Shown here: positions 1 through 64,000 of the stretch, in pieces
Layout of the letters: each line of letters begins with the position of its first letter
Position numbering within the stretch: position 1 is the first letter of the stretch
From: Ignavibacteriales bacterium
Lineage (GTDB): Bacteria; Bacteroidota; Ignavibacteria; Ignavibacteriales; Melioribacteraceae
Length of the DNA stretch: 64,000 bases
Direction of reading: 5' to 3'
Assembly: GCA_026390775.1 (NCBI GenBank)
Contig: JAPLFF010000003.1
Span: 372,001 to 436,000, forward strand
The notes under the pieces: generated by a model
What the model was told of the DNA's origin: nothing
Seen by the model: the letters and a program-made list of their open reading frames with translations, nothing else
Database searches by the model: none
Position numbers and translations under genes: made by a program

Positions 1-1233
1 ACCGATTATCTGCTAAGCTTATTTATTTTACTTTTACTAAGCGCATTTTTCTCATCTTCCGAGATTGCTTTTATTGTTGGGAATAAAATTAAAATAGAAA
101 TTCGCGCACGGAAGAAAAATTTATCCGCTCTGAACGCAAGATATTTTATCAATAACCCCGATCAATTTTTCTCCACAATATTAATTTCAAATAGTACTGT
201 TAATATTGCTTTTGCATCACTCAGCTCTATATTTCTTCCTAAATTATATGGATTCAAGGAATTCGAAATTCTCTTGATATCCACTGCACTAATTCTTCTG
301 TTTGGTGAATTGATCCCGAAATATTTTGGTAGAGAACTTGCGGACCGGCTTGTTATGATCGTAGCAATTCCATTGAGGGTGATTGCTATTGTACTATATC
401 CGTTGGTAAAAATAACATCTAAAATATCTTCAGTCTTAAGTAGAACGAACTTAAAAGAGGAAGAAGAGATACAGCATCTATTCGATAAAGAAGATATCCA
501 GAATTTAATTGAAGAAAGTTCCGAAGCCGGAAAAATGGATGAAGAACAATCTGATATTATCAGCAAAGTTATTGACATACGCGAACAGCGGGTCTACGAA
601 GCAATGACCCCGCGTACCGATATTGTTGGAATTGAGATTACATCAACAATGCAAGAAGTATTAAAAACTTTTATTGATTCCGGTTACTCAAAACTTCCGG
701 TCTATGATGAAAATTTGGATGACATCAAAGGTGTGGTTTTTGGTAAAGATATTTTTAAGCAGCCGACTGATCTTAAAACCGTTATGCGTGATGTTGTCTT
801 TGTACCTGAAACCAAAAAAAGTTTGGAAATGCTTAATGAATTTTTAGATAAACAATTTTCAATTGCAATTGTGGTTGATGAATTTGGCGGGACTGCAGGA
901 ATGCTTACCGTCGAAGATTTGATAGAGGAATTATTTGGCGAGATACGAGATGAGTTTGATGATGTAGAAGAAAAAATTGCCAAAAAGATAGATGCTAATT
1001 CTTACTTAGTTAATGGTAAAGTAGAAATAGATTATCTGAATGAAGAATTAAATTTTCAAATACCCGAAGGAGATTATGAAACTATTGCCGGTTATGTAAC
1101 GTTTAGAATTGGAAGAATCCCTGTAAAAGGAGAATCATTCAAGATTCATAATTTATCGGTTCAAATATTAAAAGCAGACAAAACTAAAATAGATTTATTG
1201 AAACTTACACTAATTCCGGAAACGGAAATTTAA
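1..1233 (+). CDS. CNNM/CBS-domain hemolysin-C family membrane protein (5' partial)
   Basis: The frame is open from base 1 to a TAA at 1231, giving 410 visible residues, so the start lies outside the window. The visible N-terminus is hydrophobic and contains the SAFFSSSEIAF stretch typical of the CNNM (DUF21) membrane domain. A CBS pair follows, beginning around visible residue 200 (EAMTPRTDIVGIE), with VVDEFGGTAGMLTVEDLIEE further on, then a C-terminal CorC_HlyC domain. Proteins of this build act in the inner membrane and are linked to magnesium or other cation efflux; in Bacteroidota the related GldE supports gliding. Which of these applies cannot be read from the sequence. The rhodanese gene follows after 27 bases, possibly co-transcribed. 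Confidence 0.9.
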   Translation, partial: TDYLLSLFILLLLSAFFSSSEIAFIVGNKIKIEIRARKKNLSALNARYFINNPDQFFSTILISNSTVNIAFASLSSIFLPKLYGFKEFEILLISTALILLFGELIPKYFGRELADRLVMIVAIPLRVIAIVLYPLVKITSKISSVLSRTNLKEEEEIQHLFDKEDIQNLIEESSEAGKMDEEQSDIISKVIDIREQRVYEAMTPRTDIVGIEITSTMQEVLKTFIDSGYSKLPVYDENLDDIKGVVFGKDIFKQPTDLKTVMRDVVFVPETKKSLEMLNEFLDKQFSIAIVVDEFGGTAGMLTVEDLIEELFGEIRDEFDDVEEKIAKKIDANSYLVNGKVEIDYLNEELNFQIPEGDYETIAGYVTFRIGRIPVKGESFKIHNLSVQILKADKTKIDLLKLTLIPETEI

Positions 1234-1260
1234 CCAGATCAAATTCAGAAAGTAAAAAAT

Positions 1261-1614
1261 ATGGCATCACTCTTATCCTCTCTCTTTGAAAATCATAATT
1301 ATATACCTCACTTTGATTCAGATTCATTTGAAAGAATGATGAATGAAGAAAAGAAATCTATTCTTTTAGATGTGAGGACACTTGAAGAGAATAAAACTTT
1401 AAGAATACCTAATTCAAAGCTAATAGATATTCATAAACCTAATTTCTTAGATCAAATACGTAAACTTGATCGTTCAAAATCTTATTTTATTTATTGCCGT
1501 TCCGGAAGTAGAAGTTATTCAGCTTGCAGACAAATGAAAAGTTTGGGATTTGAGAAAGTTTACAATCTAAAAGGCGGGATTATTAACTGGGGTGGTGAGA
1601 CTGAACAAGGATAA
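1261..1614 (+). CDS. Rhodanese-like sulfurtransferase domain protein
   Basis: A 117-residue single rhodanese domain. The active-site loop reads YCRSGSRSYSA near residues 79-89, with the catalytic cysteine in place, and the C-terminal GGIINWGG motif is typical of the family. LLDVRTLEE near residue 36 is the usual early CH2A-like motif. There is no signal peptide, so it should act in the cytoplasm, moving sulfane sulfur to an unknown acceptor. The ATG has only a weak purine-rich stretch upstream. The physiological partner cannot be inferred from the neighbours. Confidence 0.9.
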   Translation: MASLLSSLFENHNYIPHFDSDSFERMMNEEKKSILLDVRTLEENKTLRIPNSKLIDIHKPNFLDQIRKLDRSKSYFIYCRSGSRSYSACRQMKSLGFEKVYNLKGGIINWGGETEQG

Positions 1615-1667
1615 TTACTTTTTCTCGACTCAGTTCCTTTTGCCTTTGCATGCAAATCATGTTATGA

Positions 1668-2890
<1,223 letters not shown>

Positions 2891-2891
<1 letters not shown>

Positions 2892-3217
2892 TGGAAATTC
2901 TTTTAGCAATGGCACCTTCACCGGATGGATCAGGCGGCGGAGGAAGTATGGTCAGCACTTTGATCATGTTCGGTGCAATCTTTGCAATCTTTTATTTCAT
3001 GATTATTCGTCCCCAGCAAAAGAGAGCAAAAGAAAGAGCAAAACTTTTATCAGCAATTGAAAAAGGCGATAAGGTTATAACAAGCGGCGGTATGCACGGT
3101 ACAATTGCCGGCATTGAAGATAAAATTGTTTTACTTGATGTTGGAAATAATGTTAAAATGAAATTCGACCGCTCTGCAATTGCTACAGTATTAAAAGAGA
3201 ACTCAGACAATAAATAA
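2891..3217 (+). CDS. yajC: Sec translocase accessory subunit YajC
   Basis: A 108-residue protein with one membrane segment (about residues 20-40, MVSTLIMFGAIFAIFYFMII) followed by RPQQKRAKERAKLLSAIEKG, the signature of YajC. The cytoplasmic part (about 50-100) has the usual GDKVITSGGMHGTI core. YajC associates with SecDF in the inner membrane. The tgt-yajC pairing is the common bacterial arrangement, although secD and secF do not follow here. The start overlaps the tgt stop by one base. Confidence 0.95.
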
Positions 3218-3232
3218 TTTACTTCCCCAAAT

Positions 3233-3291
3233 CCCCCTCTTTAGCAAGCTTGTCTACCGGCAGGCAGGGAGGGGGAACTAAAGAGGGTGGG
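3233..3291. repeat. Intergenic GC-rich inverted repeat with embedded palindrome
   Basis: The stem CCCCCTCTTTAG at 3233-3244 pairs with CTAAAGAGGG at 3278-3287. Inside the loop lies CTACCGGCAGGCAGG (3254-3268), a copy of the short palindrome also seen near 29241, 42238 and 45858. The overall layout matches three other intergenic hairpins in this window (27885, 57208, 61889). It could end yajC transcription, but there is no T-run. Confidence 0.7.
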
Positions 3292-3307
3292 TGGAATAAT
3301 TGAAGTT

Positions 3308-4198
3308 ATGAAAGAACTCGGCATAAAGGAAAATTTTCTTGCAATAGAAAAAGAATATTCCAATTACAAAGATTCTAAGATTGTAATCGTTTCCGCTCCG
3401 TTAGAAAAAACTGTTTCTTATGGTAAAGGTACAAGCAAAGGACCGGGAGAAATTTTAGAAGCTTCTCATTACGTTGAATTTTATGATGAAGAGCAGAGCA
3501 GGGAATTATGTTTTGAAAAAGGGATTTGCACGCTTGAAGCATTAAACTTTCAAAAGCTATCTGTTGAAAAATCATTTGATAAAATTTATAAAGAAGTATC
3601 AAAACACTTAGATGCCGGAAAATTTGTTGTAACGTTAGGCGGTGAGCATTCATTATCTGCTGCACCAATTAAAGCACATCATGAAAAATTCCCTAATCTT
3701 TCTATTTTACAAATTGATGCACATTCCGATCTCCGTGATAGTTACGAAGGATCAAAATATTCTCATGCAAGTGTAATGTCGAGGGTTGCTGAATTCAATT
3801 CTAATATAGTGCAGGTTGGTATCCGCGCACAGTGTAAAGAGGAAGTCGAGTTAAGAAAACGCAAGTGTATAAAAACTTTTTATGCCCGTGAAATTAAACT
3901 AGGTATGTATGGCAACAATTGGCAAGAATTAGTTGTGAATAATTTATCTGAAAATGTTTACATCACATTTGATGTTGACGGATTTGATCCATCGCTTATG
4001 CCGGCGACGGGCACAACAGAACCGGGCGGATTATTCTGGGATGAAACTATGAATCTTCTGAAAATTGTCGGACTCGAAAAAAATATTGTTGGATTTGATG
4101 TTGTAGAATTGGCTCCATCGAAATATATGCCGTCATCAAATTATATCGCAGCTAAACTCGTTTACAAAATTCTGAATTATGCCTTCATAAATCGGTAA
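3308..4198 (+). CDS. speB: Arginase/agmatinase/formiminoglutamase family ureohydrolase
   Basis: A manganese-dependent ureohydrolase of about 296 residues. Counting from the ATG at 3308, metal-binding motifs are GGEHS (His114), DAHSD (137-141) and DVDGFDP (Asp222, Asp224). The N-terminal SAPLEKTVSYGKGTSKGP and the TTEPGG loop near residue 237 fit the agmatinase (SpeB) branch, which hydrolyses agmatine to putrescine and urea; guanidinobutyrase or formiminoglutamase activity is not excluded. A GTG at 3287 in the same frame would start inside the GC-rich hairpin and add seven residues, so the ATG is preferred. The gene stands alone after the hairpin. Confidence 0.88.
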   Translation: MKELGIKENFLAIEKEYSNYKDSKIVIVSAPLEKTVSYGKGTSKGPGEILEASHYVEFYDEEQSRELCFEKGICTLEALNFQKLSVEKSFDKIYKEVSKHLDAGKFVVTLGGEHSLSAAPIKAHHEKFPNLSILQIDAHSDLRDSYEGSKYSHASVMSRVAEFNSNIVQVGIRAQCKEEVELRKRKCIKTFYAREIKLGMYGNNWQELVVNNLSENVYITFDVDGFDPSLMPATGTTEPGGLFWDETMNLLKIVGLEKNIVGFDVVELAPSKYMPSSNYIAAKLVYKILNYAFINR

Positions 4199-4270
4199 TC
4201 ATTTCTATTGAATAATTTCTTGTTTTTGAGTAAGTAGATCATGGAATTATTCACTTCATAAGAGAAAACC

Positions 4271-5596
4271 TTGAAACGTTCAATTTTATTTTTTGTTCTC
4301 GTCACTTTGGCTTTGTTAAATAGTATATCTGCCCAGCGCCAGAAAATTTATATTGGAAATATTGAAGGTGAAATTGATCTTGGAATTGCACCATATGTAA
4401 AACGAGTTGTTGAAGAAGCTGATAAGAATGGCGCCAATGCAATTATTTTTAGAATTAATACTTTTGGCGGAAGAGTTGATGCGGCAACACAAATTAAAGA
4501 TGCTATTCTCAACAGTAAAATCAGAACTATTGCTTTTATTGATAAGCGCGCAATATCAGCCGGTGCATTAATTGCGTTATCATGCGAGAAAATTGTAATG
4601 GTACCCGGTGCTTCGATGGGTGCTTCAACAGTTGTTGATCAATCCGGACAAAAACAATCTGAAAAGTATCAATCATACATGCGTTCTGAAATGAGAGCAA
4701 CGGCAGAGAAGAATAAAAGGCGGACGGATATTGCGCAAGGTATGGTTGATGAAACAATTTCCGTTGCTGATCTTAAAGACGACAGTACTAAATTAATAAC
4801 ACTTACCGCCGAAGAAGCTCTTAAATATAAAATGGCTGATACAGTTCTAACAAGTATTCAAGAGACCAAAAAATATTTTGGATTAGAAAAAGCAGAAGAA
4901 ATTTCGATCAATTCAAACTGGGCTGAAGGATTTGTCCGCTTTCTAAATAATCCGATCGTTTCTTCCTTGTTAATTATGATTGGACTTCTTGGAATCTTTA
5001 CGGAAATAAAAATGGGAGTCTGGGGTTTTCCCGGAACAATTGCTGTTATTGCTCTTGTACTATTTTTTGGTTCGGGATATATTCTTCAGCTCGCTTCGGT
5101 GATTGAGATTGTAATATTTATAGTTGGTGTAATTCTGCTTCTGATTGAAATATTTATAATACCGGGATTTGGAATCGTTGGTGTTTTAGGAATTATCATG
5201 ATGATAAGCGGATTATTCCTCGGTTTGATTGGAGATTTTGAATTAACAGACCGGTCATTAATATCCGTTGCAATTATTCAGTTAGCAGCAGTTTTTATAG
5301 GAACAGGAATATTTATTTATCTACTTTCAAAAATATTACCTAAGTCAAATATTTGGAACAGATTAATTTTGCAAGAACACAGCCCCGGTAAATCGGGATA
5401 TACAGCTAAACCAATCTTTGATCATCTCATTGGTGTTGAAGGAATAGCATTAACAAATCTACGTCCGGCCGGCTCTGCAATAATCAATGGACAAAGAATA
5501 GATGTTGTTACGGAAGGTGATTATATAAGCCATGATTCCAAAATTATTGTCAAAGCAGTAGAGGGATCTAAAATTGTAGTTGGGATAAAAAAATGA
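4271..5596 (+). CDS. NfeD-family membrane serine protease (ClpP-class domain)
   Basis: A 441-residue protein starting at TTG (4271), with no in-frame ATG nearby. It has a signal peptide (about 1-21, ending SISAQ), then a ClpP/crotonase-like protease domain. ISAGALIAL near residue 97 holds the likely catalytic serine, and TFGGR is at about 65. A hydrophobic block of several membrane helices covers about 230-360, followed by a soluble OB-fold NfeD domain at the C-terminus. Long NfeD proteins cleave hydrophobic membrane proteins and are usually encoded next to a stomatin/SPFH partner; no such partner follows here. The next gene is convergent. Confidence 0.9.
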   Translation: MKRSILFFVLVTLALLNSISAQRQKIYIGNIEGEIDLGIAPYVKRVVEEADKNGANAIIFRINTFGGRVDAATQIKDAILNSKIRTIAFIDKRAISAGALIALSCEKIVMVPGASMGASTVVDQSGQKQSEKYQSYMRSEMRATAEKNKRRTDIAQGMVDETISVADLKDDSTKLITLTAEEALKYKMADTVLTSIQETKKYFGLEKAEEISINSNWAEGFVRFLNNPIVSSLLIMIGLLGIFTEIKMGVWGFPGTIAVIALVLFFGSGYILQLASVIEIVIFIVGVILLLIEIFIIPGFGIVGVLGIIMMISGLFLGLIGDFELTDRSLISVAIIQLAAVFIGTGIFIYLLSKILPKSNIWNRLILQEHSPGKSGYTAKPIFDHLIGVEGIALTNLRPAGSAIINGQRIDVVTEGDYISHDSKIIVKAVEGSKIVVGIKK

Positions 5597-5606
5597 TCGT
5601 CATTCC

Positions 5607-5640
5607 GAACAGAGTGAGTGTAAAGACATTCACTCTGTTC
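5607..5640. terminator. Strong hairpin between convergent genes
   Basis: GAACAGAGTGAGTG (5607-5620) pairs with CATTCACTCTGTTC (5627-5640) across a 6-base loop, with one G-T wobble. It lies between the NfeD gene and the convergent lipoprotein gene and could stop transcription from both sides. There is no clear T-run, and the flanking CGTCATTCC resembles dispersed palindromic repeats, so the terminator role is inferred. Confidence 0.45.
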
Positions 5641-5655
5641 AACGTGACAGTGAGA

Positions 5656-6702
5656 TTATAACAATTCAACAATATTTTTGTTCACAGAAATATCCTTGCG
5701 GAAAGTTCTTTTCATTTTTTTCGTAGCATCCTTTGCATCAATCTGAACGCCCATTTCGATGTTGGTAGTTGTTTCACCGCGAATAACTTTGCCTTTATCA
5801 ACATTAAAAAGAATTGTACCGCCTCCGGTAACTTTAGGATCTTCAAACAAATAGTTCATTCCATTCTCAGTCCCTTTTTTATCGCCTGACCATTTTACGG
5901 AAAGTACCGCTGAAAGCTTAGCAGCTTTATCATCGCCAACCTTTACGAAATCGTTTACTTTATAGTTGATAATATTTTCAAGTTTGAAAACACCCAAACT
6001 AGCCGGTGTAGATTTCTGCCATGTTGAATCCTTACCAACTTCGTTTGTTGTTAATTCTCTAAATAAAAGTTGTGTCCTCGGTTTAAGTTCGCCTTCGCTA
6101 ATATTTTTTATCAAAGAAGCTTTTTGATCGGCGGGCATTTTTTGCATTTCGGGCTGGAGCGAAATCATTTTATCAACCATCTTATCAATTCTTGTCACTT
6201 CTAAAATTTCTCCCTTTTGATTTACTCTTGCTCTGAATGGAGTATTTGATACAGTTTCAAATTCTACATATTTCACTTTATCTTCTTTGGATACATTTGC
6301 TTTGGAATCATAGTGCAATTTTTGTCCGTTAACTTGTCCGTCAAAAATAATTTGAGAAATATTAAGTGAAAGCTCAGCAATATTATCGGCATCAACTTCT
6401 AAAACTTCGATATTGAAAAAGTAAGTCAATGTTTGATCACCGGCAGATTTCATAAGTGAATCTACTTTGATTGTTTGTTGCGATGTAGTAACCGTAATGA
6501 GTTTATAACGGAGTTTTTCACCTTTCTCGAATTTATATTTCAGAAAAACTTTTTGTCCATTCAAGTCAACACTTTTCAGATTATTTAATTCCTCTGAACT
6601 TACAGCAGGCTGATTATTTTGTTTCTCATCTTTCTTACCGCATCCTATTCCTATAACAATTAACAAAAGAAGTAATGCTATTCCGGTTAATTTACTTTTC
6701 AT
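5656..6702 (-). CDS. Hypothetical lipoprotein
   Basis: A 348-residue protein with a lipoprotein signal peptide: MKSK, a hydrophobic run, then a lipobox IGIGC with the acylated cysteine at about residue 21, followed by a charged linker. The rest is a beta-rich soluble domain with no catalytic motif that I recognise. FKLENIINYKVNDFVKVGDD and the closing TNIEMGVQIDAKD section read like an outer-membrane-attached structural or substrate-binding lipoprotein. Convergent with the NfeD gene; ndk lies upstream after about 70 bases. I cannot name a family with confidence. Confidence 0.8.
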   Translation of the reverse strand: MKSKLTGIALLLLLIVIGIGCGKKDEKQNNQPAVSSEELNNLKSVDLNGQKVFLKYKFEKGEKLRYKLITVTTSQQTIKVDSLMKSAGDQTLTYFFNIEVLEVDADNIAELSLNISQIIFDGQVNGQKLHYDSKANVSKEDKVKYVEFETVSNTPFRARVNQKGEILEVTRIDKMVDKMISLQPEMQKMPADQKASLIKNISEGELKPRTQLLFRELTTNEVGKDSTWQKSTPASLGVFKLENIINYKVNDFVKVGDDKAAKLSAVLSVKWSGDKKGTENGMNYLFEDPKVTGGGTILFNVDKGKVIRGETTTNIEMGVQIDAKDATKKMKRTFRKDISVNKNIVELL

Positions 6703-6773
6703 TTGATTCTCATTTTATGATTATAAAAATCTTCCCTTGATCATTTCACAGAAGAAGGGGAGTATGTTAAATT

Positions 6774-7217
6774 TTAGAAACCATTTATATCAAGAAGTTC
6801 TTTGCGTGAGAAGAAGTGTGAAATTTCAATTGCAGCGTTCTCACTAGAATCAGAACCATGAACAATATTTTCTTGAATACTATCAGCATATAATTTTCTA
6901 ATTGTTCCTTCTGCAGCTTTTGCCGGATCAGTTGCGCCTATTAGTTTCCGGAAATCTTCAACTGCATTTTCTTTCTCAAGTGCGATTGGAACACACGGAC
7001 CTGATGTCATATAAGTAATGAGATCATTGAAGAACGGTCTGTCTTTATGTATCGCGTAGAATCCTTTTGCTGCATCCGGTGTTAACTTAACCATTTTCAT
7101 TGCTGAAACTTTAAATCCGGCTTTCTGTATTAATGTTACTACTTTACCGATCAAATTCTTTTTTACACAATCAGGTTTAAGAATTGCGAGTGTCTTATTG
7201 TTCAATTTTCTCTCCAT
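6774..7217 (-). CDS. ndk: Nucleoside diphosphate kinase
   Basis: Transfers the terminal phosphate of ATP to other nucleoside diphosphates through a phosphohistidine. The 147-residue length is normal. The active site [12 protein letters not shown] places the catalytic histidine at residue 120, and the N-terminal [17 protein letters not shown] motif is present. The start overlaps the sucD stop by one base (TAATG on the minus strand), so it is the second gene of a sucD-ndk operon, a plausible pairing because both enzymes handle nucleoside triphosphate made by succinyl-CoA synthetase. Confidence 0.97.
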
Positions 7218-8191
7218 TATTTTTTCTTTTTCTTTGTTGATATTTTTTTCTTTACAACTTTCTTAGTAATTTTTTTCTTATTGGATATTTTCTTCTTCAC
7301 GATTTTCTTCTTTCCTTTATCCAATGCTTTTTTCATTGTTATACCAATCTCTGCCGGGCTTTCTACAACATGAATACCGGCTTTTTTCATTGCAGCCATT
7401 TTTTCTGCAGCAGTTCCTTTCCCACCGGAAATAATTGCGCCAGCATGACCCATTCTTCTCCCTGGAGGTGCTGTCCTTCCGGCAATAAATCCAACAACAG
7501 GTTTCTTAACATTTTTCTTTATGAATTCTGCTGCTTCTTCTTCTGCACTTCCGCCGATTTCACCGATCATTACAATTCCTTCTGTATCTCGATCTTCATT
7601 AAATAATTTTATTATATCAATAAATCTTGAGCCGATAATCGGGTCACCGCCGATTCCAACGCATGTTGATTGACCGATTCCAAGATCAGTAAGTTGTTTA
7701 ACTGCTTCGTAGGTTAACGTACCGCTGCGCGATACAACTCCAACTTTACCTTGCTTGTGAATGAAACCAGGCATGATGCCGATCTTTGCTTTGCCCGGAG
7801 AAATTACACCGGGGCAATTTGGTCCAACCAATCGTACATTTTTTTCTTTGATCGAATTATAAACTGCGATCATATCTTTTGTGGGAATACCTTCAGTTAT
7901 GCACACAATAAATTTAATTCCTGCATTTGTTGATTCAAGTATTGCATCGGCTGCAAACGGTGGCGGAACAAAAATAGCTGATGCATCAGCTTTGGTTGCT
8001 TTAACTGCTTCAGCTACAGTGTTAAAGATCGGAACATTTGTGTCTTCAAATTTTTGACCGCCTTTACCCGGTGTTACACCTGCAACTACATTAGTGCCAT
8101 ACTCAATCATTTGTTTGGTATGAAATGAACCTTCACCGCCTGTAATTCCTTGAACTACTACTCGTGTTTTTTTGTCGAGAAGAATACTCAT
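7217..8191 (-). CDS. sucD: Succinate-CoA ligase alpha subunit with lysine-rich C-terminal tail
   Basis: TCA-cycle enzyme subunit that binds CoA and carries the phosphohistidine. The CoA-binding Rossmann part covers about residues 1-125 and the ligase domain about 145-285. The phosphohistidine is His249 in RRMGHAGAI. Homologues normally end near residue 290, but this protein runs on to 324 with 22 lysines in its last 38 residues, arranged as repeated KKKI-x-x units like a histone H1 tail. The sucC partner is not in the window. The frame remains open through the tail and ends one base inside ndk, so the extension is genuine rather than a frameshift into unrelated sequence. Confidence 0.95.
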
Positions 8192-8259
8192 ATCTATTCC
8201 TTAGATTATTGATTTCAAAAATTGACTGGACAAAATTAAGAAAGGTTAAGGAATTTTAC

Positions 8260-9669
8260 CTATCTAAAATCTATACAGAATGTTATTAATTTATTTTCAT
8301 CAAACTGATTTGCCATAATTTGCATACCAATCGGTAAACCTTGATTATCTTTTCCAATTGGAATACTAATCCCCGGAATACCGGCAAGATTTGCCGAAGT
8401 TGTATAAATATCTTCAAGATACATTTCGAGCGGGTCGTTAGATTTTTCCCCTAACTTAAATGCAGTAGTTGGAGTTGTTGGTGTTAGAATCAGATCAACC
8501 TTCTTAAAGGCATCATCAAAATCATTCTTAAGTAATCTTCTAACCTTTTGAGCTTTGCGGTAGTATGCATCGTAATAACCGGCTGATAAAACATAAGTGC
8601 CGAGCATGATTCTTCGTTTCACTTCAGCACCAAATCCCTCAGTCCGGGAATTGAGATACATATTTTTCAGAGTGTTACTTTCTTTTGAGCGGTAACCGTA
8701 ACGCGCTCCGTCAAATCGTGCAAGGTTGGATGAAGCTTCTGCTGTTGTAAGTATATAATAAGTAGCGATTGAATATTCTGTATGCGGAAGTTCGATGTTA
8801 ATTATTTCATGTCCGGCTTTTTTAAACTGTTCAACTTTTTCAAGAATGGCATTTTTAATTTCTTTGTTCAATCCTTCTGCAAAATATTCTTTAGGTAAGC
8901 CGATCTTAAATTTTCTCTCTGATCTTAGATAGGAATTGAATTCCGGTACTTCAACATTCTGACTGGTAGAATCTTTTGGATCATAACCGGAAATGACAGA
9001 GAGAACAAGTGCAATGTCATAAATATTTTTTGCAAATGGACCGATTGTATCAAATGATGAAGCAAAAGCTGTTAATCCGTAACGCGAAACTCGTCCGTAA
9101 GTTGGTTTGAGTCCGTAGACACCGCAGAATGCTGCTGGCTGGCGTATTGAACCGCCGGTGTCTGTTCCGATTGAAACATCACAAAGATTTGCCGCCACCG
9201 CTACTGCAGATCCTCCGCTTGAACCACCTGGTACGCGCGAAAGATCAACCGGATTTTTTACTGCGCCAAATGCTGAGTTTTCATTTGATGAACCCATAGC
9301 AAATTCGTCGCAGTTTGTTTTACCGATAATGATTGCGTCTTCATCAATCAATTTCTGTATTGCAGTTGCTGTATAAAGCGAATTGAAATCTTTTAGAATA
9401 TTTGATGAACAGGTTAACGGTCGGTCTTTAATTGCAAGAACATCTTTAACAGCTATAACCATCCCGGCTAATTTACCTGCGCTGTTATTCTTTATTTTCT
9501 TCTCAATAAGATCAGCGCTTTCGATACAATCTTCAAAAACAAAATTATAAGCATTAAGATTGAAATTATCTTTAATCCGATTTAGAAAGGAAGCAACATT
9601 CTCGCGCAAAGAAAGTTTGCTCTCTTTTATCAAAGAAATTTTTTCGGAGTGATTTTTGTAACTCAGCAA
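8260..9669 (-). CDS. gatA: Asp/Glu-tRNA(Asn/Gln) amidotransferase subunit A
   Basis: Amidase that frees ammonia from glutamine for transamidation of Glu-tRNA(Gln) or Asp-tRNA(Asn) in the cytoplasm. The amidase-signature triad is visible: Lys75 in VIAVKDV, the cis-serine in GGSSGGSAVA (about 150-151), and the nucleophile Ser174 in GTDTGGSIRQPA. At 469 residues it is slightly shorter than usual, ending soon after the conserved LPIGMQIM motif. gatB and gatC are not adjacent. tatA lies immediately upstream on the same strand. Confidence 0.95.
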   Translation of the reverse strand: MLSYKNHSEKISLIKESKLSLRENVASFLNRIKDNFNLNAYNFVFEDCIESADLIEKKIKNNSAGKLAGMVIAVKDVLAIKDRPLTCSSNILKDFNSLYTATAIQKLIDEDAIIIGKTNCDEFAMGSSNENSAFGAVKNPVDLSRVPGGSSGGSAVAVAANLCDVSIGTDTGGSIRQPAAFCGVYGLKPTYGRVSRYGLTAFASSFDTIGPFAKNIYDIALVLSVISGYDPKDSTSQNVEVPEFNSYLRSERKFKIGLPKEYFAEGLNKEIKNAILEKVEQFKKAGHEIINIELPHTEYSIATYYILTTAEASSNLARFDGARYGYRSKESNTLKNMYLNSRTEGFGAEVKRRIMLGTYVLSAGYYDAYYRKAQKVRRLLKNDFDDAFKKVDLILTPTTPTTAFKLGEKSNDPLEMYLEDIYTTSANLAGIPGISIPIGKDNQGLPIGMQIMANQFDENKLITFCIDFR

Positions 9670-9704
9670 ATTAAATCACCGGAAGGATTTTAGAATCAGT
9701 TAAA

Positions 9705-9899
9705 TTATTTTTTTTCGTCTGAGGAATCTTTCTTATCAGTAATCTTTATGTCTTCCTGAACATCATTAAGAGCTTTTTTGAATTCTCTCATTCCTTTACC
9801 AATCCCTTGAGCAAGTTCCGGAATTTTTTTTGCACCGAAGAGTATTAAAATTACAAGGACTATTATAAGTACTTCACCAGCACCTACGTTTCCAAACAT
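9705..9899 (-). CDS. tatA: Twin-arginine translocase subunit TatA
   Basis: A 64-residue TatA/E protein with an N-terminal membrane helix (about 6-22, GAGEVLIIVLVILILFG), the hinge KKIPELAQGIGKGMREFKKA and an acidic-basic tail. It forms the protein-conducting oligomer for folded twin-arginine substrates. The compact length favours TatA over TatB. tatC is not nearby. It lies between gatA and purQ in a minus-strand run of short intergenic gaps. Confidence 0.95.
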   Translation of the reverse strand: MFGNVGAGEVLIIVLVILILFGAKKIPELAQGIGKGMREFKKALNDVQEDIKITDKKDSSDEKK

Positions 9900-9931
9900 A
9901 ATGACCTCTATTTGTTGTTATTAATTATTAT

Positions 9932-10627
9932 TTAATTAAGAAAATGCTGAGCGACCGATCTAAATATTAATGAACCATCGGTATCTCCAAGAAGAGGATT
10001 ACAGCACCGTTCGGGATGGGGCATAAGTCCCATTACATTTTTTCTCTTGTTCATTATTCCTGCAATGTTCATAAAAGAACCGTTCGGATTAGATTCCAAA
10101 TTAACTTTTCCATCTGATGAAACATAACGAAATAATATTTGATTATTCTCTTCAAGTTCTTTCAGCGTTACTTCATCTGTAAAATAATTACCTTCTCCGT
10201 GAGCAACAGGTATCTTTAAAATATTTTGTGAAATAGATTTTGTGAAAATATTTTCTTTATTCTCTATGTTAAGATGAACATCCTTGCACACAAATTTTAA
10301 CGATTCGTTTTTTATCATAACGCCGGGTAATAATCCTATCTCTAAAAGAATTTGAAATCCGTTACATATACCAATTACAACACCGCCGTTTTCGGCAAAC
10401 TTATATACAGAATCCATTATTGGTGAAAATCTTGCAATGGCACCTGTTCGGAGATAATCTCCGTACGAAAAGCCGCCGGGTAAAATAATAACATCGCTTC
10501 CTTTCAAATCTTTTTCTTTGTGCCAAAGAAATTCTGCATCATAACCTAAAACTTTTTTCACGGAGTAATAAGCATCATGATCGCAATTAGAACCGGGAAA
10601 AACAACAACTCCGAATTTGGGTTTCAT
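9932..10627 (-). CDS. purQ: Phosphoribosylformylglycinamidine synthase glutaminase subunit
   Basis: Class I glutaminase that supplies ammonia for FGAM synthesis in purine biosynthesis. The oxyanion and nucleophile motif GICNGFQIL has its catalytic cysteine at residue 88, and the C-terminal HPER of the triad is present. VVVFPGSNCDHDA at the N-terminus is family typical. The 231-residue length is normal. Its start overlaps the purS stop by four bases. The large subunit purL is not in the window. Confidence 0.97.
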   Translation of the reverse strand: MKPKFGVVVFPGSNCDHDAYYSVKKVLGYDAEFLWHKEKDLKGSDVIILPGGFSYGDYLRTGAIARFSPIMDSVYKFAENGGVVIGICNGFQILLEIGLLPGVMIKNESLKFVCKDVHLNIENKENIFTKSISQNILKIPVAHGEGNYFTDEVTLKELEENNQILFRYVSSDGKVNLESNPNGSFMNIAGIMNKRKNVMGLMPHPERCCNPLLGDTDGSLIFRSVAQHFLN

Positions 10628-10875
10628 TTCACTTCTTCCAAAGTATAATCAAAATCTTCCATGATCGGGTTCGAAAGAAGTTTTTCGGAATATTCGCGGA
10701 CTTCATTTTCCGCTATTTTTTTATCAGTTGTATCCACAAAAAATTCTATGTATTTGCCAATCCGTGTTTGTTTAACATTATTAAAGCCAAGAAGTTTCGC
10801 GCCTTGTTCAACTGCTTTCCCTTGCGGGTCCAAAATCTTCGGTCGTCTCTTTACAATAACTGTGGCTTTAAACAC
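10624..10875 (-). CDS. purS: Phosphoribosylformylglycinamidine synthase subunit PurS
   Basis: An 83-residue protein that bridges PurQ and the small-type PurL. MFKATVIVKRRPKILDPQGK and the central VKQTRIGKYIEF are the family hallmarks. It overlaps purQ by four bases, and pssA ends one base upstream, so pssA-purS-purQ are almost certainly on one transcript. The presence of purS implies the organism uses the three-subunit FGAM synthase. Confidence 0.95.
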   Translation of the reverse strand: MFKATVIVKRRPKILDPQGKAVEQGAKLLGFNNVKQTRIGKYIEFFVDTTDKKIAENEVREYSEKLLSNPIMEDFDYTLEEVK

Positions 10876-10876
10876 T

Positions 10877-11632
10877 TTAATTCTCCGTTACTTTTGATCC
10901 ATTACCGTTCTCATCTTTAATATTGAAAACTAAATAATAAATTTTTCTAAATATTCCGAATAGAACGATCCAAATAAAAATATAAAAAAGAATTTCTCCG
11001 TTTGTTACAATCGCTAAAATTAATGCAACTATTAGAATTGCAAATAAATAAATCTTCTGTTTAATATCTTTCTTTCGCAATTTTGGCAGAGCATTATATC
11101 TTATCTTGCTAACCATAAGAAGCGATAACAAAATGATCAATGGGATTACCATTTTATTATACGGTTCAATAATAATACCATTTCTAAAAAATGATAAGAC
11201 AAAAAGAGAAATTGTTATTGCTGATAACGGAATTGGCAAACCTTTGAAATCAGTTTTGATATTTAAATCTTCAACTTGAATATTAAAACGAGCCAGGCGT
11301 AAAGCGCCAAAAATCAAAAGGCAAGAACTCAATAATATTCCAAGACCGCCAAGTTGGAACATATAGGATTTGTAAATTAAAAATGCCGGCGCAGCACCAA
11401 AACTAACCACATCGGAAAGAGAATCAAGTTCAACACCAAACCGGCTTGATGTGTTAAGTAATCGCGCAACTATTCCGTCAAGTAAATCAAAGCTTGCGGC
11501 AGCAATTATCATAATTGATGCAAGGCGGAATTCGCCTTGAGAAGCATATACGATTGATATAAAACCGCATACTACATTTAGAGCAGTAACTGTATTAGCA
11601 ATAAATGATTTTGAAAATGGAATTTTATTCAT
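10877..11632 (-). CDS. pssA: CDP-diacylglycerol-serine O-phosphatidyltransferase
   Basis: Makes phosphatidylserine from CDP-diacylglycerol and serine in the inner membrane. The CDP-alcohol phosphotransferase signature D-G-x2-A-R-x8-G-x3-D-x3-D is complete at about residues 52-74, beginning DGIVARLLN and ending ELDSLSD. The protein has several membrane helices and 251 residues. The start overlaps the stop of the decarboxylase gene by one base, so the two steps of phosphatidylethanolamine synthesis are encoded together. Confidence 0.95.
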   Translation of the reverse strand: MNKIPFSKSFIANTVTALNVVCGFISIVYASQGEFRLASIMIIAAASFDLLDGIVARLLNTSSRFGVELDSLSDVVSFGAAPAFLIYKSYMFQLGGLGILLSSCLLIFGALRLARFNIQVEDLNIKTDFKGLPIPLSAITISLFVLSFFRNGIIIEPYNKMVIPLIILLSLLMVSKIRYNALPKLRKKDIKQKIYLFAILIVALILAIVTNGEILFYIFIWIVLFGIFRKIYYLVFNIKDENGNGSKVTEN

Positions 11633-12282
11633 TATTCGATCTCGAATAGTATTGTTTCGCCTGCTGTTACTTTATCACCGAGTTTTACTTTCAATTTCCA
11701 ATTTGAAGGAGCAATTACATCGGAACGGCTGCCGAATTTTATCATTCCAAATCTTTCTCCCATCTTAACCGAATCACCTACTTGAAGTGAACATACAATT
11801 CTGCGTGCAATAAATCCGGCAACTTGTGTAAAAAAAACTTTTCCGTAATTACTTGTTATACCAATTTCAGTTCGTTCATTTCGTTTATCGGCTTTTTCAT
11901 GATATGCAACAAGGTATTCACCTTTTACGTAATTAACATAATCAACTTTACCGTCTATTGGAATACGATTTACATGAACATTAAGAGGTGACATAAAAAT
12001 AGAAATCTGTTTGCCATTTTCTTTCAAGAATTCATTTTCAACTACATCTTTCACAATAACTATTTCGCCGTCTGCCGGTGATACAATAACATTTCTTTTG
12101 TTTGGTGGAATTCTTTCCGGATCCCTAAAGAAATTAATACAAAATAATAGGAAAGTAATACTTAGAATTAATATCGGGTATTTTATCCAGTGATTTTGAA
12201 TAAACAAAGAAATGATTATTAATATTACCGAAATGCCGGCACAAAATAGAAATGTACTTAATCCGTATTTAGTTATCATCAT
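11632..12282 (-). CDS. psd: Phosphatidylserine decarboxylase
   Basis: Pyruvoyl enzyme that converts phosphatidylserine to phosphatidylethanolamine. The self-cleavage site is the Gly-Ser of MIKFGSRSDVIAPSNW, the short-form motif. HVNRIPIDGKVDYVNYVKGE carries the conserved histidine region. Two N-terminal membrane helices anchor it. The open frame extends to a TTG at 12396, adding 38 basic residues with no family counterpart and no ribosome site, so I place the start at the ATG pair 12279-12282 (MMITKYGLS). Coupled to pssA downstream by a one-base overlap. Confidence 0.92.
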   Translation of the reverse strand: MMITKYGLSTFLFCAGISVILIIISLFIQNHWIKYPILILSITFLLFCINFFRDPERIPPNKRNVIVSPADGEIVIVKDVVENEFLKENGKQISIFMSPLNVHVNRIPIDGKVDYVNYVKGEYLVAYHEKADKRNERTEIGITSNYGKVFFTQVAGFIARRIVCSLQVGDSVKMGERFGMIKFGSRSDVIAPSNWKLKVKLGDKVTAGETILFEIE

Positions 12283-12459
12283 TTGAATAGTTAACTGTTG
12301 AAAAATGGAAAGCTTTTTTCTGAATAACAGCACAAATGTAATATTTTCTACGTTTAATTTCTTGTGAAACTTTTTTTTGCTAACTTTCGTCCGCAATTAA
12401 GATGAAAGAAATCATTAAATTTTACAAAAAAGCTAATCAATTTGTAATCCGGAGGAAGA

Positions 12460-12786
12460 ATGAAGTTGAATATGCAGGATATGCTAAAACAAGTACAGAA
12501 GATGCAATCTGACATGGCAAAAGTTCAAGCAGAATTGGAAAATAAAACTGTTACTGAAGAGAGCGGCGGCGGAATGGTTAAAGCAACAGCAAATGGTAAA
12601 AAGGAAATCATTTCGATTGTTATAGATGAAGAAATTGCAAAAAGTGGTGATAAAGAAATGCTGGAAGATCTTGTTGTTGCCGCTGTAAATAAAGCTCTAC
12701 AATCAGCCGGAAAAATGGCTGAAGAAGAGATGGGTGTTATAACAAAAGGAATGATGCCTCCGGGCATGAATATACCGGGATTTTAA
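12460..12786 (+). CDS. YbaB/EbfC nucleoid-associated protein
   Basis: A 108-residue DNA-binding protein of the YbaB/EbfC family. MQDMLKQVQKMQSDMAKVQAELENK forms the N-terminal helix, the central strand region includes SGGGMVKATANGKKEI, and the C-terminal methionine- and glycine-rich end GMMPPGMNIPGF is typical. A GGAGG ribosome site sits nine bases upstream of the ATG. Its TAA directly abuts the recR ATG, the classic ybaB-recR arrangement, but dnaX is absent here. Confidence 0.95.
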   Translation: MKLNMQDMLKQVQKMQSDMAKVQAELENKTVTEESGGGMVKATANGKKEIISIVIDEEIAKSGDKEMLEDLVVAAVNKALQSAGKMAEEEMGVITKGMMPPGMNIPGF

Positions 12787-13383
12787 ATGTTAATAGCCGA
12801 GCCGTTACAAAAAGCAATTGATGAATTAAGTAAGCTGCCATCCATAGGCCGAAAAACTGCACAGCGATTGGCAATTCATATTCTGAAAAATGATCAGCAA
12901 AATGTTGATGCATTAGTTAGGTCGTTGATAGATTTAAAAGAGAAAATTCGATTTTGCGATGAATGTTTTAATATATCTGAAGAAGAAAAATGTGATGTTT
13001 GCAAAAGTGCAAAACGTGATCGCTCAATTATTTGTGTTGTGGAAGATGCAAGCGATGTCATTGCAATTGAAAAGACAAATGAATACAATGGACTTTACCA
13101 CGTACTGGGTGGTGTATTAAATCCGTTAGCAGGAATAACTGTTGATTTACTAAAAATTAAAGAACTTCTCACACGACTTAAGAACGATAATGTAAAAGAG
13201 ATTATTCTTGCCATGAATCCCGATTCGGAAGGTGATACTACATCATTATATCTTATGAAAATTTTGAAAGATCTACCTATTAAAGTTTCTAGAATTGCAA
13301 GAGGACTTCCAATCGGTGGCGATTTTGAATTTGCAGATTCGGCAACAATAGGGCGTGCATTTATAGGAAGAATTTCTCTTTAA
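12787..13383 (+). CDS. recR: Recombination mediator RecR
   Basis: Acts with RecO/RecF in gap repair. The N-terminal helix-hairpin-helix (LPSIGRKTAQRLAIHIL) is followed by a C4 zinc finger (CDECFN...CDVC, about 57-72), a Toprim domain starting at IICVVEDASDV, and the C-terminal RGLPIGGDFEFADSATIGRA motif. The 198-residue length is standard. The stop overlaps the next start by one base. Confidence 0.97.
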   Translation: MLIAEPLQKAIDELSKLPSIGRKTAQRLAIHILKNDQQNVDALVRSLIDLKEKIRFCDECFNISEEEKCDVCKSAKRDRSIICVVEDASDVIAIEKTNEYNGLYHVLGGVLNPLAGITVDLLKIKELLTRLKNDNVKEIILAMNPDSEGDTTSLYLMKILKDLPIKVSRIARGLPIGGDFEFADSATIGRAFIGRISL

Positions 13384-14117
13384 TGGAAAACTGGTTTAAA
13401 GATTGGTTCAGTTCTGAAGAGTATTTAAGTGTTTATCAACACCGCGATGATGAAGATGCAACTAAGCTACTGGAATTAATTCTTAAACAAACAAATCTAA
13501 CTCGACAAAATTCTATCCTTGATGCAGCATGCGGTGCAGGCAGGCATTCAATATATTTGGCATCGAAGGGATTTAATGTTTTTGGTTTCGATCTGAGTAA
13601 AACCCTTCTTTCCAAAGCCAAAGAGAATGCTAAAAAGAGATCAGTAGAAAATAATTTTGTATGTGCCGATCTAAGAAATATTTATTTTAGGAAAAAATTT
13701 GATTTGATTATTAATCTATTTACAAGTTTCGGCTATTTTGAAAATGATGAAGAAAATTTCAAGTTTATTAATACTGCATACAGTTTATTAAATGAAAACG
13801 GTTTTTATGTTTTAGATTTTTTTAACAAAAATTATCTTTTGGCAAATTTAATTGCAGAAAATAAAAAATTAATTGACGGTAAAATAATTATCGAAAAAAG
13901 GGAAATTGTTAATAATCGAATTATAAAAGAAATCCAAATTAAAAATGGTCTTGAAGAAAAACGTTTTATTGAATCGGTACGGTTATATTCAAAAACTGAA
14001 ATTGAAAATGAATTTAAGAAAATTGGTTTTATACCGGTATCTGTATTCGGTGACTATGATGGGACCAAATATGATGAACAATACTCTTCCCGATTAATAT
14101 TATTTTTCAAAAAATGA
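13383..14117 (+). CDS. Class I SAM-dependent methyltransferase
   Basis: A 244-residue protein with the SAM-binding motif I ILDAACGAGRHSIYLASKG at about residues 41-59, the acidic motif II FGFDLS, and VCADLRN at motif III. The fold is that of small-molecule or generic methyltransferases, and the substrate is not evident. It is translationally linked on both sides: one base of overlap with recR and four (ATGA) with the following lipoprotein gene. Confidence 0.85.
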   Translation: MENWFKDWFSSEEYLSVYQHRDDEDATKLLELILKQTNLTRQNSILDAACGAGRHSIYLASKGFNVFGFDLSKTLLSKAKENAKKRSVENNFVCADLRNIYFRKKFDLIINLFTSFGYFENDEENFKFINTAYSLLNENGFYVLDFFNKNYLLANLIAENKKLIDGKIIIEKREIVNNRIIKEIQIKNGLEEKRFIESVRLYSKTEIENEFKKIGFIPVSVFGDYDGTKYDEQYSSRLILFFKK

Positions 14118-14686
14118 AAAAAATAATAACTGCATTTTTAATTTTTTCTCTTGTCTCTTGTGATTTATTAACTACAAGAGATCCAGAACAGCCCAATACT
14201 GCGGGTAATAGTAATATCCCGGCTATAAGTCCAGATATACTTTTCAATAATTTCAAATCCTCTATACAAGACAAGATATTAGAAAATTATATGCAGTGTT
14301 TTGTCGATCAATCTTTCCTTCAAAAAGAATTTAGGTTCATTTCATCAACTACGCAGTACCCGATTCTTAATAATTGGGATCTTGATTTGGAAAAACAAAA
14401 CTTTGTTAATCTGAAATCTCGGTTAGGGACAGGCAACTCAATTGTACTTGAATCATCATATGCCACTACAACCCAAATCGGAGATAGTGCAATTTATCAA
14501 TTTGATTATACCTTAACTCTCTCTGCAATTGGTCAGGATATCAATGGGGTTTATAAAGGGAGAGGTGAATTCAAAATATTTCTGGATAAAAGAAACCCAC
14601 CACAATGGGTTATTGTTGAATGGCGTGATTTTGCAATCGAAAATTCATCAAGTTGGAGTGAATTAAAAGGGAGACTCTCTCTATAA
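14114..14686 (+). CDS. Hypothetical lipoprotein, NTF2-like
   Basis: A 190-residue protein with a clear lipoprotein signal (MKKIITAFLIFSLVSC, acylated Cys16). The mature part begins with a Ser/Asn/Pro linker, then FNNFKSSIQDKILENYMQC and a beta-sheet section ending PPQWVIVEWRDF. The order helix-helix-sheet with a W-x-V...W-x-D ending resembles an NTF2/SnoaL-like fold and is shared with the next gene, so the two may be distant tandem paralogues. No catalytic residues are apparent. Confidence 0.75.
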   Translation: MKKIITAFLIFSLVSCDLLTTRDPEQPNTAGNSNIPAISPDILFNNFKSSIQDKILENYMQCFVDQSFLQKEFRFISSTTQYPILNNWDLDLEKQNFVNLKSRLGTGNSIVLESSYATTTQIGDSAIYQFDYTLTLSAIGQDINGVYKGRGEFKIFLDKRNPPQWVIVEWRDFAIENSSSWSELKGRLSL

Positions 14687-15180
14687 AAAGGTTAATTATA
14701 TATTGCTTAATAATTTTTGCTATGAACAGTTGCGTTAACCCGTTTGCACCAAGCATTGATGAGAATTTAGGAAGCAATGAAGGATTGATAAGCGATCAAA
14801 CCGAAATTGGAGGAGTTTTTCAAAATTTTCAATATGCTTATACGTTTAAGGACACTTTGATTTATCGCCAGGTCTTAGATAAAAACTTTACATTTACTTA
14901 TCGTGATTATGATCTTGGTGCTGATATTTCTTGGGGGCGTGATGATGAAATGAAAGTAACAAATGGCTTATTCCAAAATTCTCAACGGTTGGATCTTATT
15001 TGGAATAATATTGTTTCAATGACAGGCGATTCAACAAGAATAGTAAGGAGTTTTAATTTAACAATTACATTTAACCCGACAGATATTATTTTTGTAGACG
15101 GCAGAGTGAATTTGACTCTTGCTAAAGACGAAAATAAAAAATGGAAAGTACTTCGTTGGGCTGATGAATCAAATTTCTAA
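14683..15180 (+). CDS. Hypothetical lipoprotein with probable ATA start
   Basis: The first in-frame ATG (14722) would leave only MNSC before the lipobox cysteine, too short for export. Reading upstream in frame from an ATA at 14683 gives (M)KRLIIYCLIIFAMNSC, a complete lipoprotein signal peptide. An AAGGGAG ribosome site lies at 14667-14673, nine bases before the ATA, and the ATA overlaps the preceding TAA stop (ATAA) as ATGA overlaps do. The mature domain, with FQNFQYAYTFKDTLIYRQVL and the ending KWKVLRWADE, resembles the preceding lipoprotein. Function unknown. The ATA start is inferred. Confidence 0.65.
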   Translation: MKRLIIYCLIIFAMNSCVNPFAPSIDENLGSNEGLISDQTEIGGVFQNFQYAYTFKDTLIYRQVLDKNFTFTYRDYDLGADISWGRDDEMKVTNGLFQNSQRLDLIWNNIVSMTGDSTRIVRSFNLTITFNPTDIIFVDGRVNLTLAKDENKKWKVLRWADESNF

Positions 15181-15185
15181 ACTTT

Positions 15186-16055
15186 ATGATAATATTTTAT
15201 TTTCAAGAAGCATTTAGAATATTTAGAAAATCATCACTTGCTACTGCAATTACAATAACTATAACTACTATTGCAGTAATCTTGAGTACTATCTCAATTT
15301 TTCTTGTATTCAGTGCAAATACATTTTCAGATCAAATAAAACGTTCCATTGAGGTTAACGTTTATTTAGATGATGATTTAACACAAAACGGTATAGATGA
15401 ATTAAAAATTGAAATTCAAAAAATTACGTTGGTCCTTTCTGTTGAGTTTGTAAATAAAGATCAAGCTGTTAAAAATTTTGTAAAAGAAACCGGACAGGAT
15501 TTTAGATCTGTTATTGATGAGAATCCTTTACCTAATTCTTTTATTGTTAAATTCAAACCACAGCCGTTGGATGAAACAAGTATTGAGCGATTAACCGATC
15601 TGATTAGAAGAATGAAAGGGGTCACCGATGTTATTTATGATTACAAAACAGTTTTGCGGATTTTAAACCTGTTAAAATCATTCGAGTACGTTATTTACTT
15701 CCTATCAATCACTTTAATACTCTTAGCAACTTATCTTGTCTATAGTAATAATAAAATACAGATGTATGGTAATAGAAATCATTATCTGACTATGAAATTA
15801 GTTGGCGCCAAAATTAGTACGATGAAAATTCCTCTGATATTGAATGGAATAATTATTGGGATTATATCATCTCTAATTTGTGTGATCTTATTCAATGTAA
15901 TATCGGTTTTATTGACTAAAGCTCTGATTAATTTTAATTTCACTAATCCTATTAAGCTAATGGATTTATTTATTCTGTTGATCGGGGTCGTATTAGGTCT
16001 TGTTGGTAGTTTTATTTCTTCCTTAAAAATTTCTCAATTACTAGAAGAGAAATAA
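15186..16055 (+). CDS. ftsX: FtsX-like permease
   Basis: A 289-residue membrane protein with an N-terminal helix (about 20-45), an extracytoplasmic domain (about 46-165, with SIEVNVYLDDDLTQ and PLPNSFIVK, typical of FtsX) and three C-terminal helices. FtsX partners the ATPase FtsE to control peptidoglycan hydrolases during division. No ftsE is adjacent. It follows the two lipoprotein genes after five bases and probably shares their transcript. Confidence 0.9.
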   Translation: MIIFYFQEAFRIFRKSSLATAITITITTIAVILSTISIFLVFSANTFSDQIKRSIEVNVYLDDDLTQNGIDELKIEIQKITLVLSVEFVNKDQAVKNFVKETGQDFRSVIDENPLPNSFIVKFKPQPLDETSIERLTDLIRRMKGVTDVIYDYKTVLRILNLLKSFEYVIYFLSITLILLATYLVYSNNKIQMYGNRNHYLTMKLVGAKISTMKIPLILNGIIIGIISSLICVILFNVISVLLTKALINFNFTNPIKLMDLFILLIGVVLGLVGSFISSLKISQLLEEK

Positions 16056-16156
16056 ATAAAAAATATTAGAACATATTTTGAATCTATGGATAATGATTTT
16101 ATTAATCCTCAGCTTATTAACCAAGAGCTTAAAAAAACTAATTTAGAGTATAGTAA

Positions 16157-17104
16157 ATGAAAAAAAAAGTTGCTGTAGTTACTGGCGGTGTTGGATTTCT
16201 TGGTTCTCATCTTTGCGATAGATTAATTTTAGAAGGAATGAGGGTTATCTGCTTGGATAACCTTCTTACCGGAAGATTAAAAAATATTGAACATCTCATC
16301 TCCAACAAAAATTTTCAATTCATAAAACTCGACGTCACAAATTATCTTCATGTTCCGGATGAAGTAAATTATGTTCTGCATTTCGCTTCGCCTGCCAGTC
16401 CAATTGATTATCTAAAATATCCCATTCAAACATTAAAAGTCGGTTCATTAGGAACACATAAAGCTCTTGGTTTAGCTAAAGAAAAGGATGCAATATTTTT
16501 ATTAGCTTCAACATCAGAAGTTTACGGAGATCCGCTTATTCATCCGCAAAGCGAAGAGTATTGGGGAAATGTAAATCCTGTTGGACCCCGGGGAGTTTAT
16601 GATGAAGCAAAACGTTTTGCTGAAGCATTAACAATGGCTTATCATAACTTTCATAATCTTAATACAAGAATCGTTCGTATTTTTAACACTTATGGTTCAA
16701 GAATGCGCCTTGATGACGGACGTGCTCTACCGGCTTTTATTTCTCAAGCTTTGAAGAATGAAGATATTACGGTGTTTGGTGATGGCTCACAAACAAGAAG
16801 TTTCTGTTACGTTGATGATTTAGTAGATGGAATTCTTAAACTTCTTTTATCCCACGAAACATTACCTGTAAATATTGGTAACCCAAATGAAGTTACTATA
16901 GAGAATTTTGCTAAAGAAATAATTCGTTTAACTAATTCTAAAAGTAAAATTGTTTATAGAGAATTACCGATAGATGATCCAAAAGTTCGTCAACCTGATA
17001 TCAGTAAAGCTAAATTAATATTAGGATGGGAACCGAAGGTCAGCAGGGAAGAAGGACTTAGAATTACTTTGGAATACTTTAAGAAGGAATTGAAACAAAA
17101 GTAG
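16157..17104 (+). CDS. UDP-glucuronate decarboxylase (UDP-xylose synthase) family SDR
   Basis: Extended short-chain dehydrogenase of 315 residues. The NAD-binding loop reads [11 protein letters not shown] (a Val where Ala is usual). Features typical of UXS include [34 protein letters not shown], and [17 protein letters not shown] with the catalytic YxxxK. It should convert UDP-glucuronate to UDP-xylose for surface polysaccharide. The gene is monocistronic, ended by the hairpin at 17142. Confidence 0.9.
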
Positions 17105-17134
17105 TATTACTGAGATTGTATTTTAATTGTAATC

Positions 17135-17167
17135 CAAAAAAACCCCGACATAATCGGGGTCTTTTTT
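17135..17167. terminator. Bidirectional rho-independent terminator
   Basis: ACCCCGA (17142-17148) pairs with TCGGGGT (17154-17160) around a 5-base loop, with A-tracts on the left and a T-run on the right. It separates the epimerase-like gene from the convergent groEL. Confidence 0.9.
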
Positions 17168-17188
17168 GAACATGAATCTATGCTAATC

Positions 17189-18838
<1,650 letters not shown>

Positions 18839-18855
18839 TTATTATTCAAACTTTT

Positions 18856-19182
<327 letters not shown>

Positions 19183-19209
19183 TTAGCACTCTAAATTAGC
19201 GAGTGCTAA
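19183..19209. promoter_or_regulatory. CIRCE operator (HrcA site)
   Basis: TTAGCACTC, a 9-base spacer, then GAGTGCTAA: a perfect match to the CIRCE inverted repeat. It overlaps the start-site side of the groES promoter, so HrcA binding should block groESL transcription until heat shock. hrcA itself is not in the window. Confidence 0.98.
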
Positions 19210-19236
19210 TATATGGAAGGTTAATTTATTTGTCAA
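19208..19236 (-). promoter_or_regulatory. groESL sigma-70-type promoter
   Basis: On the minus strand, TTGACA (19231-19236) and TATATT (19208-19213) are separated by exactly 17 bases. The -10 box abuts the CIRCE operator. Confidence 0.85.
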
Positions 19237-19316
19237 GAATTGTTAGTAAATAAGCAGAAAATGAAGAAAATAATTGATAAGAGAAGGAAGATGCTAAACT
19301 TTTAATAAGGTTGAAT

Positions 19317-20618
19317 TTAGCTCATTTCTATTGATCTTGAAAAAATATAATCAACATTCTTCAAGAGTTTATCCGGATCGAATAATTCATCAATATCTTT
19401 TTGGGATAGGAATTTTTTCACTTCAGATGAATTCAATAGTTCGTCTTTGAGGTTCTTAGATGAATCCTCCCAAACTTTCATTGCTGAAGTTTGAACTACT
19501 TGATAGGCGTCTTCACGCAACATCCCTTTCTCAGTTAGTTTGAGTAGAACTGTTTGAGAGAAAATTAGTCCGCGTGTTAGATTAAGATTCTTCAACATAT
19601 TTTTCGGATAAATGATTAAATTATCTATTAGTTTGATTGTAAGACCCAAAGCATAATCAAGTGCAATACATGAATCCGGAATAATAACTCGTTCAACAGA
19701 TGAGTGAGAAATATCACGCTCATGCCAAAGTGCAACATTCTCTAAAGCGGCAATAGAATTTCCGCGAAGAATTCTTGCAATGCCGGTAATTCTCTCGCTC
19801 ACGATTGGATTTCTTTTATGCGGCATTGCAGAAGAACCTTTTTGTCCTTTCGAAAAATATTCTTCTGCTTCTAAGACTTCTGTCCTCTGAAGATGTCGAA
19901 TCTCAATTGCAATTTTTTCTAATGAAGAACCAATTATTGCAAGAACAGATAGAAATTCTGCATGACGGTCTCTTTGCACAACTTGGGTTGCAACGGGCTC
20001 AGGTCTTAATCCGAGTTTTTTACAAACATATTCTTCAACCTTTGGTGAAAGATGTTCAAACGTACCAACTGCACCGGAGATTTTTCCAGTACTTACTGAA
20101 TCAACAGCATGCTGAAGACGTTCGATATTTCTTTTTGATTCTTCATACCAGAGAGCAAATTTCAAACCCATAGAATAAGCTTCTGCATGAATTCCATGAC
20201 TTCTTCCAACGCAAATTGTTTTTTTATGTTCAAGAGCTCGTTTTTTCAAAACTTGTTTTAGATCGTATAGATTTCTTAATAGTAATTCACCCGCAGCTTT
20301 CATTTGACAAGCAAGAGCAGTATCTAAAACATCGGAAGATGTCATTCCATAATGAATGTGCCGCGAAGCAGGACCGACATATTCAGCGACATTTGTTAAG
20401 AAGGCTATTACATCGTGTTTTGTAGTCTCTTCAATTTCTAATACTCGTTTAAGATCGAAATTGGATTTACTTTTTATTTGTTCTAAGTCAGACTTTGAAA
20501 TTTCTCCCAATTCTGCCCGTGCTTCGCATGCAAGAATCTCAACCTTCAACCAAGTTTCTAATTTGAATTGATCATTCCAAATTTTTCCCATCTCGGGACG
20601 AGTATACCTTTCAATCAT
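19317..20618 (-). CDS. purB: Adenylosuccinate lyase
   Basis: Catalyses two fumarate-releasing steps in purine synthesis. The fumarase/aspartase superfamily signature KGSSAMPHKRNPI is intact with the catalytic serine loop. HYGMTSSDVLDTA and the histidine of GRSHGIHAE are also present. The 433-residue length is normal. It starts directly after the htrA stop with no gap, so it probably sits on the htrA transcript. Confidence 0.97.
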   Translation of the reverse strand: MIERYTRPEMGKIWNDQFKLETWLKVEILACEARAELGEISKSDLEQIKSKSNFDLKRVLEIEETTKHDVIAFLTNVAEYVGPASRHIHYGMTSSDVLDTALACQMKAAGELLLRNLYDLKQVLKKRALEHKKTICVGRSHGIHAEAYSMGLKFALWYEESKRNIERLQHAVDSVSTGKISGAVGTFEHLSPKVEEYVCKKLGLRPEPVATQVVQRDRHAEFLSVLAIIGSSLEKIAIEIRHLQRTEVLEAEEYFSKGQKGSSAMPHKRNPIVSERITGIARILRGNSIAALENVALWHERDISHSSVERVIIPDSCIALDYALGLTIKLIDNLIIYPKNMLKNLNLTRGLIFSQTVLLKLTEKGMLREDAYQVVQTSAMKVWEDSSKNLKDELLNSSEVKKFLSQKDIDELFDPDKLLKNVDYIFSRSIEMS

Positions 20619-21812
20619 TTATTTCTTCTCCAATTTCATCGAATGGATTTGTTCTTTTCCATCTCTCAATATTTTTATTTTGACTTCATCACCGGTTCTG
20701 TATTCCTGAAGAATACCGATCAAAGTAGTCTCATCATTAATCCTGAAATCATTGACGGAAGTAATAATATCTTCAATTAAAAGTCCGGCTTTAGATGCAG
20801 GTGAATTCTTTGCTATCTGTGTAACCACTACTCCTCTTGATGATTTTAAGTTATAAGTTTTTGCTATTGATTCATTTATTGTAAGTATACTTAATCCTGT
20901 CCAAAAATCACGATCCACTTTTCCTTTTTCTTTTATTTCAGCAACAACTTTTTTGATTTTGTTTACCGGAATAGCAAAACCAACTCCAATACTTCCTAAA
21001 TTTAGACCATACCTTTGAGCATCTTGTGATTGTAATATAAGAGTATTCATTCCAATCAAATCACCAACAGCATTTACTAAAGGTCCGCCACTGTTTCCGC
21101 TGTTAATTGCTGCATCTGTCTGAAGCATATTTACATAGTAGCGATTGTTATCAGTCCCTAAATTCATACCGGTTGCACTGATCACTCCAACAGTTACAGT
21201 AGGTTTATCATTTATATCGAATAATCCAAACGGATTGCCAAGAGCTATAGCCCATTCGCCGGGCATAATGTCTTCAGAATTACCAAGTCTGATGTATGGA
21301 AGATTCTTCGCATCAATTTTTAATAAGCAAATATCAGACGTTGGATCAGTGCCGATAAATTTTGCGTTATATTGGCTGCCGTCTGTTAGTGTTACAATTG
21401 CTTCGAGTGCATTGCCTGCAACGTGATCGTTTGTCAAAATAAATCCATCGGGAGAAATGATAGCGCCGCTTCCTAAACTTTTTATTTGTTGATTATAAAC
21501 TCGATCACCAAAAAATTGCCGCCAGAAAGGATCCATACTCCAGTAATCCCGTATTTGGCGAATCTCAGTAACATTAATTCCAACAACAGCCGGACTAACT
21601 TCTGCAACAGTTTTTGTAATAATATTTTGTCTTTCATTTAATAATGTAGAATTCATTTGCTGACGTTGTAAATAATTTGATGAGGGTTGATTTAAGATTG
21701 AACTGAGATAATCACGCCCTGTTGAATCATTCTTGATAAAGATTGTAAAAACAACAGATGCTATAATTAAAGTAACAGCAGATGAGAATAGAATATGTTT
21801 TAATCTGTTCAT
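20619..21812 (-). CDS. HtrA/Deg-family periplasmic serine protease
   Basis: A 397-residue envelope quality-control protease. An N-terminal hydrophobic segment (about 7-27) serves as anchor or signal. The trypsin-like domain carries the triad His130 (TNDHVAG), Asp160 (SDICLLK) and Ser241 (NSGNSGGPL). One C-terminal PDZ domain begins near residue 300 (LNLKSSRGVVVTQI-like section). The single PDZ and the anchor resemble DegS more than DegP, but function cannot be assigned from that alone. purB follows without a gap. Confidence 0.94.
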   Translation of the reverse strand: MNRLKHILFSSAVTLIIASVVFTIFIKNDSTGRDYLSSILNQPSSNYLQRQQMNSTLLNERQNIITKTVAEVSPAVVGINVTEIRQIRDYWSMDPFWRQFFGDRVYNQQIKSLGSGAIISPDGFILTNDHVAGNALEAIVTLTDGSQYNAKFIGTDPTSDICLLKIDAKNLPYIRLGNSEDIMPGEWAIALGNPFGLFDINDKPTVTVGVISATGMNLGTDNNRYYVNMLQTDAAINSGNSGGPLVNAVGDLIGMNTLILQSQDAQRYGLNLGSIGVGFAIPVNKIKKVVAEIKEKGKVDRDFWTGLSILTINESIAKTYNLKSSRGVVVTQIAKNSPASKAGLLIEDIITSVNDFRINDETTLIGILQEYRTGDEVKIKILRDGKEQIHSMKLEKK

Positions 21813-21829
21813 AATAGTAGATCCCTAAT

Positions 21830-22441
21830 TTATTTTTTTTTCATTAATCTTTCTTTTAAAGGGGATGAGTGTTTGGAGATTATAATTAACATCACTACAG
21901 ATACTAAAAATCCAAATTCAAAATTGCTGCGGGCATGAAAATAAGAAAATTTATTCATGACTGAAAAACCAAACACAGAAGAGACTGCTGTCATAATCGA
22001 AGCATAAACACTTGCAAAATTAATATCTCTACGAAATTGATAAAGGACACTCCACATAAAAATCCATATTACAATAACCGGAATTGATAAACCGAGTGAA
22101 CCGCCAGTAGCAGTTGCTAAACCTTTACCGCCTTTTAAATTGAGCCATGGAGAATAACAATGTGATAATACTGCTGCGGTAATGCTAAGCATAGGGAAAA
22201 TAAATTCAGGTCCAAATAATAAGATTGTGAGTATTGCACTTAGGAACCCTTTTAAAAAATCTATAATTAAAATTAGTAAAAAAATCCGTTTTGATTTTGT
22301 TATTCGAAATGAATTTAATGCTCCTACATTTCCGGAACCGGTTTGGGTAATATCCAAACCATGAGATTTTCTTAAAATAATAAACGCAGTTGGAAAAGAA
22401 CCAATTAAATATCCGATTGTTAAACTTATTAAGTAATTCAT
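21830..22441 (-). CDS. plsY: Acyl-phosphate glycerol-3-phosphate acyltransferase
   Basis: Inner-membrane enzyme that acylates glycerol-3-phosphate using acyl-phosphate. The three PlsY motifs are visible: GYLIGSFPTAFI near the N-terminus, GSGNVGALNS at about 37-46, and LKGGKGLATATG at about 103-114. Five membrane helices fit the 203-residue length. htrA follows 17 bases downstream. Confidence 0.96.
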   Translation of the reverse strand: MNYLISLTIGYLIGSFPTAFIILRKSHGLDITQTGSGNVGALNSFRITKSKRIFLLILIIDFLKGFLSAILTILLFGPEFIFPMLSITAAVLSHCYSPWLNLKGGKGLATATGGSLGLSIPVIVIWIFMWSVLYQFRRDINFASVYASIMTAVSSVFGFSVMNKFSYFHARSNFEFGFLVSVVMLIIISKHSSPLKERLMKKK

Positions 22442-22722
22442 TATTCCAAAGACTTAGTTACGGAACAAATTTACTAAAAATCATTAGGTTGTAAAACATT
22501 ATTATCTCGATATAATTTATACTTTTATATTCATAGATAATGAATTGTTCCCAAAAGTAAAATAATGTGTTACCAGTTATATCGGATCATTAAGATTGCC
22601 GGCCATGTTCACAAATTTTATCATACATGAAAGATATACGTAATTAAGAAATAGTTAATTATTCAAAAAATATATATTAAATTTACTCTGCAAATGTTAT
22701 TTGCTTACAAACGGAGAAATTG

Positions 22723-25293
22723 ATGGTAGATTATATTGGAAGATTTAATGTTATTCCTTCTTTACCGGAAAAATTAGAACCATTACGTGAAATAGTTTAT
22801 AATCTATTCTGGACTTGGAACCACGATGCCATTGAGCTGTTCAGAAGACTAGATCGGAAATTATGGGAAGATACCCATCATAATCCGGTATTATTGCTTG
22901 GTAAGATTAGCCAAGACAGACTAAATGAAATCGCAAATGATGATAGTTATATATCTCATATGAACCGTGTTTCGGTACATCTTAATGTTTATCTTGAAGA
23001 GAAAAGCTGGTATCAAAAAAATTATAAATATAACGGCGATAAATTTATTGCATATTTTTCTGCCGAATTTGGTTTAACGGAATGCTTGCAAGTATATTCA
23101 GGTGGTCTTGGCGTTCTCTCCGGAGATCATTTAAAATCTGCAAGTGATCTTGGATTGCCATTAGTGGGAATTGGCTTATGTTACAAAGAAGGATACTTTC
23201 AACAATATCTTACAAACGATGGCTGGCAGCAAGAGCGTTATGAATTAACCGATTTTTTCAATCAACCCATCTCGTTGGTTACAAACAAAGACAATTCACC
23301 ATTAAAAATTGAAATGGAATTTCCCGGACGAAAAGTTGTTTTACAAATTTGGAAAATTCAAGTCGGTCGTATTCCTCTATTTCTTCTTGATACAAACGTT
23401 GCTGAAAATTCAGAAGAAGATAGAAAAATTACTCGCACATTATATGGCGGTAATATAGAAACAAGAATTCAACAAGAAATTGTTCTTGGTATAGGTGGTA
23501 TGCGTGCATTACGTGCAATGAATATTAAGCCCTTAGTATGCCATATGAATGAAGGTCATTCTGCATTTCTTTCGTTAGAGCGGATCCGTCACTTAATAAA
23601 AAACCACAATCTTACTTTTGATGAAGCGAAAGACATTGGTTTTTATTCAAATGTTTTCACCACCCACACTCCAGTTCCAGCAGGAATTGATATTTTTCCA
23701 AATGATCTTGTTGAAAAATATTTCGGGCAATATTATAGAGATGAATTAAAAATTAGCGACAAAATATTTTACAGTCTTGGTACTATCATTAGAGAAAAAC
23801 CAGCAGCTAACTTTAACATGGCACATCTTGCTATGAATATGGCAGGATTTGTTAATGGTGTAAGCAAACTTCATGGAAAAGTATCTAAGAAAATGTGGAT
23901 GACCGGATTTGTTGATGTTCCATTTGATGAAATCCCTATTGACTATGTTACAAACGGTGTGCATATACATTCACATTTATCGAACGATATGCAGGAATTG
24001 TTGTACCGTTACCTAGGTGAAAAATTTATGCAGAACCCTTCCGATAAAGATGCTTGGAAACGAGTTGATGAAATACCCGATGAAGAACTCTGGCGTACTC
24101 ATGAAAGAAGAAGAGAAAGATTAGTCGCTTTCGCAAGAAACAGATTAATAAAACAAATTTCCGAACGCGGCGGTTCTGTTTCGGAACTTGCATTTGCAAA
24201 AGAAGTCTTAGATGTACAAGCACTAACTATTGGTTTTGCACGAAGGTTTGCAACTTATAAACGGGCTACACTAATCTTTAAGGACGTTGATCGTCTTAGC
24301 AATATACTTAGCAATCCTGATTATCCTGTTCAACTAATTATTGCGGGTAAAGCTCATCCTAAAGACGAAGAGGGGAAGAAACTTATCCAAGAGGTTATTG
24401 CAATATCTAAAGAACCTCATTTAAGAAAGAAGATTGTTTTTATTGAAAATTACGATATGAATATTGCCCGCTACATGGTTGCCGGTTGTGATGTATGGTT
24501 GAATAATCCGCGCCGTCCTTTTGAAGCAAGCGGGACTTCCGGAATGAAAGTAATTGCAAACGGAGGATTGAATTTAAGTGTGATGGATGGTTGGTGGGAC
24601 GAAGCGTTTACACCTAATGTAGGCTGGAGGATAGGCAATAGAGAAGAATATGATGATTTGGATTATCAAGATGAAGTAGAATCTCGTTTGATTTATGAAA
24701 CAATTGAAAAAGAACTTGTACCAATATTTTATAATCGAGGTGAAGATAAACTACCGCGCAACTGGATCTCAATAATGAAAAATTCCATGAAAACTTTGGG
24801 ATCAGAATACAATTCACACCGAATGGTTGAAGAATATGCTAAGAAATTTTATTTCGAATCTTATGAAAAACGAATGAACCTTATGAAAAATAATTGGGAA
24901 AAAGGAAAAGAATTTTCTCATTGGAAAAGTATTTTGTATGAAAATTGGAACAAAGTAAAATTTTTAAGTGTTACCGAAGAAGAAAAAAACGGCGATCTGA
25001 AATTTGGGCTTAAATATCCAATTCTTGCTGAAGTGGAACTTGGCGAACTTACTCCTGATGATGTAGAAGTTCAGATATATTACGGTAAAGTTGATGAGGG
25101 TGTGAATGGTTCTAAATATTCAATTACTATGGCTCATGTTGGCAAAAAATCAAAATCGGCTAAGTATGCATACCGCGGACAAATTGAATGTAACGATACC
25201 GGACAATTTGGATTTACCTTAAGAATACTTCCAAAACATCCTCAGTTAATTAATCCTTTTGAATTAGGTTTAATACGCTGGGCTGAAAATTAA
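22723..25293 (+). CDS. glgP: Alpha-glucan (glycogen) phosphorylase
   Basis: Releases glucose-1-phosphate from storage alpha-glucan. The 856-residue protein starts with a DUF3417-type N-terminal domain (IVYNLFWTWNHDAIELF), then a GT35 catalytic region. The PLP lysine lies in ASGTSGMKVIANGGLNL near residue 610, followed by SVMDGWWDEA. CGG-AG six bases before the ATG at 22723 favours that start over the TTG three bases earlier. This is the short bacterial/archaeal type rather than the MalP type. About 280 bases of AT-rich sequence without recognisable genes precede it. Confidence 0.95.
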   Translation: MVDYIGRFNVIPSLPEKLEPLREIVYNLFWTWNHDAIELFRRLDRKLWEDTHHNPVLLLGKISQDRLNEIANDDSYISHMNRVSVHLNVYLEEKSWYQKNYKYNGDKFIAYFSAEFGLTECLQVYSGGLGVLSGDHLKSASDLGLPLVGIGLCYKEGYFQQYLTNDGWQQERYELTDFFNQPISLVTNKDNSPLKIEMEFPGRKVVLQIWKIQVGRIPLFLLDTNVAENSEEDRKITRTLYGGNIETRIQQEIVLGIGGMRALRAMNIKPLVCHMNEGHSAFLSLERIRHLIKNHNLTFDEAKDIGFYSNVFTTHTPVPAGIDIFPNDLVEKYFGQYYRDELKISDKIFYSLGTIIREKPAANFNMAHLAMNMAGFVNGVSKLHGKVSKKMWMTGFVDVPFDEIPIDYVTNGVHIHSHLSNDMQELLYRYLGEKFMQNPSDKDAWKRVDEIPDEELWRTHERRRERLVAFARNRLIKQISERGGSVSELAFAKEVLDVQALTIGFARRFATYKRATLIFKDVDRLSNILSNPDYPVQLIIAGKAHPKDEEGKKLIQEVIAISKEPHLRKKIVFIENYDMNIARYMVAGCDVWLNNPRRPFEASGTSGMKVIANGGLNLSVMDGWWDEAFTPNVGWRIGNREEYDDLDYQDEVESRLIYETIEKELVPIFYNRGEDKLPRNWISIMKNSMKTLGSEYNSHRMVEEYAKKFYFESYEKRMNLMKNNWEKGKEFSHWKSILYENWNKVKFLSVTEEEKNGDLKFGLKYPILAEVELGELTPDDVEVQIYYGKVDEGVNGSKYSITMAHVGKKSKSAKYAYRGQIECNDTGQFGFTLRILPKHPQLINPFELGLIRWAEN

Positions 25294-25328
25294 TAAACAT
25301 ATAACTAAACGGAATATTCAGAAAAAAA

Positions 25329-26258
25329 ATGTTATTAGAAACTCTTGATTTGCGAAATAATGATCTACTGATTTACTCTCAGAATCTATTCAACTTCAAT
25401 GATAGCTTTAAGATCATATTTAAGAATGAAAAGCAGAGAAGGCCGAATCGTATTAGTTACTTTGATGTTTGTTCTTATGTGAAAGATCCTTCACCAAAAA
25501 ATTTGATCATTTACAGACTTCTTACTAATGTCAATCAACTAGACGCTTATTCAACTAAGTACGGATATTTTATTAAGATTAATAACAAAGTGGAATTAAT
25601 TTATTTTGACCCGATCTTTGCAATTAAAGATTTACGCCATTTACGATTTGATCTTGATCCGTCAAGATTTAGATTTAAGATACAGCAAGTAGGATTAACT
25701 TCGTTAACAAAAAAAGAAGATGAACCTAACTTTGCAGAAGTTTATTGTTTTGATCTAAAAGCTGTTGAAGCTCAAAGTCAAAATGATAAAATATTTGCAG
25801 ATGCAATTTTTGCTTTCGATGAAAATTATTCTGATAAAGAAATTCCAGAACAATCGGAATATGAAAAAGAAAAACCGGTGCAAGATTCTATAATTTCTTC
25901 TGATTCAAAGCAAGAATTAATACCCAAAGGGAAAAATATTTCCGAAGATGATGCTGATGTTAAAACTTCATTTAGATCTCCTACACCGCCGGATATTAGT
26001 AGAATTCAAGATTTACGTGAAGAAATTATTGTGATTTTAAAACAAGCTCTTGGAATACCAGAAGGCAGCCAAGATGTTTTGGCTTCATTCCGAAAAACTA
26101 CTAATGTGATAGATGAAAATCCGTTTCAAAAAGAAAAGGATGAAATTAAAAAAGCTAATGCAGAAGTCCATAATATTTTTGATTTGTTCAAAACAACTAA
26201 TAAATCAGACGAACTTTCTGCACGAGAGAGAGATTCTATTATTCTTAAGTTCGATTGA
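25329..26258 (+). CDS. Hypothetical cytoplasmic protein
   Basis: A 309-residue protein with no signal peptide or membrane helix. The first about 150 residues look like a compact alpha/beta domain (YSTKYGYFIKINNKVELIYF). Residues about 170-220 are acidic and low in complexity, probably a linker. The final about 80 residues are helical and charged (DLREEIIVILKQALGIPEG). I recognise no family. It begins 35 bases after glgP and is followed by the transhydrogenase gene, so co-transcription is likely. Confidence 0.75.
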   Translation: MLLETLDLRNNDLLIYSQNLFNFNDSFKIIFKNEKQRRPNRISYFDVCSYVKDPSPKNLIIYRLLTNVNQLDAYSTKYGYFIKINNKVELIYFDPIFAIKDLRHLRFDLDPSRFRFKIQQVGLTSLTKKEDEPNFAEVYCFDLKAVEAQSQNDKIFADAIFAFDENYSDKEIPEQSEYEKEKPVQDSIISSDSKQELIPKGKNISEDDADVKTSFRSPTPPDISRIQDLREEIIVILKQALGIPEGSQDVLASFRKTTNVIDENPFQKEKDEIKKANAEVHNIFDLFKTTNKSDELSARERDSIILKFD

Positions 26259-26316
26259 TCTAACAAAACAAATTAGTATTTACAATCAAGCTATTTAATT
26301 TATTGGAAATCAGTTA

Positions 26317-27705
26317 ATGGAAAATAAATACGACGTAATTATTATTGGCAGCGGACCGGGAGGCGAGGGCGCTGCAATGACTTGTGCAAAAGAAGGGAAG
26401 AAAGTCGCAGTTTGTGAAGAGTTCTCTCTTGTTGGAGGAAACAATACTCACAAAGGTACAATTCCAAGTAAAGCATTAAGACATGCAAGCCAAATTTTAT
26501 ATGACAGTAATAAGTTTGAAGGGGCTACTTACCAAGAATTATTAGTACAAACCGGAACTGTTATTAGATCTCAAGTTGAATTAAGACATGGTTTTTATAC
26601 TAGAAACAATGTTGATTTGATTATCGGCCGTGCAAAATTTCTTGATAAAAATACTGTTGAAGTAACTGAATCAACAGGACTAAAAAAGAAGTATCGAGCA
26701 GATGCATTTATAATTGCTGTCGGTTCTCGTCCATATCACCCGCCAGACGTCGATTTTTTACATCCAAGAATAATTGATAGCGATAAACTTTTAAAAATAA
26801 AAGAAAATCCAAAAACGTTAACAATTTATGGTGCCGGTGTAATTGGTTGCGAATATGCTTCTATCTTCAGAGGATTAAGTGTAAAAGTTAATCTGATAAA
26901 CACACGCAACCAGCTGCTGGCTTTTCTTGATGATGAAATTATTGATGCATTAGCATATCATCTCAGAGAAAATGGAGTATTGTTAAGACATGGTGAGGAA
27001 TATGAAAAAGTTGTACCGGATGATTGCGGAGTTACAATTTATTTAAAGTCTAACAAAGAAATTAGAAGTGATTATTTATTGTGGGCTCAGGGTAGAACCG
27101 GTAATACACAAAACATTGGTCTTGAAGAACTTGGAATTAAAACTGATGCAAGAGGTTCAATACCGGTTAATGAATTTTATCAATCATCAGTTCCTAATAT
27201 TTATGCTGTAGGTGATGTAATTGGTTATCCAAGTCTTGCCAGTGCTGCTTATGATCAAGGAAGATTTGCCGGAAGACATTTAATTTTAGGTGAGGGCACA
27301 ACTCTAAAAATCGAAGATATACCAACCGGAATTTATACCATTCCAGAAATTAGTTCTGTTGGATTAAACGAACGGGAATTAACTGAGAAAAAAATTCCTT
27401 ATGAAGTTGGGCATTCATTTTTCCGACATTTAGCAAGAGCACAGATAACCGGAAGAACAGTCGGTATGTTAAAAATTCTTTTTCACAGAGAGAATTTAAA
27501 AATTCTTGGTATCCATTGTTTTGGATATGAAGCTTCGGAAATAATTCATATTGGGCAAGCTATAATGTCACAAGAAGGTGATGGGAATAGTTTGATGTAT
27601 TTCATCAACAGCACGTTTAATTATCCTACTATGGCAGAAGCTTACCGCGTTGCAGCTTTAAATGGATTGAACAGAGTTGAGTTGGGTAAAAAGTCTCACA
27701 ACTAG
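26317..27705 (+). CDS. sthA: Soluble pyridine nucleotide transhydrogenase (SthA-like)
   Basis: A 462-residue flavoprotein of the pyridine nucleotide-disulfide oxidoreductase fold. It has an FAD-binding [15 protein letters not shown] at the N-terminus, a second dinucleotide fold around [14 protein letters not shown], the FAD motif [16 protein letters not shown], and a dimerisation domain. [18 protein letters not shown] replaces the redox CxxxxC of lipoamide dehydrogenase and retains the [13 protein letters not shown] signature of SthA, with no cysteine at all. It should exchange hydride between NADPH and NAD in the cytoplasm. Confidence 0.92.
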
Positions 27706-27884
27706 TTTTGATTATTAATCCATTGAATCAATTTTAACTTTACCTCTGAATATTCATTATCATTTCAAACCGAACAAACGACACACCGATCAATGCTATT
27801 ATCAGCATTAATTTTAGAATCTGTTGAAAAAGGGAAGTGAAACTTCCAAGACAATTCAAATAGAGAACATAATTTAATATTTCT

Positions 27885-27948
27885 GACCTCACCCGCCCGG
27901 CTTAGCCGGACACCCTCTCCTTACAAAGGAGAGGGGCAGGGGTGAGGT
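27885..27948. repeat. Intergenic GC-rich double hairpin
   Basis: The outer stem ACCTCACCC (27886-27894) pairs with GGGTGAGGT (27940-27948), and the inner stem CCCTCTCCTT (27913-27922) pairs with AAGGAGAGGG (27926-27935) across a 3-base loop. It has the same architecture as copies at 3233, 57208 and 61889. It lies in the 252-base gap between convergent genes, which otherwise shows no gene. Confidence 0.75.
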
Positions 27949-27957
27949 TGTCGATAA

Positions 27958-28422
27958 TTATTTGTGCATTTTTATTATTGACATAGTCTTATTCAATTCT
28001 TTTAATTCGATAGTCTTAGGATCAATTGATGCTAAAGTTTTGATTATCGCCTTTAATCCTTCCATATTTTTTTCAGCTTTCATTATTATTTCTTCGTGTA
28101 CGCCTTCATCTTTCATATCCATTATTAATAACTGTATGGAAGAAGATGAGTTGTGCAGAATGTCCTGCACTGTACGCATGATTGCATTAAATACTTCTAT
28201 CCTTTCATTAATAACTTTTCTATTCATACTCATATAGAACAGCAATAATCCGAATAATAATAAAATAGTTGTAGGAATTATCCAGTAGTATTTTTTACTC
28301 TCTAAATACTTAATGAAATCAAGAAGAGGGTAGATGCCAAGAACATAATTTACAAATAGTGTCAGCAAAACAACTATTACAAATAGAATGATGATTGTGG
28401 AATTATTTTTTAATAATTTCAT
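27958..28422 (-). CDS. Small membrane protein with DHp-like helical tail
   Basis: A 154-residue protein with two membrane helices (about 8-30 and 47-65) and a cytoplasmic helical tail. The tail section VFNAIMRTVQDILHNSSSSIQLLIMD resembles a histidine-kinase dimerisation helix with a candidate phosphoacceptor His90, but no ATPase domain follows; the protein ends about 60 residues later. It may be a phosphotransfer or signalling fragment, or a structural membrane protein. No homologous family is certain. Confidence 0.65.
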   Translation of the reverse strand: MKLLKNNSTIIILFVIVVLLTLFVNYVLGIYPLLDFIKYLESKKYYWIIPTTILLLFGLLLFYMSMNRKVINERIEVFNAIMRTVQDILHNSSSSIQLLIMDMKDEGVHEEIIMKAEKNMEGLKAIIKTLASIDPKTIELKELNKTMSIIKMHK

Positions 28423-28588
28423 TGTACACCTGAATATGCATTGAGAATTTTATTAACTATCTATCGGCTGGCTGGAACGATTTTATTTTAAGCTTGCCCA
28501 CACCTTTTTGGTGGGAATCTGTTTTTGTAATGTAAATAAATAATTACAAAAATACCGTATAGAAAAAGCGGTTGCTGTTGAGGCGCGG

Positions 28589-28597
28589 GTTAGGCGA
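28589..28597. repeat. Cassette-like core motif, left of AbiV gene
   Basis: GTTAGGCGA, inverted partner of TCGCCTAAC at 29161. GTTAGGC fits the integron attC core GTTRRRY. The preceding GCTGTTGAGGCGCG resembles the inner box of attC sites. On the gene's strand this copy begins about four bases after the AbiV stop. Confidence 0.45.
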
Positions 28598-28600
28598 TTA

Positions 28601-29149
28601 TTATTTTGCTAATGCTTCTGTTCCAATTCTTTCACTATAATATTCTATCGAAAGTATATGATGAATATATTTCTCAACTTCCACAATGATTTGTTTTGCT
28701 GTTTTAGCATTAATTTGTTTTTGAGGAATCGAAGGAGTATAATCTTTTAAACAGTCTACGTAAAGTGAATCCATTCTTAATTTGAAAAGTGGCTTTGCAT
28801 TTTTATTATTGTATTCAACCGTCCAAGGTGAAGTTCGATCAGTATTTATTACTATTTTTCTATTATTATATGAAGTTTTAAGATCGTGACTTCGAAATGA
28901 TAACCAAAATTCTTCTTCCGAAGCTACTCCCGTAATATAATCCGAAACTAATTGTCCTTTACCAAATTCTTCATAAGATGTAAAAGCAAGCGCGAAAGCC
29001 CTTGGATATCTACGATGTTTATATAATAGTTTTGCATCATTAAGTAACTCAATTGAATTTTTAATACAAGAACGCCTTAAATTCCACAATTGTGGAATAT
29101 CTCTCCATTTTTTCCCAGACGATTCAAGACGACTTTTGATTGTTTGCAT
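28601..29149 (-). CDS. AbiV-family abortive infection protein (HEPN-like)
   Basis: A 182-residue helical protein. CIKNSIELLNDAKLLYKHRR followed by YPRAFALAFTSYEEFGKGQL (residues 29-67) is the AbiV signature, with the EE-x-GK motif at 60-64 and an RSHDLK motif at 86-91. AbiV proteins block phage translation or growth and belong to the wider HEPN group. There is no partner gene nearby. It stands alone between inverted 9-bp core motifs (28589 and 29161), which suggests acquisition as a single-gene cassette. Phage defence is inferred from the family. Confidence 0.82.
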   Translation of the reverse strand: MQTIKSRLESSGKKWRDIPQLWNLRRSCIKNSIELLNDAKLLYKHRRYPRAFALAFTSYEEFGKGQLVSDYITGVASEEEFWLSFRSHDLKTSYNNRKIVINTDRTSPWTVEYNNKNAKPLFKLRMDSLYVDCLKDYTPSIPQKQINAKTAKQIIVEVEKYIHHILSIEYYSERIGTEALAK

Positions 29150-29160
29150 AAAATATTTTT

Positions 29161-29169
29161 TCGCCTAAC
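29161..29169. repeat. Cassette-like core motif, right of AbiV gene
   Basis: TCGCCTAAC; on the minus strand it reads GTTAGGCGA 12 bases upstream of the AbiV start codon, the spacing expected between a cassette boundary and its gene. Confidence 0.45.
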
Positions 29170-29198
29170 TATTAATTATACTGCATAAAATTAATGTA

Positions 29199-29271
29199 TA
29201 GACGCCACATGTGGCGTCTAAAAAACAAATGAGACGGGATGTACCTGCCTGCGGTAGGCAAGTCCCGTCTC
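29199..29271. repeat. Two adjacent palindromes downstream of transporter gene
   Basis: A perfect 22-base palindrome at 29199-29220 (arms TAGACGCCACA and its complement) is followed by a hairpin with arms GAGACGGGA (29231-29239) and TCCCGTCTC (29263-29271). The loop of the second holds a copy of the short palindrome CCTGCCTGCGGTAGGCAAG (29244-29262). They may end transcription of the minus-strand transporter gene. Confidence 0.75.
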
Positions 29272-29282
29272 TACGAAAAAAA

Positions 29283-30536
29283 TTATTTTTCTTTCACAAC
29301 AAATTTATTATACAAGTACATAAAGAAAGCTGCAGAGAGTCCGATGGCAATCATTGAATACCAAACATATTCCGGATGACCAGACGCTTTCGAGTTTTGA
29401 TATAACCATCCTCCGAACGGATCTCCTACAAATCGTGCAATAGCAATTGGTAAGAATGCATAACCTTGATATAATCCTTGCTGACCTTCGGGTGCTATCT
29501 TAGAAATATATTCATAATATCTTGGTGCTTGCATAGCTTCGCCGATACCAAATGCAATAATTCCGGCTGCTATTGTTATAATACTCGGCTGAATCCAAAT
29601 AATAATCCAAATCAAACTTGAAACTGCAAATCCGCTTAGAATAGCATTCGGGGTTGACATTTTTTTTGTCAATCTATTAATTGGTATTTGAAAAAGAATT
29701 ATAGCGCCTGCACCGGACCAAGATTGTAGAATTTCGTAAGAGAAAAAATTTGGTATGTAATCAGTTACATAATAAGGAACTATGATAAACTCTTGCCAAA
29801 AAATAATCCAATAAAGCGAGTAGATTAATAAAAAGATCATGAATTTGAAATTGCCAAGTACAACAAACAAATTGGTAATTTTTTTCCCGAGTGATTCAAC
29901 TACAACGGCTTCTTTTGCATTCTTATAAAACAATGAATTAACTGCAAGCATTGCAATACAACTTGCTGCTGATACCAGATAAACAAATTCATTACCAAAA
30001 CTATCTCGTACAAAGTAAGCTATTGTTGGTCCAACCATTGCACCGATATTTACTAACCAATAATAAATTGCATAACCGAGAGATTTAACTTCTTCTTTGG
30101 AAGTTACTGCAACTGTTCCGAGAACCGACGGTTTAATAAATGATCCGCCGAATGCTGTAAAAACTAGAAAGCTCATTAGCAGCCAGTAATTTGGAGCAGT
30201 TCCATATATACCGGAGAATACCGACATTCCCATCGAGCCGATTAAAAAATATCCTATAGCAAGAATTGAAAATGCGATACTGAATGCGCGGCGGAATCCC
30301 CATTTGTCAGCAAGTGTACCGGCAAGAATTGGTAATAAATAAATCAACCCTCCAAACATACCGGAAAGTTGTCCGGCTTCGGATTCAGAAAAACCTAAGT
30401 TGTTTCTTAAGTAAACCATAAAAACAATTTGCTGACCGTAGTATGCTAAACGTTCGAACAATTCCATTCCGTTTGCAACCCAGAATGAACGGTGAAAACC
30501 GGTTTTTACTTTTTGAATTTCTGCAGTAAGACTCAC
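29283..30536 (-). CDS. MFS transporter, POT-like
   Basis: A 417-residue protein with about 12 hydrophobic segments. NGMELFERLAYYG in helix 1 matches the ExxER motif of proton-coupled oligopeptide transporters, and LADKWGFRRAF fits the MFS loop 2-3 motif. It is shorter than most POT members. Likely a proton-driven importer in the inner membrane; the substrate (peptide, nucleoside or other) is not evident. Confidence 0.85.
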   Translation of the reverse strand: MSLTAEIQKVKTGFHRSFWVANGMELFERLAYYGQQIVFMVYLRNNLGFSESEAGQLSGMFGGLIYLLPILAGTLADKWGFRRAFSIAFSILAIGYFLIGSMGMSVFSGIYGTAPNYWLLMSFLVFTAFGGSFIKPSVLGTVAVTSKEEVKSLGYAIYYWLVNIGAMVGPTIAYFVRDSFGNEFVYLVSAASCIAMLAVNSLFYKNAKEAVVVESLGKKITNLFVVLGNFKFMIFLLIYSLYWIIFWQEFIIVPYYVTDYIPNFFSYEILQSWSGAGAIILFQIPINRLTKKMSTPNAILSGFAVSSLIWIIIWIQPSIITIAAGIIAFGIGEAMQAPRYYEYISKIAPEGQQGLYQGYAFLPIAIARFVGDPFGGWLYQNSKASGHPEYVWYSMIAIGLSAAFFMYLYNKFVVKEK

Positions 30537-30639
30537 AATGACTCCTGTACGATTTGAAGTTGGGCAAATTTAATCTAATTCCATATAGTTATTCAAACAC
30601 TATTTGCTAAATTTGACAATAAAATTATTGCACTTAGTT

Positions 30640-31578
30640 ATGAAAAAGTTTGCCTTAACGGGAACAGCCGGATACATAGCTCCGCGCCACTTGAAAGCAA
30701 TAAAAGAAACCGGGAATCTTCTTGTTGCTTCGTTCGATCCGCATGATTCCGTAGGTGTGTTAGATCAATTCTTTCCGCATGCTGATTACTTTAATGAGTA
30801 TGAAAGATTTGAAAGATATCTCGTAAAACTTTCACAGCACAATAATTCTAAGATTGATTTTCTAAGCGTCTGCTCTCCAAATTATTTGCACGATTCACAG
30901 ATCAGATTGGGATTAAATCTTGGTGCAAATGTTATTTGTGAAAAACCAATTGTTCTATATCCTCAAAATTTAGATTCGCTGGAAGAACTTGAATCGAAAT
31001 CCGGGAAAAAAGTTTATACAGTTATGCAGTTGAGATATCATCCTTCGATAATTGAGCTTAAAGAGAAATTAAAAACTGCTGCAAATAAAAAACATGAAGT
31101 AGAACTGACTTACATTGCTTCACGCGGAAATTGGTATCATTATTCATGGAAGGGTGAAGATGAAAAGAGCGGAGGCATTGCAACAAATATCGGGATACAT
31201 CTTTTCGATCTGTTAATATGGTTGTTCGGAGATGTTCGAAAAAGTGAAGTATATCTTTCTGATAATAAAAAAATGTCCGGGTCACTCGAATTAAAAGATG
31301 CAAATGTTACATGGTTTCTATCTATTGATGAAAATGATCTACCGGCTGAAATTCGATCACACAAAAAAATGATGTACCGATCTATAAATATTGATGGTAA
31401 TGAAATAGAATTCTCAGACGGATTTGCAGAACTTCACACAAAAGTTTATCAAGAAATATTAAAAGGAAACGGATTAGGAATTTCAGATGCTCGTCCTTCG
31501 ATCGAGACAGTTTATAATATCCGTTTTGCAAAAGTTTCTACTAAGAAAGATTTTATTCATCCATTACTTCGAAAATAA
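30640..31578 (+). CDS. Gfo/Idh/MocA oxidoreductase, WlbA-like
   Basis: A 312-residue NAD-dependent dehydrogenase. FALTGTAGYIAPRHLKAIKE, CEKPIVLYPQNLD and GGIATNIGIHLFDLL match WlbA/WbpB, which oxidises the 3-position of UDP-N-acetylglucosaminuronate. The open frame extends to a TTG at 30604 (12 extra hydrophobic residues), but the ATG at 30640 matches the family N-terminus. With the next acetyltransferase and the aminotransferase at 32784 it forms the UDP-GlcNAc(3NAc)A pathway for surface glycans. Confidence 0.9.
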   Translation: MKKFALTGTAGYIAPRHLKAIKETGNLLVASFDPHDSVGVLDQFFPHADYFNEYERFERYLVKLSQHNNSKIDFLSVCSPNYLHDSQIRLGLNLGANVICEKPIVLYPQNLDSLEELESKSGKKVYTVMQLRYHPSIIELKEKLKTAANKKHEVELTYIASRGNWYHYSWKGEDEKSGGIATNIGIHLFDLLIWLFGDVRKSEVYLSDNKKMSGSLELKDANVTWFLSIDENDLPAEIRSHKKMMYRSINIDGNEIEFSDGFAELHTKVYQEILKGNGLGISDARPSIETVYNIRFAKVSTKKDFIHPLLRK

Positions 31579-31590
31579 TTTGAGGTGGAA

Positions 31591-32166
31591 ATGAGTTACT
31601 TCAAACATGATTCCGCTTACATTGATGAAAACGTTGAAATTGGTGACGGAACAAAGATATGGCACTTCTCTCATGTTCAGTCGGGTGCAAAGATCGGAAA
31701 GAATTGCATCTTAGGTCAGAATGTAAATGTCGGTTCGAATGTTGTAATAGGAAATTTTGTAAAAATTCAAAATAACGTTTCTGTTTATGAGGGTGTTACG
31801 CTTGAAGATTATGTTTTTTGCGGTCCTTCAATGGTCTTCACAAATATTATTGACCCAAGAAGTAAATATCCGCAAGCCGGTTCAAAATTTTATATCAAGA
31901 CATTAGTAAAAGAAGGAGCTTCATTTGGAGCTAACTCAACAATTATTTGCGGACATACAATTGGTAAATTTGCATTTATTGGTGCCGGTGCAGTTGTAAC
32001 GAAAGACGTTCCCGATTATGCTTTGGTAGTTGGTAATCCGGCTAAGCAAGTCGGATGGTTAAGTGAAGCAGGACAGAAATTAATTTTTGATAAAGATGGC
32101 ATGGCTAAATGTAGTAAGTCAAACAAAAGTTATAAACTGGGAAAAGGTAGAGTGGTTGAATGTTAG
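31591..32166 (+). CDS. UDP-2-acetamido-3-amino-glucuronate N-acetyltransferase, WbpD-like
   Basis: A left-handed beta-helix acetyltransferase of about 191 residues. Hexapeptide repeats run from VEIGDGTKIWHFSHVQ to IGAGAVVTKDV, and the GNPAKQVGWLSEAG ending is characteristic of WbpD/WlbB. It would acetylate the 3-amino group made by the aminotransferase. GAGG at 31582 favours the ATG at 31591 over the GTG at 31585. It follows the dehydrogenase after 12 bases. Confidence 0.92.
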   Translation: MSYFKHDSAYIDENVEIGDGTKIWHFSHVQSGAKIGKNCILGQNVNVGSNVVIGNFVKIQNNVSVYEGVTLEDYVFCGPSMVFTNIIDPRSKYPQAGSKFYIKTLVKEGASFGANSTIICGHTIGKFAFIGAGAVVTKDVPDYALVVGNPAKQVGWLSEAGQKLIFDKDGMAKCSKSNKSYKLGKGRVVEC

Positions 32167-32175
32167 AATGAATTA

Positions 32176-32207
32176 ATGCTTGGATGTTTGATTGTTTGGA
32201 TGATTGT
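32176..32207. repeat. Left inverted repeat of S23 gene segment
   Basis: GGATGTTTGATTGTTTGGAT (32182-32201) is the reverse complement of the segment at 32674-32703, apart from one extra 8-base unit in the right copy. Built from TTGATTG-type units. Confidence 0.7.
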
Positions 32208-32237
32208 AAACAATAGAAAATAATTTTTGGGGGAATT

Positions 32238-32663
32238 ATGAAGAGTGAGTTTTTAGAAAGAAACAAAAATATTAATCGTGGTTTTCGAAAACTTGAAATA
32301 TGGAAAAAGGCGGTGGAAATATATCGTCTAGTTCATAATGTGATACAGAAGAATCGAGATATACCATTTAAAGTAAAAGCTCAGATTGAAGATTCAGCTT
32401 TATCAGTATCCAGTAACATCGCCGAAGGTTATTCAAGAAGAAGTATAAAAGAAACTTTAAGATTTTATGAAATAGCTTTAGCATCATCAGCTGAAAATTA
32501 TTCACAAATATTTACACTCTTTAATGCAGAGCAGATTATGGAAGATGACTTTAATGATTATGATGCCAAATCATATGAATTTGAAAACGGACTAATTAAA
32601 ATGAATAAGAGTTTAATCAGCAGAATGAATTCCGGGCAAGAGTGGAATTTAGATTATGAATAA
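32238..32663 (+). CDS. Four-helix-bundle protein (23S rRNA IVP/S23 family)
   Basis: A 141-residue all-helical protein. FRKLEIWKKAVEIYRLVHNV and SSNIAEGYSRRSIKETLRFY are the hallmarks of the S23/IVP family, first known from intervening sequences in 23S rRNA genes and structurally related to Avd of diversity-generating retroelements. The function of stand-alone copies is unknown. It interrupts a sugar-biosynthesis operon and is flanked by its own inverted repeats, suggesting insertion as a unit. A GGGGG stretch precedes the ATG. Confidence 0.9.
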   Translation: MKSEFLERNKNINRGFRKLEIWKKAVEIYRLVHNVIQKNRDIPFKVKAQIEDSALSVSSNIAEGYSRRSIKETLRFYEIALASSAENYSQIFTLFNAEQIMEDDFNDYDAKSYEFENGLIKMNKSLISRMNSGQEWNLDYE

Positions 32664-32669
32664 GATCAT

Positions 32670-32717
32670 TTGTTCATCCAAACAATCAAGCAATCAAACA
32701 TTCAAACAATCATGCAT
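32670..32717. repeat. Right inverted repeat of S23 gene segment
   Basis: TCATCCAAACAATCAAGCAA (32674-32693), continuing with TCAAACATTC, is inverted relative to 32182-32203. Further TCAAACAATCATGCAT units follow. Confidence 0.7.
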
Positions 32718-32783
32718 CCCAAATACAAAACTGTAATACATTATATAGCATGGTTATTTCTTATACTTTAAACCGGAGTAGAA

Positions 32784-33953
32784 ATGAAAGTCCCTTTGTT
32801 AGATCTTAAACCTCAGTATCTATCGTTAAAAAAAGAAATTGATGAAGCTGTTCAACGCGTTATTGATTCGCAATATTTTATCATGGGTCCAGATATTCAA
32901 AAACTTGAAGAAGAAATTTGCCGATATCTAAAATGTAAAAAAGCAATTGGTGTTTCATCAGGTACAGATGCATTACTGTTGGCTCTGATGGCGCTTGATA
33001 TTCAACCGGGTGATGAAGTTATCGTGCCGACATATTCTTTCTTTGCAACTGCAGGAGTTGTTGCAAGATTAAATGCGATTCCGGTTTTTGTTGATTGCGA
33101 TCCGGTTACTTTTAACATTGATCCAAAAAAGATTGAAGAGAGAATAACTTCAAAAACAAAAGTGATTATCCCGGTTCATCTTTATGGACAAAGTGCTGAA
33201 ATGGTTGAGATAATGCTCATCGCAAAAAAACATAATATAAAAGTTGTTGAAGATGCGGCTCAAGCTATTGGAACACAATATAAAGATGGAAGGTTTGTCG
33301 GAACGATCGGTGATATCGGATGTTTCTCATTTTTCCCGAGTAAAAATCTTGGCGGATTTGGAGATGGCGGGATCGTAACAACAAATGATGAAGCACTTGC
33401 AGAGAAACTTAGGATTATGCGTGTTCATGGAATGGAACAGAGCTACTATCATAAAGTTGTTGGTGGAAATTTCAGACTTGACGCACTTCAAGCAGCAGTA
33501 CTTAGAGTTAAACTTCCTCGTCTCGATTCATGGTCCTCAAAGAGAAGAGAAAATGCTTCTGCATATACAAAATATTTTATTGAAGAGGGTCTTGCTGTTG
33601 GTGAAGGGTTGCTAAATTTTGATGACAAGAATAAAGTGCTTTTACCAAAAGCAATTTATCAAAATACCGGACATAAAAATTTTCACATTTACAACCAGTA
33701 TATAATAAGAGTACAAAATAGAAACGCACTTTTGGAATTCATGAAAAAGAAAGAAGTTGGTTGTGCAATTTATTATCCCGTTCCTTTTCACAGACAAGAA
33801 TGCTTTGCCTATTTGAATTGTAAGGATGCAGAATTTCCAAATTCAAATTCAGCTGCAGAAGATTCTTTGGCATTACCGATTTATCCTGAGTTATCAAACG
33901 AACAAATTAAATATGTAGTTGATTCGATTTCAGAATTTGTAAAAAATAAATAA
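32784..33953 (+). CDS. DegT/DnrJ/EryC1 sugar aminotransferase, WbpE-like
   Basis: PLP-dependent aminotransferase of 389 residues. VPLLDLKPQYLSLKKEID at the N-terminus, the PLP lysine in FFPSKNLGGFGDGG (about residue 190), and VVEDAAQAIG with the cofactor-binding aspartate are all typical. Following the WlbA- and WbpD-like genes, it most likely aminates the 3-keto sugar to give UDP-GlcNAc(3NH2)A. It is separated from them only by the S23 segment. A GGAG ribosome site precedes the ATG. Confidence 0.93.
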   Translation: MKVPLLDLKPQYLSLKKEIDEAVQRVIDSQYFIMGPDIQKLEEEICRYLKCKKAIGVSSGTDALLLALMALDIQPGDEVIVPTYSFFATAGVVARLNAIPVFVDCDPVTFNIDPKKIEERITSKTKVIIPVHLYGQSAEMVEIMLIAKKHNIKVVEDAAQAIGTQYKDGRFVGTIGDIGCFSFFPSKNLGGFGDGGIVTTNDEALAEKLRIMRVHGMEQSYYHKVVGGNFRLDALQAAVLRVKLPRLDSWSSKRRENASAYTKYFIEEGLAVGEGLLNFDDKNKVLLPKAIYQNTGHKNFHIYNQYIIRVQNRNALLEFMKKKEVGCAIYYPVPFHRQECFAYLNCKDAEFPNSNSAAEDSLALPIYPELSNEQIKYVVDSISEFVKNK

Positions 33954-33984
33954 AAAAAAAGCCCCGATCAGATCGGGGCTTTTC
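33954..33984. terminator. Bidirectional rho-independent terminator
   Basis: GCCCCGAT (33961-33968) pairs with ATCGGGGC (33972-33979) across three bases, preceded by nine As and followed by Ts. Serves the aminotransferase gene and the convergent T9SS gene. Confidence 0.9.
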
Positions 33985-33990
33985 ACATCT

Positions 33991-36900
33991 TTATTTCATC
34001 AGCATTATCTTTTTCGTTACAGAGTAATTACCTGCATTCATTTTAATAAAGTAAACACCACTTGCTAAATTATTACCGTTCAATTCTATCTCATGATTTC
34101 CAATCTGCTGTTCAGAATCTATCAAAGTTAATATTTGCACACCAAGAACATTATATAAAACTAATTTAACATGAGTTGTTTGAGGTAGTGAATAACGAAT
34201 CTTTGTAGATGGATTGAATGGATTTGGATAATTTTGATATAAAACATAATTGGAAGGGATCTCATTTATATTATCTTCAACACCCGTTGAAACACTTAAG
34301 ACGGCTGCAATCCACATATCGGCATCTAAGCTTACGCTTTGGATGGAATATTGTGAAAACATATCGTGGTACGTTCCATCACTCCACTTTTCCCAAGCCC
34401 TTTTTTGATTTTCACCTTGAAGGTTCGGATCTGCAAGAATTGCGAATGAGTCATCAATACTTCCAGTCCATTCAATGCCAATGAAAAATGGAGAGGAAAC
34501 GGAAAGCGGGGTATCGAGTACAAATGTATTATAAACTACACCTTTGTTGGAAGTATCAATTATAGAAACTGAGTAAGTTTTAGAATATAAAAGATTTTGC
34601 GGTGCACCAGCGGTCCCTACACTTCTAACAACAACATTAAAATTATCAGTTGCCCCAACAATTTTCTTAACGGAAAAATAAATTCTAGCTGCCGTTAATT
34701 GACCACTGCCTGTAAAATCGAATCTTTGATATTTGCCAATGTCTAAATAGGAATTTGCACCAAAAACATAACCTGTATTTGCACCAGATAAGGTATATGT
34801 TGTGCCGTTACCATTTCCATAGAATAAAACTTGAGTAGTTGTTGAACCGCTAATCGCTAATTGAACAACTAGACTTGCACTACTAAGATTATTGGATGTG
34901 TCAAAAGCTTTTAACATGAACCAATAATTTCCTGCCGCTAAGCCGGTTAATGTTATTGATGTTGAATTGATAATCAGAACAGGGGAGTTACCTTGATTTG
35001 CACCGGTCGCAGTAGTATAATTAATTCCGTCGGTGCTATAATATAAAAAGTAGCCTGCTAAATCCGTTGCAGTATTAGCATTCCAAGTGAATGAAGCAGA
35101 ACCTGATCCGGCAACTTGACCGCTGAATCCTTGAGGCGCAGATGGCGGGACTGCATCAGGTACATTAACAGCCCGGTTAAGAATCTTTGTAGTTAAACCG
35201 GTGGCGGCGATCGATAAATTGTAACGATTGAATCCGGATATTGCTGGATTAGCAGTGATAGAGAAGTCGGCTGTTGCAGTTGTACTTGCATTTATAGTTC
35301 CCACAGTTCTAACAAGAGTTACTGAAGACAACCCTTCAAATAATGCTAAGGTTACAACTACATTCGTTGCAGCAACAGCACCTGTGTTAAAAATATCAAG
35401 GTGAACAGGAAAAGGATTTGGAGTTAACACCCCACTTGAGAGTAATAAACTAGATGTGGCAGTAACAGAAATTGCTAACGGCGGTTGAAGATCAACGCTG
35501 GGTCTTATACTTCTTTGCGCTTTATTATTCGATTCGTTTGATTCTATAATTTGATTAGTAGGATCAACTTTAACAACCAGCTGATGATACTCCGGACTTG
35601 TTGGAACTTTGTAAGTAAAACTAAATGTACCGGTTCCATTAACAGCGATTGTTGAAATAGTACCATTGCCAATTAATGGTGCATTTCCACCGGCATCCGG
35701 GTCACCATCATAAGCATAGCACAAAACATTTGATGCCGCTATACTTCCGTAATTATGAACAGTTACGGTAACGGTAATATTATCGCCCGCGTTAATATCC
35801 GCATCTGTTTTACTGTATGCAATATCACCTGTAGATACCGCTAAGTCAGGATAATCTGATGAATAAGCTAACGGCATAAAATCAGCACCGTATCCACCAT
35901 TGCTTTGTACTACAGAGGAATTTTTTGTGGATTCGATTTTATAGACATAATGACCATCAGTAGAAGTGAAATTGTAATATTGACCTTCATTTAAAGTACC
36001 GGTATAAACTTGTGTTGGAGTTGGATAAGGGAACAGAGTATAGTCACCAAGTCGAGTTATTGTTACATTATTTCCTGCTTCGAAAGAAAATACATAAATG
36101 CTACTCCCAATAGTAGGCATAAAAAATAGTTTCCCAAATCCATGACCTGTTTCATCAATAGCTCTCGTCATATATTGGTAAGCACCGGTGAATTCCGGGG
36201 CAAAAGGAATATTCGCTGCCGACACAGATCCAGTAGATGTAACAGACCAAAAAGTTGGAGCTGTAATCCTCTCGCTATAAACTTGACTCCTTTGAAGAGT
36301 AACTGATTTAATTGTAGCGCCTGTAGCAAGATTTTTTATTACAATATTATTATTATCTGCATAAGATGTTACCGTAATAGTGTTTGCCCAAGAACCTATA
36401 TATGCAGAATATCCATAGAATAAAGTGCCAACGAATGTTCCATTACTTGCAGGCACATAATAATCTTGATCGGTATAAGACAATGCTGAAATCGGTTTTG
36501 TGCCGATGACTTGAAGAGGCGTGCTAAACGGAATAGTTCCAGATGCATTGAAAGAATAATATTGTCCTGCATTCAATGTACCTGCTGCAAGAACAGCACC
36601 TGTTGTTAGGTTTTTAACTGTGAACCCGGTGTTATCATTATAAGCGAACACAATAAAATCATTTCCCGTATCTCTATATCCCATCATCCAGGTACTTAAC
36701 TTTGTTGAAACTCCTCTACCGGCTTCATCTATTGCGAAATAACCATTTGTTGTATTTGTAAATGCATCTCCAACAAGTACAGTATATGTTTTATTGCCGA
36801 CAATTCTATAAACTCCGGCTCCGATTGAAGTCCAGCTTTTATAACTGTCCACAGTTAGTGTTTGACTATATTTCAATACATTGGATGCATCATATACAGA

Positions 36901-37149
36901 TATTTGTGTGTTATCGAAATAGGAAAAAACAGCAATATCACCAAAAGTATAAACAGTAGTACTGAAATCACCGTTAGTTTCTTTTGGCGTTAAAAACTGA
37001 TTAGAACCAAGTGAGGATTTAAATATTTCCGGTGTCTTTGTTGCCTCCGGGTAAGCCTGCCGTAAATTTTGAGCTTGATAATTAAGTGAAGTGAAAAGAA
37101 AGATTAAGAATAAAAACAACAATTTGGATTTATCGTAAATTGGTTTCAT
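33991..37149 (-). CDS. T9SS-exported surface protein (CARDB, FN3 and sorting domain)
   Basis: A 1052-residue secreted protein. The signal peptide MKPIYDKSKLLFLFLIFLF...QAQ is identical in its first 27 residues to the next upstream gene. Residues about 50-440 form repeated beta modules (AGQYYSFN, EGQYYNF) that resemble IgGFc-binding-type repeats. A CARDB domain (about 445-555, DLAVSTGDIAYSKTDADINA) and a fibronectin III domain (about 680-770) follow. The C-terminus is the T9SS type A sorting module with NYPNPFNPSTKIRYSLPQ and the closing VTKKIMLMK. It should be exported across the outer membrane and attached or released. AAGGAGGA ribosome site. Binding partner unknown. Confidence 0.9.
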   Translation of the reverse strand: MKPIYDKSKLLFLFLIFLFTSLNYQAQNLRQAYPEATKTPEIFKSSLGSNQFLTPKETNGDFSTTVYTFGDIAVFSYFDNTQISVYDASNVLKYSQTLTVDSYKSWTSIGAGVYRIVGNKTYTVLVGDAFTNTTNGYFAIDEAGRGVSTKLSTWMMGYRDTGNDFIVFAYNDNTGFTVKNLTTGAVLAAGTLNAGQYYSFNASGTIPFSTPLQVIGTKPISALSYTDQDYYVPASNGTFVGTLFYGYSAYIGSWANTITVTSYADNNNIVIKNLATGATIKSVTLQRSQVYSERITAPTFWSVTSTGSVSAANIPFAPEFTGAYQYMTRAIDETGHGFGKLFFMPTIGSSIYVFSFEAGNNVTITRLGDYTLFPYPTPTQVYTGTLNEGQYYNFTSTDGHYVYKIESTKNSSVVQSNGGYGADFMPLAYSSDYPDLAVSTGDIAYSKTDADINAGDNITVTVTVHNYGSIAASNVLCYAYDGDPDAGGNAPLIGNGTISTIAVNGTGTFSFTYKVPTSPEYHQLVVKVDPTNQIIESNESNNKAQRSIRPSVDLQPPLAISVTATSSLLLSSGVLTPNPFPVHLDIFNTGAVAATNVVVTLALFEGLSSVTLVRTVGTINASTTATADFSITANPAISGFNRYNLSIAATGLTTKILNRAVNVPDAVPPSAPQGFSGQVAGSGSASFTWNANTATDLAGYFLYYSTDGINYTTATGANQGNSPVLIINSTSITLTGLAAGNYWFMLKAFDTSNNLSSASLVVQLAISGSTTTQVLFYGNGNGTTYTLSGANTGYVFGANSYLDIGKYQRFDFTGSGQLTAARIYFSVKKIVGATDNFNVVVRSVGTAGAPQNLLYSKTYSVSIIDTSNKGVVYNTFVLDTPLSVSSPFFIGIEWTGSIDDSFAILADPNLQGENQKRAWEKWSDGTYHDMFSQYSIQSVSLDADMWIAAVLSVSTGVEDNINEIPSNYVLYQNYPNPFNPSTKIRYSLPQTTHVKLVLYNVLGVQILTLIDSEQQIGNHEIELNGNNLASGVYFIKMNAGNYSVTKKIMLMK

Positions 37150-37285
37150 AGTTGCTCCTCCTTCAGTTGAAGAAATTGTTATGAGAGTAAAAGGAAATAT
37201 TTATATATAAAAAACTTATTAACTGAAGATTATTCACTCTATAAAACAGCGACAGATGATTCAAATATATTTAATTCTCTTATAT

Positions 37286-37314
37286 AAATTAGGATTGAAG
37301 CGTGCAATAGTCAA
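37286..37314 (-). promoter_or_regulatory. Promoter of T9SS gene (copy A)
   Basis: On the minus strand TTGACT (37309-37314), a 17-base spacer, and TAATTT (37286-37291). It lies in a block (37283-37335) repeated base for base at 39851-39903 ahead of the sister gene, leaving a leader of about 135 bases. Confidence 0.6.
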
Positions 37315-37350
37315 GATAGATTTTGAAGGTCTGTGTCCAACATCAAATAA

Positions 37351-37393
37351 AAAAAAAGCCCCGTCTCTCGCCAACGCTCGAGATGGGGCTTTC
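37351..37393 (-). terminator. Rho-independent terminator of second T9SS gene
   Basis: GCCCCGTCTC (37358-37367) pairs with GAGATGGGGC (37380-37389), with G-T pairing in the middle. T-rich on the minus strand side. Lies just downstream of the T9SS propeller gene. Confidence 0.8.
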
Positions 37394-37400
37394 TGCATCT

Positions 37401-39716
37401 TTATTTCATTAGCATTATTTTTTTTGTAACTGAGTAATTGTCTGCATTCATTCTAACGAAGTAAACACCGCTTGCTAAATTACTGCCGTTCAGTTCTGTC
37501 TCATGATTTCCAATAGTCTGTTCAGAATCTACCAAGGTCATTATTTGAACTCCGAGAACATTATACAAGATAATTTTTACACGGGCAGATTGCGGAAGTG
37601 AATATCGAATCTTTGTAGATGGATTGAATGGATTGGGGTAATTCTGTTCTAACGAGAATTGAGTTGGAATAATATTGTTCTCGTTTTTAACATTTGTAGG
37701 TGTATAATTAAAACCAAAAACACCGCCACCATATGTTGCTACTAAAAATGAACTCGTTGACCCGGGTTGATTTCTAACCATAAAACAATTTTGGTAAGTA
37801 AGACCAACATTACTTTGTGCCCAATTTGTACCGCCGTCTGTAGTTTTATAAACGCCCGAACCCCATGAACTTGCATATAACGTGTTAGCTGCACCTGGTA
37901 CAGAATAAATATCCCGTATGTAAAGATTAGGATAAACAATATTCCATGTTACTCCAGAATCAGTAGATTTTGAGATATTATCTTGCGAATTAATATATTG
38001 ATCAGCATAAAGTATACTTGGATTTGTAGCATCAACTGTAATACTGTATAGATTAATTGTCGTACTTTGTAATGTCCAAGTTGAACCATAATCGGTAGAT
38101 TTATAAATTTTACCACCTGATGCAGTATATGCATACCAAATATTTTTGGAAGAAGGACTAATGTCCAAAGCTTTAATACTTTCATTATTCACTTTGTATT
38201 CGGTCCAACTATCGCCTGAATTAGTTGAGGAAAATATTTTTGATGAACCTTCTAATAAGAAAACATTGGTGGGATTCTGCGGATGAAACCCAAAAGCATT
38301 TATAGAACCAGCAGTTAATCCTGTAAGACCTGTGGTTTTTTCTATCCAATTCTCACCGCCGTCCGTAGTTCTATAAACTACACTTCCAAACGAACCGGCA
38401 AAAATAGTATTAGTATTTTGCGGATTGATACCAAGACTAAAAATATCATTATCATATATTCCGTTACTTTTTTGTACCCATGTTTGACCACCATTTGTTG
38501 TTTTAATTACTCCTCCAAGACTTGCTAAATAAATTACACTGTAATTTGCTGGACTAAAATGAATTTGGAAAATATCAGTATTTACTAGATCACCCGATAA
38601 AGACTGATAACTAATTTCGTTTGTTGTTTTGTAAATATTACTTCCTGTAAACACATAAAGATTATTTTGAGAATCAAATTGTATCCCGTAAACATAACGA
38701 TCAATTATACTCGGCATAATATCGGTCCAGTTTACCCCAGCATCTATTGATTTCATTAGACTTGTACCACTTCCACAAGCGTAAATAATATTTGAATTAG
38801 TGGGATGAAAAGCTATAAAAGAAATTTTTGAAAATTTTCCAAATCCTGTTGTGGCAACTGTCCAGTTATTTCCGCCATCTACACTTTTCAGGAATCCGTA
38901 ACCTCCAGTAGCTGTTCTATCTGTTGAGCCGGCATATACTTGACTAAAATCGTTTGTTGAGATTTTTATTGCACCATACCAATAACTTAATGTTTTAATT
39001 TTTGTCCATGTTACACCACCATTCAACGAATAGAATAATTCATAGTTGTATGGGGATGCGGGTTGGTAGGCAAAGGCATATAACTTGTTCGGATCTTGAT
39101 CAAATACATCATATGTTTCAATTTTCGGTAGACTAGTATATTCTGTCCATGTAACTCCAGCATCACTACTTCTGTAAAGATAGTAACCTTCAGAATAAAT
39201 AATACTTGGATCATTTTTAGCAAAAACAATTTTCCCATCATTTAAACCATTAGTTGTTTTTACAATAGTCCAATTAGTCCCTCCATCAGTAGAGCGATAT
39301 ATATAACTACTACCTGTTGTGTAACTATATCCGTTAGCAATTATTATATTATTATATGTAGGATGGAATTTTACTCCTCCAATCCGAACATTATAAAACA
39401 TACTGTTGGCAATATTCCAATTAGTACCGCCATTTGTAGTTATGTACAATCCTGATAATCCTCCCGCAATAATTTTATTATTGTTTAGAGGATCAATTGC
39501 TAAATCCTGAACACATATACCTTTTGGGCCAAGAGCATTCCATATATCGGCATTGGTTTTTTCTAGAAAAAGATTATTGGAATTAGAAGGGGAATAGATT
39601 TTAGAAGATTGTTTTGAATCAGGTTCTCTTAAATCTTGAGCTTGATAATTAAGTGAAGTGAAAAGAAAGATTAAGAATAAAAACAACAATTTGGATTTAT
39701 CGTAAATTGGTTTCAT
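37401..39716 (-). CDS. T9SS-exported beta-propeller (BNR/sortilin-like repeat) protein
   Basis: A 771-residue secreted protein with the same signal peptide as its neighbour. About a dozen repeats carrying STDGGTNWT, TTNGGTNWN, KSVDGGNNWT and similar Asp-box-like motifs predict one or two beta-propellers of the BNR/YCF48/sortilin type. The C-terminal T9SS sorting module (NYPNPFNPSTKIRYSLPQ to VTKKIMLMK) is nearly identical to that of the downstream gene. No sialidase catalytic residues are evident, so it is more likely a binding or adhesion protein. An AAGGAGGA ribosome site precedes the ATG. Confidence 0.9.
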   Translation of the reverse strand: MKPIYDKSKLLFLFLIFLFTSLNYQAQDLREPDSKQSSKIYSPSNSNNLFLEKTNADIWNALGPKGICVQDLAIDPLNNNKIIAGGLSGLYITTNGGTNWNIANSMFYNVRIGGVKFHPTYNNIIIANGYSYTTGSSYIYRSTDGGTNWTIVKTTNGLNDGKIVFAKNDPSIIYSEGYYLYRSSDAGVTWTEYTSLPKIETYDVFDQDPNKLYAFAYQPASPYNYELFYSLNGGVTWTKIKTLSYWYGAIKISTNDFSQVYAGSTDRTATGGYGFLKSVDGGNNWTVATTGFGKFSKISFIAFHPTNSNIIYACGSGTSLMKSIDAGVNWTDIMPSIIDRYVYGIQFDSQNNLYVFTGSNIYKTTNEISYQSLSGDLVNTDIFQIHFSPANYSVIYLASLGGVIKTTNGGQTWVQKSNGIYDNDIFSLGINPQNTNTIFAGSFGSVVYRTTDGGENWIEKTTGLTGLTAGSINAFGFHPQNPTNVFLLEGSSKIFSSTNSGDSWTEYKVNNESIKALDISPSSKNIWYAYTASGGKIYKSTDYGSTWTLQSTTINLYSITVDATNPSILYADQYINSQDNISKSTDSGVTWNIVYPNLYIRDIYSVPGAANTLYASSWGSGVYKTTDGGTNWAQSNVGLTYQNCFMVRNQPGSTSSFLVATYGGGVFGFNYTPTNVKNENNIIPTQFSLEQNYPNPFNPSTKIRYSLPQSARVKIILYNVLGVQIMTLVDSEQTIGNHETELNGSNLASGVYFVRMNADNYSVTKKIMLMK

Positions 39717-40065
39717 AACAGATCCTCCTTCGGTTAAAAAATAGTTAGGAGAGTAAAAGGAAATATCTATTTATATAAAAAACAAATTAACTGAAGATTA
39801 TGAACGGAATAAAACCGCAGTAAATGATTCTAAAATATCTAAATTTCTAATATAAATTAGGATTGAAGCGTGCAATAGTCAAGATAGATTTTGAAGGTCT
39901 GTGCCCAGCATCAATTGAGTATTTACAGAAAACTTGAAAATATAAATCTTCACAAATAATCGAGACCGGACAAATAGCTCATTAATATTTAATTAAAATC
40001 ATTTATTTTCCCACTGTCATATTTCAGGTTCATATCTATTCCGATGAAGAATTCTTAAATAAAAA
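39717..40065. other. Intergenic region between divergent genes
   Basis: 349 bases without a gene. The left part is the leader and promoter of the minus-strand propeller gene, much of it near-identical to 37150-37340. The right part (39904-40065) is AT-rich, and I see no recognisable element in it beyond what must be the promoter of the nucleotidyltransferase gene. Confidence 0.7.
39854..39882 (-). promoter_or_regulatory. Promoter of T9SS gene (copy B)
   Basis: Minus-strand TTGACT (39877-39882), 17 bases, TAATTT (39854-39859). Same block as copy A. Leader of about 137 bases to the ATG. Confidence 0.6.
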
Positions 40066-40077
40066 GTGAATGGTAAA

Positions 40078-40947
40078 ATGAATGGAAAATTAGTAATACT
40101 TGCCGGAGGGATTTCCTCCCGAATGAAGAAATCACAATCACCTGATAGTGAATTAGATCCGCAATTAATAAAAGATGCTGATTTAAAATCGAAAGCTATG
40201 ATTCGTATTGGTGAGAATGAGAGACCATTTTTGGATTATCTATTACTTAATGTTTATGAAACCGGTTACCGGGACATTGTTATTGTGATCGGAGAAAAAG
40301 ATGATTCAATAAGAAAATATTATGAATCGAAAGAAAGCAAGAAATTATTTCAAGAGCTTTCATTCAGTTATGCTGTTCAACCTATACCTGACAGAAGAGA
40401 AAAACCTTTAGGCACTGCCGACGCATTGTATCATGCTCTTAAATTAAAATCTAATTGGAGTGGTTCTTCATTCACTGTTTGCAACAGCGATAATCTTTAT
40501 TCTAAAAATGTGCTTAAGCTGATGCTCGAATCGAAATATAAAAATGCAATGATTGATTATGACCGCGACGGGTTGAATTTCGAAAAGGAAAGAATTGAAA
40601 AATTTTCTGTTACCAAAAAAGATAATGAAGGATTTCTTGTTGATATAATTGAGAAACCAACGATTGAAGAAATTGAATCAGCAAAGAATAAAGATGGAAC
40701 GATTGGTGTTAGTATGAATATTTTCAAATTGAATTATGATATGATCTTTCCGTTTCTAAAAATCGTTCCTCTTCATCCGGTTCGAAAAGAAAAAGAATTA
40801 CCTATTGCAATCAAAATGATGATAGATAAATTTCCAAAATCACTTTATGCTTATCCAGTAAGTGAAGAAGTTCCTGACCTGACTAGTAAAAGTGATATTA
40901 ATAAGGTAAAAATCTTTTTAGAAAAACACTTTCCCAATCTTTCGTGA
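40078..40947 (+). CDS. Sugar nucleotidyltransferase family protein
   Basis: A 289-residue NTP-transferase fold. The N-terminal LVILAGGISSRMKKS is the nucleotide-binding loop, and VCNSDNLYS holds the metal-binding aspartate. KPLGTADALYHAL fits the GT-A pyrophosphorylase pattern. It should activate a sugar phosphate for glycan synthesis; which sugar is unclear. The frame opens at a GTG (40066), but the ATG at 40078 begins directly before the conserved motif. It overlaps or abuts the next epimerase gene, so they form an operon. Confidence 0.85.
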   Translation: MNGKLVILAGGISSRMKKSQSPDSELDPQLIKDADLKSKAMIRIGENERPFLDYLLLNVYETGYRDIVIVIGEKDDSIRKYYESKESKKLFQELSFSYAVQPIPDRREKPLGTADALYHALKLKSNWSGSSFTVCNSDNLYSKNVLKLMLESKYKNAMIDYDRDGLNFEKERIEKFSVTKKDNEGFLVDIIEKPTIEEIESAKNKDGTIGVSMNIFKLNYDMIFPFLKIVPLHPVRKEKELPIAIKMMIDKFPKSLYAYPVSEEVPDLTSKSDINKVKIFLEKHFPNLS

Positions 40948-40955
40948 ATGGAGAA

Positions 40956-41894
40956 ATGAACAAATTAAAAATTGTTGTAACCGGCGGTGCCGGATTTATT
41001 GGAAGCCATATTGTAGAACACTGGATTAGTAAAGATGCTGAAGTTCATATCTTCGATAATCTTCGTACAGGATATTTATCTAATGTTGAAATATTTCCTA
41101 AAGCAATTTTCCATAAGGGGAGTATTACGGATCGCGATCTTGTTTTTCAAGTATTAAAAGATACAGATTACGTTCATCATCTCGCCGGATTCGTTTCTGT
41201 CCCCGAATCAATTGAGAAGCCGGAAGAATGTTACGATATAAATGTAAACGGACTGATCAATGTATTAGATGCATCCAAAGAATTTAGGATTAAAAAAATA
41301 GTATTCAGTAGTTCTGCTGCTATATACGGAGAAAATCCGATTTCGCCAAAAACAGTTAATCTTAAACCCGATCCAAAATCTCCATACGGTGCAACTAAAC
41401 TTGAAGGTGAATCATTACTAAAACTTTATAATGAACAAGGAGGTGTCGGAGCTACATCGTTGAGATACTTTAATGTATTTGGACCAAGGCAGGATCCCAA
41501 AAGTCAATATGCAGCGGCAGTACCGATTTTTATTGAGAAAGCATTGAAGAACGAATCAATTATTATTTATGGAGATGGCGAACAAACACGCGATTTTATT
41601 TTTGTGAAAGATGTTGTATCGGCAAATATTTTAGCCGCTACTAATGAAAAAGTGAATGGAGTTTTCAATGTCGCATCGGGTAAGGCAATTACAATCAATG
41701 AAATTGCACGTGTTGTTATTACTGAATTACAAAGCAGTAGTAAAATAGTTTACGAAAAAGAAAGAGCAGGTGATATTAAACATAGTCTTGCTTCAATAAA
41801 AGAAACGGAAGAGCAACTCAATTTTCATCCAGAATATGATTTAATGGAAGGGTTGAAAGAAACAATAAAATATTTTACAAAGAAAAAAGTCTAG
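40956..41894 (+). CDS. NAD-dependent sugar epimerase (UDP-glucose 4-epimerase-like)
   Basis: Extended SDR of about 312 residues. IVVTGGAGFIGSHIVEHWI binds NAD. The catalytic Ser/Tyr/Lys triad lies in SSSAAIYGENP and SPYGATKLEGE. YFNVFGPRQDP and the DGEQTRDFIFVKDVV motif are typical of the GalE/WbpP-like group. The GTG at 40944 would overlap the previous stop; the ATG at 40956, preceded by GGAG, is preferred. Ended by a hairpin at 41921. Confidence 0.9.
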   Translation: MNKLKIVVTGGAGFIGSHIVEHWISKDAEVHIFDNLRTGYLSNVEIFPKAIFHKGSITDRDLVFQVLKDTDYVHHLAGFVSVPESIEKPEECYDINVNGLINVLDASKEFRIKKIVFSSSAAIYGENPISPKTVNLKPDPKSPYGATKLEGESLLKLYNEQGGVGATSLRYFNVFGPRQDPKSQYAAAVPIFIEKALKNESIIIYGDGEQTRDFIFVKDVVSANILAATNEKVNGVFNVASGKAITINEIARVVITELQSSSKIVYEKERAGDIKHSLASIKETEEQLNFHPEYDLMEGLKETIKYFTKKKV

Positions 41895-41912
41895 ATTTTA
41901 TAAGTTGTTTAA

Positions 41913-41945
41913 ATGAAAAAACCCTCTATAATAGAGGGTTTTTTG
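41913..41945 (+). terminator. Rho-independent terminator
   Basis: ACCCTCTA (41921-41928) pairs with TAGAGGGT (41932-41939), followed by six Ts and preceded by As, so it may also act on the minus-strand tRNA transcript. Confidence 0.9.
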
Positions 41946-42019
41946 TGGGCCCTGAAGGACTTGAACCTCCGACCCGCTGATTATGAGTCAGCTGCTCTAA
42001 CCAACTGAGCTAAGAGCCC
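41946..42019 (-). tRNA. tRNA with CAT anticodon (Ile2 or elongator Met)
   Basis: A 74-base cloverleaf on the minus strand: acceptor GGGCTCT/AGGGCCC, D arm AGCTCAGTTGGTTAGAGC, anticodon stem GCTGA/TCAGC with loop CTCATAA, and T arm GGAGG-TTCAAGT-CCTTC. CCA is not encoded. The TTCAAGTCC T loop and GACTCATAATC arm look more like the lysidine-modified tRNA-Ile2 than elongator Met, but the two cannot be separated with certainty by eye. Confidence 0.95.
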
Positions 42020-42178
42020 AAAAGCGGTGGTAAAAATAGTTATTCTTTAAAACGTTTGCAAATCATGAATGAAATTATGAAAAACGATTGCATTGTATCT
42101 TAAGTAATATAGTTTCGTTCATAGTTAATCATCTTACCTAAAGAAAGTTATTAATTGAGAGCCTAAAAGAGCAAAACA

Positions 42179-42210
42179 TTGCAACGAATTGAAAAAAAAG
42201 TTTATATTTG
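42179..42210 (+). promoter_or_regulatory. Bacteroidota-type promoter, apparently the original tRNA-Leu promoter
   Basis: TTG (42179-42181), about 21 bases, then TATATTTG (42203-42210), matching the TAnnTTTG -7 box. The tRNA-like GCCGGGG begins 12 bases later, the spacing expected for a tRNA promoter, but what follows is a split tRNA fragment and a GIY-YIG gene rather than the tRNA itself. Confidence 0.65.
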
Positions 42211-42222
42211 CACCGCGTTTTT

Positions 42223-42269
42223 GCCGGGGTGGCGAAACCTGCCTACCGGCAGGCAGGTTGGTAGGCGCA
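42223..42269 (+). pseudogene. Partial tRNA-Leu copy split by a palindromic repeat
   Basis: 42223-42237 and 42258-42269 together match the first 27 bases of the intact tRNA-Leu at 42521 in 25 of 27 positions. The 20 bases between them (42238-42257) are the palindrome found elsewhere in the window, inserted in the D-loop region. The anticodon and 3' half are absent, so no tRNA can be made. Confidence 0.9.
42238..42257. repeat. Short palindromic repeat
   Basis: CCTGCCTACCGGCAGGCAGG, an imperfect palindrome. Related copies lie at 3254-3268, 29244-29262 and 45858-45880. Here it interrupts the duplicated tRNA 5' segment; in frame it would encode CLPAGR. Confidence 0.85.
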
Positions 42270-42515
42270 TATAAAAATATATATACAGTTTATGCTATCG
42301 AAAGTGTAAAGAGAAATTATATCTATGTTGGGTTAACAAATAACCTTGAACGACGATTTCTGGAACATAATTTAGGTTATAATAAAACAACAAAACCCTA
42401 TAGACCTTTTAGAATTTTATATTTTGAAGAAGTTTCTGGAAGAATAGAAGCTCGTAAAAGAGAGAAGTATTTAAAATCTGGAATTGGGAAACAGTTCTTA
42501 AAATCAGTGAAGTAA
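42258..42515 (+). CDS. GIY-YIG endonuclease domain protein
   Basis: A single-domain GIY-YIG nuclease. The family halves are YTVYAI and NYIYVGLT, then the catalytic-region LERRFLEHN with its arginine and EARKREKYLKSGIGK with the glutamate and the C-terminal lysines. The open frame goes back to a TTG at 42189, but that part is translated tRNA fragment and palindrome. Within the domain the family-typical start Met aligns with an ATA codon at 42273, so the true start is uncertain; the TTG at 42258 is one option. It lies between a partial and the intact tRNA-Leu. Likely a selfish or homing endonuclease; target unproven. Confidence 0.8.
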   Translation: MVGAYKNIYTVYAIESVKRNYIYVGLTNNLERRFLEHNLGYNKTTKPYRPFRILYFEEVSGRIEARKREKYLKSGIGKQFLKSVK

Positions 42516-42520
42516 TATCT

Positions 42521-42606
42521 GCCGGGGTGGCGGAATTGGTAGACGCACAGGACTTAAAATCCTGTGGGTGGTTTCACCCGTGCCGGTTCGAGTCCGGCCC
42601 TCGGTA
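42521..42606 (+). tRNA. tRNA-Leu (TAA)
   Basis: An 86-base class II tRNA: acceptor GCCGGGG/CCTCGGT, anticodon stem CAGGA/TCCTG with loop CTTAAAA (anticodon TAA), long variable arm GGGTGGTTTCACCC, and T loop TTCGAGT. CCA is not encoded. Its first 27 bases are duplicated at 42223 on the other side of the GIY-YIG gene. Confidence 0.97.
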
Positions 42607-42653
42607 CTTTAATTTGTGATATGGGTTTTATAACAATGACGAAGTAATTCTGC

Positions 42654-42727
42654 GGGTTCTTAGCTCAGTTGGTTAGAGCGTCTGCTTGACGTGCAGAAGG
42701 TCATAGGTTCGAATCCTATAGAACCCA
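42654..42727 (+). tRNA. tRNA-Val (GAC)
   Basis: A 74-base cloverleaf: acceptor GGGTTCT/AGAACCC, D arm AGCTCAGTTGGTTAGAGC, anticodon stem TCTGC/GCAGA with loop TTGACGT (anticodon GAC), T arm with TTCGAAT. CCA is not encoded. It follows tRNA-Leu by 47 bases, probably on the same transcript. Confidence 0.96.
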
Positions 42728-42735
42728 CAATCTAT

Positions 42736-42758
42736 CGGAGGATTCTCCGTTTTTTTTT
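42736..42758 (+). terminator. Rho-independent terminator after tRNA-Val
   Basis: CGGAG (42736-42740), loop GATT, CTCCG (42745-42749), then nine Ts. Only ten bases precede the thrS start. Confidence 0.85.
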
Positions 42759-42767
42759 AATATAGGA

Positions 42768-44702
42768 ATGATGGAAAAAATAAAAATTACATTTCCTGAT
42801 GGATCAGTTAAAGAATTTGATAAAGGCATAACTGCTTTTGAAGTTGCAAAATCAATTTCTAATCGTTTAGCTGATGAATCTCTCGTAACTAAGATCAATG
42901 GTGAGATACGAGATCTTTTGACACCAATCAATAAAGATGTTTCTTTGCAAATTTTCACTTTCGAAAATCCGGAAGGAAAGCATACTTATTGGCATTCAAC
43001 TTCTCATTTAATGGCTCATGCAGTTCAATCAATTTATCCTGAAGCAAAGTTTGGAGTTGGTCCGGCAATAGACGCAGGATTCTATTATGATATTGATATT
43101 AACTCAAACTTAACAGAAGAAGATTTGGTTAAGATTGAGAAGAAGATGATGGAAATTGCATCACAAAAAAATCCATTTAAGAGAACAGAACTTAGTAAAA
43201 ATGATGCTGTAAACTTTTTCAAAAAGAAGGGCGATAATTACAAATTAGAAATCTTAAGTGAACTTGATGATAAAGCAGAAGTAATCAGCATTTATGATGA
43301 AGGTGATTTTACCGATCTATGTTTAGGTCCGCATGTCCCTGATGCAGGTAAAATTAAATTTGTAAAGTTGTTAACTGTTTCCGGTTCATATTGGCGCGGT
43401 GATGAAAAGAATAAGCAAATGCAAAGAATCTACGGCATTTCATTTCCTAAAAAGAAAATGCTTGATGATTATTTAATTTTCTTAGAAGAAGCTAAAAAAA
43501 GAGATCATCGTAAACTTGGAAAACAACTTGATCTTTTCAGTGTACATGAAGAAGCAGGTGCAGGTCTAATCTATTGGCATCCGAAAGGTTCTAGAGTTAG
43601 AAATACTGTTGAGACATTTTGGAGATCAGAACATTTTAAAAATGGTTATGATCTTCTTTATTCTCCACACATGGGTAAAAGCTGGTTGTGGGAAACAAGC
43701 GGACACTTAGTTACATATAAAGAAAATATGTATGCACCAATGAGTGTGGATGATCATGATTATTATATTAAACCTATGAACTGTCCGTTCCATATAATGA
43801 TCTATAAAACAAAACTTCGTTCATACAGAGATTTACCTTTACGTTGGGCAGAATTAGGAACAGTCTATCGTTATGAAAAGAGCGGAGTGCTGCACGGATT
43901 ACTTCGTGTACGTGGATTTACTCAAGATGATGCACATATTTTTTGTTCGCAAGAACAAATCGAAGATGAGATTATAGAAGTAGTAAGATTTTCGATTTCT
44001 ATTCTTAAATCATTTGGTTTTAGCGACTTGAAATTTTACGTTGCTACTAAACCGGAAAAAGCAGTTGGAGAAGATAAAGACTGGGAAAAAGCAACCAACT
44101 CACTTAAACATGCAATGGAAAGAGAGCATCTTCCGTACGAAATGGATGAAGGCGGCGGCGCATTCTACGGACCAAAGATTGATATTAAAATTAAAGATGC
44201 ATTAAACCGTGAATGGCAGTTAAGTACAATTCAGTTTGATTTCAATTTGCCACAACGATTTGATATGAAATACATTGGTGAGGATGGAAAAGAACATCAG
44301 CCATATATGGTTCACAGGGCATTGCTCGGTTCTATAGAACGTTTTATGGGTATCTTGATTGAACATTACGGTGGTGCATTCCCTACATGGTTAGCGCCGG
44401 TTCAAGTTGCTGTTCTGGCAGTCTCTCAGAATTTTATGGAATATGCCGGACAAGTAAGAGATATTCTTGCTAAGAATGATATTATTGCCGAACTTGATGA
44501 GCGAAATGAAAAGATTGGTTATAAAATACGCGAATGGGAGATGCAGAAAGTTCCTTACATGTTAATCTTAGGTGAAAAGGAAAAAGAATCCGGAACAGTT
44601 TCTGTAAGACAACATAAACTTGGAGACAAAGGAAGTTTATCTATAGATGAATTTGTTTCTAAAATAAAAAATGAAATAGATAACAAAGTAAATCACAATT
44701 AA
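42768..44702 (+). CDS. thrS: Threonine-tRNA ligase
   Basis: A 644-residue class II synthetase. TGS domain at residues 1-60, editing domain with HSTSHLMAHA (about 75-85) and a second motif CLGPHVP near 185, catalytic core with zinc ligands in MNCPFHIMIY and RVRGFTQDDAHIF, and a C-terminal anticodon-binding domain from about residue 545. It charges tRNA-Thr and proofreads Ser. infC follows after 12 bases. Confidence 0.98.
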   Translation: MMEKIKITFPDGSVKEFDKGITAFEVAKSISNRLADESLVTKINGEIRDLLTPINKDVSLQIFTFENPEGKHTYWHSTSHLMAHAVQSIYPEAKFGVGPAIDAGFYYDIDINSNLTEEDLVKIEKKMMEIASQKNPFKRTELSKNDAVNFFKKKGDNYKLEILSELDDKAEVISIYDEGDFTDLCLGPHVPDAGKIKFVKLLTVSGSYWRGDEKNKQMQRIYGISFPKKKMLDDYLIFLEEAKKRDHRKLGKQLDLFSVHEEAGAGLIYWHPKGSRVRNTVETFWRSEHFKNGYDLLYSPHMGKSWLWETSGHLVTYKENMYAPMSVDDHDYYIKPMNCPFHIMIYKTKLRSYRDLPLRWAELGTVYRYEKSGVLHGLLRVRGFTQDDAHIFCSQEQIEDEIIEVVRFSISILKSFGFSDLKFYVATKPEKAVGEDKDWEKATNSLKHAMEREHLPYEMDEGGGAFYGPKIDIKIKDALNREWQLSTIQFDFNLPQRFDMKYIGEDGKEHQPYMVHRALLGSIERFMGILIEHYGGAFPTWLAPVQVAVLAVSQNFMEYAGQVRDILAKNDIIAELDERNEKIGYKIREWEMQKVPYMLILGEKEKESGTVSVRQHKLGDKGSLSIDEFVSKIKNEIDNKVNHN

Positions 44703-44714
44703 GAGAGGTCTTTT

Positions 44715-45242
44715 ATCACTCAAATTAAATACCGAGTCAATCAGGAGATTAGAATTCCTGAAGTTAGACTCATTGGACCAAACGGCGAAGTGTTAGGTGT
44801 TGTATCATCAAAAGAGGCAATTAAAAGAGCAGAAGAAGTTCAGATGGATTTGGTTGAGATCGCACCGCAAGCAACTCCTCCGGTTTGTAAGATCATTGAT
44901 TTCGGAAAATTTGTTTATGAACTGCAGAAAAAAGAGAAGCTACAAAAAAAGAAACAAGTTGTTAGTGTTCTAAAAGAAATTCGTTTACATCCAAATACAG
45001 ATACTCATGATTTTGATTTCAAAGCAAGGCATGCTGTTAATTTTATAGAGAATGGTGATAAGGTTAAAGTTTCAGTAATATTTAAAGGAAGAGAATTAGC
45101 TTATACGGAAATCGGCGAAACATTGCTTAGAAAATTTCTTGAAAGACTTTCTGACGTTGCTAAAGTTGAACAAGAACCAAAATTTGAAGGACGAGCAATG
45201 CACGCAATATTAGCGCCTCAAAAAGGTAAAAAGAAAAAATAG
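44715..45242 (+). CDS. infC: Translation initiation factor IF-3 (ATC start)
   Basis: Prevents early 50S joining and proofreads initiator tRNA. The protein begins at ATC (44715): ITQIKYRVNQEIRIPEVRLI, 175 residues, the normal length. The first in-frame ATG lies in the middle of the N-domain (44790), well inside the conserved core, and thrS stops at 44702, leaving ATC as the sensible start behind an AGAGAGG ribosome site. A rare start codon is the known basis of IF-3 autoregulation in other bacteria. The N-domain, the KEIRLHPNTDTHDFDFKARHA linker section and the C-domain are all intact. Confidence 0.95.
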   Translation: MTQIKYRVNQEIRIPEVRLIGPNGEVLGVVSSKEAIKRAEEVQMDLVEIAPQATPPVCKIIDFGKFVYELQKKEKLQKKKQVVSVLKEIRLHPNTDTHDFDFKARHAVNFIENGDKVKVSVIFKGRELAYTEIGETLLRKFLERLSDVAKVEQEPKFEGRAMHAILAPQKGKKKK

Positions 45243-45254
45243 ATAGGTGGAATA

Positions 45255-45446
45255 ATGCCAAAGATGAAAAGTAATCGTGGAGCGGCAAAAACTTTTAGAA
45301 AAACCGCATCCGGAAAAATTAAAAGAAGCAAAGCATACAAATCGCATATTTTAACAACAAAATCTACCAAAAGAAAAAGAGGGTTGAGAAAATCAACACT
45401 TGTTTCTAAGGCAGAGACCAGAAGAATTACAATTTTGTTACAATAA
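45255..45446 (+). CDS. rpmI: 50S ribosomal protein L35
   Basis: 63 residues, highly basic. [20 protein letters not shown] is the L35 signature. GGTGG ribosome site. Middle gene of infC-rpmI-rplT. Confidence 0.97.
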
Positions 45447-45459
45447 GGAGTAGTAAGTC

Positions 45460-45807
45460 ATGCCAAGAGCACAAAATAAGGTTGCATCCCATAGACGCCG
45501 TAAAAAAATTATGGCAATGGCAAAAGGATATTGGGGCGCCCGCAGTAAAGTATTAACCGTTGCAAAACATCATATTGATAAAGGTTTGCAGCACGCATAT
45601 CGTGACCGTAAACTTAAAAAGAGAGAATTTCGATCATTATGGATTATCAGAATAAATGCAGCAGCAAGAATGCATGGAACAACTTATTCGCGTTTGATTC
45701 ACATGCTTGATGAAAAAGGAATTGTGATCAACAGAAAAGTACTTGCAAGCATTGCAGTTGAAAATCCGCAAGCTTTCTCTGATATAATTAAATTTGCAAC
45801 GAACTAA
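45460..45807 (+). CDS. rplT: 50S ribosomal protein L20
   Basis: 115 residues. [20 protein letters not shown] begins the basic extension, and [20 protein letters not shown] is canonical. L20 is needed for 50S assembly and in other bacteria represses its own operon. Followed by a strong terminator. Confidence 0.98.
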
Positions 45808-45810
45808 TTT

Positions 45811-45857
45811 TTTCCCTCTCGAACTTTTAGCTTAAGTTTCGGGAGGGAATTTTTTTA
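45811..45857 (+). terminator. Rho-independent terminator after rplT
   Basis: TTCCCTC (45812-45818) pairs with GAGGGAA (45843-45849), with further pairing of the inner CGAACTT/AAGTTTCG arms, then seven Ts. Confidence 0.85.
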
Positions 45858-45880
45858 AACTTGCCTGCCGCAGGCAAGTT
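45858..45880. repeat. Short palindromic repeat, perfect copy
   Basis: AACTTGCCTG (45858-45867), loop CCG, CAGGCAAGTT (45871-45880). Same family as 42238. It lies between the rplT terminator and pheS and could act as a leader hairpin. Confidence 0.8.
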
Positions 45881-45895
45881 CTCGGGATTGTTGCT

Positions 45896-46885
45896 ATGAT
45901 AGATAAAATTAATGGAACCCGAAAAAGTTTTGATGAAGATTTATCAAAAGTTGAAAACCTAACTTCACTTGAAGACCTTCGAATAAAATTCCTAAGCCGT
46001 AAAGGATTAGTCTCACAACTTTTCGAATCGCTAAAAGATGTTTCAAAAGAAGAAAAACCTAAAGTTGGGCAAGCTCTTAATCAACTTAAGATTCATACTC
46101 AATCAAAATTCGACGAGTTAAAAGAGAAATTAGAAAAAGGTCAGAAAAGTTCGGATGAATTTGTTGATCTTACTTTACCCGGAAGAAAACGGGTAATAGG
46201 AAGTAAACATATTATTACTCAAACGCTTGACGAAATAAAAAATATTTTTAAAGGGCTCGGCTTTTCAGTTTATGAGGGACCGGAACTTGAATCGGACTAT
46301 TATAATTTTGAAGCATTGAATTTTGCACCAGATCATCCCGCAAGAGATATGCAGGATACTTTTTTTGTTACTGATAAATTCTTACTCAGAACTCACACAT
46401 CGCCCGTTCAAATACGACTGATGAAAGAAAAGAAACCGCCGCTAAGAGCAATAATGCCGGGAAAAGTTTTTCGGAATGAAGCCATCAGCGCAAAGAGTTA
46501 TTGTTTGTTTCATCAAGTTGAAGGACTTTATGTTGATACAGATGTTACCTTTGCAGAATTGAAAGGAACTCTTGTTGCATTTGTAAAACAGTTTTTTGGT
46601 CAAGATATAAAATACAGATTCCGTGCAAGTTTCTTTCCATTTACAGAACCAAGTGCTGAAATGGATATTTGGTGGGAACCAAAAGGCAAACAGGGTAGAT
46701 GGATGGAAATTCTTGGCTGTGGAATGGTTGATCCAAATGTTTTAGTGAACGTGGGAATTGACCCCGAAATATATACAGGATATGCTTTTGGAATGGGTAT
46801 TGAAAGAACAGCAATGCGCAAATATGGTATTGATGATATCAGAATTTTATTTGATAACGATAAACGATTCTTGACGCAATTCTAA
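45896..46885 (+). CDS. pheS: Phenylalanine-tRNA ligase alpha subunit
   Basis: A 329-residue catalytic subunit. N-terminal coiled coil (about 1-90), class II motif 2 FRNEAISAKSYCLFHQVEGL, EILGCGMVDPNVL, and motif 3 AFGMGIERTAMRKYGIDDIR are all present. The beta subunit gene follows after 13 bases. Confidence 0.97.
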   Translation: MIDKINGTRKSFDEDLSKVENLTSLEDLRIKFLSRKGLVSQLFESLKDVSKEEKPKVGQALNQLKIHTQSKFDELKEKLEKGQKSSDEFVDLTLPGRKRVIGSKHIITQTLDEIKNIFKGLGFSVYEGPELESDYYNFEALNFAPDHPARDMQDTFFVTDKFLLRTHTSPVQIRLMKEKKPPLRAIMPGKVFRNEAISAKSYCLFHQVEGLYVDTDVTFAELKGTLVAFVKQFFGQDIKYRFRASFFPFTEPSAEMDIWWEPKGKQGRWMEILGCGMVDPNVLVNVGIDPEIYTGYAFGMGIERTAMRKYGIDDIRILFDNDKRFLTQF

Positions 46886-46898
46886 GCGAGGATACAAA

Positions 46899-49304
46899 GT
46901 GAAAATTTCTATTAACTGGTTGAATGATTACGTTGACTTAAAAAATATTTCCGTTAGCGAAATTGTAGATAAACTTACCTATGCTGGATTGGAAGTTGAA
47001 GAAGTTAATGATCAAGCGAAAAAATTTGAAAATATTATCATCGGTTATGTTCAAGAAGTAAAGAAACATCCTAATGCTGATAAATTATCTCTTTGCAAAG
47101 TAAATGACGGTAAAGATGATTATAGCGTTGTTTGCGGCGCCCCAAATGTTGCTGCCGGGCAAAAAGTAGCATTTGCTAAAGTAGGTGCTGTAATTCCTAA
47201 TGGCGGAATGAAACTTGAAAAAGTTAAAATTCGCGGTGAATTATCTTTTGGTATGATCTGTTCGGAACGGGAATTAGGTCTTGGCGATAATCACGAAGGT
47301 ATTATGGTTTTAGATCCTTTATTAAAAGAAGGATTATCTTTTGCTGATGCAATGGAAATGAAGGATACGATTTTAGAAATTGCAATTACTCCAAATCGGG
47401 CTGATGCGTTAAGTCATATAGGAATTGCACGTGAGTTATCCGCATTGTTCAATCTGCATTTAAAATATCCCGATGTTAATTTGAAAGAGTCCGGGAAAAA
47501 ATCAGAAGAATTGGCGTCAGTCGAAATCAAAAATCCAGGTAATTGTCCCCGCTACATTGGTAAAGTAGTTAGCAAAGTTGAAATAAAAGAATCACCTGAT
47601 TGGCTACAGAAACGATTGAAAAGCATTGGCTTACGACCTATAAACAATGTTGTTGACGTAACGAATTTTGTTTTACATGAAGTAGGACAGCCGCTTCACG
47701 CATTTGATCTTGATAATTTAGGCGGAAAGAAAATAATTGTTCGAGATGCCGGTAAGGATACAAAATTTACTACTCTTGATTCTAAAGAAAGAAAATTGCA
47801 ACCGGATGATCTAATGATTTGTGATGCAAATAAACCTGTAGCAATTGCCGGTGTTATGGGCGGAGAAAACTCCGAAGTAATATTATCAACTAAAAACTTG
47901 CTTATCGAGAGCGCATATTTCAATCCATCATCCATACGAAAGACTTCAAAGAATCTTGGATTATCAACTGATGCTTCCTACAGATTTGAAAGGGGAACTG
48001 ATCCTGGGATTACTAAATGGGCTGCAAGACGCGCTGCTCAGTTAATCCAACAAATATCAGGCGGAGAAATCGCAATAGGTGAAATTGATGCCTATCCACA
48101 TAAAATTACTCAACGAAAATGCGAACTACGCTTCAATCGTTTAAATAAAATTTTAGGTTATCAAATCGGAGCAACAAATGTTGAAAAAATTCTTATCAAA
48201 CTTGGTTTTATCATTGGGAAAAAATCAGCTGATGAATTAACAGTCACAGTCCCTTCTTATCGGCACGATATCGAACGTGAAATAGATTTGATCGAAGAAG
48301 TAGCAAGAATATATGGTTATAATAAAATTCCTGAGGTAAGTAAGATCTCAGTTACATTGGAAGAGAAAGTAGATCATTCTGCATTTAATGATAGAGTAAG
48401 AGAATTATTAACCTCGCTTGGCTTTTATGAGATTATTACCAATTCACTGTTAAGTGAATATATTGCAAAACGTTTTGGCAATGTTATTAATCTTTTAAAT
48501 CCACAAAGTAGTGAACTGTCGCACTTAAGGACTTCTTTAATTCCTGGGTTATTAACATCTATATCTAATAACATTAAAGTAAATGAAAAAGATCTTCAGT
48601 TATTTGAACTTGGAAAAATTTTTGAGAAAGTATCAGCTTCAAACATTAGTGATTTCAAGGACTTTAATGAATCGGAGCATTTGCTTCTCGCATTGACAGG
48701 AGACCGAATTAGAAATGAATGGTTTGAAAAAGATTCTCCTGTTGATGTTTACGATCTTACCGGATTTGTAGAATCATTCTTTACTAAAATTTTACCTGAG
48801 GTTACAGTTAATGTAAAATCTATGAATGATTCGGGATCGAGATTTGATCATTCGTTTGGTTTGATCTGTGAAAATCAAAATATCGGTTTCGGAGGAAGTC
48901 TTAAAAAAGAATTATGTTCATTATTCGATGTTGATCAAGATGTTTACATGATTCAAGTTGATCTATCTGTTTTGAAGGGTATTAGTATTACAAAAAAAAT
49001 ATTTAATGAATTACTGAAATTCCCTAAAGTTTATAGAGATGTGGCTTTTGTTTTAGATGTTAACATTACTTCTGACCAAGTTATGAGTATTATAAAAGAA
49101 GTCAGTTCTAACTTGTTGCATAATATAAAGTTATTTGATATCTTTCAAAGTGAAAGCTTAGGTAAAGACAAAAAGAGTCTTGCTTTTCAATTAGAGTTTT
49201 TTAATTCGAGCGGAACTCTTACTGAAGAAGAAGTTGAAAAAGATTTTAGAAATGCAATTAAAGCAGTAGAAAAAATATTTAACGCACAACTCAGAGGTAG
49301 TTGA
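46899..49304 (+). CDS. pheT: Phenylalanine-tRNA ligase beta subunit
   Basis: 801 residues with a GTG start. It has an EMAP-type tRNA-binding domain (about 39-148, KKHPNADKLSLCKVN), B3/B4 editing domain, B5 (from about 405), a catalytic-like core and the C-terminal FDX-ACB anticodon-binding domain (from about 710). It forms the alpha2-beta2 enzyme with PheS. Confidence 0.97.
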   Translation: MKISINWLNDYVDLKNISVSEIVDKLTYAGLEVEEVNDQAKKFENIIIGYVQEVKKHPNADKLSLCKVNDGKDDYSVVCGAPNVAAGQKVAFAKVGAVIPNGGMKLEKVKIRGELSFGMICSERELGLGDNHEGIMVLDPLLKEGLSFADAMEMKDTILEIAITPNRADALSHIGIARELSALFNLHLKYPDVNLKESGKKSEELASVEIKNPGNCPRYIGKVVSKVEIKESPDWLQKRLKSIGLRPINNVVDVTNFVLHEVGQPLHAFDLDNLGGKKIIVRDAGKDTKFTTLDSKERKLQPDDLMICDANKPVAIAGVMGGENSEVILSTKNLLIESAYFNPSSIRKTSKNLGLSTDASYRFERGTDPGITKWAARRAAQLIQQISGGEIAIGEIDAYPHKITQRKCELRFNRLNKILGYQIGATNVEKILIKLGFIIGKKSADELTVTVPSYRHDIEREIDLIEEVARIYGYNKIPEVSKISVTLEEKVDHSAFNDRVRELLTSLGFYEIITNSLLSEYIAKRFGNVINLLNPQSSELSHLRTSLIPGLLTSISNNIKVNEKDLQLFELGKIFEKVSASNISDFKDFNESEHLLLALTGDRIRNEWFEKDSPVDVYDLTGFVESFFTKILPEVTVNVKSMNDSGSRFDHSFGLICENQNIGFGGSLKKELCSLFDVDQDVYMIQVDLSVLKGISITKKIFNELLKFPKVYRDVAFVLDVNITSDQVMSIIKEVSSNLLHNIKLFDIFQSESLGKDKKSLAFQLEFFNSSGTLTEEEVEKDFRNAIKAVEKIFNAQLRGS

Positions 49305-49619
49305 TTGGCAGAAACAACGAAATATGATTTGTTTATTGATGAGTTGAATACTCTCGAAAAGCAGATATATTATTTCATTCAAAAAGGAATAGAAACACTC
49401 GAATCCAATCAAGCGTTAAATAATAGAATTACTTTACTCGAAAGAGAAAACGATGCACTTAAAAAGAAAATTTCAGAAATCGAATCAAAAGTTAGTAAGT
49501 CATTTGTTAATAGTGAAAACCTTTTTGGTAATGAATCATTTAACTTAGAGGAGAAAGAAGCACTTAAGAACAAAATAAGTGAACTGATAGCTAGAATTGA
49601 CTATCATTTACGTTCTTAA
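49305..49619 (+). CDS. Coiled-coil protein upstream of zapA
   Basis: 104 residues starting at TTG directly after the pheT stop, with AGAGGTAG nine bases before it. Residues about 30-70 form a coiled coil (RITLLERENDALKKKISEIE). No catalytic features. Small coiled-coil proteins next to zapA in related genomes suggest a divisome role like ZapB, but this is inferred from position only. Confidence 0.75.
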   Translation: MAETTKYDLFIDELNTLEKQIYYFIQKGIETLESNQALNNRITLLERENDALKKKISEIESKVSKSFVNSENLFGNESFNLEEKEALKNKISELIARIDYHLRS

Positions 49620-49649
49620 ATTAGTTTTTGAAGATGGAATAGACATAAC

Positions 49650-49949
49650 ATGAACGAAAAAAAGAAGCTTAAAGTAAAAATTTTTGATAAAGAATATTCC
49701 CTTCTTGTGGAAAACCAAGAAATAGCGGCAGAACTAGCTGAATATGTAAATACAATGATGGAAGAAACAAAAGATGAATTACCTGATCAATCAAAAGATA
49801 CAATTGCCATCATTGCTGCGTTAAACATTGCTTATGATTTATTTGTAGAAAAAAATAAATATCGTGAATTCAGCATTCAAGCCACAGATAAAATCAAAAA
49901 AATAAAGCTTCTTTTGAACGAATCTAAATTTATGTCCTCTCCATCCTAA
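49650..49949 (+). CDS. zapA: Cell division protein ZapA
   Basis: 99 residues. VKIFDKEYSLLVENQE forms the N-terminal beta part, and AAELAEYVNTMMEE followed by IAIIAALNIAYDLF forms the helical dimer part. ZapA bundles FtsZ filaments. It is followed by the candidate 6S RNA, as ssrS follows zapA in enterobacteria. Confidence 0.9.
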   Translation: MNEKKKLKVKIFDKEYSLLVENQEIAAELAEYVNTMMEETKDELPDQSKDTIAIIAALNIAYDLFVEKNKYREFSIQATDKIKKIKLLLNESKFMSSPS

Positions 49950-49952
49950 CTT

Positions 49953-50156
49953 TTTCCACACTGCCGGTTCATTTATAAAAAAGAACTAATAGTAAAACTA
50001 TAGGGTTATCGACTCACGTCGTGTATTACAGGCCTCATCCCGACTTGTCGGGATCTCGTAATACGGGACAGTGGAAGTAAAAAGCGGCGGGCGGTTTCCC
50101 ACATTGTTATAGGAAAAATGTTCTTTTCCTATAATAGGATCGGCAGTTGTGGTTTA
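49953..50156 (+). ncRNA. ssrS: 6S RNA (SsrS) candidate
   Basis: A gene-free 204-base stretch folds end to end. CCACACTGCCG (49956-49966) pairs with CGGCAGTTGTGG (50141-50152). A long apical arm has GTATTAC/GTAATAC and a tip ATCCCGA-CTTG-TCGGGAT. Unpaired strands in the middle form an open bubble. This is the 6S shape, and the position between zapA and rny fits. 6S RNA binds the housekeeping RNA polymerase holoenzyme. The call rests on structure and context. Confidence 0.75.
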
Positions 50157-50181
50157 AATATACTGTTATATTGGAGGAAAG

Positions 50182-51750
50182 ATGCAGAGCGATTTAATTA
50201 TTGTAATAGCGGTTGCTGCCATATTGGTAGTGTTGTCTTTTGTTCTTGGCTGGTTTATTAACTCAAAGATGGGCAGAAATAGTCTTTCAGTTGCCAAAGA
50301 AAAAGCACAAAGTATTATTGATGATGCTGAAAAAGAAGCTAAACATACTAAGAGAGAAAAATTATTAGAAGTAAAAGACGAATGGTTAAAAAAGAAACAA
50401 GAATTCGATACGGAAGTAAATGCTAAAAAACAGAAACTACAGAATCATGAAAAGCAGTTGGAATCACGTGAAGAAAGTCTTGAGAAGAAATATGAGGTTG
50501 TTACTCAGAAAGAAAAGGTATTAAAAGATGCCGAAAAGACCTTCACTACTCAAAAAGAAGATTTTGATAGAAAGCATACCGAATTAGATCACTTGATCTC
50601 TGAACAAAATGTACGACTTGAAAAAATTGCCGGATTAACTTCCGAAGATGCTAAAAAAATGCTGATGGAAAATATGGTCAACAAAGCAAAAACCGATGCC
50701 GCGCAATCTATCAAAGAGGTTCGTGATCAAGCAAAAATTGATGCTAAGAAAGAAGCACAGAGAATTACAATCCAAGCAATTCAAAGAACTGCAGTAGATC
50801 ATTCAGTTGAATCAACTGTCTCAGTTGTGCAAATACAGAACGATGAAATGAAAGGCAGAATAATTGGCCGTGAAGGAAGAAACATCCGCGCATTTGAAGC
50901 CGCTACAGGAGTTGATGTAATTGTAGACGATACACCTGAAGCTGTAATCCTTTCTGCATTCGATCAATTTAGAAGAGAAGTAGCAAGAATTTCTCTCGAG
51001 AGATTGATTGCTGATGGAAGAATTCATCCGGCTCGTATCGAAGAAATTGTTGCTAAGGTTGAATTGGAATTAGATGAAGAAATTCAGAAAGAAGGAGAGA
51101 ACACTTTAATTCAATTAGGTTTACACGGACTTCATATAGAACTTGTAAAACATATTGGTCGAATGAAATACCGTTCAAGCTACGGACAAAATCTTTTGCA
51201 GCATAGCATTGAAGTTGCATACTTAACCGGAATTATGGCAGCTGAACTTGGCTTCGATACAAATCTTGCACGCAGAGCAGGACTCCTTCACGATGTCGGT
51301 AAAACAATTGATAGAAATGTTGAAGGTCCGCATGCTTTGCTCGGTTATGATCTGGTAAAGAAATACAATGAGCATCCTATCGTTGTAAATGCTGTAGGAA
51401 GTCACCATGAAGATATTGAAATGGAACATCCGATTGCAGCTTTAGTCCAGGCAGCAGATGCAATAAGCGGTGCAAGACCGGGTGCAAGAAGAGAACCTCT
51501 TGAAAGTTACGTTAAGCGATTGGAAAATCTGGAAGCTATTGCAAAATCTTTCGAAGGAGTTGCAAAAACTTATGCTATTCAAGCGGGAAGAGAAGTGCGT
51601 GTTATCGTTGAACCCGATAAAGTGGATGACGTATTTTCAGATCGTCTTGCAGCAGATATTGCGCAGAAAATTCAGGAGGATATGGAATACCCGGGACAAA
51701 TTAAAGTAACGGTAATTCGGGAAGTTCGAAAAATAGCTTACGCAAAATAA
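50182..51750 (+). CDS. rny: Ribonuclease Y
   Basis: A 522-residue membrane-anchored endoribonuclease that starts mRNA decay. An N-terminal helix (about 5-25) is followed by a long coiled coil (about 40-180), a KH domain with MKGRIIGREGRNIRAFE, and an HD domain with the metal motif AGLLHDVGK and SHHEDIE. A GGAGGA ribosome site precedes the ATG. Confidence 0.97.
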   Translation: MQSDLIIVIAVAAILVVLSFVLGWFINSKMGRNSLSVAKEKAQSIIDDAEKEAKHTKREKLLEVKDEWLKKKQEFDTEVNAKKQKLQNHEKQLESREESLEKKYEVVTQKEKVLKDAEKTFTTQKEDFDRKHTELDHLISEQNVRLEKIAGLTSEDAKKMLMENMVNKAKTDAAQSIKEVRDQAKIDAKKEAQRITIQAIQRTAVDHSVESTVSVVQIQNDEMKGRIIGREGRNIRAFEAATGVDVIVDDTPEAVILSAFDQFRREVARISLERLIADGRIHPARIEEIVAKVELELDEEIQKEGENTLIQLGLHGLHIELVKHIGRMKYRSSYGQNLLQHSIEVAYLTGIMAAELGFDTNLARRAGLLHDVGKTIDRNVEGPHALLGYDLVKKYNEHPIVVNAVGSHHEDIEMEHPIAALVQAADAISGARPGARREPLESYVKRLENLEAIAKSFEGVAKTYAIQAGREVRVIVEPDKVDDVFSDRLAADIAQKIQEDMEYPGQIKVTVIREVRKIAYAK

Positions 51751-51761
51751 AATTATAACCT

Positions 51762-51792
51762 AAACCCGATTTATATCGGGTTTATTTTTTTT
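51762..51792 (+). terminator. Rho-independent terminator after rny
   Basis: AAACCCGAT (51762-51770), loop TTAT, ATCGGGTTT (51775-51783), then a T-run. Confidence 0.9.
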
Positions 51793-51801
51793 GAGTGTGA
51801 T

Positions 51802-52407
51802 ATGAAAAAGAAATTAAAAATTGCAATAACCGGTGGAATTGGTTCCGGAAAATCTTCTGTATCAAAAATAATTGAGTCATTCGGATTTCCAGTTATTAAA
51901 ACAGATGATCTTGCTAAAGAATTGATGCTGAAGGATGAATCAATAAAAAAGAAAATTATTAAATCATTCGGCAAGGAATCATTCACAGAAAAAGGAATTA
52001 ACACAAAATATCTTGCTGATAATGTTTTTATCAACAAAGAAAAAGTTGAAAAGATTAATTCCATAATTCATCCTCCAACAATCAGAAAGATTGAAGAGAT
52101 TTCAAAAAAATTTTTTAAAAAACATAATTTAGTATTTGTTGAATCCGCTTTAGTTTATGAAGCTAAGATTCAGAAATTATTCGATTACGTAATTCTTATT
52201 TATGCTGAAGAAGAAATTAGAATTGCTCGTAAGATTGAAAATAATAGTATGAACAGACTTGATGTTGAAAAGCGAATGAGTTTTCAGATCCCCGATGAAA
52301 AGAAAACTGACCGGGCTCATTTTGTAATTGATAATAATTCAACATTCGATAAACTGGAAACCAGAACCAAGTTTGTTATTGAATTGATAAAAGCTGCAAT
52401 TGTTTAA
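51802..52407 (+). CDS. coaE: Dephospho-CoA kinase
   Basis: A 201-residue P-loop kinase for the last step of CoA synthesis. Walker A GGIGSGKSSV is near residue 12, then KTDDLAKELM and the lid region NNSMNRLDVEKRM. The substrate-binding HPPTIRKIEE motif is present. Monocistronic between terminator and proline dehydrogenase gene. Confidence 0.95.
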   Translation: MKKKLKIAITGGIGSGKSSVSKIIESFGFPVIKTDDLAKELMLKDESIKKKIIKSFGKESFTEKGINTKYLADNVFINKEKVEKINSIIHPPTIRKIEEISKKFFKKHNLVFVESALVYEAKIQKLFDYVILIYAEEEIRIARKIENNSMNRLDVEKRMSFQIPDEKKTDRAHFVIDNNSTFDKLETRTKFVIELIKAAIV

Positions 52408-52496
52408 TCGAATTAAAAAGTTGAAAACATCCTTCCTTGATTTATAACTCCTCTTGCTCTAATTTTACCCTCACATTTTTCAAAATAAGGTGCTTT

Positions 52497-53396
52497 GTGA
52501 AAGTAATTAATGATGCTCTTGTAGGTTTTGTAAAATTATTACCAAGATCAGTAGTTCATATCTTCGCTAAAAAGTATATTGCCGGTGAAACATTAGAAGA
52601 CGCTGTGCGTGTAGTTAAAGGATTGAATGATAAAGGTATTTTAGCCACGATAGATGTTCTCGGAGAATCTGTAAACACAAAAAAAGAATCTGGACAAGCA
52701 ATGAAAGAATGCTTGATGGTCCTCGATACTATCAATGAACACAAGCTCAATTCAAACTTATCTCTTAAACCAACTCAATTGGGATTGATCATTGATAAAC
52801 AATTTTGTTTTGAACAGATCTCTGCAATATTAGAAAAGGCGAAAAGTTATAACAATTTTGTCCGCATTGATATGGAAGATTCATCAACAACTGATGCAAC
52901 TTTGGAACTTCACAGCAAATTGAAGAAAAAATATTCCAATGTTGGTGTTGTTGTTCAATCTTACTTAAAGCGAACGTACAGTGATGTTAGAGAACAAAAT
53001 AAGCTCGGAACAAATTACCGTATCTGTAAAGGTATTTATGTTGAGCCGGCTGAGATCGCATTCAAAGAACGCCAGCAGGTAAGAGATAATTTCTTAAAAA
53101 CTCTTGAGAAAATTTTTGACGATGGAAATTATGTCGGCATTGCCACGCATGATGATTATTTGGTAAAAGGCGCTTACGAATTGATCAAGAAGAAAAATAT
53201 TCCTAAGGACAAATACGAATTCCAAATGTTGTACGGCATTAATGAATATCTGCGCGATAAGATCAAAGCGGACGGACATAAAATTCGGATCTATGTTCCT
53301 TTCGGCGAACATTGGTACAAATACTCGATTAGAAGATTGCAAGAGAATCCGCAGCTTGCCTGGTATATAACAAAAAGTATTTTTTCTTTTAACTGA
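52497..53396 (+). CDS. Proline dehydrogenase
   Basis: A flavin-dependent enzyme, about 299 residues, oxidising proline to pyrroline-5-carboxylate. The barrel motifs RIDMEDSSTTDATLE, VVQSYLKRTYSDV, YRICKGIYVEPAEIA and FQMLYGI are typical of monofunctional PRODH. The open frame begins at 52437, but the GTG at 52497 with AGG seven bases before it gives the family-type N-terminus VKVINDALVGFVKLLP. The P5C dehydrogenase partner is not nearby. Confidence 0.93.
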   Translation: MKVINDALVGFVKLLPRSVVHIFAKKYIAGETLEDAVRVVKGLNDKGILATIDVLGESVNTKKESGQAMKECLMVLDTINEHKLNSNLSLKPTQLGLIIDKQFCFEQISAILEKAKSYNNFVRIDMEDSSTTDATLELHSKLKKKYSNVGVVVQSYLKRTYSDVREQNKLGTNYRICKGIYVEPAEIAFKERQQVRDNFLKTLEKIFDDGNYVGIATHDDYLVKGAYELIKKKNIPKDKYEFQMLYGINEYLRDKIKADGHKIRIYVPFGEHWYKYSIRRLQENPQLAWYITKSIFSFN

Positions 53397-53399
53397 TAA

Positions 53400-54419
53400 A
53401 TGATGAATGTTTTAGGAATAGAAAGCTCGTGCGATGAAACTTCTGTTGCGGTAATTTCTGATGGTAAGCTCTTATCAAATTTAATTTCATCTCAAGATTT
53501 CCATAATATTTACGGTGGAGTTGTGCCTGAACTTTCGAGCAGAGCACATCTCCAAATTTTATTGCCGCTAGTAAAAAAATCTCTACAAGAATCCGGAATT
53601 TCTCTTAATCAAATTGATCTTGTTTGTGCAACAGCTGGACCGGGATTGATCGGTGCACTTCTCGTCGGTTTAACTTTTGCAAAAGGACTTTCATATTCAT
53701 TGCAAAAACCATTTGTTCCGGTTAATCATATTGAAGGACATATCTTTTCCGGATTTTTAATGAAGGACAAACCAGCATTTCCATATTTGTGTCTTGTTGT
53801 TTCCGGCGGGCACACATTACTTCTTCTAGTGGAAAGCGACACACAGATAACTAAGCTCGGTTCTACAATTGATGATGCCGCCGGTGAAGCGTTTGATAAA
53901 ATTTCAAAATTGTTGGGGCTTGGTTATCCAGGCGGACCTAAGATACAAGAAGTTGCAGAAGACAGGAAAACTGATTTTGCCGATTTCCCAATCGCACGAT
54001 GTAAAAATGAATACGATTTTTCATTCAGCGGATTAAAAACCTCTGTATTACGATTCATTCAGAAAGAATATGGTGATGCTTCCAAGATTCCGGCTGCAGA
54101 TATTCCTTTGATAGCGGCTTCTTTTCAATACTCTGCTGTAAGAGCACTATTAAATAATACTGAAAAAGCGTTGAATAAATTCAATGTGAGCTCAATTTCG
54201 CTTGTTGGCGGTGTAGCAGCTAATAAAATGCTTCATGACGAATTCCAAAAGTTAGCTTTGAAGTATAAAAAGAATCTGGTTATTCCTTCTCTTGAATTCT
54301 GCGGTGATAATGCCGCTATGATAGCTTACCGCGGTTTGAAACTTCATCAAGCCGGAATTAAGTACCGGTATGATTTTAATGCTTATCCTAGTTTAAGCGA
54401 TTACTCGTTTATTAAGTAG
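53400..54419 (+). CDS. tsaD: tRNA threonylcarbamoyladenosine transferase TsaD
   Basis: 339 residues. Adds the threonylcarbamoyl group to A37 of ANN-decoding tRNAs with TsaB/TsaE. NVLGIESSCDETSVAVI at the N-terminus, the iron-binding VNHIEGHIFS and the ASKH70-type GGVAANKMLH motif are canonical. It starts three bases after the proline dehydrogenase stop; either ATG of the pair at 53400/53403 may be used. Confidence 0.97.
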   Translation: MMNVLGIESSCDETSVAVISDGKLLSNLISSQDFHNIYGGVVPELSSRAHLQILLPLVKKSLQESGISLNQIDLVCATAGPGLIGALLVGLTFAKGLSYSLQKPFVPVNHIEGHIFSGFLMKDKPAFPYLCLVVSGGHTLLLLVESDTQITKLGSTIDDAAGEAFDKISKLLGLGYPGGPKIQEVAEDRKTDFADFPIARCKNEYDFSFSGLKTSVLRFIQKEYGDASKIPAADIPLIAASFQYSAVRALLNNTEKALNKFNVSSISLVGGVAANKMLHDEFQKLALKYKKNLVIPSLEFCGDNAAMIAYRGLKLHQAGIKYRYDFNAYPSLSDYSFIK

Positions 54420-54499
54420 CTGATTCAAGCCGGATAAATTCACACACCGCATAAGAAAAAAAATCTATATATTGGAATTGTTCTAATCAAAAAAACTGA

Positions 54500-55543
54500 A
54501 TGACTAAACAGAAAATATCTGCAAAACGGTTTTTATCACGCACTCAATTTTATGTTGTTGCGCTTTTCTTTGTATTCATTCTTGCCGCTCTTCTCTTTAC
54601 ATTTTATTCTCCGAATTATTACGAACATGAATCACCTTACCGGATTGATATCAAGCGTGGTGAATCATTAACGAATGTGATTGATAGTTTGTACGAGCAC
54701 AAGATTATTCCAAGTAAATTGAAGATGAAGATCATCTCTTTCGTTTACGGAGTTGAGAAAAAAGTGAAAGCGGGGAGATATGATATTCCAAACGGATTGA
54801 GCTACGTAAAACTTATTGAACTTTTGGTAAATGGTTCTCCGGCAGAACAAGTTTCTGTAACTTTACCGGAAGGAATTTGGCAAAGCGAGATTGCACAGAT
54901 TCTTAGAGAAAAATTAAATATTGATTCTTCACGAGTTATCGGTTTAAGTACAAGCAGATCATTTATCAATTCGCTTGGTTTGAATACAAAAAGTTTGGAA
55001 GGATATCTGCTGCCTGAAACTTATTATTTTTATCCCAACAGTACTGCCGAAGAAATTTTACGGAAGTTAAAACTGCAGATGGATAAAGTTTTTACTCCGG
55101 AAATTGAAAAGCAGATGGCTGAATTAAAAATGACGAAGCATCAAATCTTAACACTTGCTTCGATAATTGACGGCGAATCGAATTTGGTCTCTGAGTTTAA
55201 AACAATATCCGGTGTTTATCACAACAGATTAAAAATCGGAATGGCGCTTCAAGCTGATCCGACCGTGCAGTATCTTATCCGCGAAAAACATAAAAATAAA
55301 ATTCTTAAGAAAGATTTGTTAATTGATTCAAAGTTCAACACGTACAAATATACCGGACTTCCGCCCGCACCGATTAACAATCCCGGTAAAGATGCAATTA
55401 TGGCGGCGCTCTATCCAGAAAAACATAACTATTTATTTTTTGTTGCGAATGGAGACGGAGGGCATACTTTTTCCAGGACAGTAGAAGAACACGAAAAAAA
55501 TGTAATGAAGTATAGACAATGGCGAAAAACTCAAAATCAATAA
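54500..55543 (+). CDS. mltG: Endolytic murein transglycosylase MltG
   Basis: 347 residues with one N-terminal membrane helix (about 17-37), a LysM-like section and the YceG catalytic domain. LASIIDGESNLVSE carries the conserved active-site glutamate, and NRLKIGMALQADPTVQY is typical. MltG cuts nascent glycan strands and sets chain length. The last 25 bases overlap the start of the next gene in another frame. Confidence 0.95.
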   Translation: MTKQKISAKRFLSRTQFYVVALFFVFILAALLFTFYSPNYYEHESPYRIDIKRGESLTNVIDSLYEHKIIPSKLKMKIISFVYGVEKKVKAGRYDIPNGLSYVKLIELLVNGSPAEQVSVTLPEGIWQSEIAQILREKLNIDSSRVIGLSTSRSFINSLGLNTKSLEGYLLPETYYFYPNSTAEEILRKLKLQMDKVFTPEIEKQMAELKMTKHQILTLASIIDGESNLVSEFKTISGVYHNRLKIGMALQADPTVQYLIREKHKNKILKKDLLIDSKFNTYKYTGLPPAPINNPGKDAIMAALYPEKHNYLFFVANGDGGHTFSRTVEEHEKNVMKYRQWRKTQNQ

Positions 55544-57204
55544 TTAAAATTCTTGCTGTAATATCTCTGATATTATTTGCAAGATGTGCAAACCAGCTTC
55601 CGCCGGGCGGCGGGGAAGTTGATGCTGTTCCTCCGAAGATTATTGAAGTCTATCCGGAGAACGGAACCATAAATTATCACGAAGATTATTTTGAAATTTC
55701 TTTCAGCAAATATGTTGATAAGCGTTCTGTTCAAGATGCAATTTTTATTTCTCCAGCTTTGCAGAAACCACTTAAATATAATTGGAGCGGAAAAACTCTT
55801 ACAGTTTATTTCAACGATACACTTAAAGCAAATACAACTTATACAGTAAGCATCGGTACCGATGTGAAGGACGTGAACAACGGCAACAAGATGGCTGAAT
55901 CTCTAACGTTTGCTTTCTCAACCGGAAATAAAATTGATAAAGGAAAGATCAAAGGAAAAATTTATGATACATCGCCTGAAGGCGTAATGATCTTTGCTTA
56001 TCAAACGAATGGGAAAGAAGCCGATCCTACAAAACAAAAACCGGATTATGTTTCTCAAGCCGGGAAGAACGGAATTTATTCTTTGCTCGGTCTCAGAGAT
56101 GGTGATTATTCCGTCTTTGCAATCCGCGATAAATTCCGCGATCTGCTCTATCAAAAAAATGAAGATGGTTTTGGCGTGCAGAATAAAAAAATTGAGTTGA
56201 AAGATAAGACGGCTGAATATGATAATGTTGATTTCTTCTTAACAATGGAAGATTCGATTGCACCGAAGATCTCGAATGTTATTATGAAAGACCGGAATCA
56301 TTTGCAGATCGAATTTAATAAACCGGTTGACAGCACAAGAATCTCCGGTGATAATTTTATTCTTTATGATTCTACCGCGAACAAAAAAATAATTCCGAAA
56401 TATTTCTTCAAAGGTGAAGGAAGACCAAATCAGTTTTATGCTTCGTTTACAGATTCACTTGAAAAGAAAGAAGGTTGGGTGCTGATCTCTAAGAATATTC
56501 CCGATATGAAAAACAATTTATCTTCCGAAGAAAAAAATTCTTTTGCGATCAAAAATGACCGCGACACACTCGCATTGAGAATAATTAAATCTGCCGGATT
56601 ACTTCCCGGAGAAAAAGTTGATTTCGAAGAACCGATATTAATGCTCAACTTTAATGATGCGGTAGAATTCTCAACTGTGAAAGAGAGACTTAGCATTCAA
56701 GATGCGAAAGGGAAAAAGATTCCGCTTGAAGTTGAACGAGCTGATGATGCTTCTTTCTTAATTCGTTTGTCTGAAAAATTAAAGCAGAGTACGGATTATA
56801 CTTTAAAACTCAATCTGAAAAATTATTCCGATCTGTCCTGGAATAAAATTGATTCAGTATTCCAGAATAAATTTTCTACATCTAACGAACTTGATTTCAG
56901 CGGGGTAAGCGGGACAGTTTCGGTAAATGATTCAACGCAGACTTTTGTTGTGCTCGAAGCAGCAGAAATGGTGAAGAGAACTTACAAACAAAAAATTGAT
57001 ACGAAGAAAAATTTTGATTTCAAAAAAGTTATACCGGGGAAATATTTGGCTTGGAGTTTTAAGGATAAGAACAAGAACGGCAAATATGATTTCGGTACAA
57101 TCTTTCCTTTTAAACTTTCCGAAGAATTTAAGTTTTACCCAGATACATTAAATCTCCGTGCACGCTGGCCAGTTGGCGGAGTGAATATAGATTTTCAAAA
57201 ATAA
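55519..57204 (+). CDS. Ig-like (Big_5) domain lipoprotein
   Basis: 561 residues. The N-terminus MAKNSKS, a hydrophobic run, then FARCANQLPPGGG looks like a lipoprotein signal with an unusual Arg at -1. A Big_5 domain follows (about 40-130: PPKIIEVYPENGTINYHEDY, with ending TLTFAFSTGN), then further beta-sandwich modules with PVDSTRISGDNFILYD. This family of Ig-like envelope lipoproteins is common in Bacteroidota; its function is unknown. Translation is coupled to mltG through a 25-base overlap. Confidence 0.85.
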   Translation: MAKNSKSIIKILAVISLILFARCANQLPPGGGEVDAVPPKIIEVYPENGTINYHEDYFEISFSKYVDKRSVQDAIFISPALQKPLKYNWSGKTLTVYFNDTLKANTTYTVSIGTDVKDVNNGNKMAESLTFAFSTGNKIDKGKIKGKIYDTSPEGVMIFAYQTNGKEADPTKQKPDYVSQAGKNGIYSLLGLRDGDYSVFAIRDKFRDLLYQKNEDGFGVQNKKIELKDKTAEYDNVDFFLTMEDSIAPKISNVIMKDRNHLQIEFNKPVDSTRISGDNFILYDSTANKKIIPKYFFKGEGRPNQFYASFTDSLEKKEGWVLISKNIPDMKNNLSSEEKNSFAIKNDRDTLALRIIKSAGLLPGEKVDFEEPILMLNFNDAVEFSTVKERLSIQDAKGKKIPLEVERADDASFLIRLSEKLKQSTDYTLKLNLKNYSDLSWNKIDSVFQNKFSTSNELDFSGVSGTVSVNDSTQTFVVLEAAEMVKRTYKQKIDTKKNFDFKKVIPGKYLAWSFKDKNKNGKYDFGTIFPFKLSEEFKFYPDTLNLRARWPVGGVNIDFQK

Positions 57205-57207
57205 ATT

Positions 57208-57263
57208 ACCCACCCCTCCGGCTTCGCCGTTTCCCCTCCTTGGAAGAGACTTAAGGGGTGGGT
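57208..57263. repeat. Intergenic GC-rich double hairpin
   Basis: ACCCACCCCT (57208-57217) pairs with AGGGGTGGGT (57254-57263), with an inner CGGC-TTC-GCCG hairpin and a CCCCTCCTT segment. Same layout as 3233, 27885 and 61889. Follows the Big_5 gene and may end its transcript. Confidence 0.75.
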
Positions 57264-57277
57264 GTGTAAAATATTTC

Positions 57278-57306
57278 TTGACAACCTTCAATCTTAAATC
57301 TATGTT
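57278..57306 (+). promoter_or_regulatory. Sigma-70-type promoter
   Basis: TTGACA (57278-57283), a 17-base spacer and TATGTT (57301-57306). Nearly the same module occurs at 58404-58432. It would drive the secreted-protein gene at 57474 with a leader of about 160 bases. Confidence 0.7.
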
Positions 57307-57473
57307 AAACCAAGATTATATTTTCTCCTTCTTCTTATCTATTACAAATATTCTTATAGAATTTATTTTCGGAAATAAAATATCTATAGATCTTTCTGCC
57401 TGGGAAAAAATAATAATGTTTCTTATTCCGCGTTAGTTTTTGTTTAATTAAAAATATATTAATGAGGTGATCT

Positions 57474-58310
57474 ATGTTAAATAAAAAAATAACACTCTTT
57501 ATTTTCTCGTTCGTACTTCTATTAAGCACTACTAAAATTTATTCACAAGGCTATAAATTCGAATCAATTAAAACTTATGAGGGTGGTCGCGATGATATTA
57601 ATAGAGAAGCAAGAGTTTATGAAAATTCCTACAACCAAATTAGCACAAGATACATAAGGTGTGAGGTTGCACTAAAAAATAATTTATACGGAACTCAGTC
57701 ACAGACACATAAGGCAAAATGGAATTATTACAAACCGGATGGGAGTCTTTTTGGAACAGTATCAGATGATTGGACAATTGAAAGTAGTTGGGAAACTACC
57801 TGGTTTTCCAGAGGTTGGGGATGGGATGAACCCGGCAATTGGGAAAACGGCAAGTACTTAATAGAATTTTATTTGGATGATAATTATATCGCTTCAATTA
57901 GTTTTTTCATTGTGGGTACTAATAGAATTTCTCCTACTATTAGTTATAAATCTTTAAGGTTTTTTGAAAATCCAATTGTTGCGGTGGAACAGGATAAAAG
58001 AATTTATTCAACAACATTTTCTAAAAGTAAAGCGCGGTATATTCGTTATGAAGTTTATGTAGATAACCTGCTTTATAATATTAGCGATAATCAGATTACT
58101 CTAAATGCTACTTATTATAACGGAAATAATGAGATAGTGGGTCAACCTGTATTAAACTTTAATATTCCAATGAGCTGGTCGGCGGGTTATCTTCATCATG
58201 GTTGGGGATGGGATGAACCTGGAAATTGGAAGCCTGGTAATTACAAAGTTGAGATTAGATATTTGAATGACTTATTTGCAGTTAGTTACTTTACAATTAC
58301 GAATGATTAA
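57474..58310 (+). CDS. Secreted protein with duplicated GWGWDEPGNW domain
   Basis: 278 residues with a signal peptide (about 1-25, ending IYSQ). The mature protein is two copies of one beta-rich domain. GWGWDEPGNW occurs at residues 114-123 and 243-252, and STRYIRCEVALKNNLY at 57-72 matches KARYIRYEVYVDNLLY at 186-201. No T9SS sorting module, so probably periplasmic or released. I recognise no named family. A GAGGTGA ribosome site precedes the ATG. Confidence 0.8.
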   Translation: MLNKKITLFIFSFVLLLSTTKIYSQGYKFESIKTYEGGRDDINREARVYENSYNQISTRYIRCEVALKNNLYGTQSQTHKAKWNYYKPDGSLFGTVSDDWTIESSWETTWFSRGWGWDEPGNWENGKYLIEFYLDDNYIASISFFIVGTNRISPTISYKSLRFFENPIVAVEQDKRIYSTTFSKSKARYIRYEVYVDNLLYNISDNQITLNATYYNGNNEIVGQPVLNFNIPMSWSAGYLHHGWGWDEPGNWKPGNYKVEIRYLNDLFAVSYFTITND

Positions 58311-58367
58311 AGAGTCAGAATAATACTTTTGAATTGATTGAACCGGTTGCTTAAACGAAAAGTTTTA

Positions 58368-58393
58368 GTCAATGTATGGACCTTGACTGCTAA
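58368..58393. repeat. Left copy of 26-bp repeat flanking accessory genes
   Basis: TCAATGTATGGACCTTGACT followed by GCTAAG; 24 of 26 bases match 59973-59998 in the same orientation. Self-complementary arms TCAA...TTGA. Confidence 0.75.
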
Positions 58394-58403
58394 GAAAAAA
58401 CTT

Positions 58404-58432
58404 CTTGACAACCTTCTTCTATAAATTTATGT
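58404..58432 (+). promoter_or_regulatory. Sigma-70-type promoter (second copy)
   Basis: TTGACA (58404-58409), 17 bases, TATGTT (58427-58432), with spacer start ACCTTC shared with the copy at 57278. About 115 bases before the nuclease-like gene. Confidence 0.65.
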
Positions 58433-58551
58433 TGATGAAGGGATAATCTTCTTAAACTTCTTTTTACCCCGGGGAAAAGATGATGACTACTTTTTTTGAA
58501 ATAGATTATTGGCAGTAGAATTAATAGTTATACAACAAAAGAGAATATCAA

Positions 58552-59340
58552 TTGGAAACCAAAATATTAAAATGGTTGGAAAAACAAGGCTATCCATTAG
58601 AGATGTATGTTTCTCAAAAATTTAGAGAAAGAAAATTTACGGTTTCTCAGTCGATCTATTATTATGACTATGAATTTAATATAAATCGAGAAATTGACGT
58701 GTTAGCTCATAAAGGAATATGTATTGAAGATAGATTTGCTTCGATAGATTATATAATCGAATGTAAATCGTCAAAAAAACCTTGGTTATTGTTTTCAACT
58801 AAAAAAGAAATTTCTTACGACCCTATTATTGAGGCAGAGCGATATATACACAACGAAAATGCTACCTCTCTTATTGTACATTTAAGCTCAACCGACCTAA
58901 TAAAAAAACTATATCCTTTTTACTATGACTTTGGTACAACTGGTTATGGTCTCACTCAAGCATTCACTTCGGGAAATGATATAGCTTATAAAGCTATTAA
59001 TACTCTGTCAAAATATTGTAATTCTGCGATTAGATCCTCAAATGGTAAAATGTATCCCGATAGTAAAATTATTATTCCAATTCTCGTTATTGATACTCCT
59101 CTTTTTGAGGTTACACTGTCTGAGAATTATGAACAAAAAATTGAAAGAAAAAATATTGGTTGTTTGTCTTTTAATCATGTCACAATTATAGTTGTTATCA
59201 GAGAATATCTTGATGAATTTTGCATATTGATAAATGATTCTTCTGAGTGGTTACTTGAATACTGTAAAGCCAATTTACAAACTATACAACTTGAACATGA
59301 AAAATCGATAAAAAGTCTTTACAATAATATGGATAAGTAA
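58552..59340 (+). CDS. PD-(D/E)xK nuclease-like hypothetical protein
   Basis: 262 residues, TTG start. NREIDVLAHKG (Asp49) and DYIIECKSSKKPW (Glu70, Lys72) form the D...ExK core of restriction-endonuclease-like folds, with a preceding helix (LEMYVSQKFRERKF) and a typical beta-strand order. The C-terminal half has no recognised domain. There is no methyltransferase or helicase partner next to it. Such proteins are often defence or DNA-repair nucleases; which one is not clear. It lies between copies of a 26-bp repeat, so it is probably acquired. Confidence 0.75.
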   Translation: METKILKWLEKQGYPLEMYVSQKFRERKFTVSQSIYYYDYEFNINREIDVLAHKGICIEDRFASIDYIIECKSSKKPWLLFSTKKEISYDPIIEAERYIHNENATSLIVHLSSTDLIKKLYPFYYDFGTTGYGLTQAFTSGNDIAYKAINTLSKYCNSAIRSSNGKMYPDSKIIIPILVIDTPLFEVTLSENYEQKIERKNIGCLSFNHVTIIVVIREYLDEFCILINDSSEWLLEYCKANLQTIQLEHEKSIKSLYNNMDK

Positions 59341-59356
59341 TTGATTGTCGTTGCAA

Positions 59357-59536
59357 GCCACTCAACACGGACAGCGTTTTTCAAAGTGGCATTTGTTCAA
59401 TTATAAAGTTGCATTTGGAAAAGTTAGTTGCTCTTTAAAGTAGGTTGTTCTTAGAAATATTTTTATAAATAAAAGTTGCAACTGTTAATTGGCATTGCTG
59501 TTCTGCTGCCGGTTAGTTGAGACGACGTTCAGTGGC
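59357..59536. repeat. Imperfect inverted repeat, attC-like
   Basis: GCCACTCAACACGGACAGC (59357-59375) pairs imperfectly with 59505-59536 (GCTGCCGG..., GTTGA, ...CAGTGGC). The span fills the gap between the nuclease-like gene and the zinc-ribbon gene, starting 16 bases after one stop and ending 18 bases before the next ATG. ACTCAAC fits the RYYYAAC core; the opposite core is degenerate. Confidence 0.45.
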
Positions 59537-59554
59537 TAATAAAACGGAGGATTT

Positions 59555-59917
59555 ATGTTTTGTCCTAAATGTGGAAATCAAAACAGTGAAGAAGTCAAAT
59601 TTTGTTCTAATTGTGGTAATAGTCTTGTGAGTGTGAATACTCAACGGTTATCTACACATGCATTTGAAGAATCAGAAGAAAAAGATACTCCGGTTGCACT
59701 TATTATTATTACTTGGTTACTAATAATTTTTAGTCTTTTCCCGATGGGGCAAGTAAGTCTGCTGATAAGTATCGCCATTTTATTTTGTTCCGTTTTATTA
59801 CTTTTTTCAAAAAATTCTACTGGGAAAACTAATGGATGGGTGGTTTTAATAATTTGGATAATTACATTTATCATAGGTTTTTTAGGTGCATTAAATAAAG
59901 GTATTCACTACAACTAG
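59555..59917 (+). CDS. Zinc-ribbon membrane protein
   Basis: 120 residues. The N-terminal zinc ribbon is FCPKCGNQNSEEVKFCSNCG (four cysteines), followed by a polar linker and two or three membrane helices from about residue 48 (VALIIITWLLIIFSLFP, LISIAILFCSVLLL, WVVLIIWIITFIIGFL). This is a widespread build with no fixed function. GGAGG ribosome site. Confidence 0.85.
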   Translation: MFCPKCGNQNSEEVKFCSNCGNSLVSVNTQRLSTHAFEESEEKDTPVALIIITWLLIIFSLFPMGQVSLLISIAILFCSVLLLFSKNSTGKTNGWVVLIIWIITFIIGFLGALNKGIHYN

Positions 59918-59933
59918 AGGCATTTGCACGGTA

Positions 59934-59953
59934 GTCAAGGACCACTCCTTGAC
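59934..59953. repeat. Short hairpin related to the 26-bp repeat
   Basis: GTCAAGGACCACTCCTTGAC, arms GTCAAGGA and TCCTTGAC with a 4-base loop. Shares the TCAAGG...CCTTGA arms with the flanking repeats. Confidence 0.7.
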
Positions 59954-59972
59954 GAAAATAAATAACTCTCAA

Positions 59973-59998
59973 TCAAGGTATGGACCTTGACTGCCAAG
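59973..59998. repeat. Right copy of 26-bp repeat flanking accessory genes
   Basis: TCAAGGTATGGACCTTGACT followed by GCCAAG; matches 58368-58393. Lies at the boundary with the conserved namZ-hut operon. Confidence 0.75.
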
Positions 59999-60015
59999 GG
60001 AAAGATTGGATTCAG

Positions 60016-61242
60016 CTAATTGTATAAGTAATATCTCTTAGAAAGTTTTCTGAACCAGTCAATATCTTTGTGTAGAAGTTTCTTTATATCATCCACTTGG
60101 AATCGCTTCGAGAATTTTAATCTTACTCTATCAGTTCCCATTACAAGATCAAACATCTTCATACGATTTGTTGTTGCAAGAGTAAACGGGTTTGTATCGG
60201 GATATAGTTTGTGATAGACTTGCAGAAAATAAAATTGAAGTTCAAGCAAGTTAACTTTTTCAAAATCGGTGATATGAATCTGCACACCGTTAAGTATTTG
60301 ATCTTTCCAATCACCGTAAAGAACTTTGTAAGAAATCGGACGGAATAAAACTCCGGGTAAATCAAGAGCGTTCATTTTAACAGCAAGAGTATCGGCATCA
60401 ATCCATTCAGCCGCAAATGTTTGAAAGGGAAGTGTATAAGTAATTCCAATTCCAAAAACGACAAGTTCACCCAGCACTCCGCTTGCAACAAGATAAGAAG
60501 GAGTTTCCATATACGGAACGTTCGGGGAAGTAGGAACCCAGATCAATCCGGTATCCTTAAAAAGCATATTTCTTTCCCAGCCTTCCATCTTAACAACTTT
60601 GAGTTTGCACTTAACTTTGTTGCCGAGCGCACTTTTTGTGTTGATAAGATTTGCAAGTTCGCCGCAAGTTAATCCGTACACATAAGGAATTGCATAATTG
60701 CCAACGAAGGATCTGAAATCATCTTCAACAACATTTCCTTCAATTCGCAATCCACCTAAAGGATTAGGACGATCTAAAACTATGAATTGAATTTTATTTT
60801 CTGCTGCTGCTTCCATTGCAAGTCCAAGTGTAGAGATGTAAGTATACGAACGAACGCCGATATCTTGAATATCATAAACTAGTGCATCAATTCCTTCCAA
60901 CATTTCTTTTGTAGGTTTAGCGGTCTTGCCGTAGAGTGCAAAATATTTTATTCCGGTTAATGTATCTGTGTAGCTTTCGAAAGATTGTCCGGAACCAACT
61001 AATCCTTTTAATCCGTGTTCGGGAGAAAATACTGCGGCGAGTTTAAAATTATCCGCGTGTTTGAAAAGATCGAGAGTTGATTCTAATTTACTGTTAACTC
61101 CGGTATGGTTTGTAATTAATCCTACGCGTTTACCGGTGAGAAGGGAAAAATGATCTTCTTGAAGTACATCTATACCGAGAGAGACTTTCTGTGCTGAACA
61201 AACATTAACAAAAAAAACTGCTAACAAAAAAAATCTTTTCAT
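60016..61242 (-). CDS. DUF1343 exo-beta-N-acetylmuramidase, NamZ-like
   Basis: 408 residues with a signal peptide (about 1-17, ending CSA). VGLITNHTGVNSKLESTLDL, FSPEHGLKG, YDIQDIGVRSYTYISTLG and FVVLDRPNPLGG-type motifs define DUF1343, whose studied member NamZ removes terminal MurNAc from peptidoglycan fragments. Likely periplasmic cell-wall recycling. Its start overlaps the cyclodeaminase stop by four bases (ATGA), placing it last in the hut-like operon. Confidence 0.88.
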   Translation of the reverse strand: MKRFFLLAVFFVNVCSAQKVSLGIDVLQEDHFSLLTGKRVGLITNHTGVNSKLESTLDLFKHADNFKLAAVFSPEHGLKGLVGSGQSFESYTDTLTGIKYFALYGKTAKPTKEMLEGIDALVYDIQDIGVRSYTYISTLGLAMEAAAENKIQFIVLDRPNPLGGLRIEGNVVEDDFRSFVGNYAIPYVYGLTCGELANLINTKSALGNKVKCKLKVVKMEGWERNMLFKDTGLIWVPTSPNVPYMETPSYLVASGVLGELVVFGIGITYTLPFQTFAAEWIDADTLAVKMNALDLPGVLFRPISYKVLYGDWKDQILNGVQIHITDFEKVNLLELQFYFLQVYHKLYPDTNPFTLATTNRMKMFDLVMGTDRVRLKFSKRFQVDDIKKLLHKDIDWFRKLSKRYYLYN

Positions 61243-61871
61243 TTCGTTCGCACTACTTTCACAACTTGTTCTACTAGTCTATCGCTAGTAAGTGTAATCT
61301 CTTCAATTAAAATGTCAGCGGTCTTTTCCAATTCAGCGGCGATAGTCTGATTGCTCAAAGAAGAACAATTGATCAATACATTCAAGTAAGCGCCTTTGGC
61401 TGCCGTTCCTACTAGTGCGGCAGCAACTCCGGCATCAGAAATAGAATTTTTATTTCCCTTATCAATTATGATTTCCAAAATAGGAAGAAGTGCTTTCGAT
61501 GTTTGAATAACATCCATCGGAGCTGAAGTTGCGCCGATAGTTGCTTCTTCAATTGCTTTAGAGCGGATATTTTTTTCTTGTTCAGTTTCTTTCGGCAATT
61601 TAAATGCATCCATAACTTTATCGAATGATGCATTATCCTGTTGCCCAAGTTCTATAAATTTTTTTTGTATTTTTTCTAAATTATCTTTTAAGTTGATCAT
61701 TTGCAGTTCTACATCTGCATATTTCTTTTTACCGATCGTAAGATTGCAGACCATTATTCCCAAACTTGAAGAAAGAGTTCCGCATAATGCAGCTACATTT
61801 CCTCCACCTGGAGTTGGTGAGTTGGATGAGAGTTCGTTGAAATATTCTTGTAAAGTTTTTGAGAGATTCAT
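61239..61871 (-). CDS. fchA: Formiminotetrahydrofolate cyclodeaminase family protein
   Basis: 210 residues, all-helical. The SSNSPTPGGGNVAALCGTLS motif (about residues 15-34) is the family signature, and the C-terminal helix ends near VVKVVRTK. It converts formimino-THF to methenyl-THF, releasing ammonia, directly after the FtcD step encoded upstream. A separate protein here rather than the fused enzyme of animals. Confidence 0.92.
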   Translation of the reverse strand: MNLSKTLQEYFNELSSNSPTPGGGNVAALCGTLSSSLGIMVCNLTIGKKKYADVELQMINLKDNLEKIQKKFIELGQQDNASFDKVMDAFKLPKETEQEKNIRSKAIEEATIGATSAPMDVIQTSKALLPILEIIIDKGNKNSISDAGVAAALVGTAAKGAYLNVLINCSSLSNQTIAAELEKTADILIEEITLTSDRLVEQVVKVVRTK

Positions 61872-61888
61872 TTAATATCCTTTTTTTT

Positions 61889-61946
61889 GAACCACCCCCT
61901 TTTATTCCCCCTCCTTAGTACAAGGAGGGGGACAATGGGGGAGGTT
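61889..61946. repeat. Intergenic GC-rich double hairpin inside operon
   Basis: The inner stem CCCCCTCCTT (61907-61916) pairs perfectly with AAGGAGGGGG (61922-61931). The outer AACCACCCCC (61890-61899) pairs with GGGGGAGGTT (61937-61946) apart from one base. Lies between ftcD and fchA. Fourth copy of the family at 3233, 27885 and 57208. Confidence 0.8.
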
Positions 61947-62961
61947 AAATCATATACTCAATTATTTTTTCTTCCGGCTTAAACGGATGAAGCGCGCTTA
62001 GTCCTAATTTTTCAATGGCAATGTTCACTAAACTCTTTTCATCTTTCTCTTTACCATTCGAATAGAATCTTCCTGCTTGCAGCATTGCCTCAAGCGGAAC
62101 CAATCCGACAATCTCACTTCCATTAACTTCAACACCGAGTCGTGCGGCTTCTTTCTTAACTTCTTCGAATGCAACATGCATTGGTGTTATATTATAGTTA
62201 GTTAAGTTCATCGAAACTTGTGAGATGCTATATTTTTCAAGAGCAACTCCCATTCCTTTTACTTCTTTCAACCGTCCAGGAACTTTTATTGTCTTTCCGT
62301 CAACTTTTATAACATTCCCATTCTCATCACGTTTAGCATAACCACTCTCTCTTAATATTTCGCCAATCTCTTTTGAGTATTTAACATCATTAGATTTAAT
62401 GTTTACATTATATGCAATTAGAAAGAACCGTGAGCCGGTAACTATTGCACCAAGTTTTGGATTAAAAACGGGTTCACCATAATCGGGAAGCCAATTATTA
62501 TCTTTCAATTTTTCTTCAAGACCTTCGTATTCACCCTGACGTATACTTGATAAACTTTTTCTGTCTACTTTACGGGCGGCATTTTCATAAAGATAGACCG
62601 GAACTTTTAAATCTTGAGAAATAATTTTTGCAAACTCTTCCGAAATCTTAACGCATTCTTCCGTAGTTACATTTGCAACCGGAACGAATGGAACGACATC
62701 AATCGCACCGAGACGCGGATGTTCTCCTTTGTGTGTGCGCATATCAATCAATGATGCAGCAGTTCTGCAAGCATTTAATGTTCCGTTTAATATTCCTTCT
62801 TCATTTCCTGCTAATGTTACAACAACACGATTATAATCTCCATCCGGTTCAAGACTTAATAATTTTACATCTTTAGTTTTAGCTACGGCTTCTTTTATCG
62901 CTTCAAATGTTTTTTGATTTTTCCCTTCACTGAAATTCGGGACGCACTCAATAATTTTCAT
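61945..62961 (-). CDS. ftcD: Glutamate formimidoyltransferase
   Basis: 338 residues. Moves the formimino group from formiminoglutamate to THF in histidine breakdown. IIECVPNFSEGKNQKTFEAI opens the N-domain, and the active-site section THKGEHPRLGAIDVVPFVPV, with the catalytic histidine, is intact. The C-domain begins near residue 185. No cyclodeaminase domain is fused. Start overlaps the hutI stop by four bases. Confidence 0.95.
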   Translation of the reverse strand: MKIIECVPNFSEGKNQKTFEAIKEAVAKTKDVKLLSLEPDGDYNRVVVTLAGNEEGILNGTLNACRTAASLIDMRTHKGEHPRLGAIDVVPFVPVANVTTEECVKISEEFAKIISQDLKVPVYLYENAARKVDRKSLSSIRQGEYEGLEEKLKDNNWLPDYGEPVFNPKLGAIVTGSRFFLIAYNVNIKSNDVKYSKEIGEILRESGYAKRDENGNVIKVDGKTIKVPGRLKEVKGMGVALEKYSISQVSMNLTNYNITPMHVAFEEVKKEAARLGVEVNGSEIVGLVPLEAMLQAGRFYSNGKEKDEKSLVNIAIEKLGLSALHPFKPEEKIIEYMI

Positions 62962-64000
62962 AAAGTATCCGCTCTCTGAAAAATGATTTGACCTTTTTTA
63001 ATTGTGTATTTGTTCAAATTGATTCCAATGCTATAAATTATTTCTTGGTAATCTTTAGCAGCAAAAACTGCAAAATCCGCTTGCTTACCGACCTCAATGC
63101 TTCCCGACTTATCATTTAATCCGAGCGCTGCAGACGCATTTATGGTAACAGCAGAAATAATTTCTTCGGCACTCATTTTCATTTTAAGTGTGGCAAGCTG
63201 CATAATAAAATGAAGATTGGAAATATGTGATGATCCAGGATTATAATCAGTCGCCAAAGCAACAATCGCATTATGTTCGATCAACTTTCTTGCGGGCGCA
63301 TAATCATAATCTAAAAAGAATGATACACCTGGCAATAGAACTGAAACTGTTTCGCTCTTTGCTAATTTCGGGATATCATCTTCGTTAATTACTTCAAGAT
63401 GATCAACAGAAAGGGCTTTGTGTTTCAATGCAACTTCTAAACCGCCGATATTATTAAACTGTTCTGTATGAAGACGTAATTTGTAACCAAGTTTTTTTGC
63501 TCTGGTAAAAATCTTATCAACTTCATCGGAAGAGAACGCAGACTTCTCACAAAATGCATCAACAGAATCTGAAAGTTTATTCTTAATGATGTAGGGGAGA
63601 AGCTCTTTAATGATAAGATCTAAATATTGTTTGTGATCGTTCTTATATTCGGGAGGATAAGTATGAGCACCTAAAAATGTAGAAATTATTTCTATCTGTG
63701 AATGAGTTTTAAAATAATTTATAACTTGAAGAAGTTTTATCTCATCGTAAAAACTTAATCCGTATCCGCTCTTGATCTCTAAAGTAGTAATTCCTTGCGT
63801 AATGAAATAATCAATTCTTGGTTTAAGTATTCTAACCAATTCTTCAAAAGATGAATTGCGGACAGCTTTAACTGTAGAAATTATTCCGCCGCCGGATTTT
63901 GCAATTTCTTCATAAGTTGCACCGTTAAGTCTCATCAAAAATTCGTTTGCACGTGAACCGGCAAAAACGGAATGTGTGTGACATTCAACTAATCCCGGAA
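62958..64000 (-). CDS. hutI: Imidazolonepropionase (5' partial)
   Basis: The frame stays open to the window edge. The in-frame sequence upstream of the Met at 63938 reads PGLVECHTHSVFAGSRANEF, the zinc-binding HxH motif of the amidohydrolase fold, so the start lies beyond 64000. Further motifs are GGGIISTVKAVR, KSGYGL, HTEQFNNIGG and ATDYNPGSSH. It hydrolyses imidazolonepropionate to formiminoglutamate, the substrate of the next gene. hutH and hutU are not visible. Confidence 0.95.
   Translation of the reverse strand, partial: PGLVECHTHSVFAGSRANEFLMRLNGATYEEIAKSGGGIISTVKAVRNSSFEELVRILKPRIDYFITQGITTLEIKSGYGLSFYDEIKLLQVINYFKTHSQIEIISTFLGAHTYPPEYKNDHKQYLDLIIKELLPYIIKNKLSDSVDAFCEKSAFSSDEVDKIFTRAKKLGYKLRLHTEQFNNIGGLEVALKHKALSVDHLEVINEDDIPKLAKSETVSVLLPGVSFFLDYDYAPARKLIEHNAIVALATDYNPGSSHISNLHFIMQLATLKMKMSAEEIISAVTINASAALGLNDKSGSIEVGKQADFAVFAAKDYQEIIYSIGINLNKYTIKKGQIIFQRADTL

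Follow-up and report, generated by a model that had tools for sequence, protein, structure and literature searches.

How did a small GIY-YIG nuclease gene come to lie between a promoter and the tRNA gene behind it, with the 5′ end of that tRNA repeated upstream? The question was raised by a window of 64,000 nucleotides (the whole stretch of DNA that was analysed) from an Ignavibacteriales bacterium. A preliminary description, made from the sequence alone, had proposed that a single gene was inserted at the 5′ end of a tRNA gene, with the intact tRNA kept and a partial copy left upstream; this proposal is supported by the empty sites in relatives and the family survey reported here.

The insertion at tRNA-Leu(UAA) and the same site in relatives

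The Bacteroidota-type −7 promoter element of tRNA-Leu, TATATTTG (42203–42210, + strand), is now split from its tRNA by an inserted segment of 298 bp (42223–42520, +), consisting of a partial tRNA-Leu, the GIY-YIG gene and a short spacer, which is missing at the empty sites of four relatives (G003, G005, G010 and G011). The segment can equally be described as a displaced 5′ tRNA part of the host, followed by the gene and a 5′ part borne by the element. As stated in the preliminary description, the promoter element at 42203 is followed by 12 bases and then by the start of the partial tRNA-Leu at 42223, both being visible in the sequence. The identity of the copy to the real tRNA in 25 of 27 bases was likewise borne out, with one mismatch in tRNA positions 1–15 (42223–42237, +) and one in positions 16–27 (42258–42269, +). 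What had been missed is that the copy is split in its D-loop by a 20-bp GC palindrome, CCTGCCTACCGGCAGGCAGG (42238–42257, +), of a class common to most Leu-type copies in two phyla. A short linker lies between the palindrome-split copy and the frame of the GIY-YIG gene (42258–42515, +; stop at 42513–42515), and the intact tRNA-Leu(TAA) (42521–42607, +) matches that of an empty-site relative at 87 of 87 positions. Screening of the window with Rfam returned tRNAs only and no intron, tRNA-Leu being uninterrupted, and no recombinase gene was found within the 298-bp insertion. Transcription of tRNA-Leu by read-through from the old promoter, as presumed earlier, is plausible and untested.

Two further tRNA genes adjoin the locus. 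For tRNA-Val(GAC) (42654–42728, +), invasion by gene-less pseudo-tRNA arrays was seen in other genomes (L031, L035). For tRNA-Met(CAT) (41945–42019, −), a GIY-YIG insertion with a 3′ partial copy was observed in the relative G005 (L010, C60 near 2862–3068), the adjoining tRNA-Leu site of which is empty.

The encoded protein of about 80 residues matched PF01541 over the gathering score (E = 5e-16) and was modelled with AlphaFold2 as a confident single GIY-YIG domain (pLDDT 95), with no separate DNA-binding domain in the model to account for isotype specificity. In the alignment of profile A1, built from 25 tRNA-linked small GIY-YIG genes, residues Y8, Y19, R29, H33 and E65 were invariant and G21 nearly so. 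The UPF0213 structures 1zg2 (BH0048, E = 5e-16) and 1ywl ranked first in a PDB profile search, so that the protein meets the description of a UPF0213-like single domain (about 80–100 aa, nearest relatives UPF0213); the nearest PDB fold match was SLX1 (6seh, TM 0.72 on the query). Relatives begin with MY.VYA at an ATG, at which position the window frame has ATA (42279). Among the usual start codons, the closest in frame is a TTG at 42258, within the partial tRNA. The catalytic residues of the window copy are intact and the ATG is lost, and decay may be under way.

At the tRNA-Leu locus, four genomes of the same genus (L009–L012) were empty, with TATATTTG followed by 12, 12, 12 and 13 bases and the intact tRNA-Leu. 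It had been predicted that deletion of 42223–42520 would restore the promoter element, 12 bases and the tRNA, and that relatives might carry this junction; the arrangement was thus recovered as predicted. Five further genomes of the genus (L013–L016 and L021) contained a hairpin-bearing partial tRNA-Leu without the gene. A single genus thus shows this one site in all three conditions, occupied, empty and remnant. For the other upstream-type insertion of the source genome, at tRNA-Ser(TGA), three relatives had clean empty sites (G003, G005 and G008), and at tRNA-Cys two tandem GIY-YIG copies were present in the source genome vs one in G008. A free-standing homing endonuclease is expected to have its own gene outside any intron or intein and to be present or absent at its cognate site in close relatives; the former was met here, and the latter for both tRNA-Leu and tRNA-Ser.

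Association with tRNA genes, isotypes and hairpins

Seven PF01541 genes were identified in the source genome, and all four small ones lie at tRNAs, namely at tRNA-Leu, at tRNA-Ser and as the tandem pair after tRNA-Cys, the latter with 3′ partial copies. Across the same bacterial family, an intact tRNA was located within about 620 bp in 75 of 152 small GIY-YIG genes (74 on the same strand), and a partial copy of the same tRNA was found across the gene in 49 of the 54 testable members, above all 100 shuffles. Profile A1 was matched in 182 of 296 genomes across the Bacteroidota phylum. A phylum survey then covered 80 genes, located in 60 regions of other families and classes and in two array regions: a tRNA within 700 bp was recorded for 69 of the 80, always on the same strand, and a partial copy for 64 of these 69, above every shuffle. 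Since the regions were the best-scoring matches to a tRNA-linked profile, this fraction is valid for the clade and not for small GIY-YIG genes at large. Where no family gene was nearby, control tRNAs had copies at comparable distance in 4 of 133 regions (3%) and, for immediately adjacent regions, in 14 of 94, strong control matches including gene-less remnants themselves. The association with tRNA genes and partial copies, which had been left to be checked, was therefore systematic in both surveys, as it was in the retrieval of Leu-clade proteins described below.

In two outer clades of GIY-YIG genes from this bacterial family, hardly any gene lay at a tRNA (57 of 58 were elsewhere), which makes the tRNA link specific to one clade and speaks against a general association of GIY-YIG genes with tRNAs. 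At 20 loci of the outer clades that were tested, no Rfam RNA reached the gathering score.

The insertions followed two layouts. In the upstream layout, as in the window, a 5′ partial copy whose first base is exactly tRNA position 1 is followed by the gene and the intact tRNA; in the downstream layout, the intact tRNA is followed by the gene and a 3′ partial copy running to the last tRNA base, after which the tRNA's own terminator is often copied as well. Both layouts were present in the Leu clade and in the Ser clade. Copy boundaries varied between tRNA positions of about 9 and 57, and no single cut site can be defined for this reason. Tandem arrays reached up to 5 genes, with exact tandem arrays at L262 and L263. 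At four upstream-type loci (L062, L166, L004 and L082), the nuclease frame was seen to enter the intact tRNA and to take its last codons or its stop there.

Judged from the sequences, most branches of the family appear to keep each to tRNA genes of one amino acid. Nuclease trees were grouped by tRNA amino acid with 32 label changes vs 86 in shuffles (minimum 15); Ala labels were scattered in the tree, and not every isotype group was clean. Because near-copies inflate label-change counts, the nearest-relative test was restricted to different taxonomic families: the same isotype was obtained for 81 of 124 genes, the shuffled mean being 14 and the maximum 27 (500 shuffles). In a separate retrieval, named genomes were searched for proteins resembling the Leu-associated clade, with their context ignored. 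A tRNA was present at 72 of the 80 loci, in 71 cases tRNA-Leu (any of five anticodons) and in one tRNA-Ser, and partial copies were found at 68 of the 71 tRNA-Leu loci. The retrieved loci lay in Bacteroidota and Patescibacteria, lineages of the latter making up about a quarter. The sister clade of an Ala-type gene adjoins tmRNA, an RNA with an Ala-like acceptor. Small GIY-YIG genes near the tmRNA gene were noted at L105, L109, L118 and L121, those of L105, L109 and L118 being sister to the Ala-tRNA-linked gene; inspection of L109 by eye showed no partial copy of tmRNA.

By a folding test, a GC-rich hairpin insert was detected in 82 of the 148 partial copies. The inserts lie in, or at the edge of, the D-, T- and anticodon loops. 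The hairpin type follows the isotype. In Bacteroidota and Patescibacteria alike, most Leu copies carry the 20-bp palindrome CCTGCCTGCCGGCAGGCAGG; double hairpins of 22 nt are found in Ser and Pro copies, and other types in Arg copies. As the 20-bp palindrome also occurs a few times elsewhere in genomes (10 of 20 distinct contexts examined were not tRNA), it is likely to be either an independent repeat or a shared module. Elsewhere in the source genome, members of this palindrome family were located at G000 C7:87536, C7:478207, C7:1298781 and C8:78827, and the palindrome is mostly preceded by purine-A and followed by T or C. Gene-less arrays were found in three forms: nine 77-bp pseudo-tRNA-Leu units followed by the intact tRNA-Leu (L363, 1480–2260), five hairpin-bearing pseudo-tRNA-Val units directly beside the intact tRNA (L031, 2160–2830, minus strand), and three near-full-length pseudo-tRNA-Val with altered loops, again directly beside the intact tRNA (L035, 970–1430).

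Proposed mechanism and rival explanations

The window element is probably one copy of a single-gene, homing-like mobile family living in tRNA genes. This reading draws on the observed presence and absence at the same site, the partial copy of the same tRNA, insertion on either side, the tie between nuclease lineage and isotype, and the spread over two phyla; cleavage is inferred. On a chromosome without the element, the nuclease would cut within the cognate tRNA gene, a step for which no cleavage has been observed, and a donor copy would serve to repair the break, its nuclease gene standing between two tRNA-derived arms, the partial copy and the intact gene. These arms would act as homology arms while the nuclease gene is copied in, so that neither an integrase nor a matching outer flank would be needed. 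One tRNA half would be re-supplied and the tRNA gene left intact, the displaced 5′ half (in the window) or 3′ half (elsewhere) persisting as the partial copy. Recombination between the tRNA and its copies could give tandem arrays, and decay of the gene would leave gene-less, hairpin-bearing tRNA remnants. Insertion on both sides within the Leu and Ser clades is to be expected if the cut falls within the gene and repair can rebuild either of its halves. Repair from a tRNA-armed donor would in this way account for both insertion sides, independence of the outer flanks, isotype fidelity and tandem arrays.

Two loci, L296 and L323, which were taken as orthologous sites on account of the neighbouring prs gene in common, were 90% identical from the start of the copy to the end of the tRNA. 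The alignment stops at both borders, and the outer flanks were not alignable. Four-fold sites differed at 5 of 18 positions in the nuclease gene vs 70 of 125 in prs; the contrast, which rests on 18 sites only, suggests a later transfer of the element and does not prove it.

The weak point of the homing model is self-protection, which is unexplained since the intact tRNA next to the nuclease gene matches an empty-site tRNA at all 87 positions; no sequence basis for resistance to cutting was found in the occupied-locus tRNA itself. Weak or decaying enzymes, the sequence context, or hairpin copies serving as sinks might provide protection, none of which has been tested. Neither the role of the hairpins nor the gene-less arrays are explained by the model. 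"Homing-type" is accordingly used as the best reading of the element, no cleavage having been shown.

Hairpins and arrays are the features to which an explanation at the RNA level would appeal, by which the protein is an isotype-specific, toxin-like tRNA nuclease, the hairpin-bearing pseudo-tRNA a decoy or antitoxin RNA that would inhibit it in the manner of a type III-like toxin–antitoxin system, and the position of the gene a result of tRNA duplication. The hairpins do occupy loops (D, T and anticodon) that tRNA nucleases attack, structured pseudo-tRNAs can persist in arrays without a gene, and the nuclease lineages are isotype-specific. Such a system would, however, give no reason for the gene to lie directly next to the intact cognate tRNA, be it upstream or downstream, would leave the clean empty sites and the restoration of 5′ or 3′ halves unexplained, and would have to cope with a hairpin in little more than half of the copies (82/148); the nearest solved relatives (UPF0213, SLX1 and I-TevI) are moreover DNA nucleases or unassigned. 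It is regarded as unlikely. Still less can be said for the gene as mere cargo of a trans-acting recombinase, which would carry it as a passenger to tRNA genes, these being common attachment sites, and leave the partial tRNA as an att repeat. The downstream layout, with its intact tRNA, gene and displaced 3′ part, matches that of integrated islands, but the 298-bp insertion has no recombinase, upstream insertions have 5′ partial copies, the partial copies are long, variable and hairpin-bearing, and the nuclease phylogeny tracks the isotype across taxonomic families. Little credit was also given to local tandem duplication or slippage beside a long-resident GIY-YIG gene, with the copies as decayed duplicates. 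Exact tandem arrays, with the gene (L262, L263) and without it (L363), are in line with this account, which was nevertheless already disfavoured by the empty sites lacking both gene and copy in four (tRNA-Leu) and three (tRNA-Ser) close relatives, by the exact 5′ end of upstream copies and the exact 3′ end of downstream copies, and by the rarity of copies at control tRNAs.

Known systems and wider significance

Several established categories were tried and rejected. A group I intron with a homing endonuclease was excluded by the absence of an Rfam match and the uninterrupted tRNA, and an island driven by an integrase of its own by the lack of a recombinase in the insertion. For a phage or plasmid origin, phage matches were weak (37% identity), plasmid matches were not obtained, and IMG/VR contained 2 relatives vs 409 in genome contigs. 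Matches to known defence systems in PADLOC were sub-threshold only. A REP/RAYT (REP-associated transposase) element was dismissed, the palindrome being present without a RAYT in the insertion.

Group I introns are often located within tRNA genes, and the GIY-YIG catalytic domain is shared with their homing endonucleases such as I-TevI; the window, in contrast, has no intron. UPF0213 proteins (YhbQ/YazA-type, e.g. BH0048) resemble the window protein in being a single small domain; their annotation is that of conserved, non-mobile proteins rather than of elements at tRNA genes. SLX1, a structure-specific nuclease, differs as a eukaryotic repair enzyme with the partner SLX4 and extra domains. Islands, ICEs and phages integrated by a tyrosine recombinase likewise use tRNA genes, re-supply one tRNA end and leave a displaced fragment at the far end, whereas the window family has a nuclease and no recombinase, measures about 300 bp in total, is also inserted on the 5′ side and has hairpin inserts in the copy.

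The closest precedent is SegB of phages T4 and T6, a GIY-YIG homing endonuclease of the free-standing type from the tRNA gene region, which is reported to cut within tRNA genes at the motif RAWTSGAAC and to cause segmental tandem amplification (PMC13096335), a parallel to the tandem arrays of the present family. By our own reading, the reverse complement of this motif is GTTCSAWTY, the T-loop consensus, and on that basis SegB offers a precedent for the targeting of tRNA genes by a GIY-YIG enzyme. Like the window family, SegB is described there as a GIY-YIG protein outside introns; it differs as a phage gene of a tRNA cluster that does not insert at single chromosomal tRNA genes with a partial copy. 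An isotype-sorted family or hairpin-bearing copies are not reported there (PMC13096335).

No description of elements of the present kind was found in the literature searched, from which most subscription papers and preprints were outside the scope, and priority is not certain. Apparently, the tRNA-gene GIY-YIG elements form a large, undescribed family in Bacteroidota and Patescibacteria. They are filed as a variant of free-standing homing elements, and a wholly new class stays open. The bolder proposition would define that class as integrase-free, single-gene parasites of tRNA genes, which radiated by isotype, move between the cognate tRNA genes of species via tRNA-derived arms and restore the tRNA, with the hairpin marks on the displaced half protecting or regulating the element; it is a serious possibility without being the favoured one.

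tRNA genes are known as landing sites of large integrase-driven islands, and here one nuclease of 80 residues would do likewise. The isotype-sorted lineages provide a natural panel for studying the recognition of a tRNA gene by a nuclease of this small size. The family also bears on the survival of an element beside its own intact target, and on the origin of tRNA pseudogenes and palindromic repeats in Bacteroidota and Patescibacteria. If the nucleases cut as predicted, they could serve as compact site-specific tools aimed at tRNA genes.

A related GIY-YIG clade was observed with the inverted repeats ACCCCGTGAGAT and ATCTCACGGGGT as borders (L088, 1450–2430; L091, 1470–1760; L172, 1960–2260, where the repeats are shorter). 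Its members appear to be inserted in protein genes, namely a RAYT-like transposase gene and a tyrosine recombinase gene, as if this clade were another mobile form.
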